Source: an uncultured Bacilli bacterium | GTDB taxonomy: Bacteria > Bacillota_I > Bacilli_A > RF39 > UBA660 | Direction of reading: 5' to 3' | NCBI GenBank assembly: GCA_947632375.1 | Contig: CANRPF010000014.1 | Span: forward strand, 1-37,063 | Length of the DNA: 37,063 nucleotides | In this document: positions 1-37,063 of the stretch, piece after piece | Numbering within the stretch: the stretch's first letter is position 1 | Layout: each line of letters begins with the position of its first letter | Notes under the pieces: generated by a model | The model's input: the letters and a program-made list of their open reading frames with translations, nothing else | Database searches by the model: none | Told to the model about the DNA's origin: nothing | Position numbers and translations under genes: made by a program

Positions 1-167
1 TTCGCTGTTGTTGGTCCTGCCGCAGCTGGAGTAGCAAAACTTTCTCCTAAAAAATCAGCCATTGTACCCGCAGATTTTATTTCTCCACCATTATTTTTAT
101 AATATGTAATCATGCCCGTTATATGAGCATCTTGCATTCCTATCATTCTTGGTGCAATATTTAACAT
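1..167 (-). CDS. Hypothetical protein, truncated by window edge
   Basis: Only the first 55 or so codons are present; the gene runs off the left edge. It begins MLNIAPRMIGMQDAHITG and becomes rich in Ala, Pro and Thr near the edge (ATPAAAGPTTA). The ATG at 167 overlaps the TAA of the upstream DUF1292 gene as ATGTTAA, so the two are probably translationally coupled. I do not recognise the family. The visible part shows no membrane segment or catalytic motif. The Ala/Pro-rich stretch could be a linker. Confidence 0.6.
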   Translation of the reverse strand, partial: MLNIAPRMIGMQDAHITGMITYYKNNGGEIKSAGTMADFLGESFATPAAAGPTTA

Positions 168-445
168 TCTATCACCCCATCCGTACTTAAAACTTCAACA
201 TCAGGTAATGTAGTATTTGTTATCATACCTTGCATTACCTTCTTTAAATTCATCCACTCATCATCACTTATAGTGTTATTTCCACCAACTTCGATAACAT
301 ATATTTTTATTAAACCATTTTGAACTACTTCATTTTTTGTATAAAAAACATAATTTTTATTAGTTGATTTTATTTTAAAATATGCTATTAAATCAACAGT
401 TTCTATATTACCTTGTTTATCTTTTATAGTTATCTGATTTTTCAT
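161..445 (-). CDS. DUF1292-like small protein
   Basis: A small acidic protein of 94 residues starting MKNQITIKDKQGN. The pattern of short beta strands (D-x-x-G-N-x-E-x-V-D-L-I-A-Y-F, then Y-V-F-Y-T) resembles DUF1292, a small domain of unknown function found next to housekeeping genes in Bacillota. The ATG at 445 is chosen because a GAGGG ribosome binding site lies just upstream; a longer open frame runs back into the poly-T region and the end of yutD, and its extra residues look non-coding. It follows yutD in the same direction but is separated by a probable terminator, and it overlaps the next gene by 7 bases. The family call is from pattern recognition only. Confidence 0.65.
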   Translation of the reverse strand: MKNQITIKDKQGNIETVDLIAYFKIKSTNKNYVFYTKNEVVQNGLIKIYVIEVGGNNTISDDEWMNLKKVMQGMITNTTLPDVEVLSTDGVIEC

Positions 446-487
446 AAAATCCCTCACTATTCTAGTAAATATTTTAACATATATAAT

Positions 488-514
488 AAAAAAAAAAAAG
501 ACTAAATCTTCTTT
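488..514 (-). terminator. Intrinsic terminator after yutD
   Basis: On the minus strand AAAGAAGA pairs with TCTTTTTT (one G-U) around the loop TTTAG, followed by an uninterrupted T run. The TAG stop codon of yutD lies in the loop. The stem is A-T rich, so strength is uncertain. Confidence 0.55.
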
Positions 515-771
515 AATACAAAAAATTTGCAATTATATACACAATTTGTTTTTAAATACTCATCTTTTAAAGAAAATTTATTTATCTTTTTGCTTTTTTT
601 ATTTTTATCATCATAAAAACCTTTTAATCTTAGTTGCGTACCTACATAATCACCTACAATATAATCAAAATCATAAAAATAATCTGTATATAATTTAACA
701 AAATCATCTTTATTAAAAGCATCTTTATAATTTTCAATTAATTCATATTTTATATCTTCTACTTCTATCAT
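502..771 (-). CDS. yutD: YutD family protein (DUF1027)
   Basis: An 89-residue protein with the YutD signature: YELIENYKDAFN near the N-terminus, the block YDYIVGDYVGTQLRLKGF (residues about 34-52), and a C-terminal YNCKFFVLKK. YutD is conserved across Bacilli and some related Bacillota and its function is not established. The ATG at 771 has GAGG seven bases upstream, inside the end of the preceding gene, whose stop codon is one base away, so the pair is almost certainly co-translated. In Bacillus subtilis yutD and yunB lie in the same chromosomal neighbourhood, and yunB is two genes upstream here, which supports both calls. Confidence 0.85.
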   Translation of the reverse strand: MIEVEDIKYELIENYKDAFNKDDFVKLYTDYFYDFDYIVGDYVGTQLRLKGFYDDKNKKSKKINKFSLKDEYLKTNCVYNCKFFVLKKI

Positions 772-772
772 A

Positions 773-1564
773 TTAATGCCTCAAAAAATATAACGCTATT
801 ATAATACCAATCATTATTTCAGTAGTCATTATGCTTAATAACATTAATGTATCAACGAATCCATTACCACTTGTAATAATTAATTGTTTAGGTAAAAATC
901 TCTTTCTTCTTGTTTTATCTTCTTTTTCTGATTTTAAAATTTTATTATTTATTTCTTTTACTTTTTCTTCACTCATCTTACTTACTTCGTTAACATCTAA
1001 GTTATATTTTTTATAAGTAGATGAACTTAGAAGATCATTTCTTACAAATTTAAATTTATATTTGCTATTTAAAAGAGTTTTCTTTTTATTCCAATACATA
1101 GGAACAACACTTACATCTTTAGTTATTAAATTATGTAATGTTGCAATATTATTATTAATAGGATCAAAGAATTTATCAAAATATTTTATTTCATCGGCAG
1201 TAAACTTAACTGCTTTATTTCTTACTAAAATCATATTGACTAAAATTATTTCTATTTTACTTGTTAAATTAGTTTTACCAACAGCTCTTTCACTATTAAG
1301 CCATTTAGAATAATCATCCATTAATTTAATAAATTCTTCCATTTCAGATACTTTTAAACCATACATTATTAAATTACTCTTAAAACTATTTTCATTATCT
1401 ATTCTATAAGGATTTATAATATTTATTTCTCCATATATTTTACATAGACAACTAATAATGCATACTTCAAAAATATGAGATTTATCATACTCTTTAGAGT
1501 CTTTTATAAGCATGTAATTGCTTATACCGCTATCTATACTATCATTAATAAATTTTTTACCCAT
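773..1564 (-). CDS. Unknown protein with C-terminal membrane anchor
   Basis: A 263-residue protein that I do not recognise. Residues 1 to about 205 look soluble and mostly helical, then a strongly basic stretch (KSEKEDKTRRKRFLPKQ) leads into a single hydrophobic segment at the extreme C-terminus (LSIMTTEIMIGIIIALYFL). That layout suggests a tail-anchored protein with its bulk in the cytoplasm. The ATG at 1564 is preferred over a TTG two codons earlier because GGTGGTGA sits seven bases upstream of it. It lies between yunB and yutD, and its stop is one base from the yutD start. A sporulation link is possible from context alone. Confidence 0.75.
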   Translation of the reverse strand: MGKKFINDSIDSGISNYMLIKDSKEYDKSHIFEVCIISCLCKIYGEINIINPYRIDNENSFKSNLIMYGLKVSEMEEFIKLMDDYSKWLNSERAVGKTNLTSKIEIILVNMILVRNKAVKFTADEIKYFDKFFDPINNNIATLHNLITKDVSVVPMYWNKKKTLLNSKYKFKFVRNDLLSSSTYKKYNLDVNEVSKMSEEKVKEINNKILKSEKEDKTRRKRFLPKQLIITSGNGFVDTLMLLSIMTTEIMIGIIIALYFLRH

Positions 1565-1627
1565 AAGCAATCACCACCTACTATAAAAAGTATATCACTA
1601 TTATAATTAAAATTCTATATTGAATAA

Positions 1628-2344
1628 TTAGTTGACATCTTTTTTTACGATACTAGAAGATTCATTAAAATTTGTTCCTAAAAAATCTGGAACTTTTCCA
1701 TTTACAAGCTTACTTGCTATTAAAAATTTATAATTCATTTGAACTTCATCACTATCTATTGGCATTTCAATAATTTCTTTTATATTTATAATTACATAAA
1801 GTTTAATAAGTGCATTATTAATACCATAATTAGTAACATCAACATCAATATTAGAATCTAAATTTTCTAAAAAACTTGCTTTAACAGGTATCTTAGGTCC
1901 AAAATTAGCAAGCATTGCATTATTAAAAATTACACCTGTTGGAACCATTAATATTAACCCATTATCTCCATTTATAATTTCTAGATTATAATAGTCAAGT
2001 ACATTTCCTTTTTCAATATCTTTTATATTATTTTCTAAATCATTAATTATATTCTTTAATAATTTATTACAATTATTATTATCAATATCAATACTTACAA
2101 TATTATTATTTACCAAATTTAAATTAATATAATTAGATACGTCATAATTTAAATATTTTTTTATAGTTTGATTAACATAATACCTAGTTAATTCTTCTAT
2201 TTTTATTTTAGCGATACTAACAACTGTTTTACCTAATTTATTTATATAGCTAGAAATTAAAACTATATCAAAAAATATAACCAAAATAATCATAATAATA
2301 ATTTTATTATGATTAATTATTTTTTTATTATAAAATCTCTTCAT
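1628..2344 (-). CDS. yunB: Sporulation protein YunB
   Basis: A 238-residue protein with one N-terminal membrane segment (about residues 17-35) and a large domain predicted outside the cytoplasm. It matches YunB in length, in the post-membrane region (KIKIEELTRYYVNQTI), in the block LILMVPTGVIFNNAMLANFG, in KIPVKASFLENL, and in the C-terminal VPDFLGTNF. YunB is a mother-cell-expressed sporulation protein of B. subtilis whose molecular role is unclear. The ATG at 2344 has no clear Shine-Dalgarno sequence upstream, unlike most neighbours, and a terminator for the preceding gene ends about 12 bases before it, so initiation may be weak, leaderless or dependent on read-through. Identification rests on remembered family pattern. 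Confidence 0.8.
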   Translation of the reverse strand: MKRFYNKKIINHNKIIIMIILVIFFDIVLISSYINKLGKTVVSIAKIKIEELTRYYVNQTIKKYLNYDVSNYINLNLVNNNIVSIDIDNNNCNKLLKNIINDLENNIKDIEKGNVLDYYNLEIINGDNGLILMVPTGVIFNNAMLANFGPKIPVKASFLENLDSNIDVDVTNYGINNALIKLYVIINIKEIIEMPIDSDEVQMNYKFLIASKLVNGKVPDFLGTNFNESSSIVKKDVN

Positions 2345-2356
2345 ATTAATTTATAT

Positions 2357-2379
2357 GAAAAAAGAGTTATTTAAACTCT
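2357..2379 (-). terminator. Intrinsic terminator before yunB
   Basis: On the minus strand AGAGTT-TAAAT-AACTCT is followed by six T. The upstream stop codon TAG overlaps the first bases of the stem. It lies directly ahead of yunB. Confidence 0.65.
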
Positions 2380-3148
2380 AAATATATCTCTTTAAAAATA
2401 TAATTGCTATTATTAAAATAATTATTACAAATATTAATACAACTATCTTAATAGCAATACTATTTGATTTCAAATCTTTTTCTAATTCTTTAAAATCTTC
2501 ATAATTTTCATCTATAGTATTATCTAATTCATTAGTTTTTTCTAAATTCTCTTCTATTTTATCTTTATCTAATTCTAATGTTTGATAAACTGAAGAAGTA
2601 TCATTATCAGATAAATCATTTAACAAATCTAATGCAGTAGTGTTTCCACTTTCCTTCTTTTCTTTATAATCCATTTCTAATGCAGTAATAGTATTAATTA
2701 AATTAACTATGTTTTCATCGGTCTCTTCTATATTTTGTTCTTCATCAGTTTTAATATCTAAATTTTTTAATATATCATATTGAGTATCATGAACCCTTTT
2801 TAATCTTTCTTTTTCATAATCTACTTTTTGAGTACTTTTTGCTTTTTCTAAAATAGCATTAATATCATATTCTTTAGTATCATGAATTTTTTCTAATATA
2901 GAATCTGTTTCATCTTCTTTTAATGTTATATTTCTTTTAGGCATTGTATCTCTATATCTTTTATCTAACATATCTCTAATTTTATCGACATCAATAACAT
3001 TATAATCTTCTTCAATAATTGTTGCATTACTATTTATATCATATTTATCTATATCAGAATTTTTTATTTCTTCATATAAATTCTTATTTTTTTCAGTTCT
3101 GCTTTTTAAATTAGGAGTTTCTGTATATTTATCCATTCTAGAGTTCAT
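2378..3148 (-). CDS. Unknown coiled, tail-anchored protein
   Basis: A 256-residue, highly charged and mainly acidic protein with no recognisable enzyme motif. Residues 1 to about 230 are rich in Asp, Glu, Lys and Asn with heptad-like helical stretches. The repeats of the form ILEKIHDTKEYDI / ILEKAKSTQKVDYE / RVHDTQYDILKNLDI around residues 84-132 suggest an internally repeated helical element. A single hydrophobic helix (VVLIFVIIILIIAIIFL) forms the C-terminus, so it is likely tail-anchored with a cytoplasmic domain. AGGTGATAG precedes the ATG at 3148. It is the first gene of the leftward group containing yunB. The function is unknown. Confidence 0.75.
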   Translation of the reverse strand: MNSRMDKYTETPNLKSRTEKNKNLYEEIKNSDIDKYDINSNATIIEEDYNVIDVDKIRDMLDKRYRDTMPKRNITLKEDETDSILEKIHDTKEYDINAILEKAKSTQKVDYEKERLKRVHDTQYDILKNLDIKTDEEQNIEETDENIVNLINTITALEMDYKEKKESGNTTALDLLNDLSDNDTSSVYQTLELDKDKIEENLEKTNELDNTIDENYEDFKELEKDLKSNSIAIKIVVLIFVIIILIIAIIFLKRYI

Positions 3149-3225
3149 ACTATCACCTTATTATAATTCTAACATATTAAATTATAATATTCTACAAAAT
3201 ATTTCTATTTTAGACATATTAAAAA

Positions 3226-3254
3226 TTGATTAAAGATAAATAAAATAGTATAAT
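3226..3254 (+). promoter_or_regulatory. Sigma-A-type promoter of ferredoxin gene
   Basis: TTGATT at 3226-3231 and TATAAT at 3249-3254 are separated by 17 bases and lie 22 bases upstream of the ferredoxin ATG. Confidence 0.65.
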
Positions 3255-3276
3255 CAAATTAAATAAGGAGGATAAT

Positions 3277-3465
3277 ATGGAAAAAGTTAATGTTGATAAA
3301 TCTTTATGTATTAGCTGCGGCATGTGTGTTGCAAATGCACCTGAAACTTTTGATTTCGATAGTGAAGGAAAATCAGAAGTAATAAATGATACTGTAACTG
3401 ATAACGCTAAAATGGCTCAAGAAAATTGCCCTACAGATGCTATAAAAATTGAAGAAGCAGAATAA
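3277..3465 (+). CDS. Single-cluster 4Fe-4S ferredoxin
   Basis: A 62-residue protein with the cluster ligands of a monocluster ferredoxin: Cys11, Cys14 and Cys17 in CISCGMC and Cys51 in the motif NCPTDAI. The protein is acidic, as expected for a soluble electron carrier that docks on oxidoreductases. Its pattern resembles the Fer family of B. subtilis and Thermoanaerobacter. AAGGAGG lies seven bases before the ATG and the gene has its own promoter and terminator, so it is monocistronic. Its redox partners are not visible here. Confidence 0.92.
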   Translation: MEKVNVDKSLCISCGMCVANAPETFDFDSEGKSEVINDTVTDNAKMAQENCPTDAIKIEEAE

Positions 3466-3492
3466 AAAGTACTATTTTAGTACTATTTTTTT
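3466..3492. terminator. Bidirectional terminator between ferredoxin gene and trmL
   Basis: AGTACT-ATTTT-AGTACT (3468-3484) is followed by T7 on the plus strand and a T5 run on the minus strand. It lies between two convergent stop codons. Confidence 0.75.
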
Positions 3493-4003
3493 ATCCCGTT
3501 TCTTCAATAAAATTTTTACTTTTATGTGGTTCTTCCCTTAGTAAATCTCTAAAATCTTGTTGTTTTAATGCTTCATATACCATAATTGCAACCGTATTTG
3601 ATAAGTTAAGAGCTCTTACTTTATCTGTCATAGGCATTCTCATACAATTATTTATATATGGTTTTAATATTTTAGTAGGTATTCCTGTTGATTCTTTTCC
3701 AAATATAAAATATATATTTTCATCTTTATTGCTATAATCAAAACTTGTATGAGGTTTATGACCATATCTAGTTAAAAAATAATATGTTCCTTTATTTTTC
3801 GAAAAAAACTCTTCTATATTTTCATATACGGTATAATTACAATTATCAATATAATTAACACCACTTCTTTTAATATATTTATCATCCAGACTAAATCCAA
3901 TAGGTTTAATTATATGTAAACGTGTATCTGTTGCTACACATGTTCTCATTATATTTCCTGTATTTTGTGGAATTTCTGGTTCAAAAAGTACAACATTTAT
4001 CAT
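3491..4003 (-). CDS. trmL: tRNA (cytidine/uridine-34-2'-O)-methyltransferase TrmL
   Basis: A 170-residue SPOUT-class methyltransferase. The family uses S-adenosylmethionine to methylate the ribose at the wobble position of certain tRNA-Leu isoacceptors. Family motifs are present in order: PEIPQNTGNIMRTC near residues 9-22 (motif 1), FGKESTGIP near 101-109 (motif 2), and RMPM...RALNLSNTVAIMVYEAL near 122-145 (motif 3, the trefoil-knot SAM site). The length is typical. The ATG at 4003 overlaps the TGA of the upstream thioredoxin-fold gene as ATGA, so the two are coupled. The C-terminal 20 residues after the knot are short and charged. Confidence 0.93.
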   Translation of the reverse strand: MINVVLFEPEIPQNTGNIMRTCVATDTRLHIIKPIGFSLDDKYIKRSGVNYIDNCNYTVYENIEEFFSKNKGTYYFLTRYGHKPHTSFDYSNKDENIYFIFGKESTGIPTKILKPYINNCMRMPMTDKVRALNLSNTVAIMVYEALKQQDFRDLLREEPHKSKNFIEETG

Positions 4004-4485
4004 TCGCTTATCTCATATTCATCTAACAATTTTTGAAATTCAGAAGAAAGAACAACATCTTTTGATTCAACAACTTTTTCTAAAGCACCATTTCTATAAA
4101 ATAATAATGCTGGAATAGTATTAATTTCTGTTTTAAACTTATCATTTAATTCTTTTAAATCATCATAATCAGTATAATCAATATAAATAAAATTATCTCT
4201 TAAATCATATTTTTTTATTATATTTTTTAACTTTCCTTCTTCATTATATATTTGTTCGTCACCTGTTTTTGTTATAAATATAAACAATTCGCTACTTGGT
4301 TCATTTAATATATCACTGATTTCTTCTAATGATACTTTATTTACATAATTATCAAAATTACTTTTTTCTAATTTTTTATTATTATATTTTTTATTCAATC
4401 CAAAAATTAAAAATGTCAATATTACCACAGCAATAATCATAATAACTAATGCAATATAATTTTTTCTAGGTACAGAGTTTTTCAT
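4000..4485 (-). CDS. Membrane-anchored thioredoxin-fold protein lacking CXXC
   Basis: A 161-residue protein with one N-terminal membrane helix (about residues 10-29) and a domain expected outside the membrane. The domain follows a thioredoxin pattern: strand ELFIFITKTG, helix, strand NFIYIDYTD, then TIPALLFYRNG, which matches the conserved cis-proline strand. Where a thioredoxin would have CXXC there is TKTGDE, and the domain contains no cysteine, so it cannot be a dithiol oxidoreductase. A chaperone or scaffold role is possible but unproven. AAGGGTG precedes the ATG at 4485. A second protein with the same plan is at 26779-27279. Confidence 0.75.
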   Translation of the reverse strand: MKNSVPRKNYIALVIMIIAVVILTFLIFGLNKKYNNKKLEKSNFDNYVNKVSLEEISDILNEPSSELFIFITKTGDEQIYNEEGKLKNIIKKYDLRDNFIYIDYTDYDDLKELNDKFKTEINTIPALLFYRNGALEKVVESKDVVLSSEFQKLLDEYEISE

Positions 4486-4560
4486 AACAACACCCTTTCA
4501 ATTAATTATATTTTATCATAATAAAAAAAATAAGTAAATTAACTTACATATAAAAAAGCA

Positions 4561-4590
4561 AAAAAAATGCAGATAATTCTACACTTTTTT
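4561..4590 (-). terminator. Intrinsic terminator after cotJC
   Basis: On the minus strand AAAAGTGTAGA pairs with TCTGCATTTTT (two G-U pairs) around the loop ATTA, followed by a T run. Confidence 0.75.
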
Positions 4591-5146
4591 AAAAATTTAG
4601 TTTTTTATATTTTTCATATAATTCTTTAAATCTATTGAAATGAACTACTTCCCTTTGTCTTAAAAATAATAAAGGTTGTATTACGTCTTCATCATCAGCT
4701 AAATCTATTAGATGTTCATAAATAGCTCTTGCTTTTTGCTCTGCAGCCATATCCTCGCTTAAATTAGCTATAGGATCCCCTACGTTTGAAAAATAAGCTG
4801 CTGTAAATGATACTCCACTTGAATCAGTTGGATAAACACCATACCCATGCTCAGTATATATATTAGCTAAACCTGCATCTTCTAATTCTTTAACAGTAGC
4901 GCCGCTCATTAATTGTGTAACCATGGTAGCAATCATTTCATTATGTGATAATTCTTCGGTAGCGATATCTGAAAGTAACGCTTTACCTTCTTCTGTAGGC
5001 ATACTAAACTTTTGAGAGAAATATCTCATAGCAGCAGCAAGTTCTCCATTAGGTCCACCAAATTGCGTTAAAATATATTTTGCCATTTTTAAATCCTTTT
5101 TCTTTATATCTATAGGATAAGGCAACTTTTTATCATATTTAAACAT
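4589..5146 (-). CDS. cotJC: Spore coat protein CotJC (manganese catalase family)
   Basis: A 185-residue protein of the ferritin-like manganese catalase family and the CotJC subgroup, an inner-coat protein made in the mother cell. Metal-ligand motifs are visible: Glu in GGPNGELAAAMRY, E-x-x-H in TEELSHNEM, and later Glu/His in AAEQKARAIY and REVVHFNRF, giving the four-helix di-Mn pattern. The start is placed at ATG 5146 because the family begins M-x-Y-(D/E)-K-K-L-x-Y-P and GGAGGT lies just upstream. A longer frame starting 19 codons earlier is out-of-frame reading through the end of the previous gene. The start overlaps the cotJAB stop by 8 bases. A terminator follows. Catalase activity of CotJC is inferred from the family. 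Confidence 0.93.
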   Translation of the reverse strand: MFKYDKKLPYPIDIKKKDLKMAKYILTQFGGPNGELAAAMRYFSQKFSMPTEEGKALLSDIATEELSHNEMIATMVTQLMSGATVKELEDAGLANIYTEHGYGVYPTDSSGVSFTAAYFSNVGDPIANLSEDMAAEQKARAIYEHLIDLADDEDVIQPLLFLRQREVVHFNRFKELYEKYKKLNF

Positions 5147-5594
5147 AGTAACCTCCATCCCATGGCCATGGATTATTTGTCCATGTATATTTTCCATATA
5201 CATCTTTACATAATTCTAGTACTTGATATTTTTCATAATATTTTTTCTTTAATTCATCATATTCTAAAGAAACTTTTTTAAATACTTCATACATCATAGA
5301 ATCTGTTGGATTAATATCTAAATATAAATTTAAATCATTAATTATAAAATCTAATTCTTGTAATTTTAATAACATTTTTTGTTTTTCACTATAACCATTT
5401 ATTTTTTTAGGACTATATTTCTTATATGGATCATATAAGTCAGTAAATATATTTCCTAAATAAAATCCTGTTTCTAAATTTAAATCATTTTTATTGTTAT
5501 ATTTTTTTTGTTCTATATTTTTTTTATTTAAATTAAAATAATCCAAATCTAAATCATAAAAATTATTTGTATCATCTTTAAACTCAAATAACAT
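5139..5594 (-). CDS. CotJA-CotJB fusion spore coat protein
   Basis: A 151-residue protein that appears to join two proteins normally encoded separately. After an Asn/Asp/Lys-rich leader (residues 1-37), residues about 38-66 (LETGFYLGNIFTDLYDPYK) resemble the core of CotJA. Residues about 70-151 match CotJB: KQKMLLKLQELDFIINDLNLYLD, then LKKKYYEKY, and a C-terminal WTNNPWPWDGGYYV. There is no stop or restart between them. In B. subtilis cotJA, cotJB and cotJC form an operon controlled by sigma-E, and CotJA and CotJC interact. The ATG at 5594 is chosen over TTG 5609 because GGAGGT falls between them. The gene overlaps cotJC. A CATAGTAT element at about 5615-5622 on the minus strand could be a sigma-E -10, but the -35 is poor. 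Confidence 0.85.
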   Translation of the reverse strand: MLFEFKDDTNNFYDLDLDYFNLNKKNIEQKKYNNKNDLNLETGFYLGNIFTDLYDPYKKYSPKKINGYSEKQKMLLKLQELDFIINDLNLYLDINPTDSMMYEVFKKVSLEYDELKKKYYEKYQVLELCKDVYGKYTWTNNPWPWDGGYYV

Positions 5595-5643
5595 ATTTTT
5601 TACCTCCAATTTATACTATGTTATTTGATTTTTATAAAATAGG

Positions 5644-6144
5644 TTATTTAACTATAAAAATATAAATTATATTAATTATAAAAAATATACTAAATATTAT
5701 AGTTACTATTTTTGGTATATGTTTTTCTATTTTTTTAAAAATAGGTTGTATTATATATATTAATATAATAGATAATAATGCCCATAATAAAGCACTTTCT
5801 AAGCTTATATATTTACCTAAATTATATTTAAATGGTGTATAATTCCAATATATTTTATTAAATATTTCTTCTATCAAATAACCACCTAAAAACTCAATTA
5901 TACTTAAAACAACACCATATATTAAAAACTCTTCTACTATTTTTATAAATGTATTTTTAGTTTTTATTTTATTATGAATAAATAATATAATAATAGCTGC
6001 TATAGCATATATTGGTGTAAAAATAGACCCCATAAACCCACTTACATAATCTACATGTTTTAAACTCATAAATATTCTTTCAAATAAATTTCCTAAAATA
6101 GAATAAAATAAAAACATATTTACATAATACAAATTCATCACCAT
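5644..6144 (-). CDS. Putative ABC-transporter permease-like membrane protein (CmpB family)
   Basis: A 166-residue integral membrane protein with about five hydrophobic helices. The pattern NLFYSILGNLFER near the N-terminus, then GFMGSIFTPIYAIAA, then EFLGGYLIEEIFNKIYWNYT, then SLESALLWALLSI matches the small membrane family annotated as a putative ABC transporter permease (PF06541), common in gut Bacillota. No transport substrate is known and no ATPase partner is adjacent. The start is uncertain: ATG 6144, ATG 6138 and TTG 6132 all lie around a GGTGATG that could be the ribosome binding site for the TTG. It is divergent from the gene at 6193. Confidence 0.7.
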   Translation of the reverse strand: MVMNLYYVNMFLFYSILGNLFERIFMSLKHVDYVSGFMGSIFTPIYAIAAIIILFIHNKIKTKNTFIKIVEEFLIYGVVLSIIEFLGGYLIEEIFNKIYWNYTPFKYNLGKYISLESALLWALLSIILIYIIQPIFKKIEKHIPKIVTIIFSIFFIINIIYIFIVK

Positions 6145-6192
6145 TTATAGTATAAGTAAAAAAATAAACTTCATACTAATATTGGTGATTAT

Positions 6193-6678
6193 ATGCTTTT
6201 TTTCAAATGTATAGAAATCTTTTTTGCAAGAATTATTGATGTTTCTTTGAATACTATAAGAACTACATATGTTTTAAGAGGAAAGACTTTAATAGTTGCT
6301 ATTATAGCATTCCTTGAAATAACTATATGGTTTTTAGTTGCAAGAGAAGCTTTAAATGGAGAACTAAATATATTTATAGTACTTAGTTATTCTGGAGGAT
6401 ATACTACAGGAACTATTCTTGGTACTATATTTATAGATAAATTTGTTAAAACAAATATAGAATTAATGGTTATTTCTAATAAAATAAAAAATACTAATGA
6501 AATTAAAAAACATAATTATGGAGTATCTATTTTAAATAATGATAAAAAACAAATGATTCTTTTAATTGAAACAAATAAAAAAAAGTTAGATGATTTAACT
6601 AACCTTATTAAGAAATTAGATAAAAATGCATTTATTACTATAAAAGAAACTAAAACTATTATTAATGGTTATATGTAG
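6193..6678 (+). CDS. UPF0316 / DUF2179 membrane protein
   Basis: A 161-residue protein with three N-terminal membrane helices (to about residue 85) and a C-terminal cytoplasmic alpha/beta domain (about 88-160). The N-terminal pattern FARIIDVSLNTIRTTYVLRG, then AFLEITIWFLVAREAL, then GGYTTGTILGTIFIDKFV matches UPF0316 (DUF5698 plus DUF2179). The C-terminal half resembles the DUF2179 small-ligand-type domain also seen at the end of YitT-family proteins. Function is unknown. GGTGAT lies upstream of the ATG. The TAG is immediately followed by a terminator that overlaps the end of the convergent ATPase gene. Confidence 0.85.
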   Translation: MLFFKCIEIFFARIIDVSLNTIRTTYVLRGKTLIVAIIAFLEITIWFLVAREALNGELNIFIVLSYSGGYTTGTILGTIFIDKFVKTNIELMVISNKIKNTNEIKKHNYGVSILNNDKKQMILLIETNKKKLDDLTNLIKKLDKNAFITIKETKTIINGYM

Positions 6679-9234
6679 CTAAACGTAATCTAATACGTTT
6701 TTTCTTTTAAAGAATAATTTCCTTATTAAATCTATTGGTATTACACTAAATGAAAGTATTAAAACAAATAGTAACTCTTTTATAGATAAACCATAAGTTC
6801 TAAATATACTTCCGCCATAATATATTAATATAATTTGTACTAAAGCAATTAAACAAAATATAATAATAAATACTTTATTTTTACTTATATTACTAAATAA
6901 ATTTAATCTAGTTGTTCTTGAATTAAATGCATTAAAAATTCCTAAAAATATAAATAGAGCAAAAAAACCTGTAATAAAATATACATCATTATGACTAGCT
7001 CTAAAAATAGATTTAACCCAATCACTAGATAAATACCATATACAAAGTAAGGAAGAATATACTCCAATTATAATTATTTCTAAATACATAAATTTATTTA
7101 TTATAGGTTCATTTCTTTTTTTGGGTAATTCTTTCATATAGTATTCAAGTGGAGCTTCATAGCTAAAAGCTAAACCTGCTAAAGTATCCATAATCATATT
7201 TATCCAAAGCATTTGAACTACAGTTATTGGTGTTGATATACCAATTAATGGACCAACTATACTTAAAATTAATGCACAACAATTTACTGTTAATTGATAA
7301 ATAATAAATTTTCTTATACTTTTAAAAATTGTTCTTCCATACAATACTGCATTTCCTATTGAAATTAAATTATTATCCATAATTACTATATCAGATGATT
7401 CTTTTGCTATTTGAGTTCCACTACCCATTGCAAAACCAACATCCGCACATTTTAATGCTGGAGCATCATTGACTCCATCGCCTGTCATACCAACTACTAA
7501 TCCATTAGCTTGACATATTTTTACTAATCTACTTTTATCACTAGGTAAAGCTCTTGCAACAATTTTTAAATTATTAATTATTCTTGCTACTTCTTCATCA
7601 GTCATTTTATTTAATTCATCACTTGTTAAAGCAATATCCTCTTTACTTGATAAAAGACCTATATCTTTACCTATAGAAATTGCTGTATCTTTATCATCTC
7701 CTGTTATCATAACTGTTTTTATACCAGCAGATTGTACCAACTGAACCCCATATTTTGCATTTTCTCTTATTTCATCTTTAATTACTACAAATCCTATAAA
7801 ACATAATTTTTCAAGAGATGAATTTTCTTTTTTATAAGCTACTGATATAATACGATAACCTTCTTTAGTTAAATTATAAATTATATTATATAAATCTTTT
7901 TTATTTCTTAAAACTTGTTTATAACCTAATTCATCTAAATAATAATCACAATTATCTATTATTACTTCATTAGCTCCTTTAAAATAAAATATATTTTTGT
8001 TAACCATCTTTGTACAAGAATATTTATATTTACTATTAAAATTTATTATTACTTCATAATCTTCTTGTTTACTTAACTTTAAGTAATTCATAATAGCTTG
8101 ATCAGTACTATTTCCTCCAACTGCACCATATTCACCAAAAGAACTCATATTATTGTATAAAAGACTTTCAATAAAAATATTTTTATATTTTAATTTATCA
8201 CACTCTATACCTTTATAATTAATTAATTTTTTAACAGATAGTTTTCCACTAGTAATAGTACCTGTTTTATCAGTAAATAATATATTAATATTACCAGCTG
8301 TTTCAATTCCAACTAATTTTCTAACTAATACATTACTTTTTAACATACGTTTCATATTGCTAGATAAAACTAAAGCTACCATCATAGGAAGTCCCTCAGG
8401 AACTGCTACTATAATTACTGTTACACATAATGTAAGGGAATATATTAAATAATCTATCATTATTTTTGGAGATGTAATAGTTTCCATTATTAAATTCATA
8501 TCATAATTATTATTTATTACAATAACTGAAAATAAATAAGAAATAACTACTAATACAGAACCAATATATCCAATTCTACTAATAACTTTAGCAAGCTTAT
8601 GTAATCTACTTCTAAGAGGACTATCAATTGTTTTTTCTAATAGTTCTTTTTCAATATTACCATATACAGTATTTTTACCAACGGCATTTACTTTTAAATA
8701 ACATGTACCATCATAAACTATACTACCTTTTAATATTTTATCATTTATGCTTTTTGAAACTTCTTTGCTTTCTCCATTTAATTGAGACTCATCTATTAAT
8801 ATACTTCCTTTTTTAATAATTCCATCTGCAGGAACTAAATTTCCACTTTCTAAATATACAATATCACCTACTACAACTTCACTTATTTTTACTTTTTTTA
8901 TAGAAGAATTTCTTTTTACTAAAACATCTATGTTAGAACTTTCTTCTTGAAGTCTTTTAAAAGCTTTTTCACTACCATACTCGCTTAAAGTAGAAATAAA
9001 TGAAGCAAGAAAAATAGCGATTAATATTCCTAATGTTTCAAACCAATCAAAACTTCTAAATAAAAGTGTTACTTTAACTGCTAAAGCTATTAATAAAATT
9101 TTAATTATTGGATCTCCAAATGATTCTAATAATAAAGATAAGAAACTATGAGATTTTGTATTATTTACTATATTTTCTCCATATTTTTTTCTGCTTTCTT
9201 TTACTTCATCATCACTAAGTCCATTTAGTTCCAT
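6679..9234 (-). CDS. Calcium-type P-type ATPase (P2 family)
   Basis: An 851-residue ATP-driven cation pump, full length for bacterial P2-type ATPases of the SERCA/PMCA class. Visible parts: cation-ATPase N-terminal region; actuator domain with NGES at 153-156 where TGES is usual (catalytic Glu155 kept); VPEGLP at 278-283 in M4; phosphorylation motif DKTGTIT with Asp322; nucleotide-site FKGANE near 419-423; TGDD 511-514; hinge TGDGVNDAP 584-592; and M6 NMIMDTLAG with Asn679 and Asp683. These residues favour Ca2+ export across the plasma membrane, although Mn2+ or Na+/K+ specificity cannot be excluded. The ATG at 9234 has GGAGGT upstream. It is divergent from the XRE gene, with a 179-base intergenic region carrying a perfect 0A-box core. 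Its stop overlaps the terminator of the convergent gene. Confidence 0.92.
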   Translation of the reverse strand: MELNGLSDDEVKESRKKYGENIVNNTKSHSFLSLLLESFGDPIIKILLIALAVKVTLLFRSFDWFETLGILIAIFLASFISTLSEYGSEKAFKRLQEESSNIDVLVKRNSSIKKVKISEVVVGDIVYLESGNLVPADGIIKKGSILIDESQLNGESKEVSKSINDKILKGSIVYDGTCYLKVNAVGKNTVYGNIEKELLEKTIDSPLRSRLHKLAKVISRIGYIGSVLVVISYLFSVIVINNNYDMNLIMETITSPKIMIDYLIYSLTLCVTVIIVAVPEGLPMMVALVLSSNMKRMLKSNVLVRKLVGIETAGNINILFTDKTGTITSGKLSVKKLINYKGIECDKLKYKNIFIESLLYNNMSSFGEYGAVGGNSTDQAIMNYLKLSKQEDYEVIINFNSKYKYSCTKMVNKNIFYFKGANEVIIDNCDYYLDELGYKQVLRNKKDLYNIIYNLTKEGYRIISVAYKKENSSLEKLCFIGFVVIKDEIRENAKYGVQLVQSAGIKTVMITGDDKDTAISIGKDIGLLSSKEDIALTSDELNKMTDEEVARIINNLKIVARALPSDKSRLVKICQANGLVVGMTGDGVNDAPALKCADVGFAMGSGTQIAKESSDIVIMDNNLISIGNAVLYGRTIFKSIRKFIIYQLTVNCCALILSIVGPLIGISTPITVVQMLWINMIMDTLAGLAFSYEAPLEYYMKELPKKRNEPIINKFMYLEIIIIGVYSSLLCIWYLSSDWVKSIFRASHNDVYFITGFFALFIFLGIFNAFNSRTTRLNLFSNISKNKVFIIIFCLIALVQIILIYYGGSIFRTYGLSIKELLFVLILSFSVIPIDLIRKLFFKRKNVLDYV

Positions 9235-9293
9235 GATTACCTCCTAAATAAACTTATGATAATAAAAATAGTTTAAAACTTTATTTGTATTTT

Positions 9294-9300
9294 TCGACAT
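9294..9300 (-). promoter_or_regulatory. Possible Spo0A box (0A box) between ATPase and XRE genes
   Basis: The minus strand reads TGTCGAA, identical to the core of the Spo0A-binding 0A box. It is about 60 bases upstream of the ATPase start and 114 bases upstream of the XRE start. A 7-base match occurs often by chance, so this is only a candidate. Confidence 0.3.
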
Positions 9301-9329
9301 AATATGTACGTATATATAAATCTATTCTG

Positions 9330-9358
9330 TTTCAAAATATAATTATAATATCTATAAT
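9330..9358 (+). promoter_or_regulatory. Possible promoter of XRE gene
   Basis: TTTCAA and TATAAT are separated by 17 bases. The -35 is weak and the surrounding sequence is extremely A+T-rich, which lowers confidence. Confidence 0.35.
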
Positions 9359-9413
9359 ATAAAATTATTTCTTATACAATAATATATATAAAGATTGTTT
9401 TTTGAGGTGAAGG

Positions 9414-9737
9414 ATGGAAAATCTTAAAAAAATCAGAGAGAAAAAGAAAATAACACAAATTAGATTAAGTATTGCTGCAGAAGTTAGTCAAGAAACTATA
9501 TCAGCTTATGAATCAGGTAAAGCTTATCCATCAGTTGAAACTTTAATTAAAATTGCAGATTTTTTAGGAACTTCTACAGATTATCTTTTAGGAAGAATTA
9601 ATGATGATATGCCACTTTTAAGTATAAAGAAAAATGGCTTTGATGTTACTGATTTAATGCTTTTGGATTTATTTGATAAATTATCAAAAGATAAAAAGAA
9701 TAAAGTTATTGGATATATCGATGGTATAAATAGTTAA
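9414..9737 (+). CDS. XRE-family helix-turn-helix regulator
   Basis: A 107-residue DNA-binding protein. Residues about 5-60 form a Cro/CI-type helix-turn-helix: LKKIREKKKITQIRLS, the recognition region EVSQETISAYESGK, then PSVETLIKIADFL and STDYLLGR, typical of XRE regulators in Bacillota. The remaining 40 residues (LMLLDLFDKLSKDKKNKVIGYID) form a short helical tail, probably for dimerisation. GAGGTGA precedes the ATG. The gene is monocistronic, divergent from the cation pump and closed by a strong terminator. A role in controlling the pump or itself is a guess from position. Confidence 0.88.
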   Translation: MENLKKIREKKKITQIRLSIAAEVSQETISAYESGKAYPSVETLIKIADFLGTSTDYLLGRINDDMPLLSIKKNGFDVTDLMLLDLFDKLSKDKKNKVIGYIDGINS

Positions 9738-9763
9738 AACACCTGTTTTTACAGGTGTTTTTA
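9738..9763. terminator. Strong bidirectional terminator
   Basis: AACACCTGT-TTTT-ACAGGTGTT is a perfect 9-bp stem flanked by A and T runs. It starts directly after the XRE stop and ends at the stop of the convergent pyrophosphatase gene. Confidence 0.88.
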
Positions 9764-11383
9764 TATTTTCTCAATTACTCTCATTATATAAGGAACTATT
9801 TGTTGTTTTCTAGAAAGTATTCCATCAATTACTATTCCTTCATATATATTAGATAAATCATAAGCATCTTTTAAAATTGATTCAGAGCTTTTATTATATA
9901 AAACATAAGAAGCTTTTGTTAAAATATTTGAAATATAAAATAATGTGATTGTATATCCATTTTTTTTGTTGATATCTTCTAGTTCTTCAACAAATTCCTC
10001 TACTCTATCTTTAAAATCCTCAAAATCAACAGAAAAAACTTGACCTACTCCAAATTTATGTTCATTAACAGAGTAAGTTTTAAAATCTCTATAAATTATG
10101 TCCTCAACATCATACCCTTTATAATTCATACCACTTCTTAATAGCTCAAGTCCATATTTTTGATAATCTATATTTAATTGTAAAGCGAGATCTTTAACTA
10201 CAACTTTATCCAATTCTTTAGTTGTAGGACTATTTAATAATACTGTATCTGAAAGTATAGCACTTAACATAAGTCCTGCTATATTAAAAGGTATTGTTAC
10301 ATTATTTTCTTTATACATTTGATATATAATTGTATTTACTGAACCAACTGTCATATTTCTAAAGTTTATTGGTGTATCTGTACTTATTTCACTTAAATTA
10401 TGATGATCTACTATTTCTAATATAGAAGCTTCATCTAAACCAATTACACTTTGATTAGATTCATTATGATCAACTAATATTACTCTATGTTTTTCATATT
10501 CATTTATATCTATTAATCTTAAAAGTCCATAACAAACATTTTTGCTATCAACAATAGGATAATTTGTATGTTTAGTTTTATTAGCGATATCAAGAAAATC
10601 TGTTAAATAATCTTCTCTATCTAAAGAAATACATAATTCATTTCTTTTGATTGTTTTTATTGAATTAGCAAGATTAAGTTTTCTACTAACTTCAAAACTT
10701 GTTAGTGGAGTACATACAATGTTTATTCCTTTAGATTTAGATTCAACTAATTCTTCTATATTTAGTTCATGACTTCCTATTAATATAATCATTTTAACTT
10801 TAGATTCAATTGCATAATCTATAATTTTTCTTCTATCTCCAACAATTAATATAGAATTGCTATCAAGTTTAATATTATTTATAAAAGTATTATCATCATA
10901 AGTAGCGCCTACTATTTTACCTCTTATTTTATCACTTACTTTAATATAATGTATACAATTTAATGTATTTACTATATTTTCAAAATTAGTATCTAAATAA
11001 TTAGTATTATCATTTATCATAGAACGAGCTATTTCTTTTAAAGAAACATATCCTTTAAACTTTTTATCTTTATCTACTAAAGGAATACCTGTTATATTAT
11101 TATCACTCATAAAATTATAAGTTTCATATATACTTTTTTCTTCATCAATATAAAAATCTTTATGATAATTGATATCCTTAATTCTAACCTTTACATCATT
11201 TAAATATTTAGGTTTACTTATATTAAAATAATTTAAAGCAAATTTTGTTTCATCATTTATTTCACCTAATACTCTTGCTTCACTTTCTTCGCCTAAATTA
11301 TTTTTTAAATAACTCAAACTTATTGCAGCACAAACACTATCTGTATCAGGATTTTTATGTCCGAAAATCAGAATTTTTTTCAC
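9761..11383 (-). CDS. Manganese-dependent inorganic pyrophosphatase with CBS/DRTGG regulatory insert
   Basis: A 540-residue family II pyrophosphatase that hydrolyses PPi to phosphate in the cytoplasm. The DHH core begins with GHKNPDTDS (residues 8-16, metal ligands His9, Asp13, Asp15), continues with the paired motifs VDHNESNQS and VDHHNLSE, and is closed by the DHHA2 domain containing DFKDRVEEFVEE. Between the first strand and the second DHH block sit a CBS domain (IYETYNFMSDNNITGIPLVD), a DRTGG-like region and a second CBS (LTDFLDIANKTKHTNYPIVD). This layout matches the Clostridium CBS-PPase group, which is regulated by AMP and diadenosine polyphosphates. The start is GTG 11383: GGGAG lies eight bases upstream and the family starts with this strand. 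The longer TTG frame from 11437 is less likely. It follows uvrB by 64 bases. Confidence 0.9.
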   Translation of the reverse strand: MKKILIFGHKNPDTDSVCAAISLSYLKNNLGEESEARVLGEINDETKFALNYFNISKPKYLNDVKVRIKDINYHKDFYIDEEKSIYETYNFMSDNNITGIPLVDKDKKFKGYVSLKEIARSMINDNTNYLDTNFENIVNTLNCIHYIKVSDKIRGKIVGATYDDNTFINNIKLDSNSILIVGDRRKIIDYAIESKVKMIILIGSHELNIEELVESKSKGINIVCTPLTSFEVSRKLNLANSIKTIKRNELCISLDREDYLTDFLDIANKTKHTNYPIVDSKNVCYGLLRLIDINEYEKHRVILVDHNESNQSVIGLDEASILEIVDHHNLSEISTDTPINFRNMTVGSVNTIIYQMYKENNVTIPFNIAGLMLSAILSDTVLLNSPTTKELDKVVVKDLALQLNIDYQKYGLELLRSGMNYKGYDVEDIIYRDFKTYSVNEHKFGVGQVFSVDFEDFKDRVEEFVEELEDINKKNGYTITLFYISNILTKASYVLYNKSSESILKDAYDLSNIYEGIVIDGILSRKQQIVPYIMRVIEKI

Positions 11384-11447
11384 AAAACCAACTCCCAAGT
11401 ATACTAAAATTTTATTATAAAATTCTAAGTTAGTCAATCAATTAAAA

Positions 11448-13394
11448 TTATTCACTTTTCATTTCAAACAAAATATCTCTTAACTCCATAGCTCTTTCAA
11501 AATCCATATTTTTGGCAGCTTCTTTCATTTCTTCTTCTATTTGCAACATAACATTTAGTTTTTCTTTTTTTGACATTTTAGGCTTATCAGTTTCTTTTTC
11601 TACTTCATTTGAAATAACTTCTTTAATTGTTTTTATTATAGTTTTAGGAACTATACCATGCTCTTCATTATATTTATTTTGAATTTCTCTTCTTCTTTTA
11701 GTTTCTTTTATACTAGCTTCCATGGCTTCACTAATTTTATCTGCATACATTATTACATGACCAGATGCGTTTCTTGCAGTTCTTCCTATTGTTTGTATTA
11801 AACTTCTTTCACTACGTAAAAAGCCTTGTTTATCAGCATCCATAATTGCTATTAAACTAACCTCAGGAATATCAATTCCTTCTCTTAAAAGATTAATTCC
11901 AACTAAAACATCGTAATTTCCAAGACGTAAATCTCTTATTATTTTCATTCTTTCTAATGTTTTAACTTCACTATGTAAGTATGCTACTTTAATACCTAAA
12001 GATTTTAAATAATTAGTTAATTCTTCTGCCATACGTATAGTTAAAGTAGTAATCATAGTTCTTTCATTTTTTTCGATTCTTTTATTAATTTCTCCAATTA
12101 AATCATCAATTTGACCTTCAGTTTTTCTAACATCAATTGTAGGGTCTAATAATCCCGTCGGTCTAATTATTTGTTCAATATAATTATTGTTTACTAAATT
12201 TAATTCATAATCTCCAGGAGTTGCAGAAACATATATAACTTGATTCATCTTTGATTCAAATTCATCAAATTTAAGAGGTCTATTATCTAATGCACTAGGA
12301 AGTCTAAAACCATAATTAACTAAAGTTTCCTTTCGCATTCTATCTCCATTATACATTCCTCTAACTTGTGGTACTGTAACATGTGACTCATCAATAACTA
12401 AAAGATAATCATCTGGAAAAAAATCAATTAAACAATTTGGAGTTTCTCCTTCTTCTCTTAATGCTAAATGTCTTGAATAGTTTTCAACACCATGACAAAA
12501 TCCTGTTTCTTTTAACATTTCTATATCATAAAGTGTTCTTTCTCTTAAACGTTGTTCTTCAATAAGCTTTCCTTTTTCTTTAAAGTATTTTAATCTTTCG
12601 TCAAGTTCATCTTGAATTCTTTCAACTGCTATTTTTAGTTTATCTTCACTAGTTACAAAGTGACTAGCTGGAAATATTGTTACACTTTTTTTATTTTGCT
12701 TTATTACACCTGTTAAAATATCAAATTCGCTTATTCTATCTATAACATCCCCAAATAATTCTATTCTAATTCCATTTTTCTTTTCTGCAATTGGAATTAC
12801 ATCAATAATATCACCGTTTACTCTAAAAGTTCCTCTATGAAAATCTATTTGATTTCTTTCATAAGTCATATCAATTAACTTCTTTAATAAATCATCTCTT
12901 TTTATAGTATCATTTAAATTTAATATAAGCATCTTTTCTTTATAGTCTTCAACATCACCTATACCATAAATACAAGATACACTTGCAACAACTATAGTAT
13001 CTCTATTTTTTAAAAGAGATGCAGTTGCACTATGTCTAAGTTCATCAATTTCATCATTTATAGATGCATCTTTTTCTATATAAGTATCACTACTAGGAAC
13101 ATATGCTTCTGGTTGGTAATAGTCGTAATAAGATACAAAGTATTCAACGTGATTCTCTGGAAAAAGTTCTTTAAACTCACCATAAAGCTGTCCTGCAAGC
13201 GTTTTATTATGAGCTAAAACGAGTGTTGGCTTATTAACTTCTTTAATTACATTTGCAATAGTAAATGTTTTACCTGTACCCGTTGCGCCTAGCAAAACCT
13301 GATGTTTCTTGCCTTCATTAATTCCATTAACCAATTCTTCAATAGCCTTCGGTTGATCTCCATTTGGACTATAATTTGATACTAATTTAAACAT
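11448..13394 (-). CDS. uvrB: Excinuclease ABC subunit B
   Basis: A 648-residue helicase-like subunit of nucleotide excision repair that, in the family, is loaded by UvrA at damaged DNA and recruits UvrC. Visible: Walker A GATGTGKT at 36-43; the DNA-inserting beta-hairpin region [14 protein letters not shown]; Walker B DESH; the YVSATPG motif; helicase motif VI with QTIGRTARN; and a C-terminal UVR domain ([25 protein letters not shown]) that binds UvrC. Length and motifs are complete. GGAGGATAAGC lies ahead of the ATG. uvrA is not adjacent here. The gene may read through to the pyrophosphatase gene. Confidence 0.97.
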
Positions 13395-13686
13395 AGCTTA
13401 TCCTCCTTACTATCAATAAAAAAATAATATTCATTTCTTTCAAAATCTAAAAACATTAACTAGGACACGAATAGTGGCCACAAATTTTTTATAGACAAAT
13501 TTCAATATTATATTTTATCACTATTTATTAAACAAAACAATTAACACAAGATTACTCTTTATTATTTTAACTTATCATCTTTAAATTATAATAAAAAATG
13601 CTATTTGACTTTAGCATTTTTCATTTTTATATTTAAAATTATTCCTATAAATAAAGATATTATTGAAATATTTACTGATATTTTTC
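13395..13686. other. Gene-free stretch upstream of uvrB
   Basis: These 292 bases hold the uvrB ribosome binding site, a small GC-richer island at 13463-13481 containing GGACAC and the 8-base palindrome GTGGCCAC, a terminator hairpin (13593-13621), and A+T-rich DNA. Next to the HD gene, the minus strand has a short open frame (about 13599-13685) encoding a hydrophobic peptide but without a start codon. I see no recognisable LexA box, RNA gene or complete gene. Confidence 0.6.
13593..13621 (-). terminator. Intrinsic terminator downstream of HD gene
   Basis: AAAAATGCTA pairs perfectly with TAGCATTTTT around an 8-base loop, with T runs on both strands. It lies about 65 bases past the HD stop codon. 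Confidence 0.75.
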
Positions 13687-14430
13687 CTAGTGCTTTCTTA
13701 TTTCTTCAAATTCTTTATATTTATTATCTATATACTCTATTATTTTATCAAAATATATTTTAAATCTTTCTTTATTTTTTATTCTTTTATATATTAATGA
13801 AACTATATTGCTATTTTTTAAATATCTTATAGAAAAATCATATTGTAAATCATAAATCATTCCAAGTCTTAAAACTATATCATCATTTTTATTGTGTACA
13901 TCATTTATGTTAATAGGCATGCCAAGTAGAAAAGCTTTCTTTACATTATTTGATATAGGATTGTCATCTTCTATACGTAAATCGTCTTCAATATAAACTA
14001 AATTTAGAATATCTAATTTATCTGCATCTCTTACTAACTTACAAAATTTTTCTTCTCTTCTATCTAAAGTTTCAGGTATTGTATATTTATTATGATATTT
14101 TATTGCAGTATAAATTAATTCATATTCATTTATATCATCTGTATAACGTTTTATAATATTATTTTTAAATAATATATTCACTCCAAAATCAGCATGATCA
14201 AAAGATTTTAAATCACTAAATGTATTAAAATTATGCCATTGTTCAAATCTACCAAAATCATGTAATAATCCTATTAAATTTGCAAGAAATATATCATGAT
14301 CATTAAAATTATTATCTTTCGCTATTAAATCACATAATTTCATTACTCTAATAGAATGTTTATATTTTCTTTCGATAAGAGGATCTGTTAAATCAAAAGA
14401 TTTTACATATTTATAAAATTCTTCTAACAT
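13687..14430 (-). CDS. HD-domain phosphohydrolase
   Basis: A 247-residue protein with an HD metal-dependent phosphohydrolase domain: His25 in YKHSIRVM, the His57-Asp58 pair in LLHDFGRFEQW, His113 in IKYHNKY and Asp135 in VRDADKLD. This spacing is that of the broad HD superfamily acting on nucleotides or phosphodiesters. HDFGRFEQ and DADKLD are typical of a widespread uncharacterised subgroup in Bacillota. The C-terminal 100 residues are helical with no added domain. GGAGGATAAT precedes the ATG. The substrate cannot be deduced. Upstream and downstream terminators suggest it is transcribed alone. Confidence 0.87.
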   Translation of the reverse strand: MLEEFYKYVKSFDLTDPLIERKYKHSIRVMKLCDLIAKDNNFNDHDIFLANLIGLLHDFGRFEQWHNFNTFSDLKSFDHADFGVNILFKNNIIKRYTDDINEYELIYTAIKYHNKYTIPETLDRREEKFCKLVRDADKLDILNLVYIEDDLRIEDDNPISNNVKKAFLLGMPININDVHNKNDDIVLRLGMIYDLQYDFSIRYLKNSNIVSLIYKRIKNKERFKIYFDKIIEYIDNKYKEFEEIRKH

Positions 14431-14484
14431 ATTATCCTCCTTATTCTATAAAGATTATAAACTAATAATAAAAAAATGTAAATT

Positions 14485-14506
14485 AAAAAAGAAACTATTT
14501 AGTTTC
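14485..14506 (-). terminator. Short terminator overlapping the stop codon
   Basis: On the minus strand GAAACT-AAAT-AGTTTC is followed by six T. The TAG stop of the gene at 14495-15343 spans the loop and the second arm. Confidence 0.6.
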
Positions 14507-15343
14507 CATATCATTGTACTCTTTTAAAGTTAATCTTAATCCATATTTTTTTCTTGTTTCTAATGCTGAATTATTAGCTTTATAATAAATATCTCTATAT
14601 TCTATATCTAAGTATTTAGAATTATCTTCAGTTTGAGAATAATATTCATCAAAAAATCTTGTTGTTGGACTAGAGATAGTTTTACTAAAATCGTATCCCT
14701 TAATAAGCATTTGATTTAATCCATCTTTTATTCCTTTATCTAACCTAGGATTAAACTTCATAAGTGGTCTAATTAATTTTTCTAATTCTTTAATACTATA
14801 ATAATTAGCTAATCTTTCTAATGGATTTATATTGCTATAATATATCTTTAAACCATAACTTCTACTTAAATTATTTATTAAAGAAGAATCTTTAAATAAA
14901 CTAGATCTAGTTAATAATATTCTAGTTAATTTATCCTTTTTAATAAATTCTTTTTCTGGATTATATAAAATATTACAAATAAGTGTTTCAATATCCACAA
15001 TTTTTTGTTGTCCAGCTTTAAATAGTCTTACACTATTAATTCCTTTTAATAAAACATATATAATATAAATATTTCTATAAAGACATTCATCAGAAAGTGT
15101 TTTATCACAAATTTTACTACATTCTTGATAAATCTTATCTAAATTAATAATTAATTTCTTTTCTATACAATTATAAAAAATAGTTGGACTTTTTAAATTA
15201 TTAATAAATACAACATCTTTAATATAATGATGTAAATTTTCATTATTTAAAAATATTTCATCAAGTACTTTCTTTATAAAGTTTATATCTCCAAGTTTTC
15301 TTTGTTCAGAATAACTTACTAATATATTTAAAATATCTTCCAT
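14495..15343 (-). CDS. Unknown helical protein
   Basis: A 282-residue, probably soluble and all-helical protein that I do not recognise. It has no signal peptide or membrane segment. A cluster of cysteines occurs at about 92-108 (YQECSKICDKTLSDECLY), which could bind a metal but lacks a standard spacing. The C-terminal region carries RLANYYSIKELEKLIRPLMKF and a Tyr-rich patch (FDEYYSQ, YLDIEYRDIYY). GAGGGATTAAG precedes the ATG. It lies between the M29 aminopeptidase and HD genes with about 60-base gaps on either side. Base composition matches the neighbours, so there is no sign of recent transfer. No function is proposed. Confidence 0.75.
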   Translation of the reverse strand: MEDILNILVSYSEQRKLGDINFIKKVLDEIFLNNENLHHYIKDVVFINNLKSPTIFYNCIEKKLIINLDKIYQECSKICDKTLSDECLYRNIYIIYVLLKGINSVRLFKAGQQKIVDIETLICNILYNPEKEFIKKDKLTRILLTRSSLFKDSSLINNLSRSYGLKIYYSNINPLERLANYYSIKELEKLIRPLMKFNPRLDKGIKDGLNQMLIKGYDFSKTISSPTTRFFDEYYSQTEDNSKYLDIEYRDIYYKANNSALETRKKYGLRLTLKEYNDMETK

Positions 15344-15403
15344 CTTAATCCCTCGTTAATGAAGTATATTCTAACATATATTAATTTTTATGTAAATAAT
15401 TTT

Positions 15404-16624
15404 TTATATAACAATATTTCCATCTTTCATCAATGTAATTGTGCCATTTTTAGTTACAGCTTCTATTAATAAATCACTTGTTCCAATCATAAAATCCACA
15501 TGATTTTTAGATTGACAAATACCTTTTTTTAAAAGTTCATCTTTAGATAAAGATAATCCGTTTTTTATACAATCTTCAAATCCAGCACCTAATGCTAAAT
15601 GACAAGCGGCATTTTCATCTATTGTAGTTTCATAAAAAGTCAAATTCGTATTTGAAATTGGAGAATCATAATTAACCAATGCTACTTCACCTAAATAACA
15701 AGAATATTCATCGCCTTCAATTATTTCTTTTAGCAAATCCTCTCCTTCTTCAGCATGAAAATTGCTAACTTTACCAGATGTAAATTCTATATAAAAATCT
15801 TTTATTATTATATCGTTATAACATAATGGCTTAGAAGCATAAACTATACCTTCTGTTTTCTTATAATTTGGAGAAGTAAATATTTCATAAGATGGAACAT
15901 TAACTAATACATCTCCATTCGTACTACCAGCACATTGCCACAAAGCATCTTCTGGCAATTCAACCCATAAATCTGTACCTAAACTATTTTTATAATGTAA
16001 GTTAGTTATTTTTAATGAATTTAATTTATTTTTAACCTTTTCTTGATTTTCTAAAAAATTATTCCAATTATCTATAGGATCATTATCATCAATCATACAA
16101 ACTTTAAATATCAATCGATATAGTTTTTCATAAGCTTCTTTTTCATCTAAATTTGGAAAAAGCTTTTTAGCCCATGCTATACTTGGCAATGTAGCGATAC
16201 ACCAAGGGACTAAGGAACGCGCTTGTTTTTCTCTAAATTTAGGACAACTTGAACGCTCTTTATAGTTAGCTTCCGCTAATTTTTTTGCATCAATATCTCC
16301 CATTAATCCTGGAAATACTGATCTAATCAATAAAAATGAAGGATTCTTGGAAGCATATTCATCCCATATTTCTTTATTAAATATCTTTTCTTCTTTTATT
16401 TTATCAAATTCAATATTTTTTAATGTATCATGTCTTAATTTAGAATCGATGGGATCTAAATATATATCATCAACTCCCATTTCTTTAGCTATCTTAACTA
16501 ATTTATCTATTATTTTTTGATTTTCAATATTGTAGTTTACTAAAAGACATTTAGTTTTTTCTACATTAAGACATCTTTTTAATAAAAAAGTAATATATTT
16601 ATCTTCTAATATTTCTATATTCAT
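15404..16624 (-). CDS. M29 family aminopeptidase (AmpS/PepS-like)
   Basis: A 406-residue cytoplasmic metallo-aminopeptidase of family M29, of normal length. Family blocks are present: the N-terminal YITFLLKRCLNVEKTKCLLVNY, the central WVELPEDALWQCAGSTNGD, NVPSYEIFTSPN (a first Glu ligand), NFHAEEGEDLL, the GEVALVN block, NLTFYETTIDENAACHLALG (Glu/His ligands) and HVDFMIGTSDL (His and Asp ligands). These enzymes carry two metal ions and remove N-terminal residues from small peptides. NVPSYE differs from the usual N-x-P-T-E-E, but the metal Glu is kept. GGTGATTTT precedes the ATG. Confidence 0.93.
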   Translation of the reverse strand: MNIEILEDKYITFLLKRCLNVEKTKCLLVNYNIENQKIIDKLVKIAKEMGVDDIYLDPIDSKLRHDTLKNIEFDKIKEEKIFNKEIWDEYASKNPSFLLIRSVFPGLMGDIDAKKLAEANYKERSSCPKFREKQARSLVPWCIATLPSIAWAKKLFPNLDEKEAYEKLYRLIFKVCMIDDNDPIDNWNNFLENQEKVKNKLNSLKITNLHYKNSLGTDLWVELPEDALWQCAGSTNGDVLVNVPSYEIFTSPNYKKTEGIVYASKPLCYNDIIIKDFYIEFTSGKVSNFHAEEGEDLLKEIIEGDEYSCYLGEVALVNYDSPISNTNLTFYETTIDENAACHLALGAGFEDCIKNGLSLSKDELLKKGICQSKNHVDFMIGTSDLLIEAVTKNGTITLMKDGNIVI

Positions 16625-16677
16625 AAAATCACCATTATTATTATACTTTATTTTATATAATTTAATAATATTTTTAT

Positions 16678-16706
16678 TTGAAAATATATAAAATTAATGT
16701 TAGAAT
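16678..16706 (+). promoter_or_regulatory. Sigma-A-type promoter for gene at 16728
   Basis: TTGAAA (16678-16683) and TAGAAT (16701-16706) are 17 bases apart, 21 bases before the start codon. Confidence 0.6.
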
Positions 16707-16727
16707 AACTAGCTTGAGGTGAAATCT

Positions 16728-17546
16728 ATGTCTTTATATAAAAATGTTTTAGAAGAATTTCCTGAATTAAAAAGTTTTTATAGATTTGAAGGTGGAGGTT
16801 CTTTTCATCACTTTAATTTATCAAGCGATACTATTTTATTTGATACATTAAATTATATTTATTTTTCTTTTAGTGAAGAACATCATAAATACTATATAAA
16901 AAAAAGATTATTACAATTAATAAATAAAGAAATATTAAAAGATACAAATATTACATTAAATAAAAATTTTGCAATAGTAAAATATGAATTATTTAAAGAA
17001 GTTATAAAAGCCATAGAAAATTATCAATTTGATGAAAATATGATAAGTATAGAATTACATGTATCACCTTTATTTTATAAACTTTTAAAAAATAATTATA
17101 TAAAAAATAAACGTAAACCACATTTAGAACAAAAGATAGAAAGAGTTGAAGCTGAAAAATATAAAGGTGGTTTTGGTTTTAGTGAAGATTGGTTAGTAGT
17201 ATTAACTTTATTAACATATTTTTGTACATATCAAAAAATTACTAAAGATAATTTAATAGAATTTTTATATGCATTTAGAGATAATAGATTAAAAACTTTA
17301 CCAAAAAAAGATTTAATAGGATTTTTAAATAATGATGCTAATAAAAGAATAATTATGAATACTAGTTTATATAATGATTTTACAAAATATGAGCTTATGA
17401 ATTCTTTACAAAGTATTGTAGAAAAAACGTTATATAATCCTCATTCTTATCTTGATGGCAATAGTCAAAATAAAATAAAAAAATTGACTCAAGAATATTC
17501 TTTAGAAAGAGAACAAATTCTTGAATCAATTAATCGTTTATCTTAA
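16728..17546 (+). CDS. Unknown cytoplasmic protein
   Basis: A 272-residue protein beginning MSLYKNVLEEFPELKSFYRF. I do not recognise the family. It has no signal peptide or long hydrophobic segment. Notable features are a His-rich N-terminal region (FEGGGSFHHFNL and FSFSEEHHKYYIKK) and a central GGFGFSEDWLVVLTLLTYF, followed by Lys-rich helices. ATG 16728 is chosen because GAGGTGA lies five bases upstream; a GTG three codons earlier lies inside that binding site. It has its own promoter, is divergent from the M29 gene and converges on the acyltransferase gene, which it overlaps by four bases. Confidence 0.75.
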   Translation: MSLYKNVLEEFPELKSFYRFEGGGSFHHFNLSSDTILFDTLNYIYFSFSEEHHKYYIKKRLLQLINKEILKDTNITLNKNFAIVKYELFKEVIKAIENYQFDENMISIELHVSPLFYKLLKNNYIKNKRKPHLEQKIERVEAEKYKGGFGFSEDWLVVLTLLTYFCTYQKITKDNLIEFLYAFRDNRLKTLPKKDLIGFLNNDANKRIIMNTSLYNDFTKYELMNSLQSIVEKTLYNPHSYLDGNSQNKIKKLTQEYSLEREQILESINRLS

Positions 17547-17563
17547 TTTTTCTTATTAAGATA
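17539..17563. terminator. Possible hairpin between convergent genes
   Basis: TATCTTAAT and ATTAAGATA form a 9-bp stem around a 7-base loop over the two overlapping stop codons. T runs are weak, so termination is uncertain. Confidence 0.4.
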
Positions 17564-18511
17564 TCTTATTGTTTCATTTTGAATATATGTTATTAATATA
17601 CTAGAAGAGAAAATATATATAAATTTACAAAACCAATTTATATCATTTAAATATATAAATACTATATATAAGAAAAATATATGCCATAAATAAATTGTAA
17701 AGGAATTTCTACTAACAAATTCTACAAATTTAGTATGTAATTTATTTTGTAATTTCTTATTTCTAAATATTAATATTAATAAAGTAGATACTCCTAAAGC
17801 ATATGAAAGATAGTATATTCTAAATGGTTTTTTAGCAATATTAGTATCTAGAAACTTAAAATATTTAAGATAATAATGTCCTAATATAAAATTATATATA
17901 ATAATATTTATTATAGAAAAAGAAAATAATTTTATATTAGATGCATTCTTTATCCAATAAGATATAACAATTAATAAAATACAAGGTATTATATATGCAA
18001 ACCATCTATATAGAAAATAATTATCAAATACTTTTTTTTCACATAATATTTCATAAAAAATATAAAGTAAGATTGTTATAAATAGTGTTGTATTAAAACC
18101 TATCTTATTTAGCATTTTTTTAATTAAAGGTAATAATAATGCCATAATAAGGTATATTCTTACTATCCATAAATAATCAAAATTTTTTAAACGATATATA
18201 TCACTTATTTTTAATAAATAATCATAAATAGAATGCATATTAAAAAATGTGGGTTTTAAAAAATAAAATATAGTAAAAAATAAAATGAAAAATATATAAG
18301 TAGGTATTAATATGGTTTTTATTCTTTTCTTAAAATAATTAAAATAAGAAGAGTTATCATTTTTTAAAAAATATAAAATAGCTGATACTATTAATAATAA
18401 AATAACGTCAAAATTTCTTATTTGAAACAAAAGATCTGGTGGACTAACATGAGCTAGTATTATGCATATGATTCCAATAAATTTAAGAATATCTAAATCT
18501 TTTCTTCTCAT
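17543..18511 (-). CDS. Acyltransferase family 3 membrane protein
   Basis: A 322-residue integral membrane protein with about ten hydrophobic helices. It starts RRKDLDILKFIGIICIILAH, the typical opening of acyltransferase family 3 (OafA/OatA/YrhL type), with the conserved catalytic-type His21 at the end of the first helix. RIKTILIPTYIF matches the second conserved block and ends of helices carry Lys/Arg clusters. These enzymes move acetyl or other acyl groups to sugars of cell-surface polymers across the membrane. The acceptor cannot be told and there is no extracellular SGNH domain. The ATG overlaps the DUF4186 stop as ATGA. The 3' end overlaps the convergent gene by four bases. Confidence 0.87.
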   Translation of the reverse strand: MRRKDLDILKFIGIICIILAHVSPPDLLFQIRNFDVILLLIVSAILYFLKNDNSSYFNYFKKRIKTILIPTYIFFILFFTIFYFLKPTFFNMHSIYDYLLKISDIYRLKNFDYLWIVRIYLIMALLLPLIKKMLNKIGFNTTLFITILLYIFYEILCEKKVFDNYFLYRWFAYIIPCILLIVISYWIKNASNIKLFSFSIINIIIYNFILGHYYLKYFKFLDTNIAKKPFRIYYLSYALGVSTLLILIFRNKKLQNKLHTKFVEFVSRNSFTIYLWHIFFLYIVFIYLNDINWFCKFIYIFSSSILITYIQNETIRYLNKKN

Positions 18512-18852
18512 CTTTTTAACTCATTTTCTATCCATTTCATTATAATGGATACTAAATAATCTATTTCTTTTTCTGTTAAGACTTTTTCTGGATTAATTTT
18601 ATGCCATTTATATATGCAAGATCTACAACATATAGCACATGCATGTTGTGCTACAAATACAGGATGCCCATCATAAGGAGTTTGTTTGCCATCATTAGGT
18701 TGTTTTACTTTTAATCTATTAGTAACAAAGTCATAAGCATGTGATTTTATTTTTTCTAACCCTACTTTATTTATATAATCTATATGTTTATTTTTTAAAT
18801 GAAACTTACTTCTGAATTTACTTTTATTTAATCTACTAAATATATCTTCCAT
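18508..18852 (-). CDS. DUF4186 protein
   Basis: A 114-residue protein that fits DUF4186: SRLNKSKFRSKFHLKNKH at the N-terminus, KIKSHAYDFVTNRL, NDGKQTPYDGHPVFVAQHA and a Cys-rich CAICCRSCIYKWHKI. The conserved His, Asp and Cys residues (CxxCCRxC plus KWH) suggest a metal or Fe-S site, but no activity is established. GAGGTATTTGTAA lies ahead of the ATG at 18852. It is translationally coupled to the downstream acyltransferase gene by ATGA and is divergent from the methyltransferase-like gene. Confidence 0.88.
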   Translation of the reverse strand: MEDIFSRLNKSKFRSKFHLKNKHIDYINKVGLEKIKSHAYDFVTNRLKVKQPNDGKQTPYDGHPVFVAQHACAICCRSCIYKWHKINPEKVLTEKEIDYLVSIIMKWIENELKR

Positions 18853-18918
18853 TTACAAATACCTCAATAAATATTAAAATATAAAATATAATTTTTTGCA
18901 ATATTAGAAAGGAATATT

Positions 18919-19854
18919 ATGGATAAAATTTGTGAACAAAAAATACTTAATGATGCTAAAAATGCAATAATATGTTCTAAAAAAATATTTAGATCTTTAG
19001 ATGATATTGCAAAAAAATATGGAATTTTATATCCATTTACTACAGAAAATATTAAAGAATATTTTTTAAGAGAAGAAATTAAAAAAAAAGATGTATTAAC
19101 TGTTTGTTCTTCTGGTGATCATTTATTTAATGCCTTACTTTTAGGAGCAAAAAATATTGATTGCTTTGATACAAATGTATTTACTAAATATTATATGTTT
19201 TTAAAAAAAGCTGCTATTAAAGTATTAAAATATGATGAATTTTTAAGATTTTTTATTCAAGATTTTTCTATATTTAAAAATGATTATTTATTTAATTATA
19301 GTTTATATGAAAAGTTAAGAAGTGAATTAAATGATGAAGCAAGATTATTTTGGGATTATGTATATTCTGAATACAGTTCTTCTTACAAAATAAGAAAATC
19401 TTCTTTATTTTTTAAAGATATTAAAAAAATAGATGCTATAAATTATAATTTATATTTAGAAGAAGAAAATTATTATAAACTTAAAGAAATTATAGATAAA
19501 TTAAATCCTAATTTTTATGAATGTGATATTACTAATTTACATAATATAAATAAAAGAAGATATCAAATTATATATTTATCTAATATATATCAATTTTTAT
19601 TAAGAGCTGATAGAAAAACTAATTTTATTGATTTAATTAAACATATTGCATCATCTTTATTAGAAGAAGATGGTATTATATTCTTAGCTTATATATATAA
19701 TTATAAATTTTTAATAGAAGATAAAGAAATGAAAAATCCATTATATGAAGAATTATATAGAGATTTATTTGAGGAAGAAGATTTTGTTCTAAGAGAATTT
19801 AATTCAGTAGATTATGCTAATAAAGATGCTATTTTAATGTATAAAAAAAGATGA
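18919..19854 (+). CDS. Methyltransferase-like protein (DUF3419-like)
   Basis: A 311-residue protein with a likely S-adenosylmethionine fold: VLTVCSSGDHLFNALLLGA near residues 58-76 resembles the glycine-containing motif I of DUF3419/BtaA-type proteins (the SGD form), followed by IDCFDTN as the acidic loop after strand 2. Later blocks YQIIYLSNIYQFL and LLEEDGIIFLAYIYNYKF fit strands 4 and 5. DUF3419 proteins include 3-amino-3-carboxypropyl transferases for betaine lipids, but this protein is shorter and its substrate is unknown. GAAAGGAATATT precedes the ATG. It converges on yugP with two bases between stops. Confidence 0.62.
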   Translation: MDKICEQKILNDAKNAIICSKKIFRSLDDIAKKYGILYPFTTENIKEYFLREEIKKKDVLTVCSSGDHLFNALLLGAKNIDCFDTNVFTKYYMFLKKAAIKVLKYDEFLRFFIQDFSIFKNDYLFNYSLYEKLRSELNDEARLFWDYVYSEYSSSYKIRKSSLFFKDIKKIDAINYNLYLEEENYYKLKEIIDKLNPNFYECDITNLHNINKRRYQIIYLSNIYQFLLRADRKTNFIDLIKHIASSLLEEDGIIFLAYIYNYKFLIEDKEMKNPLYEELYRDLFEEEDFVLREFNSVDYANKDAILMYKKR

Positions 19855-19866
19855 TTTTAATCATCT
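19843..19866 (-). terminator. Terminator of yugP with stop codon in the loop
   Basis: On the minus strand AGATGAT-TAAA-ATCATCT is followed by seven T. The TAA stop of yugP is in the loop. There is no T run on the plus strand. Confidence 0.7.
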
Positions 19867-20528
19867 CGGTTTGTAAAAATTAGAAGTAATCTTAATATTT
19901 CTAACGCACTTGATAAAACGCCTGCAACGTATGTTAATGCTGCTGCTCTTAACATTGATTTTGCACCATTAGAATCATCTTTATGAGCTAAATTTAACTT
20001 TTCTATTTGTTTTAGTGCTCTTTTGCTAGCATCAAATTCAACAGGCAAAGTAACAAGTTGAAAAACTAATCCAAGTCCTACTAAAGCTATACCTAAATAA
20101 ACTACATTTAACATATTTGCAATTAATCCAATCAATAAAACTATATATGCAAACTTAGTTCCAAAACTAACTATTGGGAAAATAAAACTTCTTATTCTCA
20201 TAAATATATAGCCTTCTTTATCTTGAATAGCATGCCCACATTCATGAGCTGCTACTGCTAAAGATGCAATTGAAGTTCCATGAAATATCTCTCCACTTAA
20301 TTTTACAGTTTTTCTTCTAGGATCATAATGATCTGTTAAATTACCTCCTGTTTCAACGATATACATATCATCTAAACCATTTTCATCTAATATTTTTCTA
20401 GCTACATCAAAGCCTGTTATTTTTTTACTATTACTTACTTTTTTATATTTTGAATAACTATAACTTACATAAAATTGTGCTATTAAAGGTATTATTAGTG
20501 CTAATAAATATAATTCTATATTATCCAT
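19857..20528 (-). CDS. yugP: YugP-type zinc metallopeptidase
   Basis: A 223-residue membrane protein of the Zn_peptidase_2 family (YugP). It has one N-terminal helix, the zinc motif HECGH at 95-99 in the sequence SLAVAAHECGHAIQ, then two or more hydrophobic helices (about 119-160) and a conserved LPVEFDASKRAL block followed by AAALTYVAG, a combination typical of the family. The active site is probably at the membrane face. Substrates are unknown. The start is four bases after the cysS stop, with AAGGATGA upstream, so cysS-yugP is an operon. Confidence 0.92.
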   Translation of the reverse strand: MDNIELYLLALIIPLIAQFYVSYSYSKYKKVSNSKKITGFDVARKILDENGLDDMYIVETGGNLTDHYDPRRKTVKLSGEIFHGTSIASLAVAAHECGHAIQDKEGYIFMRIRSFIFPIVSFGTKFAYIVLLIGLIANMLNVVYLGIALVGLGLVFQLVTLPVEFDASKRALKQIEKLNLAHKDDSNGAKSMLRAAALTYVAGVLSSALEILRLLLIFTNRDD

Positions 20529-20532
20529 TTAA

Positions 20533-21924
20533 TCATCCTTCTATCTTATAAGTAGTTCCTTCTCGAGTATCTAATAATATTATACCATCATTTTTTAAAT
20601 CATCTCTAATTTTATCAGCTAATTCAAAGTTTTTATTTTTTTTAGCTTCATTTCGTTCTTCAATTTTTTTCATAATATATTCATGATTTTCATTTTTTGT
20701 AGTTTGAGTTATTAAATTTAAACTTAATACTTTATCAAAGTTTTTAATTAATTCTAATTTAGTATGATTATTAACTTTATCATCTTTTAATATATCATAT
20801 ATTAAACTAATTGCATTTGCTGTATTTAAATCATCAGATATGTAATCAATAAATTTTTTATTATATAAATCAAATAAATCTTCTAATAAAATTCCATCAT
20901 CTTTAATACTATTTATTTTATTTATAAGTTTATTATATTGATTAACTGAACTATCTAAATTGCTAAAGCTAAATACTAATTGTTTTCTATAATGACTATT
21001 TAAACACATAAATCTAAATGCTAATGGATTATATCCTAAACTTTCTAATGTACTAACAGTAAGTATTTTACCTTTACTTTTACTCATTTTACCTGATTCA
21101 TCATTTAGAAATTCATTATGAAACCAATAATTACACCATTTATGGCCTAAATATGCCTCACTTTGAGCAATTTCATTTGTATGATGAGGAAAAATATTAT
21201 CTACTCCACCACCATGAATATCTAAATATTCACCCAAGTATTTAATACTAATGCCACTACACTCCATATGCCATCCAGGATATCCAACTCCAAAAGGACT
21301 ATCCCATTTTAATTCTTGGTCTTTAAATTTACTTTTAGTAAACCATAATACAAAATCTCCAGGATTTTTTTTATTTTTATCTAATTCTACATCATCTCTT
21401 ACCCCAACTAATAACTCATTTTGATTATGATTTGTTAGTGCATAATAATTAGATGCTTTACTAATATCAAAATATATATTTCCACCAGATTTATAAGCTA
21501 TTTTTTTATCTAATAAATCACTAATAATTTCTATATAAAAATCTATTAAATTAGTAGCTGGCTCAATTATATCTGGCATATCACAATTAAGTTTTTTAAA
21601 ATCTTCGAAAAATGCATCAGTATAAAATTTTGCTATCTCCATTACACTTTTATTTTCTTTAATTGCACTTTGAACCATTTTATCTTCACCGATATCACTA
21701 TCGCCACTTAAATGTCCAACATCAGTAATATTCATTACGCGTTTAACTTCATATCCAAGATATTCTAAAGTTTTTTCTAAAATATCATGTCCAATATAAT
21801 TTCTCATATTACCAATATGAGCATAATGATAAACTGTAGGTCCACATGTATAAAAGCCAACATAATTTGGTTTAATGCTTTTAAATTCTTCTATTTGTTT
21901 AGTTAAAGTATTATAAAATCTCAT
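20533..21924 (-). CDS. cysS: Cysteinyl-tRNA synthetase
   Basis: A 463-residue class I aminoacyl-tRNA synthetase that charges tRNA-Cys. It has the HIGN signature at 36-39, KMSKS at 279-283, and the zinc ligands Cys27, Cys222, His247 and Glu251 that select cysteine. The C-terminal DALR-like and anticodon-binding helices (KNKNFELADKIRDDLK) are present and length is normal. GGAGGT lies ahead of the ATG and a good promoter (TTGTAA-17-TACAAT) leaves only a short leader, so there is no room for a T-box riboswitch. It is the first gene of the cysS-yugP operon. Confidence 0.97.
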   Translation of the reverse strand: MRFYNTLTKQIEEFKSIKPNYVGFYTCGPTVYHYAHIGNMRNYIGHDILEKTLEYLGYEVKRVMNITDVGHLSGDSDIGEDKMVQSAIKENKSVMEIAKFYTDAFFEDFKKLNCDMPDIIEPATNLIDFYIEIISDLLDKKIAYKSGGNIYFDISKASNYYALTNHNQNELLVGVRDDVELDKNKKNPGDFVLWFTKSKFKDQELKWDSPFGVGYPGWHMECSGISIKYLGEYLDIHGGGVDNIFPHHTNEIAQSEAYLGHKWCNYWFHNEFLNDESGKMSKSKGKILTVSTLESLGYNPLAFRFMCLNSHYRKQLVFSFSNLDSSVNQYNKLINKINSIKDDGILLEDLFDLYNKKFIDYISDDLNTANAISLIYDILKDDKVNNHTKLELIKNFDKVLSLNLITQTTKNENHEYIMKKIEERNEAKKNKNFELADKIRDDLKNDGIILLDTREGTTYKIEG

Positions 21925-21944
21925 TTAAAATACCTCCTTAATAT

Positions 21945-21973
21945 ATTGTATATGAAAAAGTTAGTTTTTACAA
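21945..21973 (-). promoter_or_regulatory. Promoter of cysS
   Basis: On the minus strand TTGTAA (21973-21968) and TACAAT (21950-21945) are 17 bases apart. It is back-to-back with the plus-strand promoter at 21981. Confidence 0.65.
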
Positions 21974-21980
21974 TTAAATA

Positions 21981-22008
21981 TTGACAATAATATTTTTTCT
22001 AATATAAT
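21981..22008 (+). promoter_or_regulatory. Near-consensus sigma-A promoter
   Basis: TTGACA (21981-21986) and TATAAT (22003-22008) are 16 bases apart. Both hexamers match consensus, making this the strongest promoter in the window. Confidence 0.75.
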
Positions 22009-22032
22009 ATTTTGAGTGAAAGAGGAATATTT

Positions 22033-22698
22033 ATGATTTATTTAAAAACAGATAAAGGTGAAGCATGCAAACTAGTTCCTAATAAAGAAAAAATGTTTAA
22101 GTTTAAAGTAGATGAATTATCTAAATTACCAAAAGATAGTCAAGTTTTAGTTGCAGAAACAAATATTTATCCATTTGATGATGAAGAAAACTTAATAAAT
22201 GCAACATCAAATCTTCAAATAGAAAATATAAACTTTAATAATGGAGTCGAATTTCATACATTAACACCTAGTGCAAATTTTCAAAATGATTTTTATATTA
22301 TTAACAGTTATTGTAATAGTTTAGTTAGGTTTGGAAAACTATTAAAAATAAGAGGCTATTATGATCCTCAATATAGTATTGATGAAGATCCTTTATATAA
22401 ATGGATTACTTTTAATGAAACTTATTTAAAAGATAAAAATAATCCAGGAATATACAAATTGAAAAATATTATAAATTTAACTGAAAAATTATTTTATTTA
22501 GAAAATTTATTATCTTTAGGTAGAAAAGAAAAAAATTTAAAAAATATTCTTTTACCAGATGGAGAAGATTTATTAGAACTTTTAAATTTATTTGAATTAG
22601 TAAAAATAGATTATGCTGATTATACTAAATTTCATTCTTTTCATGTTGAAAGAAAAGTTACAGATAAAATATTAGCTTTAAAAAAGCCATCAAATTGA
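22033..22698 (+). CDS. Unknown protein
   Basis: A 221-residue protein starting MIYLKTDKGEACKLVPNKE. I do not recognise it. The first half looks beta-rich (VLVAETNIYPFDDEENL, VEFHTLTPSANFQNDFYII) and the second helical with a Leu-rich section (LTEKLFYLENLLSLGRKEK, LLELLNLFELVKI). It has no signal peptide or membrane segment. ATG 22033 has AGAGGA six bases upstream; the TTG 21 bases earlier precedes that site and is rejected. A near-consensus promoter suggests steady expression. It is divergent from cysS and converges on the ClpC-like gene. Confidence 0.75.
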   Translation: MIYLKTDKGEACKLVPNKEKMFKFKVDELSKLPKDSQVLVAETNIYPFDDEENLINATSNLQIENINFNNGVEFHTLTPSANFQNDFYIINSYCNSLVRFGKLLKIRGYYDPQYSIDEDPLYKWITFNETYLKDKNNPGIYKLKNIINLTEKLFYLENLLSLGRKEKNLKNILLPDGEDLLELLNLFELVKIDYADYTKFHSFHVERKVTDKILALKKPSN

Positions 22699-22709
22699 TG
22701 ACTTTTATT
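22680..22709. terminator. Bidirectional terminator between unknown gene and ClpC-like gene
   Basis: AAAAG-C-CATCA / TGATG-A-CTTTT forms a stem with one mismatch and a 3-base loop. T-rich tracts follow on both strands. The plus-strand TGA stop lies in the stem. Confidence 0.7.
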
Positions 22710-24567
22710 TTATTAAATTTTTGCTATTTAAACTTATTTTTATTCCTCTAAATCCAAAATTTTTATAATCACATAAATTATAATCAAAATCTTTTATATT
22801 ATTAAATTCTATATATTTATTAATACTATCTATGTTTATTTCATTAAATTTAATTATATAATCGACTTTATTTAATACCATTTTATTATCATATAAAATA
22901 GAATTTAATTCATTATTAAAACCAATATTATAAGATAATTTACTTGTAGCACTTAAAAATATAAAACTATTAGATATATTTTTATCCATTATTTTTCTTT
23001 CATCTATAATTTTTAATATAGATTCTAATATAGATAAATTACACTTTTCTATATTATCAAAAAGTATAACACTATTATTATCTAATTTATTATATAAACT
23101 ACTTTCTCCATTATATAAATTATTTATATTATAATAATTTGAATATTCTGACATATCAATATTTATATACTTTATACCTAACTCTTTACTTATTTCTTTA
23201 ATACTGATACTCTTTCCAACTCCAATACCACCTAATAATAATACTACTTTATTATTTTCTTTATTTATAAATATATTTAAAATTTTTCTTAATTGATCAT
23301 CTTGACCATATATTTTTTTATAAAGTTTTTTTAATATATAATTATTATTAACATGAAGTTTTCTATTTATTTTTCTACTTATTACTGCTTCTATATCAGA
23401 TTTAGATATACTATTTTTATTAATATTTTTAACATAAGAACATACACTATCTAATACATCAATTGCTTTATCAGGATTTTTTTTATCTAATATAAATTTA
23501 TTAGATAAATCTAATATCATATCTAAATTATTTTTTGTTATTTTAATATTATGATATTTTTTATAATTATCTTTAAGATTATATAAAATATTTTTTGTCA
23601 TTTCATTATTTGGTTCATTTATATTAACAATATCAAATCTACGCATCAAAGCTTTATCTTTAGACATATATTTTTCATATTCACTTATTGTTGTAGCGCC
23701 TATTATTTTTAATTCGCCTTTACTAAGATAAGGTTTTAAAATATTAGCAGCATCTATCGCTCCTTCACTACCACCAGCATTAATTATTGTATGTATTTCA
23801 TCTATAAAAAGTATAATTTTTTTACTATTTATAACATCTTTAATAACTGAATTTAATCTTTCTTCAAAATCACCTCTATATTTACTTCCTGCTAAAATTA
23901 AAGATAAATCTAAATTAAATATTTTATAATCTTTTAGTTTTTCATAAGAATTATCTTTTATTTTTTTTGCTAATTGTTCTACTATTGCTGTTTTTCCTAC
24001 TCCTGCTTCTCCTACTAATAATGGATTATTTTTATTTTTTCTAAGTAATATTTCTACTATTTGATTTAATTCTTGTTCTCTATCAGTTAAATTTATATCA
24101 TTATCACCTAAATCATAGCCATATTTTAATAAATTATTAGTTATAGGACTAAAATGTTTTTTTAAATCTACATATATACTTTCTAAATCTATACCTAAAC
24201 TAATAAGTATTCTTACACCAATTCCATCTCCACATTCTAGTATCGTTAAAAAAAGATGTTCTGGTGTTACTATACCATTATTATTTTCTTTAGCATTTTT
24301 CTTAGCTTCATTAATTACACTTTTTAGTAAAGGAGTATGTAAAATAGTTGTATTTTTTACATTTGATTTACCAATTATACTAATTAATTCATCTTTAAAA
24401 ATTTCATAAGTAAGATCATATTTATCGCAAATACTTTTTATATCTTTATTTTTTAAAAGTGCTAAAATTAAATGCTCTGTACCTACATATGGATGATTTA
24501 ATTTATTCATTTCATCTTCTGAATACTTTAGAATTTTATCTATATAATCCTTATTATATTTTGACAT
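22705..24567 (-). CDS. ClpC/ClpA-like AAA+ protein with degenerate second ATPase domain
   Basis: A 620-residue Hsp100-type protein, much shorter than ClpC (about 810). Residues 1-140 are a Clp N-domain with two repeats (PYVGTEHLILALL and IVTPEHLFLTIL). D1 looks active: Walker A GEAGVGKT 186-193, Walker B LFIDE with Glu257, pore loop KYRG, arginine-finger region RRF near 309-311. The coiled M-domain inserted in D1 of ClpC is absent. D2 keeps Walker A GGIGVGKS 446-453, but Walker B is FDNIEK (Asn505 where the catalytic Glu belongs), the GYVG pore loop is missing and the small domain is cut short. A ClpP-docking-like NIGF is at 547-550. Inferred: unfoldase or regulator driven by D1 only. GGAGGA precedes the ATG. 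It lies directly downstream of spo0A on the same strand. Confidence 0.87.
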   Translation of the reverse strand: MSKYNKDYIDKILKYSEDEMNKLNHPYVGTEHLILALLKNKDIKSICDKYDLTYEIFKDELISIIGKSNVKNTTILHTPLLKSVINEAKKNAKENNNGIVTPEHLFLTILECGDGIGVRILISLGIDLESIYVDLKKHFSPITNNLLKYGYDLGDNDINLTDREQELNQIVEILLRKNKNNPLLVGEAGVGKTAIVEQLAKKIKDNSYEKLKDYKIFNLDLSLILAGSKYRGDFEERLNSVIKDVINSKKIILFIDEIHTIINAGGSEGAIDAANILKPYLSKGELKIIGATTISEYEKYMSKDKALMRRFDIVNINEPNNEMTKNILYNLKDNYKKYHNIKITKNNLDMILDLSNKFILDKKNPDKAIDVLDSVCSYVKNINKNSISKSDIEAVISRKINRKLHVNNNYILKKLYKKIYGQDDQLRKILNIFINKENNKVVLLLGGIGVGKSISIKEISKELGIKYINIDMSEYSNYYNINNLYNGESSLYNKLDNNSVILFDNIEKCNLSILESILKIIDERKIMDKNISNSFIFLSATSKLSYNIGFNNELNSILYDNKMVLNKVDYIIKFNEINIDSINKYIEFNNIKDFDYNLCDYKNFGFRGIKISLNSKNLIK

Positions 24568-24623
24568 AAAAAATCCTCCTTATAAATCTTATGTATATAA
24601 TGAGGATAAAATTTATTTTTTAT

Positions 24624-25376
24624 TCAATAATTAGATTCAATTTTTAATTTATCAGCGAGTGTTGCAATAAATTCACTATTAGTAGGTTTAGCACGATCAT
24701 AATCAACGCTATGGCCAAATATTTCTTCCATTATCTCATAATCTCCTCGAGTCCAACTTATTTCAATAGCGTGCCTTATAGCTCTTTCAACTCTACTGCT
24801 AGTTGTATTAAATTTATTAGCTATTTCAGGATACATTTCTTTAGTTATTGCTCCTATCATTGAAGGATGACTATACATAAGTCCGATACCTTCTCTTATA
24901 TATTCATAACCTTTAATATGTGAAGGAACACCTAATGAATGTAACAAGTTTGTAATAGCAGCTTGCAATTCTTTATTTTTATCTATTATATTAGAATTTT
25001 TTGCTCTACATGTTAATATCTGATATTCTAAATCTTTTAAATCAAAAGGCTTTAACATAAAATAATTTACATTAAGTAAGCTAACTTGTTTTACAATTTC
25101 TAATGAATTATACGCTGTTAAAACAATTATACTTTTTATAGTATTCATTTTTCTAACTTCCTTAATTATACTTAATCCATCTTTACCTGATAATATTAAA
25201 TCAATAACTATAACATCAAACATAGATTCGTTTGCTTTTATATAGTTATATGCCTCTTTTCCATCAGACATTAATTTGACAATATCTATTACTTCATGTT
25301 TACTAAAATACTTCTCTATACTACTTAATTGTTCACTATCTGAATCAACAAATAATACTCGTATTTTATTTTTCAT
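24624..25376 (-). CDS. spo0A: Sporulation master regulator Spo0A
   Basis: A 250-residue response regulator. Residues 1-120 are the receiver: phospho-acceptor Asp59 in VIVIDLILSGKDG, Thr/Ala in LTAYNS, Lys in FMLKPFD. The acidic pocket reads VDSD rather than the usual DD pair, so the second acidic residue is Ser12, although Asp13 is next to it. Residues about 137-250 are the Spo0A-specific DNA-binding domain, with LHSLGVPSHIKGYEYIREG, MYPEIANKFNTTSSRVERAI and HAIEISWTRGD, all characteristic. It directs entry into sporulation by binding 0A boxes. AAGGAGAG precedes the ATG. The 115 bases upstream contain several 0A-like sites, implying autoregulation. A CtpB-like protease gene is upstream and a ClpC-like gene downstream. 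Confidence 0.96.
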   Translation of the reverse strand: MKNKIRVLFVDSDSEQLSSIEKYFSKHEVIDIVKLMSDGKEAYNYIKANESMFDVIVIDLILSGKDGLSIIKEVRKMNTIKSIIVLTAYNSLEIVKQVSLLNVNYFMLKPFDLKDLEYQILTCRAKNSNIIDKNKELQAAITNLLHSLGVPSHIKGYEYIREGIGLMYSHPSMIGAITKEMYPEIANKFNTTSSRVERAIRHAIEISWTRGDYEIMEEIFGHSVDYDRAKPTNSEFIATLADKLKIESNY

Positions 25377-25420
25377 ATTCTCTCCTTTTTCGCTTCATGT
25401 ATACAATTATAGTATAATAA

Positions 25421-25490
25421 ACGACAAATTAAAAGAAAATGTTTTGTCAAGTTATGTCTAATCATGTAAAAGATTGTCGATAATTGTCAG
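25421..25490. promoter_or_regulatory. Cluster of 0A-box-like sites upstream of spo0A
   Basis: Four matches or near matches to the 0A box (core TGTCGAA) lie in 70 bases: TTTGTCGT on the minus strand (25428-25421), and on the plus strand TTTGTCAA (25443-25450), ATTGTCGA (25473-25480) and ATTGTCAG (25483-25490). A TATAAT-like -10 for spo0A lies between them and the gene. The last two are about 10 bases apart, one helical turn, which suits paired Spo0A dimers. This suggests Spo0A-P controls its own promoter. Confidence 0.55.
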
Positions 25491-25491
25491 A

Positions 25492-26685
25492 TTACTTAGA
25501 TAGATAATTTAAAGCTTCATTTAATTGATTATCATATTCTTCAGTTCCATTTAATAAATATTCTTCATTTAACTCAATATTAATGTCAGGTTGTATTCCA
25601 ATTTTATCAATACAATCGCCGTTCGGTAAAAGCCACTTAGCACTAGTATATTTATACATTGTACCATCATCTAAATATCCTGTATTTTGAACTTTACCTT
25701 TACCATAAGTTTTAGTACCAATTAAAGTTGCTCCATAGCTATATTTCAATGCTCCTGCTAATATTTCACTTGCTGATGCTGATCCGCCATTAATTAACAC
25801 TACAATAGGATAATTTCTTTTTTCCTCTGTTTTATCCTTATATTCTGTTTTATCATCTTTAGTTTGAACAGAATAAATAACTTTTCCTTTTTCTAAAAAT
25901 AATTCTAATATATTAGTACATGAATTTAAATATCCACCACTATTACCTCTAACATCTAAAATTAAAGAATCTATATTTTCTTTTTCCATACTTATTAAAG
26001 TTGTTTCTATTTGAGTATCAACTGTGTTTGAAAAAGATTCAATTAAAATATATCCTATCTTTTTATTATTTATTTCTTTTATAGAAGAATATATATTTGG
26101 ACTAATCAAAGTTTTCTTTTTAATTTCAAAATCTAATTCTTCATTATTTCTTAGAATCTTTAAAGTAACATTATCTGATGTATTATTTTTTATAACTTCG
26201 CTAACTTCACTAATACTATAATCTTCTAAATCAGTTCCATTTAAATATAAAATAATATCATTTTCTTTTAATCCTGCTTCACTTGCTGGAGTATTTTCAA
26301 ATACATCCTTAATAATTATTTGACCTTCACTATCTTCAGCAATATTTATGCCAATCCCATCATAAGTCCCATTTAATCTTTCGTTTAAAACATTAGTAGC
26401 ATCTTCATCCATATAATTAGTATAGTCATCCCCTGTATAATTAAACATTCCTTTTATAGCAGCATCTATTAATTTGCTCTCATCTAAATCTTCATAATAG
26501 CTGTCAATTAATTTATTATATGCACTTATAAATTCATTTACATGTTTATTATTTGTTTTATTAACAGTACCTGCTCTAGACATACTATTATAAACTAAAG
26601 AACCCATTATTATAGACATAATTAGGCCTGGTATAATCATTAAACATATAAGTTGTAAAAAAGACACTTTAATTTTATTTTTCAT
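25492..26685 (-). CDS. S41 family carboxy-terminal processing protease (CtpB-like)
   Basis: A 397-residue protease exported with an N-terminal membrane anchor (about residues 10-31). An N-terminal helical region is followed by a PDZ domain (about 108-190, with YDGIGINI and TPASEAGLKENDIILYLNG) and the S41 catalytic core. Spacing to CtpB identifies Ser304 in GGSASASE, with Lys329 in YGKGK and Gln333 as the Ser-Lys-Gln triad. The wall motif DVRGNSGGYL is present. In B. subtilis CtpB cuts the SpoIVFA/SpoIVB regulators of sigma-K activation during sporulation. Position next to spo0A is consistent with a sporulation role here, but a housekeeping CtpA role remains possible. TTGAGGT precedes the ATG. 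Confidence 0.92.
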   Translation of the reverse strand: MKNKIKVSFLQLICLMIIPGLIMSIIMGSLVYNSMSRAGTVNKTNNKHVNEFISAYNKLIDSYYEDLDESKLIDAAIKGMFNYTGDDYTNYMDEDATNVLNERLNGTYDGIGINIAEDSEGQIIIKDVFENTPASEAGLKENDIILYLNGTDLEDYSISEVSEVIKNNTSDNVTLKILRNNEELDFEIKKKTLISPNIYSSIKEINNKKIGYILIESFSNTVDTQIETTLISMEKENIDSLILDVRGNSGGYLNSCTNILELFLEKGKVIYSVQTKDDKTEYKDKTEEKRNYPIVVLINGGSASASEILAGALKYSYGATLIGTKTYGKGKVQNTGYLDDGTMYKYTSAKWLLPNGDCIDKIGIQPDINIELNEEYLLNGTEEYDNQLNEALNYLSK

Positions 26686-26764
26686 ATTACCTCAAAATTT
26701 ATTTTAACATAAATTATTATCTAAAAAAAGTATATACACTTAATTAAATAAAAAGAATTGTAAA

Positions 26765-26791
26765 ATAAAAAAAATATTCTATTCGAATACT
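26765..26791 (-). terminator. Terminator with embedded stop codon
   Basis: On the minus strand AGTATTC-GAATA-GAATATT (one G-U) is followed by a long T run. The TAG stop of the upstream gene overlaps the loop and second arm. Confidence 0.65.
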
Positions 26792-27279
26792 TTTCTCATA
26801 CTTTCATAATCAGAATAACAATTAGTTACTTTACCTTTTTCAATTTTATATAATGTAGGTCCTGTTACACTAACTTCATTACTATTAGTAGGTTTTTTAT
26901 TTAATTCTTCTTTTAATGCTTTATTATTTTCATATAAATCTAAATCAACATAATATGTTTTAATATAATTATCAGAACTTCTATATGAAGTTAAAAGTGA
27001 ATTATATAAAACACTATCATCTTTATTAGAATATAATATTACATAATATTCTTTTTCTGGTCTATTAAACATTGTACCTATTGTTGCAATATCATAATTA
27101 AATTCAACTTTAGTTTCTGTTTCAGTTTTTTTGCTAGTTTTATTAATTAACTTGTTAGTTAAAAAATAAGCTCCTATACAAATTAAAATAACTACAATCA
27201 ATAATATTAATAAATTTCTAATTTGTGTTATATCTTCATTAACAACTTTTCTTTGTTTTAGTTTATTATCTTTTGCCAA
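26779..27279 (-). CDS. Second membrane-anchored thioredoxin-like protein lacking CXXC
   Basis: A 166-residue protein with a basic, Lys-rich N-terminus, one membrane helix (about residues 22-42), a Lys/Thr-rich linker and a domain of thioredoxin-like order: YYVILYSNKDDSVLYNSLL, then IKTYYVDLDLYENN, then VTGPTLYKIEKGKV with the cis-proline position in TGPT. The CXXC site is replaced by NKDD, so no dithiol chemistry is possible; the only domain Cys is near the C-terminus (TNCYSD). The start is TTG 27279, supported by GGGTGAT five to eight bases upstream; no in-frame ATG exists nearby. Its plan matches the protein at 4000-4485. The fold call is tentative. Confidence 0.65.
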   Translation of the reverse strand: MAKDNKLKQRKVVNEDITQIRNLLILLIVVILICIGAYFLTNKLINKTSKKTETETKVEFNYDIATIGTMFNRPEKEYYVILYSNKDDSVLYNSLLTSYRSSDNYIKTYYVDLDLYENNKALKEELNKKPTNSNEVSVTGPTLYKIEKGKVTNCYSDYESMRKVFE

Positions 27280-27359
27280 AATCCATCACCCATTAATTAT
27301 TTTAACACATAAAACCCTATATATAAACAAAATTCTTAATGAAAAAGACAAAAAATGTA

Positions 27360-28967
27360 CTATTTTTTAGGTTTATATATTGTTTTACCAGCCTCATATA
27401 CTACATCATAACCATCAATACTTGCCTTATATCCTGATAAATCATCACCATTTTTTATAATTTCATATGTTGCATCATAAAGATATTCTATATCTTTAAA
27501 AGCTCCTAATACTTTATTTAAAGCTTCATCATTTGCTCTAATAGTATAATAAACATTCTTATCATCTCCATATGGACCACAAGGATTTCCGCCCATGAAC
27601 GATAATTCTAGAGTAAATGCTGACTTATAGTTGCTTCTTAATATATCACCTATTCCTGTAATTTTCTTTGGCTGGGGCATTACTTGATATGATGACTTCT
27701 TAATATATTTTCTTCTTTCTTTTTCATACATTTCTTCTGGTAAATCTAATTGCTCATAATTTTTTGCATCATTTGAAAACGAATGATATACTTCACCTGT
27801 CTTATCTGTGTAAATAGATGCTATTTTAGTATTTATATTAAATTTAAAATCTCTTACATTTTCATTACTATCATAATAAGGATAAGCATATACTAAACCA
27901 CCTGTACTGTGACAATTCATAAATAAATATTCTTTATCTTTTAAGCTATCAACAAACTTTATTAAAGCTTCATTTTCTTCTGCTAAAACAAATGGTTTAT
28001 TCATATCATAATTAGGCATTCCTAAAGGTCCTGGTATAGATTTTATTGTACATATTTCTCTTAATTTACCATATACAACTTTATCTTTTATAAAATCTTT
28101 TTTAAAACTATTATAATAATATTCATTATTATCGTTTAAATTAACACCATCAGCATTAGCATAAAAATTACCTAAAGTACTTAATGAAAAAGAATTATTT
28201 TGATACATTTTTTGTAACTTTTCTTTTAGTTTTTTATGTGCTAAATCTTTTTCTGGAATACAATCTAAATTTATTTTATCAAACATACTTAAAAATTTAT
28301 TTTGAAATATAATAGATTCCTTATTAAAATATGAATTCCATAAATTAACAATTAAATCTTTTGATTTAGGATTAAATTCCTCAAAAAAATTTATAACATC
28401 ATTTACTGATATTTCTAATTTATTTCTAAATTTCATCCAAAATAACTTATATAAATTATCATAGCTTTTATCTATATTATATTGCTTACAAAAACCCATT
28501 ATAATTTTATTTAACCCTATTACATAACTATCATACTCTTTATAAGCTAAATAATAATCTTTACAAAAATGTTTTATTTCATCTTCATTCATATTATTAA
28601 ATATAGTATTTAAAGCATATGTTGTTGTATAAAATCCTTCAGGATTCTGGCATGGTATAAAATCAATTGTAAATTTGCTAGGATCAAAATTAGAAAAAAC
28701 ATCACTTCCACTAGCCAAATTAGTCATTAATTGAGTAACATAATCTACACTTATTATTTCATTTCCATGACAGCCACCCATATAAATAATATGTTTATCT
28801 CCTTCTCCAATACTATAGTGTTGAACGGCAAAACCACACGAACTATATCCTATTGGCTCATGTGTTTTTATTTTATATTTATTTAAAGAATTGTTTATAG
28901 CTTTATTAATTCTTTCATTTAATTTATCATAATTTAAGATTTCATATTTTATATTGTATTTATTCAT
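27360..28967 (-). CDS. M14-like metallocarboxypeptidase with large insertion
   Basis: A 535-residue zinc peptidase-like protein without a signal peptide. Zinc ligands follow family M14: His67 and Glu70 in GGCHGNE, and His353 in MNCHSTGG; the catalytic Glu is probably Glu454 in TLELSFMGG. The block ANADGVNLNDN (270-280) corresponds to the substrate-binding N-R pair of M14, but the Arg is replaced by Asp279. Between IPCQNPEGF (about 104-112) and that block lies an insertion of roughly 155 mainly helical residues absent from ordinary M14 enzymes. It may act on gamma-D-glutamyl peptides or an unusual C-terminus, but this is open. GAGGGGG precedes the ATG, which overlaps the end of the upstream gene by 8 bases. 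Part of an operon with 28960-29691 and the dehydrogenase. Confidence 0.8.
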   Translation of the reverse strand: MNKYNIKYEILNYDKLNERINKAINNSLNKYKIKTHEPIGYSSCGFAVQHYSIGEGDKHIIYMGGCHGNEIISVDYVTQLMTNLASGSDVFSNFDPSKFTIDFIPCQNPEGFYTTTYALNTIFNNMNEDEIKHFCKDYYLAYKEYDSYVIGLNKIIMGFCKQYNIDKSYDNLYKLFWMKFRNKLEISVNDVINFFEEFNPKSKDLIVNLWNSYFNKESIIFQNKFLSMFDKINLDCIPEKDLAHKKLKEKLQKMYQNNSFSLSTLGNFYANADGVNLNDNNEYYYNSFKKDFIKDKVVYGKLREICTIKSIPGPLGMPNYDMNKPFVLAEENEALIKFVDSLKDKEYLFMNCHSTGGLVYAYPYYDSNENVRDFKFNINTKIASIYTDKTGEVYHSFSNDAKNYEQLDLPEEMYEKERRKYIKKSSYQVMPQPKKITGIGDILRSNYKSAFTLELSFMGGNPCGPYGDDKNVYYTIRANDEALNKVLGAFKDIEYLYDATYEIIKNGDDLSGYKASIDGYDVVYEAGKTIYKPKK

Positions 28968-29691
28968 ATTCCCCCTCAGATGAATAAGCTTTAAATGTTC
29001 TTATAATATTTTCTTTAAAATTATTTTTTAAATCAATACTTAAAATTTCTAAAGTCATTTTTTCTTTATTTCTAATTATAAATAATTTATTATCTTTTGC
29101 TTTTATAATAGTTTTTATTATTTCAGACTTATCTTCTGTATAATTTTGTATTGTATTTTCAACTTTTTTTAATAAATTACCTTTAAAATCATAAATAGAA
29201 ACAAATCCATAATTTTTAAAATCATTTAAACTTTGAATTACAATATAATCTTTAGTAAATAATATATATGGTAAAATTATATTATTTGTATTATAACTAT
29301 AAATTACATTGTCACCTATCTTTATTCCAGCTTCTTCACAACGATTATTTGAATAATTTAAGCAAGTAAAATTAAAAGTTATTGTATTAAGTAAAACATC
29401 AAAACTATAATTCTTACTATAATCTATTTGATTTTTTTCATCATTAGATATTAAACTATAAAAATCACCATAATATAAAGCTGTACTATCATGATTATCT
29501 GGAAAACCTTCTATTAGAGTATCGTAAGTATTACTTAGAGGCTGCGTTGTAGTAATTCTTGGAAGTTCATCAGGAGCTTTTATTGTAAAGAATTTTTTTA
29601 TTATAAATATACTTAATAAAACAAATACTATTATTATAAAACTAACAACACTAACAACAATTATTTTTTCTTTCTTAGAAGCTTCATTCAT
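28960..29691 (-). CDS. Unknown membrane-anchored extracytoplasmic protein
   Basis: A 243-residue protein with a single N-terminal membrane helix (about residues 8-31) and a domain outside the cell. The domain is rich in beta-type segments (GIKIGDNVIYSYN, ILPYILFTKDYIVIQSL, YGFVSIYDFKGNLLKKV), reminiscent of the strands of a propeller or beta-sandwich sensor, with one Cys pair (FTCLNYSNNRCEEAG). I do not recognise the family. AGGAAATATTT lies before the ATG, nine bases after the dehydrogenase stop. Its last 8 bases overlap the M14 gene, so co-expression is likely. Confidence 0.75.
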   Translation of the reverse strand: MNEASKKEKIIVVSVVSFIIIVFVLLSIFIIKKFFTIKAPDELPRITTTQPLSNTYDTLIEGFPDNHDSTALYYGDFYSLISNDEKNQIDYSKNYSFDVLLNTITFNFTCLNYSNNRCEEAGIKIGDNVIYSYNTNNIILPYILFTKDYIVIQSLNDFKNYGFVSIYDFKGNLLKKVENTIQNYTEDKSEIIKTIIKAKDNKLFIIRNKEKMTLEILSIDLKNNFKENIIRTFKAYSSEGEYE

Positions 29692-29700
29692 AAATATTTC

Positions 29701-30720
29701 CTATGGTTTTATTATTATCTTAACAGCATCATCTTCTCCAGAAGTTAATCTTAAGAATGATTCTTGAACTCTATCAAATGATACTCTATCATCAATATAT
29801 TGTAAAACATTAATTTCTTTATTTGCTATTAAGTTTATAACAGATTCAAACTCTTCTTTAGTATAAGCTATTGCGCCTTGCATAGTAACTTCTCCCATAA
29901 CGCTCATAACCATTGGTATAGTAATAGCTCCTAAAGAAACTCCAACTAATACTATCATTCCTCCTGGTTTAACAGTCATTATAGCTTCACTTACTGCTGG
30001 AGACGAACCACAACATTCAAATACAACATCAAATCCACCATTAGTTTTTTCTATTAACTTAGGAATTGATTGTTCATCTAATGCATTATAAAATTCATCA
30101 ACTTTTCCAAATTTTAATGATTTATTTCCTCTATTTGGATTAGTTTCTAATAATGCAACATATTTAGCGCCTTTTAATTTGGCAAACTCAGCGCACATTA
30201 ATCCTATTATTCCACCACCAATTATCAAAGCAGAATCTCCTTCTTTAATATTTGCTAAATTTGCTGCATGTAATGAAACAGAAGTAGGTTCTACCATAGC
30301 AGCCTCATCATCTGTCATATTATCAGGTATCTTTTCTATCATATCTGGTCTAGAACTAGTATATTCAGCATATCCACCAGGATTAGTTAAAGATAATCCT
30401 ATAGCTTGTTCCCAAGTTTTCTTACAATATTGAACATTATTCGAACGACATGCCTCACATTCTCCACATGGAGAAATTGGTAGTCCTGTTACTCTATCTC
30501 CTACCTTTAAATCAGTTCTTGAACCTGGGTCTACTACTGTACCTGCAAATTCATGCCCCATTACTAATCCTAAAGGTTCTCCACTATCCCAATAATGAAT
30601 ATCTGATCCACATATTCCACATGAGTTAATTTTTACAACTACTGAACCATTATTTGATAATGTATTTTCCATTTCAGTAACTTCAAATTGCTTTTTTCCA
30701 CTAATCTTTACACATTTCAT
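29701..30720 (-). CDS. Zinc-dependent medium-chain alcohol/polyol dehydrogenase
   Basis: A 339-residue NAD(P)-dependent oxidoreductase of the medium-chain dehydrogenase family. Catalytic zinc ligands lie in GICGSD (Cys37) and GHEF (His56-Glu57); structural zinc cysteines are in SPCGECEACRSNNVQYC. The Rossmann motif is GGGIIG near 168-173. The overall pattern is that of sorbitol, threonine and butanediol dehydrogenases; the substrate cannot be fixed. AAGGAGAA precedes the ATG. It is the first gene of a three-gene group with a membrane-anchored protein and an M14 peptidase, an odd partnership. Codon use is a little less A+T-extreme than in neighbours. Confidence 0.92.
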   Translation of the reverse strand: MKCVKISGKKQFEVTEMENTLSNNGSVVVKINSCGICGSDIHYWDSGEPLGLVMGHEFAGTVVDPGSRTDLKVGDRVTGLPISPCGECEACRSNNVQYCKKTWEQAIGLSLTNPGGYAEYTSSRPDMIEKIPDNMTDDEAAMVEPTSVSLHAANLANIKEGDSALIIGGGIIGLMCAEFAKLKGAKYVALLETNPNRGNKSLKFGKVDEFYNALDEQSIPKLIEKTNGGFDVVFECCGSSPAVSEAIMTVKPGGMIVLVGVSLGAITIPMVMSVMGEVTMQGAIAYTKEEFESVINLIANKEINVLQYIDDRVSFDRVQESFLRLTSGEDDAVKIIIKP

Positions 30721-30799
30721 AAAAAATTCTCCTTACTTATTTTTATTATAATATAAAGATAATTAACTCATAAATATTTTTTTATTATGTTTACATTTT

Positions 30800-31159
30800 T
30801 TATATAGCTGGAGTACCAATAAAATCAGAATCTTTTAATTGGAAATATATTAAACAAGCTACACCAGCAAGAATTAAACTACTACCTATTAATTTTATTA
30901 ATAGTAAAGTTTTTTCCTCAGTATTACAATCTTTATAAAATTTATAATTTCTATATAAAAAGTATAAATATATAAGAAATGATACTCCTAAAGCAAAAAG
31001 ATATACTCCATTAGCATTATTTTCATATTTGTTATTATTAGTTTTTAAAAAATCTTTTTGAAAATTATCACCTATTATGTTAAAAAAAGCTAAGATAGCT
31101 ACTACAATCCAAATATAGTCCTCAAAATTTAGTCGTTTTAACTCTTTTTCTATGTTCAC
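30800..31159 (-). CDS. Small membrane protein of unknown function
   Basis: A 119-residue protein with three predicted membrane helices (about 15-27, 52-69 and 85-107) separated by Asn/Lys-rich loops (DFLKTNNNKYENN; NTEEKTLL). The start is GTG 31159 with no clear ribosome binding site; it is 37 bases downstream of the lipoprotein gene and beyond a terminator, so expression may be low. Not recognised. The frame and amino-acid pattern look genuinely coding. Confidence 0.6.
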   Translation of the reverse strand: MNIEKELKRLNFEDYIWIVVAILAFFNIIGDNFQKDFLKTNNNKYENNANGVYLFALGVSFLIYLYFLYRNYKFYKDCNTEEKTLLLIKLIGSSLILAGVACLIYFQLKDSDFIGTPAI

Positions 31160-31171
31160 ATTAAATTATAT

Positions 31172-31196
31172 TAAAATAATTTGGATTATATCCAAA
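31172..31196 (-). terminator. Intrinsic terminator after lipoprotein gene
   Basis: On the minus strand TTTGGAT-ATA-ATCCAAA is followed by TTATTTT. It begins directly after the TAG at 31197. Confidence 0.65.
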
Positions 31197-32231
31197 CTAT
31201 TTTTCTGCTGAAACAATAACACTTGAACCTGTAAGTCCTTCTGCAATTGTCATTAATTCTTCTCCATCTAAATTCGTACTAGATATATAATAGTCTATAC
31301 CATTACTTGTCCAATAAAGTGAATTTGCACTCATCGCACCTATACAATCAGACATTATTAATGGTTCTCCATTAACCGGTACTATTTCCATATCATTATA
31401 TACTCTACTAGCTTCTTCTACTATTACAAATGGACTATCTCCTGTAAATGTTAATATTGCACGGTTTCCATTATCTGTACTTACTGTATCTTGAGTACTC
31501 AAATGAGTATTAGCTGGTATATATAATGGATAAATAATATCATCTAGTACACTACTAGTATTTTTGCTATCTTCTACTTCACTAGTTGTATTTTCACAAT
31601 CATTACAATCACTATTGCTAATTAAAGAATCTAATTCAAAATATTCACTATCAAATTTTGGTTTATAGTTAATTGAAGATATTTCTAATATTATCTTTAC
31701 ATTTCCATCTTGATCTAAAACTTCAACCTTTTTTACATTATAATCTTTATCTAAATAAATCTTTTCTTTATATAAAGTAGAATTATTTGGATAATTTACT
31801 TTACATTCAATATAATTTGTTCCATCAGAATTATTAATACTTGCTTCTTTATCATTTATTACATCATTAACTAATATATCTAGAAGATAAGATTGACTAC
31901 CATTTAAAGGCCAATCACTTTGAAATTTAAAACTTTTATTTAATTCTGGAGTAACAACATATACACCATCTTTATTTTTTAAAATTACTTGCTCATGATC
32001 ATTAGTTTTATTAATCAAACTTACTTTGTAATAATCATCTTTACTTTTAGAAGATAAAACACTATATGTAAATGTATCTTCATTGCTTTGAATAGACATA
32101 GTTCCTTTTAATTCATAGCTGTTAGTTTTTTCAATTTTAGCTTGAAAGTTTTTTATAACATTTAAAGAATTATTTTTTCCACATCCACAAAGAATTAAAA
32201 AAGTACTAATTAAAATAAGATATTTTTTCAT
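31197..32231 (-). CDS. Lipoprotein with LolA-like and DUF4367-like domains
   Basis: A 344-residue exported lipoprotein: signal MKKYLILISTFLILCGCG with lipobox LCGC (lipidated Cys17). Residues about 22-200 form a LolA/LolB-like beta-sheet half-barrel (FQAKIEKTNSYELKGTMSI, then EKIYLDKDYNVKKVEVLD), as in RseB-like proteins and in the GerS lipoprotein of clostridial spores. A Ser/Asn/Cys linker follows (about 200-228). Residues about 232-344 resemble DUF4367, with SLYWTSNGIDYYISS and EELMTIAEGLTG. It could bind lipid or sense an envelope signal; a germination role like GerS is only an analogy. AAGGGGAGT precedes the ATG. Confidence 0.8.
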   Translation of the reverse strand: MKKYLILISTFLILCGCGKNNSLNVIKNFQAKIEKTNSYELKGTMSIQSNEDTFTYSVLSSKSKDDYYKVSLINKTNDHEQVILKNKDGVYVVTPELNKSFKFQSDWPLNGSQSYLLDILVNDVINDKEASINNSDGTNYIECKVNYPNNSTLYKEKIYLDKDYNVKKVEVLDQDGNVKIILEISSINYKPKFDSEYFELDSLISNSDCNDCENTTSEVEDSKNTSSVLDDIIYPLYIPANTHLSTQDTVSTDNGNRAILTFTGDSPFVIVEEASRVYNDMEIVPVNGEPLIMSDCIGAMSANSLYWTSNGIDYYISSTNLDGEELMTIAEGLTGSSVIVSAEK

Positions 32232-32352
32232 AAACTCCCCTTTTCTAATTAACTATATTTTTTTTAAAATAAATTATTCATAAAAACTATTTATAAATAA
32301 AATGTATAAATAATAAATATGAATCCATAATAAAAATAGAAAAGAGGTTATT

Positions 32353-32553
32353 ATGAGTACATTACAAAAAATTTGCTTAACTATAACTATTATAGGAGCT
32401 ATAAATTGGGGATTAATAGGTCTTTTAGAATTTAATCTAGTAGAATCTATTTTTGGAGCAAATTCCTTAATTCCTAGAATAGTTTATTCCTTAGTTGGTT
32501 TAACAGGATTAATCAATGTTGGAATATTAGTAATGGATTTAGATGAAAAATAG
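32353..32553 (+). CDS. DUF378 membrane protein
   Basis: A 66-residue protein with two membrane helices and the DUF378 signature: LTITIIGAINWGLIGLLEFNLV, a short loop with FGANSLIPRIVYSLVG, then LTGLINVGILV. DUF378 proteins are small conserved membrane proteins of unknown role, often in Firmicutes and gut bacteria. GAAAAGAGG precedes the ATG. The stop codon is directly against the stop of fhs on the other strand. Confidence 0.9.
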   Translation: MSTLQKICLTITIIGAINWGLIGLLEFNLVESIFGANSLIPRIVYSLVGLTGLINVGILVMDLDEK

Positions 32554-32573
32554 TTAGAATAATCCAACTATTT
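32548..32573. terminator. Possible bidirectional hairpin between DUF378 and fhs
   Basis: AAATAGTT and AACTATTT form an 8-bp stem around a 10-base loop over the abutting stop codons. The T run on the minus strand is five long. Confidence 0.45.
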
Positions 32574-34113
32574 CATCATTTACTAAATCAATATTTTGAG
32601 CATTAGGTTTTTCTGATAAACCAGGCATTGTTAAAATATTTCCCAAATAAACAGTTATGAACTTTGCTCCATTATTAACTTTGACATCTTTAACTGTTAT
32701 TGTGTAATCTTTAGGGGAACCTAATTTTTTAGGATCATCGCTTAAACTATATTGAGTTTTTGCTATACATATTGGATATTCTAAATTAGAATATCTTTTT
32801 ATTTTATTTAATACACCCTCTTCATAGTTTATTTTGTTAGCACCACAAATACTTTTTAACATAACGTCAATTTTAATTTCTAAAGCATCATTTAAATTAT
32901 ATAAATATTTAAGTTCTTTTGGTTCTAAATCTTTTATTTTATTAGCCAAATCTAAAGCTCCATTTTCTCCATCAATATATGATGTAACTATAGAAAATGT
33001 AACACCCATATTGGAAACATATTTTTTTACTTCATTTATTTCATCTTCTGTATCTGATGCAAATTTATTTAAAGCTACTATAATATTTTGATTGAATTTT
33101 TTCATATTTTCAATATGACGACCTAAATTACATAGACCATCTTTTAATATACCTTCTCCATTATATTTAAGAGAACGAATTGTGCTAACAATAATTACAC
33201 CAAGTGGATTTATATTATCATATCTACATTTAATATCCAAAAATTTTACAGCACCTGCATCAGCTCCAAATCCGGCTTCAGTAATTACATAATCTGCTAA
33301 AGCCATGGCATAATTTGTTGCAATAACACTATTACATCCATGAGCAATGTTTGCAAAAGGACCACCATGTATTAATACAGGATTATTGTATAAAGTTTGA
33401 ACTAAATTTGGTTTTATCGCATCTTTTAAAAGTACAATTAAAGATCCTGTAATATTTAAAGATTTTAAATATACAAAATCATCATTTTCATCTATTCCTA
33501 TAATAACATCATCTAATCTTTTCCTTAAGTCATCTATATCTTTAGATAAACAAAATATAGCCATAATTTCACTAGCTGCTGTAATATTAAATTTTGTTTC
33601 ATATAACGTAGTTATTTTTCTTAATGCTCTATCATTTACATCTAAACATCTTTCAAATAAAACTTTCTTTATTTTTAATGGATTCCCAAAATAAATACTA
33701 TTATCAATACAAGCACAAATTAAATTATTAACGCTTTCTATAGCATAAAAATCTCCTGTAAAATGAAGATTAATATCTTCCATTGGAACAACTTGACTAT
33801 AACCACCACCGGTTGCACCACCTTTGATTCCAAAAACAGGTCCCATGGAAGGTTCTCTTAAAGCTAACATAGATGACATTCCTAATTTACACATAGAATC
33901 ATGTAAACCAATAGATACTGTAGTTTTTCCTTCTCCATAAGGTGTTGGATTAGTAGCAGTTACTAATATTACTTTACTATCTTTTTTATTCTGAATACTA
34001 TTTATTTTAGCTTTATAATTACCATAAAGTATATAGTCACTTATATTGAGTTTTTCTAAAATATCTTTTATATTTTTCATTTTAAATTGCTTTGTAATCT
34101 CAATATCTGTCAT
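32554..34113 (-). CDS. fhs: Formate-tetrahydrofolate ligase
   Basis: A 519-residue enzyme that makes 10-formyl-tetrahydrofolate from formate, tetrahydrofolate and ATP, feeding one-carbon metabolism. Family motifs are present: the nucleotide-binding loop TPYGEGKTT at 57-65, GGGYSQVVPMEDINLHFTGD, NDRALR, AASEIMAI and VITEAGFGADAGAVKF. It is about 35-40 residues shorter than the usual 555-560, in part because a loop between NDRALR and ITAASEIMA is contracted. All core motifs are kept, so it is probably functional. It follows the gene at 34122 by eight bases, with CCTCC/GGAGG upstream of its ATG, in an operon with an LTA-synthase-like gene. Confidence 0.95.
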   Translation of the reverse strand: MTDIEITKQFKMKNIKDILEKLNISDYILYGNYKAKINSIQNKKDSKVILVTATNPTPYGEGKTTVSIGLHDSMCKLGMSSMLALREPSMGPVFGIKGGATGGGYSQVVPMEDINLHFTGDFYAIESVNNLICACIDNSIYFGNPLKIKKVLFERCLDVNDRALRKITTLYETKFNITAASEIMAIFCLSKDIDDLRKRLDDVIIGIDENDDFVYLKSLNITGSLIVLLKDAIKPNLVQTLYNNPVLIHGGPFANIAHGCNSVIATNYAMALADYVITEAGFGADAGAVKFLDIKCRYDNINPLGVIIVSTIRSLKYNGEGILKDGLCNLGRHIENMKKFNQNIIVALNKFASDTEDEINEVKKYVSNMGVTFSIVTSYIDGENGALDLANKIKDLEPKELKYLYNLNDALEIKIDVMLKSICGANKINYEEGVLNKIKRYSNLEYPICIAKTQYSLSDDPKKLGSPKDYTITVKDVKVNNGAKFITVYLGNILTMPGLSEKPNAQNIDLVNDEIVGLF

Positions 34114-34121
34114 AAAACCTC

Positions 34122-34727
34122 CTAATTTTTTTCAACAATATATAATAATTTATCTTCCTTAACTACAATAATCTCAGCTTTATTATCATATCCTAAATCT
34201 TCCTCATATTCTATATCTAATGTTATTTTATAGCCATCTAGTTCATTATCTTTAATTTTAAATTTCGTATCTTTCGTATCTTTAACAATTACATTTTTTA
34301 CCATAGGTAAATCTTGTTCTCTTTTTCCAGAAGAATTATCTATCATATATCTATATAATGTATCTTCTACATTTAATTTATAATTATCTACTATTTCTGG
34401 ATAAACAAATTCTACGCCACCTACATCATATTTATTTTTCTTATTATCTAGACTATATAAATCTATTAAAAATAATTTACTAATACTTTCTGCATATTCT
34501 TTATAATCAATATTTTCACTTTCTAAATTATTCTTTAATTTATTAAACTCCTCTTTATATATATCAGAATCATTTTCAGATAATAAATAATTATAACCTT
34601 TTATTGTTATGTAATCTTCTTTTTTTTCTACAACACTATCTTCTTTTCTTATAAAGTTATAAATTATTCCTCCAGAAAAGTAAACAAATAAAATAATACA
34701 TATTATTAATAAAATTTTTCGTTTCAT
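34122..34727 (-). CDS. Unknown membrane-anchored protein
   Basis: A 201-residue protein with one N-terminal membrane helix (residues about 4-24) and an extracytoplasmic domain. The end of the domain shows alternating strands (KFKIKDNELDGYKITLDIEYEED, then KAEIIVVKEDKLLYIVEK) of an NTF2-like or cystatin-like type, but I cannot assign it. The ATG overlaps the TGA of the LTA-synthase-like gene as ATGA, so it may be an accessory protein for that enzyme. It is eight bases upstream of fhs. Confidence 0.75.
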   Translation of the reverse strand: MKRKILLIICIILFVYFSGGIIYNFIRKEDSVVEKKEDYITIKGYNYLLSENDSDIYKEEFNKLKNNLESENIDYKEYAESISKLFLIDLYSLDNKKNKYDVGGVEFVYPEIVDNYKLNVEDTLYRYMIDNSSGKREQDLPMVKNVIVKDTKDTKFKIKDNELDGYKITLDIEYEEDLGYDNKAEIIVVKEDKLLYIVEKN

Positions 34728-36751
34728 TTTTCTAAACTCTCTTCATAATTATATATTAAATTATGAACTATTATATCATTTGATAATTCAATAATTTTTT
34801 CCGTATACTCTTTACATTTTTCAATATACTCTTCATCTATAGGATCATTAGTTAAAGGTTTATATTCTTCTTTATTGCTATTATAATATACTTTCTTAGT
34901 TAAGAAATTTCCATTAGGGAATGGAATTATATTATTCCATTTAGTTTCAAATATATCATGACCTAAAGCGTAGTTTGGTTTTATATTTAACATATTAGAT
35001 AATGTAGGTAAAACATCAATCATTCCCATATAATATTTTATTTCTTTTTTTACTTTTTTATCTTTTGTCCAAAATATTAAAGGTGTTTTTCTATTCAATT
35101 CGTTTTCATAATAATCATAATCTACATAAGTTGGATCTGTTTTTTCTTTTATTTTACCTGTTTCAAAATCATAATTATAATATCTATTAAATTCACTTTT
35201 AGATAATTTTGCATCATGATCACCATAAAATACGAAAACAGTATTATTCATAATATCATTTTCATATAAATAATCTATAAATTTACCTAAAGCTAAATCA
35301 GCATAATGTGCACTTTTTATATAATTACCTAATTTAGTATTTTCTAAATAATCATATACAATTTCTTCTTTATTACCAGATTCATCTTCTACTTCTTTTT
35401 TATAACTTAAATCTAAATCCCCATACATATCTAAATCATCAAAAGGAGTATGGTTAGATAATGTAATTATAGTTCCCATATAATTTTTATTTTCATTTTC
35501 AATTTTTGTTAATATAGGAATAATTTGTTTAAAGAAAGAATTATCAGATAATCCTAATCCAACTATTTCATCAATATTATAGCTGTCTTCAAAATACATG
35601 TCATCATATCCTAAATTTGGATGCATTTTATCTCTATTCCACATACTTGCTTTATTTGCATGCATACTAAATGTATAATAACCTTTATCCTTTAAAAGTT
35701 TTTCAATACTTTCATAATATCTATTATAATAACTTACGAATACTGTACCACTTGTAACAGGTAATAATGATGTATTTAAGGTAAATTCTGTATCACTACT
35801 AGTTCCAACACTTATTTCAGGATAAAAGTTGCTAAAATATAATCCTTCTTTTGTAAGCTTATTCAAAGTTGGAGTTATTTCAACATTATTTATTTTTAAA
35901 TTTACAAAGAAATTCATCATACTTTCCATATGAACAAATACAACATTTTTACCTTTAAAAATTCCACTATATTTATTATCAGAAACTTTTTCTTCTCTAT
36001 TTTCATAATAATCAACAAATTGTCTATAAGCTTCATCATAACCAAATAATGTATTAACTTTACTTTTTAAAGTATGAACTAAATCATTTCCCTGATATAC
36101 TAAAATACCAACACGTTCAACGATATATTCTCTATTCCATTGTTTATTTAACCTACTTATAGTAGTACCATCTAATAATGCACAATTAACTATTACAAAG
36201 ATAATACTAACTATTAATGTTGCAAAAAAGTTATTTCTCCCTTTTTCGGTTTTTTTAACAAAACTAAAATAATCTTTCTTTTTTAAACTAAGATAAACAG
36301 TAAAAAATAATCCTAAAGGAATCAAATAAATAAAATGAATAACATTTAATTTTTCAATTACAGCATCTCCAACTTCTCCAACTTGACCAAGTGCAGATAA
36401 TAAACTAAAAGATGCAAAAGATGAATAAAAAGTATAATAAATGCCGTTTATAAAACAGATTAAAAAATATATAATAGACATAATCAAAAAGTAAATATGC
36501 TGTTTATCAGCTTTAAATAAATAACCAAAACTTCCAATTAATAAAACAATAGACAAATCAAATAAAAACGCAAGAAAGAATTCTATATTTAAAACATTTC
36601 CAACAGTAAGTGCTCTTAACAATGTAAGAGATATCATATTTAAAATAACATATGATAAAAATAATCTATTATTTTTTATATATTTTAAAGTATTACTTTT
36701 TATTTTTTTTAAAGATATATCTTTAAAAGATGGTATTTTTCTCTTCTTCAT
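34724..36751 (-). CDS. LTA synthase family sulfatase-like membrane enzyme
   Basis: A 675-residue membrane phosphotransferase-like enzyme. Five or so membrane helices lie in residues 1-200, followed by an extracellular alkaline-phosphatase-fold domain. Motifs seen: HMESMMNF (Glu276, Mn site), VGTSSDTEFT (nucleophile region), MHANKASMWNRD, NHTPF, and FYGDHD (Asp-His metal ligands). In LtaS the nucleophile is Thr in GKTSDSEF; aligned here it is Ser318, directly after Thr317. LtaS polymerises glycerol phosphate from phosphatidylglycerol into lipoteichoic acid, but related enzymes transfer other groups. ATG 36751 is preferred to ATG 36757 because GAGGG is six bases upstream of the former and abuts the latter. 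First gene of an operon with 34122 and fhs. Confidence 0.9.
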   Translation of the reverse strand: MKKRKIPSFKDISLKKIKSNTLKYIKNNRLFLSYVILNMISLTLLRALTVGNVLNIEFFLAFLFDLSIVLLIGSFGYLFKADKQHIYFLIMSIIYFLICFINGIYYTFYSSFASFSLLSALGQVGEVGDAVIEKLNVIHFIYLIPLGLFFTVYLSLKKKDYFSFVKKTEKGRNNFFATLIVSIIFVIVNCALLDGTTISRLNKQWNREYIVERVGILVYQGNDLVHTLKSKVNTLFGYDEAYRQFVDYYENREEKVSDNKYSGIFKGKNVVFVHMESMMNFFVNLKINNVEITPTLNKLTKEGLYFSNFYPEISVGTSSDTEFTLNTSLLPVTSGTVFVSYYNRYYESIEKLLKDKGYYTFSMHANKASMWNRDKMHPNLGYDDMYFEDSYNIDEIVGLGLSDNSFFKQIIPILTKIENENKNYMGTIITLSNHTPFDDLDMYGDLDLSYKKEVEDESGNKEEIVYDYLENTKLGNYIKSAHYADLALGKFIDYLYENDIMNNTVFVFYGDHDAKLSKSEFNRYYNYDFETGKIKEKTDPTYVDYDYYENELNRKTPLIFWTKDKKVKKEIKYYMGMIDVLPTLSNMLNIKPNYALGHDIFETKWNNIIPFPNGNFLTKKVYYNSNKEEYKPLTNDPIDEEYIEKCKEYTEKIIELSNDIIVHNLIYNYEESLEK

Positions 36752-36808
36752 ATTCATCCCTCTTTATAAAGAAAATTATATCATAGAAAGTATTTTTTTA
36801 AAATAGTA

Positions 36809-36837
36809 TTGAATTACTTGTTTTTTTTTGCTATTAT
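36809..36837 (+). promoter_or_regulatory. Promoter of tRNA-Gly
   Basis: TTGAAT (36809-36814) and TATTAT (36832-36837) are separated by 17 bases and end 12 bases before the tRNA. Confidence 0.65.
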
Positions 36838-36849
36838 ATTTAAGGAAAT

Positions 36850-36924
36850 GCAGGTGTAGTACAGCGGTTAGTATGCGGCCTTGCCAAGGCTGAGACGGCG
36901 GTTCGATTCCGCTCACTTGCTCCA
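36850..36924 (+). tRNA. tRNA-Gly (anticodon GCC)
   Basis: A 75-base cloverleaf can be drawn: acceptor GCAGGTG/CACTTGC (one G-U), D-arm GTAC/GTAT, anticodon stem CGGCC/GGCTG with loop TTGCCAA giving anticodon GCC, a 4-base variable loop, T-arm GGCGG/CCGCT with loop TTCGATT, discriminator T and encoded CCA. The anticodon reads GGC and, by wobble, GGU glycine codons. It is a single tRNA with its own promoter and terminator. Confidence 0.95.
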
Positions 36925-36962
36925 AAAGATAAAATCGTCGCACCAAGCGATGTTAATGATTA

Positions 36963-36985
36963 AATCAACGCAAGTTGATTTTTTT
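36963..36985 (+). terminator. Terminator after tRNA-Gly
   Basis: AATCAAC-GCAA-GTTGATT with a GNRA-type loop is followed by five more T. A small GC-rich hairpin (around TCGC-ACCAA-GCGA, 36934-36946) lies between it and the tRNA. Confidence 0.8.
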
Positions 36986-37017
36986 ATTGCTATTGCAAAG
37001 AAAGGGTGTGATGTGTT

Positions 37018-37063
37018 ATGATTAAAATCGTAAAAAAGAAAATCAATATGAGTGATGAACTCA
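37018..37063 (+). CDS. Start of a gene cut by the window edge
   Basis: An open frame begins at ATG 37018 (MIKIVKKKINMSDEL) after AAAGGGTGTGATGTGTT, where AGGGTG is a possible ribosome binding site. Only 15 codons are visible, so no family can be named. Confidence 0.5.
   Translation, partial: MIKIVKKKINMSDEL

Follow-up and report, generated by a model that had tools for sequence, protein, structure and literature searches.

Docking of Clp unfoldases on ClpP

Clp unfoldases dock on ClpP through loops carrying an (L/I/V)G(F/L) tripeptide, which insert into pockets of the peptidase. A grafted IGF tripeptide can activate ClpP, though not clearly via the same pocket (PMC8745299), and the change of VGF to GGR in ClpE abolished the interaction with ClpP (PMC13125188). 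How the two AAA+ rings share the work is disputed: in ClpA the main motor is taken to be D2 (PMC9663308), whereas a recent structure of ClpC1 suggests that D1 may dominate (PMC11005422). In ClpE, mutation of Walker B or the pore loop in either ring strongly lowered degradation (PMC13125188). These ClpA (PMC9663308) and ClpE (PMC13125188) data raise the possibility that, in the parent enzymes, D1 on its own lacks the necessary strength. A search of the open-access literature yielded no account of a ClpC whose degenerate D2 is retained for docking.

The window analyzed here, a stretch of 37,063 nucleotides from an uncultured Bacilli bacterium, carries a clpC-derived gene in which the D2 motor is degenerate (Table 1). 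We consider it likely that its product is a ClpC that has turned into a one-motor partner of ClpP, with D1 as the sole motor and D2 kept as a tether to ClpP.

Table 1. Features of the clpC-derived gene and its neighbours, in window coordinates
Feature	Position	Strand	Details
clpC-derived gene	22705..24567	minus	620 aa; two Clp_N repeats, D1, degenerate D2
N-domain, two Clp_N repeats	24133..24567	minus	aa 1-145; Pfam PF02861; AlphaFold2 model
D1 AAA+ module without M-domain insert	23374..24132	minus	aa 146-398
D1 Walker A GEAGVGKT	23989-24012	minus	aa 186-193
D1 pore loop KYRG	23872-23883	minus	aa 229-232
D1 Walker B ILFIDE	23797-23814	minus	with Glu257
D1 arginine finger LMRRF	23635-23649	minus	RRF, aa 309-311
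Degenerate D2 module	22708..23373	minus	aa 399-620
D2 Walker A GGIGVGKS	23209..23232	minus	aa 446-453; kept in 4/4 of the genus
Asn505 codon	23053..23055	minus	in the place of the D2 Walker B Glu
IGF ClpP-docking tripeptide	22918..22926	minus	aa 548-550; after sensor 1
D2 sensor-2 region NFGFRG	22744..22761	minus	close to the shortened C-terminus
spo0A, upstream neighbour	24624..25376	minus	PF08769, PF00072
cysS, conserved neighbour	20533..21924	minus	clpC-gltX-cysS order in relatives

Domain organization of the protein

The reading frame contains no internal stops, and Pfam assigns two Clp_N repeats, AAA domains and an AAA lid to its product. A preliminary description of this DNA had proposed an intact D1 and a D2 that keeps Walker A and an NIGF similar to the ClpP-docking loop; the D1 Walker A, Glu257, KYRG and arginine region, as well as the two D2 elements, are all present in the sequence. 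Its further claim that D2 carries Asn505 and has no GYVG loop is borne out by alignment with intact relatives: the D2 Walker B of the window protein reads ILFDNIEK where theirs reads ILLDEIEK, its GYVGY pore loop is deleted and its arginine finger is changed from NRID to NKVD. The alignment places IGF at the docking-loop position of ClpA and ClpC. The M-domain had been described as gone, and indeed its segment measures 8 residues as compared with 57-67 in most intact relatives. A first view of the alignment, in which the M-domain seemed to be absent from the whole family, was discarded, as most intact members have it. The C-terminus lies just past the sensor-2 helix, and relatives of 770 residues extend further. 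Promoter and terminator scans gave a yield not above chance.

AlphaFold2 with the family alignment models the protein with a mean pLDDT of 86. D2 is predicted to be folded, its blocks mostly reaching pLDDT values of 80-93, and residues 545-555, which hold the IGF loop, form the only internal segment below 50. The known structure that it matches best is that of S. aureus ClpC in the MecA/ClpC/ClpP complex, with a Z score of 33.2 and an rmsd of 3.3 over 470 residues.

Descent from clpC and gene neighbourhood

One clpC-like gene per genome was found in this family of uncultured gut bacteria, and the window protein is nested among the intact one-per-genome orthologues, apart from ClpB. The clpC gene lies beside gltX and cysS in several genera, as it does in B. 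subtilis. Because of this nesting and the clpC-(gltX)-cysS neighbourhood, the window gene is clpC by descent and locus. Consistently, the protein scores 311.8 bits against the NCBIfam equivalog of ClpB (cut-off, 1232), which with its docking loop places it outside ClpB, and 367 bits against that of ClpA (cut-off, 993), from which the missing D2 Glu also separates it. It matches no ClpX model at an E-value of 1e-10, and its active ring is of the D1 type. The double Clp_N, the intact D1, the docking loop and the descent and locus are those of ClpC; the M-domain coiled coil and a catalytic D2 with Glu, pore loop and arginine finger are lacking. Because the active D2 and the M-domain are missing, the protein is filed not as a working ClpC but as a one-motor ClpP partner that descends from clpC.

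Two features of the surroundings deserve mention. A conserved 228-aa protein without a Pfam match is encoded convergently with clpC at 22012-22698 on the plus strand, 6 bp from the clpC end, and a 49% identical copy occupies the same site in G002 (L103). The cysS gene at the locus is only 34% identical to that of the window in L088:1261-2571, L089:10360-11670 and L078:278-1588, which suggests that a different cysteinyl-tRNA synthetase has taken its place in some genera.

As had been noted at the outset, spo0A adjoins the gene, being the next one upstream on the same strand at a distance of 56 bp. The product might accordingly be a ClpC relative that is linked to Spo0A and sporulation and acts as a regulator, possibly only as a chaperone, and the same adjacency in G001, G002, G004, G025 and G041 agrees with such a tie. 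However, among the genera examined the adjacency is confined to that of the window and two more. The D2 decay is also found in genera where the genes next to clpC are unrelated to these, and in other genera clpC is flanked by gltX/cysS, a murein hydrolase or a transporter. Furthermore, the docking motif and the co-occurrence with clpP described below point to a role in proteolysis. The sporulation role suggested in the preliminary description is extremely improbable, and the link with spo0A appears to be one of local gene order, a functional tie being not supported.

Authenticity and selection of the degenerate D2

Three congeners carry the same protein with every one of these changes at 69-72% identity. 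A frameshift or assembly error, which had been named as a possible cause of the short D2, is ruled out by this shared architecture in three other assemblies, and so is a sequencing error. GGIGVGKS, ILFDNIEK, NIGFNN and GFRG are invariant in 4/4 congeners, so that both Walker A and the sensor-2 Arg are kept throughout the genus. Per-segment dN/dS values of the four congeners, calculated by the NG86 method, are 0.22-0.36 for the N-domain, 0.25-0.33 for D1 and 0.39-0.54 for D2. D2 is under purifying selection in the genus, the point for which the preliminary description had proposed a dN/dS test; because its dN/dS is about 1.6 times that of D1, it is also partly relaxed.

The C-terminus of D2 is cut short, as had been described, but this trait is not peculiar to the window protein: it is common to a clade of relatives of about 700 residues that retain the Walker B Glu. 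A short D2 with an intact Glu in this clade suggests that D2 may have been shortened before it was inactivated.

Repeated loss of the D2 motor

Among 125 readable clpC copies, the D2 Glu is kept in 85, and D2 is dead or missing in 40. On a maximum-likelihood tree of the N-domain and D1 (57 rows), the D2 state requires 15 changes (14-16 on bootstrap trees), at least 7 of which are forced by well-supported branches. Since regain of Glu, pore loop and arginine finger together is unlikely, these changes are best counted as separate losses, and the D2 motor is read from the sequences as having been lost many separate times in the family. Every reading frame examined is open. Across the degenerate copies D1 shows no variation in its motifs, namely the KYRG pore loop, the two Walker motifs and the arginine finger. 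Outside the family, 17 more degenerate copies occur in families f5, f8 and f16.

Many related degenerate copies have lost the D2 Walker A. The most advanced state is found in genus g91, where L183 (435 aa) and L168 (459 aa) have no D2 at all and end after a short coiled coil; no D2 remnant was found past their ends, a metallopeptidase gene lying directly downstream. The model of L183 shows the N-domain and D1 fold followed by a disordered IGF tail. The M-domain is missing more often from degenerate copies (17/40) than from others (4/89), with a p value of 3e-7 that ignores kinship. An M-domain-like coiled coil persists in L050 and L168 despite a crippled or absent D2, so that loss of the M-domain and loss of D2 are separable.

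The residue that replaces the D2 Glu is itself recurrent. The homologue search called for in the preliminary description found Asn at this place in 34 of 37 readable degenerate copies, the remainder having Asp (2) or Lys (1). Asn makes up 13% of the residues in these D2 sequences, and the change from Glu to Asn needs two base changes. In S. aureus ClpC, residues near the Walker B Glu lie opposite the docking-loop base and are in contact with the hairpins of ClpP (PMC12521514); by analogy with these contacts, the recurrent Asn might have a role at the D2-ClpP face.

The Asn also bears on whether D2 might still hydrolyze ATP slowly, both rings then being motors in the genus of the window. In favour of this, 4/4 congeners retain Walker A, Asp504 of Walker B and the sensor-2 Arg. 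However, with the pore loop and the arginine finger gone, hydrolysis could be neither triggered in trans nor used to pull substrate, and the same Asn persists in copies that have no Walker A. Slow hydrolysis by D2 is highly improbable, while binding of ATP by D2 in this genus is plausible from its motifs.

Retention of the docking tripeptide

A tripeptide of the form xG(F/Y/I/L) is present in 40/40 D2-degenerate copies, the rate in shuffled D2 sequences being about 5% per window of search. It lies 44-50 residues past the dead Walker B site or, in the two D2-less copies, at the C-terminus, where L183 ends in NIGFKPS and L168 in PIGYTAEISYT. The three most conserved D2 columns of the 38 copies that have a D2 are G549 (100%), F550 (92%) and N505 (89%), and in a separate alignment of 53 sequences G549 is the sole invariant column outside D1. 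In L072 the C-terminal residue is the F of IGF itself, and L050, L142, L178 and L074 end 2-4 residues past the tripeptide. Apparent counterexamples (L129, L146, L120, L125, L128, L171, L168 and L183) were dismissed, as they carry TGF, MGF or a C-terminal IGF/IGY. In f5, f8 and f16, the tripeptide is found in 16/17 degenerate copies; L236 has KGF, not (I/V/L)GF.

ClpB proteins from the same genomes have an intact D2 without such a tripeptide, and the loop is therefore not needed for the fold. In the ClpX-like proteins of the family, the tripeptide has been lost in three or four cases, with their own ATPase either kept or lost; the loop is therefore not simply slow to disappear.

These observations weigh on the view that D2, or even the whole gene, is on its way out by relaxed decay in reduced genomes and that the docking loop has been left by chance. 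D2 evolves faster than D1, genomes in the family are small, and clpC and clpP are both absent from some members, all of which would fit such decay. However, all the frames examined are open and four congeners share the D2 motifs; the tripeptide remains in 40/40 degenerate copies after many independent losses while other D2 motifs are gone. Relaxed decay with the loop left by chance is very unlikely, and the claim of the preliminary description that the decay of D2 is selective is well supported by comparison.

Partners of ClpP in the genome

The genome of the window has one ClpP, in which Ser, His and Asp occur in the usual motifs as read by eye. A second, complete clpC had been suggested as a check; none was found in this genome. 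Its other large Clp is not a second clpC but a 703-aa ClpB without an N-domain, which scores 1126.7 bits against the ClpB model. Family ClpB proteins (L063 (G000:C1), L065 and L078) likewise begin at D1, the N-terminal substrate-binding domain being absent. A canonical ClpX is lacking in the family, none of its genomes having a match above the ClpX cut-off, and the search of the window's own genome for ClpX returned only cross-hits of FtsH and ClpB. The congener G004 has a decayed ClpX-like gene in which Asn replaces the Walker B Glu and IGF is absent, and the window's genome has a 34-bp gap at the corresponding site. Divergent ClpX-like proteins occur in the family (L110-L112 and L100:8248-9582 (P0002)), some with an intact Walker B and without the IGF loop. 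The McsB profile PF00217 gave no match, control genomes included. With ClpB as the other Clp and with neither ClpX nor a second clpC found, the genome, which is 96% complete, has the window protein as the sole putative ClpP-docking ATPase found in it.

Across 243 genomes, clpC and clpP are both present in 190, clpC only in 8, clpP only in 16 and neither in 29 (p = 4e-19, a value that ignores relatedness and incomplete assemblies). One of the 8 genomes with clpC and no detected clpP (G195) has a degenerate copy, and assembly gaps may explain these cases. Covariation of the ClpP C-terminus with the D2 state was considered and rejected: it is short in several D2-degenerate lineages, yet in some intact ones too.

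Docking on ClpP need not mean feeding it. The protein could act as a gate, cap or inhibitor of ClpP, its D1 ATPase driving assembly only, since in known complexes the grip extends without a break from D1 as far as the entrance of ClpP (PMC12521514) and is interrupted once the D2 pore loop is lost. However, KYRG, the Walker motifs and the arginine finger of D1 are invariant in the degenerate copies, as for a threading motor, and no other ClpP partner was found in the window's genome. A gate or cap is an unlikely role.

A probable one-motor ClpP partner

If the protein is a one-motor partner of ClpP, its N-domain would take in the substrate and the D1 ring would perform all ATP hydrolysis and pulling. 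D2 would neither hydrolyze ATP nor grip the substrate; its IGF would plug into the hydrophobic pockets of ClpP. Because D2 in the window's genus keeps its fold and ATP-binding motifs, it probably serves as a passive spacer or ring-stabilizer as well. In other lineages this spacer role would be gone too, leaving the hook alone. We infer that the protein forms hexamers and binds ClpP and that D1 suffices for unfolding and delivery. The division proposed in the preliminary description, with D2 as holder and D1 as worker, is well supported by comparison, as the docking tripeptide is the one D2 motif that is never lost, the D1 motifs are invariant and D2 is under purifying selection in the genus; binding of ATP by D2, which it included, may apply to the genus but is not general, Walker A being often lost.

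With somewhat less assurance, we favour the existence of a third class of ClpP partners: rings powered by D1 only, with D2 as a docking platform, of which one genus has nothing left but an IGF tail at the C-terminus. This state would have arisen many times over, with a recurrent switch from Glu to Asn. Repeated loss of the D2 motor with the ClpP hook kept would then be a natural experiment on the dispute between D1 and D2 (PMC9663308 versus PMC11005422), and the living intermediates would show how a two-ring AAA+ protease can turn step by step into one with a single ring. They also suggest that a tripeptide may suffice for the recruitment of ClpP, even when it sits on a bare C-terminal tail, and the recurrence of Asn even without Walker A hints at a further role at the D2-ClpP face.

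Comparison with known systems

The closest known system is ClpC, as in the MecA/ClpC/ClpP complex of S. aureus (PMC12521514), which shares the double Clp_N, D1, the D2 fold and the position of the docking loop. ClpC is also the best PDB match in both sequence and structure, and the relatives share its gltX/cysS neighbourhood. However, the window protein has no D2 Walker B Glu, pore loop, arginine finger, C-terminal end or M-domain, and g91 lacks the whole D2. ClpA (PMC9663308) resembles it in having two rings, IGL docking loops in D2, a D1 of the same class and no M-domain. The work in ClpA is done mainly by D2, with D1 as an auxiliary motor, whereas in the window protein the principal motor is the dead one.

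More distant systems share single traits. ClpI of Actinomycetota (PMC10149685), a two-ring Clp class described recently, also has members that differ in an expected feature; both of its ATPases are retained and one subclass lacks the LGF loop, which is the opposite trade to that of the window protein. The plant SMXL/D53 proteins (PMC9133912) are likewise atypical ClpC-like two-domain proteins, but they act in plant signalling, carry an EAR motif in D2 and have no described role with ClpP. HslU docks on HslV by its C-terminal tail (PMC4106860), as L183, L168 and the copies ending in IGF would on ClpP; the peptidase and the ring class are different, and the likeness is one of analogy only. ClpX, like the window protein, combines one active ring with IGF loops that dock on ClpP. 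Its ring is of the D2 type (NBD2) and is joined to a zinc finger, whereas the active ring of the window protein is of the D1 type and is joined to Clp_N repeats.
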